Part shown: positions 1 to 9,691 of the stretch, one piece after another | Layout of the letters: the number at the start of each line of letters is the position of its first letter | How positions within the stretch are numbered: the first letter of the stretch is position 1 | Assembly (NCBI GenBank): GCA_017536285.1 | Contig: JAFXHP010000029.1 | Location: forward strand, 1 to 9,691 | DNA length: 9,691 nucleotides | Origin: Clostridia bacterium | GTDB taxonomy: Bacteria; Bacillota_A; Clostridia; UMGS1883; HGM11501 | Direction: 5' to 3' | Position numbers and translations under genes: made by a program | Notes under the pieces: generated by a model | Seen by the model: the letters and a program-made list of their open reading frames with translations, nothing else | Databases searched by the model: none | Told to the model about the DNA's origin: nothing

Positions 1-231
1 GAAAAACCGAACAGGTTTTTCTCGTGAAATTTCAACAAAGAAATTTTTTGCGGGAATCGTCACGAGCGTTGAAGCGGAGTGACGATAAAAAGGAAAAACC
101 GAAGAGGTTTTTCTCGTGAAATTTCAACAAAGAAATTTTTTGCGGGAATCGTCACGAGCGTTGAAGCGGAGTGACGATAAAAAGGAAAAACCGAAGAGGT
201 TTTTCTCGTGAAATTTCAACAAAGAAATTTT
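1..231. repeat. 92-bp tandem repeat, 2.5 copies, built of inverted repeats
   Basis: Two full units (1-92 and 93-184) differ by one base (C at 11 versus G at 103). A third copy (185-231) matches the first 47 bases and then diverges. Each full unit carries three potential stem-loops: gaaaaacc/ggtttttc (1-8 with 14-21), aaatttc/gaaattt (27-33 with 40-46) and atcgtcac/gtgacgat (56-63 with 79-86). The third copy keeps the first two and loses the last, ending just upstream of the SD of the next gene. The unit length is not a multiple of three, so the array is not coding. The left edge of the window may cut a longer array. It could be an intergenic REP-like or MITE-like repeat, or stacked terminator-like hairpins; I do not recognise a named family. 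Confidence 0.93.
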
Positions 232-264
232 ATTGAAACCTCATAAAAGAAAGGTGGAATAACT

Positions 265-660
265 GTGAGCAAATTAACAGAAAAAGCTCAGTATCTTAAA
301 GGTCTTGCAGACGGCATAAACTTAAGCAAGGAAACAAACGAAGGAAAGCTTTTCGCTGCAATTATTGACATGCTTGAAGAAACTGCTGCTGAATTAAAGA
401 ACGTGAAAGAACAGCTTGACGAAGTTGATGAGTGTCTTGCCGACGTTGAAGATTTCCTTGACGAAGAATTAGATGATGAAGACGACGAGTATGATTTTGA
501 TGACGAAGGCGTTTTCATTGAATGCCCCAAGTGCGGCGATGAAGTTTATGTGGAATTCGATGCAATCAACGACGATGCAACCGTAGATTGTCCTAACTGC
601 GGTGAGAAAATCGAAATTGAATTCGATTGCGACTGCGAAGATTGCGAAGACTGCGAATGA
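265..660 (+). CDS. CD1247-type acidic zinc-ribbon protein
   Basis: This is a 131-residue cytoplasmic protein of unknown function. The N-terminal segment (residues 5-45, with a YLKGLADG motif and LFAAIIDMLEE) matches the pattern I know from clostridial proteins annotated as having a CD1247 N-terminal domain. A probable coiled coil (about 38-68) follows, then an Asp/Glu-rich linker (about 66-82). The C-terminal zinc ribbon has CPKC (C87, C90) and CPNC (C109, C112). The protein ends in an unusual tail with four more cysteines (C122, C124, C127, C130) spaced among Asp and Glu. The start is GTG at 265, preceded by AAGGTGGA at a good distance (251-258). A terminator directly follows the stop, so the gene is probably monocistronic. 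No promoter is obvious, because the 92-bp repeat array ends about 30 bases upstream. The family assignment is from memory of its pattern. No enzymatic residues are visible; a zinc- or metal-binding or scaffold role is inference. Confidence 0.85.
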   Translation: MSKLTEKAQYLKGLADGINLSKETNEGKLFAAIIDMLEETAAELKNVKEQLDEVDECLADVEDFLDEELDDEDDEYDFDDEGVFIECPKCGDEVYVEFDAINDDATVDCPNCGEKIEIEFDCDCEDCEDCE

Positions 661-663
661 CGT

Positions 664-697
664 AAAAAAACTGTCTGCCTCGGCAGACAGTTTTTTT
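664..697 (+). terminator. Rho-independent terminator after the zinc-ribbon gene
   Basis: A perfect hairpin pairs ctgtctgcc (671-679) with ggcagacag (682-690), leaving a CTCG-type tight loop. It is flanked by A7 on the left and T7 on the right, so it can work in both orientations. It lies 3 bases after the TGA at 658-660. Confidence 0.93.
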
Positions 698-740
698 GTA
701 AGATAGATTATACGATAGAGAAAAGTCCGGAGGAGATTTT

Positions 741-3700
741 ATGAAAAAAAAGTTTATAAGCGTATTGCTGATAATGATTCTGCTGCTGCCAAATATGAAT
801 GTTATTCCATCGAGTGCGGCAACGAAGCTTAGTGTTGGAGAAACAACAAATGGATATATAGATATATCGGGTGCGTGGGCTTTAAGCAAAGACATAGACA
901 ATTATGAATTTACTCCCGATACTACACAGTTTTATAAGTTCTACCTTGAAAACAAAAGCGTGAGAGTTAAAAAGCCCAGTGAAGGCGGGATGGGCTCTTT
1001 ATTAAATTCCTCTGTAAGGCTCAGAATGGATATCTATGACGGAGATGATAAATTTCTGGGAAGTGTAAATGTATCTGACGGATATACCGGTACCATTTCT
1101 GTCAAGCTTGAAGCTAAAAAAACATACAGGATGGAAGTGTATGTGAGCTCGATATTAGGTTTGTTTTCTGTTTTTGCAAAGGGTAACTACAGTATAACGG
1201 TAAAGAAACAGAATGATATGGGCTCTGATTCGTGGCATAGCGCTGAAGAAACAAAGGAGAGTGCATATATGTCGGCGGCAATAGAATCTGGAGATGATGA
1301 GGACTGGTTTAAGTTTGAAACTGATGATGCACCTAAATTTCTTTATGTTTCGCTGGAAAGCATCCAGGGATCCTCTCTTGACTTTTGCCTGTACGAATAT
1401 GTCAAAGGTGCAGGAGAATTTCCGATGCGAGATATTGGAGAGTTCTCTGTTTATAGAAATTCAAAAAAGAGTGGGGTTTATACACTGAACAAAAACTCTA
1501 CATATTATTATGCAATTAAAGCCTATAAAGAAACCGGGTACGTATTTGATTTTGCCCTACAGGATGATATCGGCGGTTCGAGCAGGGAGGAGGCCGCAGA
1601 AATAGATTTTGACGAAAAGTACACTTGGTCATTTGACGGTTATAAGGACAGTGACTATATAAAATTTGAAACAGGCGAAAAGCTGGCTTACTATCAGATA
1701 AATCTGGAAGGAAAGGATATTGATCATTCGGCAGTTTGGCTTTATGACGAGAACGGAAAAGAAATAGGAAATAAAGATACCGGTTATAATTTCTCTCTAT
1801 CGACAAGTTATCAGCTGGAGCCAGAAAGTGTCTATTTCGTCAGATTCTATGGTACGGAAATAGGAGAATATGAGTTTTCTGTGACAGAAAAAATAGACAA
1901 ATATCCAGATAATATGGAAGACGCTGCAAAGGTGTCGTTAAATAAAAAATATGAAACATCATTTGAAGCCTCCGGAGATAATGATTATATAAAGTTCAAA
2001 ACGGGAAGCGACCTTGCATATTATGAGATATATATGAAACGATCGGAAGATTATGAAATAAGAGCAACACTTTACGATGAGGATGGGAAAGAAGTGGATT
2101 CCGCTGAACGATGGAGTTATAGTAGTGATACCATCTCATTCAGCTGCCAGCTTGAAGGCAGAAGTACCTATTATGTGGCTTTTTACGGTAAAAGCAGCGG
2201 AGATTATGAGTTTGAGATAAGAGAGAATAAAGACGAATATCCTGATATAATGGAAGAAGCTGAAGTAATAGAACTAAATAATAAATATGAAACATCATTT
2301 GAAGCCCCCGGAGATAATGACTATATAAAGTTCAAAACAGGAAGCGACCTTGCATATTATGAGATATATATGAAACGGTCGGAAGATTATGAAATAAGAG
2401 CAACACTTTACGATGAAGATGGGAATGAAGTGGATTCCGTTAAACGATGGAGTTATAGTAGTGATACCATCTCATTCAGCCGTCAGCTTGAAGACAGAAG
2501 TACCTATTATATAGCTTTTTATGGTGGAGATAGCGGTAAATATGAATTTTCCATTAATATAATGAAGGATGAAGATCCGAATGATTTCGATAAGCCCACA
2601 GTTGCCGCATTAAATGAAAAATATCAGAGAGATTTATGCGTTGACAGCGACACGGACTGTTTTGGTATACATCTCCTTGAAAGCACTCCGCTACAGGTAA
2701 AATTGTTTAATGAAAGCTGCAGTAAATTATACTTTGAGGTAAAAAGCGAACGTGATATAACTGTGCTCAGCGGTGGAGGCTACGGAAAAAATAATGTTTA
2801 TATAAAGAGTGCTACGCTGGAGAAGGGATATTACTTTATCAGCGTTTACGGACAAGCCGGATATTATACTCTTACTTTGTCGGGATGTGGGGACGGACAC
2901 GGACTTGAAGTGCTTGTGCCAGGTAAAGCCGCCACCTGCACGGAAAAAGGTCTGACTGACGGTAAAAAATGTATGAACTGCGAGACAATAACATTGGAGC
3001 AGAAGAGTATAAAAGCTTTGGGACATAATTACGAAAACGGAAAGTGTAATATATGCGGTGGCAGCGAACTGTGTAAAAACGGACATACGGCGGTTACGAT
3101 AGCGGAAAAGCAGCCTACCTGTATGAACGAAGGAAATACAGAAGGAATGCAATGTTCAAAGTGTAATGTATATCTTACAAGCATACAGATAATACCGCGC
3201 CTCAGCCATAGCTATGTTGATGGTATATGTAAACTTTGTGGAAATGTGGACCCTGCACTTAATCCTCCTGTGTTTTCCGATGTTGCAAACGACTCCTGGT
3301 ATAAAAATGCGGTGGATTTTGTGTCTGTAAAGGGACTTTATGTGTGGATTTCAGGCGACAGATTTGAGCCTGACGCTCCTATGAAAAGATCAATGCTTGT
3401 TACGGCTATGTGGCGTTATGCCGGAAGTCCGGAACCTAAATCAATGAATATGTTTGCTGATGTTCCGGACGGTCAGTGGTATACAAAAGCAATTTTATGG
3501 GCTGCGGAAAACGGTATTGTAAACGGCATAGGCTACGGGAAATTTGACCCTGAAGGCAATATTACAAGAGAAAGTCTTGCGGCGGTTCTTAACAGATATG
3601 CAAAGGTCATTAATGCTGATTCCGAAGGAGTGGCAGATCTTAATACCTTCCCTGATGGAGGCATTGTAAGTGAATGGGCGAAGGTGCCGCTTCAGTGGGC

Positions 3701-3833
3701 AATCAGTAAAGGACTGATAACGGGCACAAGCAGAATAGGCTACAACGGTTCTTTTATTGATCCTCAGGGAACAGCAACGCGTGCACAGGTGGCGACGATA
3801 CTGATGCGATTTATAAATTCATTGGAAAGTTAA
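741..3833 (+). CDS. Secreted SLH-anchored surface protein with tandem PPC-like domains
   Basis: This 1030-residue protein is predicted to be exported and held on the cell wall. Residues 1-27 form a signal peptide (KKK, hydrophobic core, cleavage near SSAA). Residues about 35-712 are beta-rich modules resembling pre-peptidase C-terminal (PPC) domains. The clearest copies lie at about 165-275, 280-390, 391-502, 503-614 and, degenerate, 615-712. They share D-DY-KF near the start, LYDE-G in the middle and YY-FYG-G-YEF at the end. Residues about 716-838 hold two cysteine-rich repeats (C-GH, PTC-G, C-C, LGH-Y, C-CG), a pattern common in clostridial surface proteins. Three SLH domains end the chain (about 845-900, 905-960, 970-1028), the usual means of binding pyruvylated secondary wall polymer. 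No catalytic domain is recognisable, so adhesion, ligand binding or a structural role are possible. The start is ATG at 741 with SD GGAGGAG (729-735). The ArsC-like gene follows 13 bases later and is probably co-transcribed. Confidence 0.92.
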   Translation: MKKKFISVLLIMILLLPNMNVIPSSAATKLSVGETTNGYIDISGAWALSKDIDNYEFTPDTTQFYKFYLENKSVRVKKPSEGGMGSLLNSSVRLRMDIYDGDDKFLGSVNVSDGYTGTISVKLEAKKTYRMEVYVSSILGLFSVFAKGNYSITVKKQNDMGSDSWHSAEETKESAYMSAAIESGDDEDWFKFETDDAPKFLYVSLESIQGSSLDFCLYEYVKGAGEFPMRDIGEFSVYRNSKKSGVYTLNKNSTYYYAIKAYKETGYVFDFALQDDIGGSSREEAAEIDFDEKYTWSFDGYKDSDYIKFETGEKLAYYQINLEGKDIDHSAVWLYDENGKEIGNKDTGYNFSLSTSYQLEPESVYFVRFYGTEIGEYEFSVTEKIDKYPDNMEDAAKVSLNKKYETSFEASGDNDYIKFKTGSDLAYYEIYMKRSEDYEIRATLYDEDGKEVDSAERWSYSSDTISFSCQLEGRSTYYVAFYGKSSGDYEFEIRENKDEYPDIMEEAEVIELNNKYETSFEAPGDNDYIKFKTGSDLAYYEIYMKRSEDYEIRATLYDEDGNEVDSVKRWSYSSDTISFSRQLEDRSTYYIAFYGGDSGKYEFSINIMKDEDPNDFDKPTVAALNEKYQRDLCVDSDTDCFGIHLLESTPLQVKLFNESCSKLYFEVKSERDITVLSGGGYGKNNVYIKSATLEKGYYFISVYGQAGYYTLTLSGCGDGHGLEVLVPGKAATCTEKGLTDGKKCMNCETITLEQKSIKALGHNYENGKCNICGGSELCKNGHTAVTIAEKQPTCMNEGNTEGMQCSKCNVYLTSIQIIPRLSHSYVDGICKLCGNVDPALNPPVFSDVANDSWYKNAVDFVSVKGLYVWISGDRFEPDAPMKRSMLVTAMWRYAGSPEPKSMNMFADVPDGQWYTKAILWAAENGIVNGIGYGKFDPEGNITRESLAAVLNRYAKVINADSEGVADLNTFPDGGIVSEWAKVPLQWAISKGLITGTSRIGYNGSFIDPQGTATRAQVATILMRFINSLES
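1941..2612 (+). repeat. 336-bp in-frame tandem duplication inside the surface-protein gene
   Basis: Two consecutive 336-bp (112-codon) units begin near 1941 and 2277; the landmark gaaacatc recurs at 1953 and 2289. About 240 bases (1951-2190 versus 2287-2526) align without gaps, with roughly 14 mismatches counted by eye, about 94 percent identity. The linkers between the conserved cores are more diverged. The neighbouring modules (280-390 and 615-712 of the protein) are much less alike, so this pair is a recent duplication or has been homogenised by gene conversion. Confidence 0.93.
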
Positions 3834-3846
3834 AGAGAGGTAATTT

Positions 3847-4185
3847 ATGAATATACAGATTTTCGGAAAAAGTAAATGCTTTGATACTAAAAAAGCGGAA
3901 CGATATTTCAAGGAACGAAGGATAAAATATCAGCTTATTGACCTTCCTGAATACGGAATGAGTAAGGGCGAATACAATTCGGTTAAAAATGCCGTGGGTG
4001 GCATGGAGGCTTTAATTGATAAGGATGGAAAGGCTTATACGGATTTGTATATAGAATACACCCGTCCTTCGGATGTGGAGGCAAAGCTTCTTGAAAATCC
4101 GGTGCTTTTCAAAACACCTATTGTCAGAAACGGTAAAGCTGCAACGGTTGGCTACCAGCCAGATATATGGAAAACCTGGGAATAA
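3847..4185 (+). CDS. ArsC/Spx-family thioredoxin-fold protein
   Basis: This 112-residue cytoplasmic protein belongs to the ArsC/Spx/YffB group (thioredoxin-like fold). It opens with a beta strand and a redox-type Cys (C11) in SKCFDTKKAERYF, followed by a helix and a strand (IKYQLIDL). It ends with the characteristic TPIVRNGKAATVGYQPDIW (residues 90-108), which contains the cis-Pro (P91) and the Arg/Gly motif of the family. Only one Cys is present in the C-x-x-T loop, not the CXXC of Spx. The length fits the family (110-120). It starts at ATG 3847 with SD GAGAGG (3835-3840), 13 bases behind the surface-protein gene, and is followed by a terminator. Family members are often annotated as arsenate reductase, but no ars operon is present, so arsenate reduction should not be assumed. 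A thiol-redox or Spx-like role is equally possible. Confidence 0.88.
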   Translation: MNIQIFGKSKCFDTKKAERYFKERRIKYQLIDLPEYGMSKGEYNSVKNAVGGMEALIDKDGKAYTDLYIEYTRPSDVEAKLLENPVLFKTPIVRNGKAATVGYQPDIWKTWE

Positions 4186-4197
4186 GATTGGTTATAT

Positions 4198-4229
4198 AAA
4201 AATCCTGAAACTTTCGTTTCAGGATTTTT
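4198..4229 (+). terminator. Rho-independent terminator after the ArsC-like gene
   Basis: A perfect 14-bp stem pairs 4198-4211 (aaaaatcctgaaac) with 4216-4229, with loop tttc. It lies 12 bases after the TAA at 4183-4185. The A-rich left arm and T-rich right arm make it potentially bidirectional. Confidence 0.92.
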
Positions 4230-4458
4230 GTTATATTCTGCTTTATTCGCAGAGTTATATTTTTGATAAATCAAAAGCGGTATTTTGTCAGACTGCGGCT
4301 GACAAAGCTGACGGGAGTCCTTTTGTACTCCCGCCAAAACACCCCAACACATTAATCATAACACAAAGATATATGCTTTGTCAATAAAAATATGTTTAGT
4401 TTTACCATATTCTCCGTTTTATACAAAAATAAATTGTGAACTTTTAACAGTTTGCCTA
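4230..4458. other. Gene-free spacer with four small hairpins
   Basis: I see no protein gene here. Four inverted repeats are visible: ttttgat/atcaaaa (4261-4267 with 4270-4276), tttgtcag/ctgacaaa (4284-4291 with 4299-4306), cgggagt/actcccg (4312-4318 with 4327-4333) and acaaag/ctttgt (4363-4368 with 4376-4381). The second and third stand almost back to back and share the word ctgac in direct repeat (4299-4303 and 4308-4312). No T-run follows them on the plus strand. The stretch from about 4380 to 4458 is AT-rich and may serve as an UP element for the promoter at 4459. Confidence 0.6.
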
Positions 4459-4487
4459 TTGAAATAGCTACTTTTTCATGCTATAAT
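4459..4487 (+). promoter_or_regulatory. Sigma-A promoter of the putative structured RNA
   Basis: The -35 is TTGAAA (4459-4464), the spacer is exactly 17 bases, and the -10 is a perfect TATAAT (4482-4487). Transcription is expected to start near 4494. AT-rich sequence lies upstream. No protein gene begins within 500 bases downstream on this strand, which is the reason to read it as an RNA gene promoter. Confidence 0.82.
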
Positions 4488-4493
4488 GAACTC

Positions 4494-4930
4494 ACAAAGA
4501 AGAAAGAGAGGTAAGGTCCAATGAGATAGTAAGAAAGCTCTTTTAAGAAGGTACAATTTAATAGTGAAGGTTAAAAATAATTCAATGTAAGTAAGTTGGT
4601 TAATTTATTGGTAGGAAAATAAACAGTAAAGAAGGAATTTGCTAAGAAGAATTGAAGACACGGCGGTGTGATACGCTTTATATATAAGTGATTGTTAATC
4701 GGCCAGGAAACCTTCATTAAGAGAGCTATCGGAAATTCGCCTTTTGCAAAACGACAAAACATAAATCCATCCCGTTGGGGAAGTGAAAGAGTGAGTAGTT
4801 TTGGAAGAATTGAATGAGCAAAGGGCAGATTAAGAAAGCGAGGATTAAAAAAGATGTTAGATATCAAGAGTGAACAGAAATAACCCTTGGTCTTGCGTAA
4901 AGAAGCATGATCAGGGGTTATTTCTATTTT
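4494..4930 (+). ncRNA. Putative stand-alone structured non-coding RNA, about 430 nt, unassigned class
   Basis: The region lies between a sigma-A promoter (4459-4487) and a long terminator hairpin (4877-4924), has no credible ORF on this strand and is strongly purine-rich. Pairing by hand gives these helices. P1: 4536-4552 with 4710-4727, 17 pairs, one G-U and one bulged A at 4716. A possible extension: 4553-4558 with 4690-4695. Inside P1, hairpins 4625-4630/4638-4643 and 4658-4661/4666-4669. P2: 4739-4747 with 4818-4826, 9 pairs, one G-U. P3 nested in P2: 4755-4760 with 4798-4803. A tip hairpin: ccc GTTG ggg (4771-4773/4778-4780). The architecture is therefore a large multi-branched domain, a second elongated arm and a terminator. 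I see no tmRNA, RNase P, SRP, group I or II intron or T-box landmarks. Known large bacterial RNAs such as ROOL, OLE, GOLLD or raiA cannot be excluded from memory alone. It ends about 90 bases before the promoter of the downstream operon, so it could also be a separately terminated leader-like element. Confidence 0.68.
4877..4924 (+). terminator. Long hairpin terminator of the putative RNA
   Basis: The outer stem gaaataaccc (4877-4886) pairs with gggttatttc (4915-4924). It continues inward through six more pairs (ttggtc with gatcag, two G-U), then one mismatch and tgc/gca, closing a loop gtaaagaa. That makes about 19 pairs in total. The downstream side is U-rich (tatttt at 4925-4930). Confidence 0.85.
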
Positions 4931-4940
4931 AAAGAAAAAT

Positions 4941-4975
4941 CGCAACTTTGTCCTGTAACCGCAACATTTTCATGT
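4941..4975. promoter_or_regulatory. Candidate operator: 16-bp direct repeat, 19-bp period, with overlapping palindrome
   Basis: CGCAACTTTGTCCTGT (4941-4956) and CGCAACATTTTCATGT (4960-4975) match at 13 of 16 positions. The second copy is also half of a hairpin palindrome, caacat/atgttg (4962-4967 with 4972-4977). The pair ends against the -35 of a weaker promoter (4975) and lies about 46 bases upstream of the consensus -35 at 5022. Direct repeats in this position suit a tandem-binding activator of the AraC type, common beside clostridial glycosidase genes. The regulator identity is inference. Confidence 0.45.
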
Positions 4976-5003
4976 TGAAAAAAATCCCTATATATGGTAA
5001 GAT
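4975..5003 (+). promoter_or_regulatory. Possible secondary, weaker promoter
   Basis: TTGAAA (4975-4980), a 17-base spacer and TAAGAT (4998-5003) form an imperfect sigma-A site that abuts the direct repeat at 4941-4975. If real, it would be an activator-dependent start lying upstream of the consensus promoter. Confidence 0.35.
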
Positions 5004-5021
5004 TAAAGTGGCAAAGATACA

Positions 5022-5050
5022 TTGACATTAAATAGGGCAAAAGCTATAAT
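5022..5050 (+). promoter_or_regulatory. Perfect consensus sigma-A promoter of the glycosidase operon
   Basis: TTGACA (5022-5027), a 17-base spacer and TATAAT (5045-5050). Transcription should start near 5056-5058, leaving a leader of only about 13 bases that is almost entirely the SD sequence AGGGGTG (5057-5063) of the gene at 5070. There is no room for a riboswitch or attenuator behind this promoter. It also shows that a TTG start at 5022 for the next gene is wrong. Confidence 0.9.
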
Positions 5051-5069
5051 AATTCCAGGGGTGATTTTA

Positions 5070-6662
5070 ATGAAAGTTTGCGTTATACAACCTTTGTATC
5101 CTACAGATTATTCAAGATCTGACGAAATGTTTTTATGGGAAATGGAAGCTATGGATAAATGTGACGAAAGTATGGATTTAATCGTGCTACCGGAATCCAC
5201 CGACGTTCCTTGCTTCGCAAAAACAAGAGAAATGGCTCTTGAAAGCTATAAAAAATTTAACAGAAAACTTATCGAAAAAGCATCAGAAACTGCAAAAAGA
5301 TGCAATGCGGTACTTTTTATAAATGCATATAAGGAGGTAGAAACCGGTCTCCGTAATACTACCTACGCTTTCGACAGAGAAGGCAAAATTGCAGGATATT
5401 ATTTCAAGCAGCATTTGACACCCGGCGAAACAAGCGAAAGAAAGCTTGACAGCGACTATACCTTTGAATTTTCCGATACCGACATTATCACAATCGACGG
5501 TGTACGTTATGCATTTTTAACCTGTTACGACTTTTATTTTTATGAGGCGTTTGCGAAAATCGCACTTGCACGCCCCGATATAATAATAGGATGCTCCCAT
5601 CAGCGTTCCGATACGCACGAGGCACTTTCCATTATGTCAAAGTTCCTTGCTTATAATACCAACGCTTATGTGGTTCGTTCTTCCGTTTCCATGAATGAAG
5701 AAAGCACCATCGGTGGCGGAAGTATGGTGGTGTCACCGAAGGGAGAAATGCTTCTCAATATGGGAAGCAGGGTTGGTATGGAGTGCGTAGAAATCAATCC
5801 CGAAGAAAAATATTATAAGCCAGGAGGTTTCGGAAACCCCGACATGGCTCATTTTGAATATATAGAAAAGGGACGCCGTCCCTGGAAATACCGTCCTGCG
5901 GGAAGTGCAATCGTAAAGCACGATGCTCTAATGCCATATCCCAGAATCTGTGCACACCGTGGATTTAACACTATAGCACCCGAAAACAGTATGCCTGCCT
6001 TTGGTGCGGCCATCGCCTTGGGTGCCGAAGAGATAGAGTTTGACCTTTGGTACACAAAGGACGGGGAAGTGGTATCGATTCACGATCCCGATCTTGACAG
6101 GGTGTCTGATGGTACTGGCAAGGTTTATGACCATACATATGAAGAACTTTTAGCCTACGATTTCGGAATAAAATATTCCGAGAAATTTAAAGGACTTAAG
6201 ATAATCAAATTTGAAGAAATTCTTGAAAAGTTTGCCTGCCACGTAATTATGAATATTCATATTAAAAGCGTGGACAATGTAAATCCTCTGCCCGAAGAGC
6301 ATCTTAAAAAGATAATCGACCTTATAAATAAATATGACTGTGCGAAATACTCTTACTTTATGACAGGTAACGATGCGGTTCTTTCCCAGCTTCAGACCCT
6401 GGCACCCGATATATGCCGTTGCTGCGGCGGAGGGGATGCACCTTTAGAAATGGTAGAGCGCGGATTAAAATACGGCTGTAAGAAAATTCAGCTTGTAAAC
6501 TGGGCGTTTAATAAGGAAATGATTGATAAAGCCCACGAGAATGGAATGCGATGCACGATTTTTTGGGCGGATGAAACAGAGCAGGCGAAAAAATATCTTG
6601 ATATGGGTGTTGACGTAATTTTAACCAATGACTATCAGCGAATATCGCAGGTTATAAAGTGA
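5070..6662 (+). CDS. Nitrilase-superfamily amidase fused to glycerophosphodiester phosphodiesterase
   Basis: This is a 530-residue two-domain cytoplasmic enzyme. Residues 1-270 form a carbon-nitrogen hydrolase domain that starts canonically (MKVCVIQP). It has the Glu-Lys-Cys triad at E42 (VLPESTD), K113 (YFKQHL) and C152 (LTCYD), which is expected to hydrolyse an amide or carbamoyl bond. Residues about 292-526 are a GDPD TIM barrel with every key residue: H296-R297-G298, P304-E305-N306, E323 and D325 as metal ligands, H338-D339, then TKDG and GVDVILTND. It would cleave glycerophosphodiesters to glycerol 3-phosphate and an alcohol. Both halves have full family length and intact catalytic residues, so both should be active. 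ATG 5070 is chosen because of SD AGGGGTG (5057-5063) and because an in-frame TTG at 5022 is the -35 box. The next gene starts in a 4-base GTGA overlap. There is no signal peptide. Confidence 0.92.
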   Translation: MKVCVIQPLYPTDYSRSDEMFLWEMEAMDKCDESMDLIVLPESTDVPCFAKTREMALESYKKFNRKLIEKASETAKRCNAVLFINAYKEVETGLRNTTYAFDREGKIAGYYFKQHLTPGETSERKLDSDYTFEFSDTDIITIDGVRYAFLTCYDFYFYEAFAKIALARPDIIIGCSHQRSDTHEALSIMSKFLAYNTNAYVVRSSVSMNEESTIGGGSMVVSPKGEMLLNMGSRVGMECVEINPEEKYYKPGGFGNPDMAHFEYIEKGRRPWKYRPAGSAIVKHDALMPYPRICAHRGFNTIAPENSMPAFGAAIALGAEEIEFDLWYTKDGEVVSIHDPDLDRVSDGTGKVYDHTYEELLAYDFGIKYSEKFKGLKIIKFEEILEKFACHVIMNIHIKSVDNVNPLPEEHLKKIIDLINKYDCAKYSYFMTGNDAVLSQLQTLAPDICRCCGGGDAPLEMVERGLKYGCKKIQLVNWAFNKEMIDKAHENGMRCTIFWADETEQAKKYLDMGVDVILTNDYQRISQVIK

Positions 6663-7510
6663 GAAATTTTATAAAGCTCCACGAGATAAATATAAGAGAT
6701 CCATATATACTGCTTCACGAAGGTAAATATTATCTTTTCGGCTCGCAGGCGGGTGAGAGGGAAAATAGCCAGATAGGGTTTGACTGTTACATAAGCGATA
6801 ATCTTGAGGATTTTTCTGAGCCAATCTCTGCATTTACCTATTACGAGGGATTTTTCTGCAAAAAAGAATCCTGGGCACCGGAGGTTCATTTCTATAACGG
6901 AAAGTTTTATATGTTTGCAACCTTCCACCTGGAAAACGAGAGACGCGGAACATTTATTTTGGTTTCCGACAAGGCAGAAGGTCCTTATAAAATGCACTCT
7001 GAAAGAATAACTCCTGCCGATTGGGAGTGCCTGGACGGAACGCTTTATGTTGAAGGCGACACTCCTTATATGGTTTTCTGCCATGAATGGGCACAGATAG
7101 GAAACGGAACTGTTTGCGGAGTTGAGCTTTCAGCTGACCTTAAAAAAGCGGTGGGCGAGCCATTTTTGATGTTTGATGCAAAAAGCGGCCCCTGGGTTGG
7201 AAATATCTTCGATAAAGAAGCCTATGTAACCGACGGCCCCTTTATTATAAAGGGGGAGGATGAGCTTATCTGCCTCTGGTCAAGCTTCGGAAAGTGCGGC
7301 TTTGATGGTGGCTATGCCGTAGGAAAGGTAATTTCCGAAAGCGGAAAAATTGTAGGGCCGTGGAAACATTTCGATAAGCCTTTATACGATAAGGACGGCG
7401 GCCACGGAATGCTCTTTAAGACAAAGGATGGGGAAGAGCTTTTTACCTTCCATGCACCAAACCGCCCTGCAGGAGCGGAAAGACCAAAATTTATTAAACT
7501 TAATTTATAA
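6659..7510 (+). CDS. GH43-like five-bladed beta-propeller glycosidase
   Basis: This 283-residue protein has no signal peptide and is probably cytoplasmic. It shows the GH43 plan: the opening IRDPYIL (D14, the expected general base), repeated propeller strands (GKYYLFGS, GKFYMFAT, DTPYMVF), WAPEV (W72-E75), LDGTLY (D126, candidate pKa-modulating Asp), CHEW (H142-W144) and DGGHG (H249, position of the conserved propeller His). At the place where typical members have Glu in an EGP-type general-acid motif, this one has TDGPF with D192. Family members remove arabinose, xylose or galactose residues from oligosaccharides; the substrate is not readable here. It starts with GTG at 6659, whose last bases form the TGA of the upstream gene (GTGA). 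Translation is therefore coupled, and no independent SD is evident. The GH35 gene follows 15 bases later. Confidence 0.83.
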   Translation: MRNFIKLHEINIRDPYILLHEGKYYLFGSQAGERENSQIGFDCYISDNLEDFSEPISAFTYYEGFFCKKESWAPEVHFYNGKFYMFATFHLENERRGTFILVSDKAEGPYKMHSERITPADWECLDGTLYVEGDTPYMVFCHEWAQIGNGTVCGVELSADLKKAVGEPFLMFDAKSGPWVGNIFDKEAYVTDGPFIIKGEDELICLWSSFGKCGFDGGYAVGKVISESGKIVGPWKHFDKPLYDKDGGHGMLFKTKDGEELFTFHAPNRPAGAERPKFIKLNL

Positions 7511-7525
7511 GAAAGCGGTGGTAAT

Positions 7526-9346
7526 ATGACAAAGGAACTTCTTGAAATTAAAAAAGACGGTTTTTACTTAAACGGCGAAAAGTTTTACGTCGTATCCGGT
7601 GACATTCAGTATTTCAGAATCTACCCCACAGAGTGGCACCGTCATTTTAAGCTGGCAAAGGATTTCGGACTTACCTGCATACAGACCTATGTGCCCTGGA
7701 TGCTTCACGAGCCTGAAAAGGGAAAGTTTGATTTTACAGGCAGACTTGATATCTGTGCTTTCCTTGATATGGCGGCGGAATACGGATTTAAGGTGTTGCT
7801 TCGTCCCGCTCCTTATATCTGCGGAGAGTGTGAATTCGGCGGACTTCCCCCCTGGTTATTATTTGAGGACGACCTTGAAATAAGAAGCCGTGACGAAAAG
7901 TACTTAAAGCACGTTGCTGAATACTATGATGTATTACTCCAAAAGGTACGCCCCTATCTTTCTACCAATGGCGGGCCCATCATAATGGCGGCAATCGAAA
8001 ATGAATACGGCGGTGCAGGCTACGATAAGGTTTATTTAAAGGCACTTCACGATATGTTAAGAGAACGTGGAATTGACGTTCCTTTATACACCACAGATAA
8101 CTCCCAGGCGATGCTTAACATCGGCGGTCTTGATAACGTAATGAAGGGCTCGAACTTCAGAGGCTATGACGGCGAGGCTACAAGATTTGCAGACTATACC
8201 GAAAAAGCATTCCCCGACATTCCATTCTTTGTGGGAGAGCTTTGGGCAGGACGTGCTATTTACTGGGGCGAACCCTATCATAAGAGAGATCCTAAGCTTG
8301 CGGTGGATGCCTTTAAGGAATGCCTCGGACGCGGATTTGTAAACTTCTATATGTTCTCGGGCGGTACAAACTTCGGATTTTCTTCCGGTGCAATAATCGG
8401 AAAGTCCTTTACGCCCCGCCCCGATACACCTGTAAGATTTATTGCCCACACCACAAGCTATGACGAGGATTCTCCTGTTTCCGAGGGCGGTCTTCCGACA
8501 GAAAAGTATTATCTTTGCAGAGAAGCTCTTGATGAATTTTTAGGTAAAGAAGTAAGGAAGGACAGAACTCTTCCCTTCGATTACGAAGTGCAGACTCCCG
8601 AAATCAGGCTTACGGAATGTGCACGCCTCTTTGACAATATAGATAATTTAACTGTTAATGAAATTGAGCGTCCCAACGTAAGAACTATGGAATACTTAAA
8701 GCAGCAGCGCGGATTTATAATGTATTCAACAGACATTGAAACCTGGGAAACTGCAGAAAGCTATCGTCTTACCCTTGTCGGTGTCCATGACCGGGCTGTT
8801 GTGTTTGATAATGAAAATTTCATCGGCGAAGTGCTCCGCGGAAGAAAGGAAGAGTCTCTCATGGTTGATATGAAGGGCAGAAGCCCCCATATCGACATAC
8901 TGGTTGAGGATATTGCAAGACTTAACACCACCAAGGAAATCGACAACGACAGAAAGGGTATTACCCGTTATGTAATGTTTGATGCCGCAAAGCTTTACGG
9001 TTGGAAGATGCGCTCACTTCCCATGGAGGATATTTCAAAGGTAGAGTATAAAAAGGCAGACGATTTCAACTTTAAGGAAAACGATCCCATATTCTATAAG
9101 GGTACCTTCGATGCCAAGGCAGGCGTTGATACCTATCTTGATATGAGGTCATGGGAGAGAGGCTTTGTTGTAATTAACGGCTTCAACCTCGGTCGTTTCT
9201 GGGGCGTTGGACCTCAGTATACCCTTTTTGTACCCGGAGGACTTCTTAAAGATAAGGACAATGTAATTGAAATCTTCGAGGTAAGTCCCAAAGAGAAAAA
9301 AGAAATGGTAGGCACATTAACAGAGCCCATTATGGAAGGCGACTGA
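7526..9346 (+). CDS. GH35 beta-galactosidase
   Basis: This 606-residue intracellular retaining glycosidase should release terminal beta-linked galactose from oligosaccharides. The N-terminal TIM barrel (about 8-330) begins with the family hallmark FYLNGEKFYVVSGDIQYFR. It carries the acid/base motif GGPIIMAAIENEYG (E160) and the nucleophile in FFVGELWAG (E238), plus YMFSGGTNFGF (275-285). The two C-terminal jelly rolls are visible at about 380-480 and 520-590, the last with NGFNLGRFWGVGPQYTLFVP. The length is normal for bacterial GH35. One deviation is Ala156 in the position usually held by Gln just before IENEYG. There is no signal peptide. It starts at ATG 7526 with a weak SD (GGTGGT, 7517-7522) and is the last gene of the operon, followed by a strong terminator. 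The linkage specificity cannot be deduced. Confidence 0.95.
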   Translation: MTKELLEIKKDGFYLNGEKFYVVSGDIQYFRIYPTEWHRHFKLAKDFGLTCIQTYVPWMLHEPEKGKFDFTGRLDICAFLDMAAEYGFKVLLRPAPYICGECEFGGLPPWLLFEDDLEIRSRDEKYLKHVAEYYDVLLQKVRPYLSTNGGPIIMAAIENEYGGAGYDKVYLKALHDMLRERGIDVPLYTTDNSQAMLNIGGLDNVMKGSNFRGYDGEATRFADYTEKAFPDIPFFVGELWAGRAIYWGEPYHKRDPKLAVDAFKECLGRGFVNFYMFSGGTNFGFSSGAIIGKSFTPRPDTPVRFIAHTTSYDEDSPVSEGGLPTEKYYLCREALDEFLGKEVRKDRTLPFDYEVQTPEIRLTECARLFDNIDNLTVNEIERPNVRTMEYLKQQRGFIMYSTDIETWETAESYRLTLVGVHDRAVVFDNENFIGEVLRGRKEESLMVDMKGRSPHIDILVEDIARLNTTKEIDNDRKGITRYVMFDAAKLYGWKMRSLPMEDISKVEYKKADDFNFKENDPIFYKGTFDAKAGVDTYLDMRSWERGFVVINGFNLGRFWGVGPQYTLFVPGGLLKDKDNVIEIFEVSPKEKKEMVGTLTEPIMEGD

Positions 9347-9351
9347 TATTG

Positions 9352-9387
9352 ATACTCCCAATCACTTGTGATTGGGAGTATTTTTTT
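9352..9387 (+). terminator. Rho-independent terminator of the glycosidase operon
   Basis: A perfect 14-bp stem pairs 9352-9365 (atactcccaatcac) with 9368-9381, giving a tight CTTG loop after opening the last pair, followed by T7 (9381-9387). It lies 6 bases past the TGA at 9344-9346. Confidence 0.94.
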
Positions 9388-9417
9388 AGTTTCGGAAAAA
9401 CTTTCGTTTCGAAAACT
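9388..9417. promoter_or_regulatory. Imperfect palindrome immediately upstream of the -35, candidate operator
   Basis: agtttcggaa (9388-9397) pairs with tttcgaaaact (9407-9417) with one bulged A and one G-T pair. A TTTCG word is repeated in tandem at 9402-9406 and 9407-9411. The element ends one base before the TTGACA at 9419, where a repressor or activator could act. The function is inference. Confidence 0.3.
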
Positions 9418-9418
9418 A

Positions 9419-9447
9419 TTGACATGATAAACGAAAAAAAGTATAAT
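9419..9447 (+). promoter_or_regulatory. Perfect consensus sigma-A promoter of the GH39-like gene
   Basis: TTGACA (9419-9424), a 17-base spacer and TATAAT (9442-9447). It is the second exact consensus promoter of the locus. The transcript should start near 9453, giving a leader of about 35 bases before the GTG at 9488. Confidence 0.9.
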
Positions 9448-9487
9448 GTGCCTATACAGGAAAAAACAAAAAACGGAGGAATGAAAA

Positions 9488-9691
9488 GTGGCTAAAATAA
9501 CGGCGGATTTTACAAAAATTACAGGCAAAATAAAGCCGATGCACGGCGTGGGACAGCCTCCGATAACGGGACTTACCAACGAAATGTTTCATTACCTTAA
9601 GGAAGCGGGGATTCCTTATGCCCGTCTTCACGATGTCGGAGGAATGTTCGGAGGCGGCTGCTTTGTTGATATTCCGAATCTTTTTCCCGAC
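9488..9691 (+). CDS. GH39-like glycoside hydrolase (beta-xylosidase type), N-terminal fragment
   Basis: Only the first 68 codons are inside the window; the gene runs off the right edge with no stop. The fragment contains KIKPMHGVGQPP (residues 14-25), a helix LTNEMFHYLKEAG, then IPYARLHD and GGGCFVDIPNLFPD. This arrangement (a strand ending in the MHGV/MHAVN motif, YxKEAGIPYARxHD, then VDI-xxFPD) is what I know from intracellular GH39-type and cellulase-type (GH-A clan) proteins. The active-site residues lie beyond the window. The start is GTG 9488, 7 bases after SD GGAGGA (9475-9480). The ATG at 9481 is out of frame and too close to the SD. It has its own promoter, so it is a separate transcription unit beside the GH35 operon, probably serving the same glycan. 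Confidence 0.75.
   Translation, partial: MAKITADFTKITGKIKPMHGVGQPPITGLTNEMFHYLKEAGIPYARLHDVGGMFGGGCFVDIPNLFPD

Follow-up and report, generated by a model that had tools for sequence, protein, structure and literature searches.

A solitary transcription unit with two very short reading frames

What is made by a transcription unit that has a strong promoter and a terminator but no long reading frame between them? The unit that raises this question lies on the forward strand at positions 4459 to 4930 of a 9,691-nt stretch of DNA from a Clostridia bacterium (contig JAFXHP010000029.1), which was analysed as a whole and is called the window below. An earlier note had described it as a TTGAAA-17-TATAAT promoter, a purine-rich body with no usable ORF and a 19-pair hairpin terminator, with nothing protein-like until a separate promoter at 5022. 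Much of this description holds. The promoter, P+ (4459..4487, + strand), has 11 of 12 consensus bases and a TG before the -10 element, and sequence comparison places a promoter of the same type ahead of other copies of the family described below. The body (4494-4877) is 65.4% purine, a content that none of 187 sliding windows of the same length reaches, and no Pfam-matching protein starts between the unit and the promoter at 5022, which has 12 of 12 consensus bases. The intrinsic terminator (4878..4930, + strand) is present, its hairpin spanning 4878-4923, although the predicted fold has 20 pairs rather than 19. What did not survive is the absence of a usable ORF: the + strand lacks a long frame, but it carries two tiny ones with strong ribosome sites that recur across the family, namely ATG AGA TAG at 4521-4529 and an ATG...TAA frame for MLDIKSEQK at 4854-4883.

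The predicted fold of 4494-4930 has an energy of -104.4 kcal/mol, against -78.3 +/- 5.1 kcal/mol for 100 shuffles (z -5.1). A 124-aa frame on the minus strand (4571-4945) gave no match in a Pfam scan. The unit is flanked upstream by a gene for an ArsC-family protein and downstream by a gene, with its own promoter, whose product (5070-6662) fuses a carbon-nitrogen hydrolase and a glycerophosphodiester phosphodiesterase (GDPD) domain in a single protein. Elsewhere in the window, two and a half near-perfect 92-bp tandem repeats (1-231) lie directly 5' of a gene for a small acidic protein (265-660), which has CPKC/CPNC pairs and no Pfam match. The stretch 741-3833 encodes a 1030-aa protein with an SLH domain and CxxC pairs, in which internal repeats and an apparent secretion signal were seen by eye.

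The unit belongs to a family of RNA genes in Clostridia

The earlier note had found no known class for the unit, and a cmscan search of 4440-4945 against the 4227 models of Rfam release 15 agrees, with no match at E ≤ 5. Its comparison with large ornate RNAs stands as far as a stand-alone structured RNA is concerned, and is not supported for any likeness of the ROOL, GOLLD or OLE type, for which cmscan gave no match. At E ≤ 0.1, 13 further loci yielded two weak Rfam matches, both far under the gathering score; a match to Ms_IGR-7 (28.1 bits vs a gathering score of 45) overlaps the terminator of the L124 copy. The note had also set homologues with compensatory changes as a test, and these exist, as seen in the covariation and partner-swap results for two helices described below.

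We gathered 88 distinct copies, all from Clostridia, using an anchor that consists of the second ribosome site followed by YTAGAT and CCY and that demands neither a start nor a stop codon. The predicted RNA is about 190-680 nt long, with a median of 411 nt (70 copies). Relatives of the downstream gene were found in 407 stretches of genome contigs, and among the best 80 of these 407 loci two have a near-identical RNA and a third has a diverged RNA elsewhere on its contig; the named relatives from this search are Clostridia MAGs, mostly from animal guts. At E ≤ 0.01, BLAST with the unit matched 28 of 47 genomes (loci L003-L050; weakest best E 3.9e-7) and 22 of 148 relatives of G002, six of the latter convincingly (best E ≤ 8e-9). 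A covariance model of the 3' 98 positions, R1, built from 34 copies, reached further. Of 245 relatives of G170, it matched 67 at E ≤ 0.01, although the match was weak in two, and six of these genomes had supplied model sequences. At E ≤ 1e-4, it matched 44 of 295 genomes in an order sample, three of which had supplied model sequences, and 16 of 341 in a class sample, seven of which had done so and one of which is the near-identical G001. Among 398 genomes of a phylum sample, which serves as a negative control, G170 itself was the only match at the same threshold.

One copy (L210 3820-4090) comes from a human-gut isolate, Vescimonas fastidiosa MM35, and sits on a replicon of 861 kb that is filed as a plasmid; its neighbors are a TetR/AcrR regulator on one side and spoVAC on the other, and the annotation has no feature at the match. 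The 34-row alignments used below (A1 and A2) leave out L055 and L088, which were false pattern matches, as well as L001 and L132; the 37-row alignment (A3) leaves out 34 of 71 anchored copies that lack the CC anchor, together with L001, a near-duplicate of the window. We recognised no description of the RNA in the open-access literature, a comparison that did not take in the candidate catalogue of Fremin and Bhatt 2021, whose supplements hold 3161 candidates (PMC8040213); this catalogue may hold a piece of the family. Taken as a whole, we regard the RNA family as almost certainly real.

A nine-codon frame and its ribosome site are the best conserved part of the RNA

The part of the family that is best conserved in alignment A1 is not a structural core but a ribosome site with a nine-codon frame, and the earlier suggestion of a purely non-coding RNA is to that extent not supported. 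In the window, the second Shine-Dalgarno site (GAAAGCGAGG; 4834..4843, + strand) precedes ORF2 (MLDIKSEQK and stop; 4854..4883, + strand). The site reads GAAAGAGAGG in 70 of 88 copies and GAAAGCGAGG in 7 of 88. A start and an in-frame stop are present in all 71 anchored copies, with the stops of the other two frames falling elsewhere. Across the 88 copies, the frame encodes 9 amino acids in 75, 8 in 7, 10 in 5, and 11 in 1, and the typical peptide is MLD[IT]K[SN]EQK.

As the YTAGAT anchor fixes Leu2 and Asp3 of ORF2 by construction, the frame was also assessed in an anchor-free set of R1 matches above 50 bits (66 distinct sequences from 63 loci), 59 of which contain YTAGAT. A frame of 8-12 amino acids can be read in 64 of the 66, one of them in the wrong frame by the pattern, and the other two have a TTG start, as judged by eye. 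Seven of the 66 lack YTAGAT: three use synonymous Leu codons (TTG, CTG) before Asp, and the others include MNTDFKSNRK, MLEPASEY and both TTG-start frames, which keep the K-[SN]-E pattern while differing in the 5' half. Because the synonymous Leu codons and K-[SN]-E are kept in these anchor-free copies, the ORF2 peptide itself appears to be under selection. Selection at the nucleotide level was considered for the near-fixed bases of ORF2, and it is undercut by the same synonymous codons. Codons 4 and 6-9 vary freely, with 86 amino-acid-changing against 41 silent cells, part of the 86 being stop codons of shorter frames.

We saw no export signal in the ORF2 peptide by eye, and a literature text search with its core string returned no relevant paper. 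In three outlying copies (L205 257-351, L206 1501-1591, and L207 1501-1588), ORF2 has EP at residues 3-4 in place of D and I/T, with two TTG starts among them; these may represent a subfamily.

Start-stop modules precede the folded core

The first Shine-Dalgarno site of the window (AGAAAGAGAGG; 4501..4511, + strand) leads into ORF1, ATG AGA TAG (4521..4529, + strand), a frame of two to three codons that is common to the family. Counted behind promoters chosen without an ORF1 criterion, and with its start set at the first start codon that follows CC or CA in copies that have them, ORF1 has 2-3 codons in 70 of 87 copies, is longer in 12 and has no start at the expected place in 5. These 17 exceptions may be genuine or may reflect wrongly picked sites. 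The short ORF1s, 70 in number, all start with ATG, and 57 end in TAA; they encode 36 different peptides, such that length is kept and sequence is not. Because the peptide varies so freely, ORF1 would act through the position of the ribosome. Eight distinct copies repeat the whole module two to four times; they make up 9 of 71 rows, as one locus appears twice. Three to four successive modules of ribosome site and start-stop frame were seen at the RNA 5' end in L157, L156, and L202.

Two readings of this layout are the strongest. The one we favor, at a rough probability of 0.36, is that the RNA is a messenger for the nonapeptide with a ribosome-gated leader of start-stop modules. Closely behind it, as a tentative alternative, comes a decoy or gauge of translation initiation, in which strong ribosome sites with scant coding length would hold initiating ribosomes against a stable helix, either P1 or that of the terminator, in the layout of CreT RNAs minus CRISPR and rare codons. 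A decoy would account for an ORF1 whose length is kept without its sequence, for modules repeated two to four times and for both frames ending at or in a helix; in 86 of 88 copies, the 5' arm of the terminator contains the ORF2 stop codon. Bacillota, however, often have a stop codon close to a terminator, which weakens this last point. Nor are ORF1 codons rare, as only 8 of 126 fall below 4 per 1000 in the window's genes. A start hairpin like that of the Acinetobacter CreT, in which a short stem encloses the start codon, was assessed for ORF2 only; all five pairs are possible in 51 of 83 copies, and 29 have lost one pair. The synonymous Leu2 changes in the anchor-free matches point to the peptide, and therefore lower the decoy reading and raise the peptide reading. 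In favor of the decoy, accounts of CreT describe RNAs that act via SD, start codon, mini-ORF, and stem-loop, with the Acinetobacter CreT working without its peptide (PMC8501985, PMC10097628).

Predicted helices lie ahead of the second ribosome site

Between the two frames lies a core that is the family's least conserved part in sequence and that is predicted to fold. Helix P5 in the window pairs CCTTTTGC (4740..4747, + strand) with GCAAAGGG (4818..4825, + strand). In the family, it is CCUUUUGC with GCAAAAGG, directly 5' of the second ribosome site, with 95.6% of cells paired and both-side changes in 6 of 8 pairs across 37 aligned copies. Hairpin P4 (4768..4783, + strand) has 80.4% of cells paired and both-side changes in 4 of 6 pairs in the same 37 rows, and the evidence for both helices comes from one subtype. 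On each of four measures, P4 and P5 together beat every one of 500 shuffles; on a fifth they beat 498 of the 500, and they also beat all slid versions. RNAalifold recovers P5 unaided and does not recover P4.

A longer-range helix, P1 (4537..4551 with 4711..4726, + strand), appears in the fold of the window and pairs bases just 3' of the last ORF1 with bases just 5' of P5. In a swap test on 39 copies, a set in which the window is joined by L001 and L002, both nearly identical to it, own partners averaged -24.8 kcal/mol vs -14.9 kcal/mol for swapped ones. The own partner was better than all 38 swaps in 22 of the 39 copies, and in 5 it was matched or beaten by at least 11 of 38. The result is weaker against shuffles of the middle, where 13 of 78 beat all 60 and the mean z is -1.5. 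In 37 of 39 copies, no more than about 9 nt separate the stop of the last ORF1 from the start of this pairing. For copies that lack the P4/P5 motifs, a P1-like pairing was seen by eye only.

Inside the P1 loop is a mostly invariant motif, ACACGGCGGUGU...AUAUA (P3; 4658..4684, + strand), which is a candidate pairing. As a hairpin, P3 is conserved in sequence with a single clear compensatory case among 38 rows, and we do not claim it. A part of this motif, GGCGGUGU (4658-4672), is complementary to an ACACCGCC stretch of 16S rRNA, possibly by chance.

A covarying core is also what one would expect of an ordinary regulatory RNA that acts in trans, by pairing with mRNAs or binding a protein, and whose mini-ORFs would merely load nuclease-protecting ribosomes. 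Several copies in some genomes fit such an RNA as well, and protection of mRNA by ribosomes on leader mini-ORFs has been described (PMC8708949). Conservation runs the other way, with the core changing most in sequence and the translated 3' end least, and we consider this explanation rather unlikely.

A divergent promoter lies at a fixed distance

A second promoter, P- (4355..4384, - strand; TTGACA 4384-4379, TATGAT 4360-4355), faces away from P+. Measured upstream from the P+ -35 element, the distance to the best divergent promoter is 73-76 nt in 59 of 68 copies. Its score is 10 of 12 or higher in 67 of the 68, a level that shuffled upstream sequences attain in 8 of 70 cases. The conserved spacer between the promoters (4385..4458) includes a 17-bp imperfect palindrome, noted by eye, with the family consensus TTGTnAAnnnTTnACAA; its half sites are Rex-like, one base short of Rex spacing. 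P- is predicted to give an RNA of about 155 nt (4190..4348, - strand), its end placed from a hairpin at 4196-4231, with UGUUGGGG near its 5' end. The family consensus of this RNA is UGUUGggg near the start and is variable after.

The tisB/istR system is a type I toxin-antitoxin pair, and the divergent RNA could serve as the antitoxin of a similar pair. The fixed distance of the divergent RNA, the tandem copies found at some loci, the upstream mini-ORF, and the structured leader are in keeping with this. ORF2, however, encodes 8-12 amino acids that are hydrophilic and charged, not a hydrophobic membrane peptide. An istR-like antisense role was also tried directly and rejected: in the 24 of 60 copies sampled, pairing between the initial 40 nt of the P- RNA and the P+ RNA was not specific, at -22.3 kcal/mol for own and -22.0 kcal/mol for swapped partners. 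A toxin-antitoxin pair is thus very improbable. A CreA-like guide function was likewise rejected, as the mean longest stretch shared by the P- RNA and the promoter was 7.3/7.2 nt for own and 7.1/7.3 nt for swapped partners (two strands, 60 copies).

The gene stands alone

The context was surveyed at 20 loci of up to 20 kb each, where the gene stands alone in the loci examined and none of the neighbors is constant across the 20. Among the gene clusters that occur within 3.5 kb of each locus's first copy, the commonest occur, when entire loci are counted, in 4 of the 20; one cluster present in 9 loci lies outside those neighborhoods. Three locus pairs have an adjacent gene in common (L170/L173, L176/L183, and L177/L184). 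Ten downstream genes were taken one each from 10 of the 20 loci, leaving out L183, whose adjacent gene is that of L176; eight match Pfam, all in different families, and two have no match. PADLOC returned only weak matches for these ten, to CRISPR-associated regulator models, in a DeoR-type regulator. A leader or attenuator of the next gene was rejected, since that gene is convergent in 5 of 20 loci (L170, L173, L180, L182, and L184). It is also convergent for one further copy in L171, and several of the loci whose next gene is co-directional have, on inspection by eye, a promoter separate from P+ for that gene.

Some copies stand in tandem, such as a series of three with steps of 585-594 bp, and the presence of multiple and sometimes tandem copies in a genome might suggest a mobile or phage-borne repeat instead of a host RNA gene. 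Two patterns had 0 exact matches in viral contigs, the sole phage match is 32 bases long (E 0.1), and the one match in a plasmid collection is on the 861-kb replicon. The three locus pairs with a common adjacent gene, from the 20 loci, fit vertical inheritance. A mobile origin is accordingly the least credible of the explanations.

Comparison with known systems

Several known RNAs share parts of this layout. The tmRNA, also structured, is about as long and has a short frame inside it; ARAGORN found 0 tmRNA genes in the window and 6 loci, with none from Rfam either. RNAIII is a dual-function RNA that is folded and also carries a small frame; RNAs of this type, compared through Rfam only, resemble the family in that combination and differ in that the family's ORF2 has just 8-12 codons, with start-stop modules ahead of it. 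ROOL, named for its rumen origin (PMC12286853), and GOLLD and OLE are likewise bacterial structured RNAs; beyond the absence of a cmscan match, the family differs from them in carrying conserved short frames.

Minigenes that tune a downstream frame are described for axe-txe mg2, EHEC LEE1/LEE4, and B. subtilis ycbK; like ORF1, they include frames of two to six codons, some with their own ribosome sites, that alter the expression of the following gene (PMC8708949). Those minigenes are in the leaders of protein genes, whereas in this unit the short ORF2 is the only frame that follows. A similar layout is that of CreT, which has an SD, an AUG, a mini-ORF, and a stem-loop and, in the Acinetobacter case, a divergent partner gene (PMC10097628, PMC8501985). 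A strong SD, AUG, and mini-ORF are all found in the family. In contrast to the archaeal type of CreT, which has rare mini-ORF codons, those of ORF1 are not rare; the family's divergent RNA has no guide-like match to its promoter, and the family has a long folded core, repeated start-stop modules, and two frames per RNA. We did not file the family as CreT because it lacks the rare codons and the guide RNA.

Proposed mechanism and significance

Based on the sequences, the family consists of stand-alone genes for a predicted structured RNA, with one to four start-stop mini-ORFs close to the 5' end, a folded variable core, and a short ORF2 at the terminator. We favor a messenger for the nonapeptide because ORF2 is conserved, ORF1 is kept in length and repeated, P5 covaries, P1 prefers its own partners, and the gene is solitary. 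We count against this reading the freely varying codons 4 and 6-9, the absence of an export signal as judged by eye, the 17 of 87 ORF1 exceptions, the restriction of the P4/P5 evidence to one subtype, the 5 of 39 P1 partners that do poorly against swaps, and the weaker result of the P1 shuffles. In the proposed mechanism, the divergent promoters would together determine the level of expression. Ribosomes would initiate at ORF1, terminate once two or three codons have been read, and remain positioned against P1; their traffic would set the formation of P1 and P5 and the number of ribosomes that reach the second site, and the translation of ORF2 would be the conserved output.

With its short first frame and conserved last frame, the RNA probably depends for its function on ribosomes that initiate and terminate on it. 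A bolder idea, somewhat less likely than the decoy, is that these genes form a chromosomal, CRISPR-independent class of RNA that gauges or brakes initiation, in which repeated start-stop frames and a copy-specific core would set passage and a fixed nonapeptide frame would read it out.

The family is new in its build, as it falls outside the 4227 Rfam models and we recognised no description of it in open-access papers. An ORF1 that keeps its length and not its sequence and is sometimes repeated, with a conserved nonapeptide frame coming last, is not explained by an ordinary gene or by a simple non-coding RNA. If it is true that the start-stop events are selected, the family would represent a new kind of RNA that acts on or through translation.
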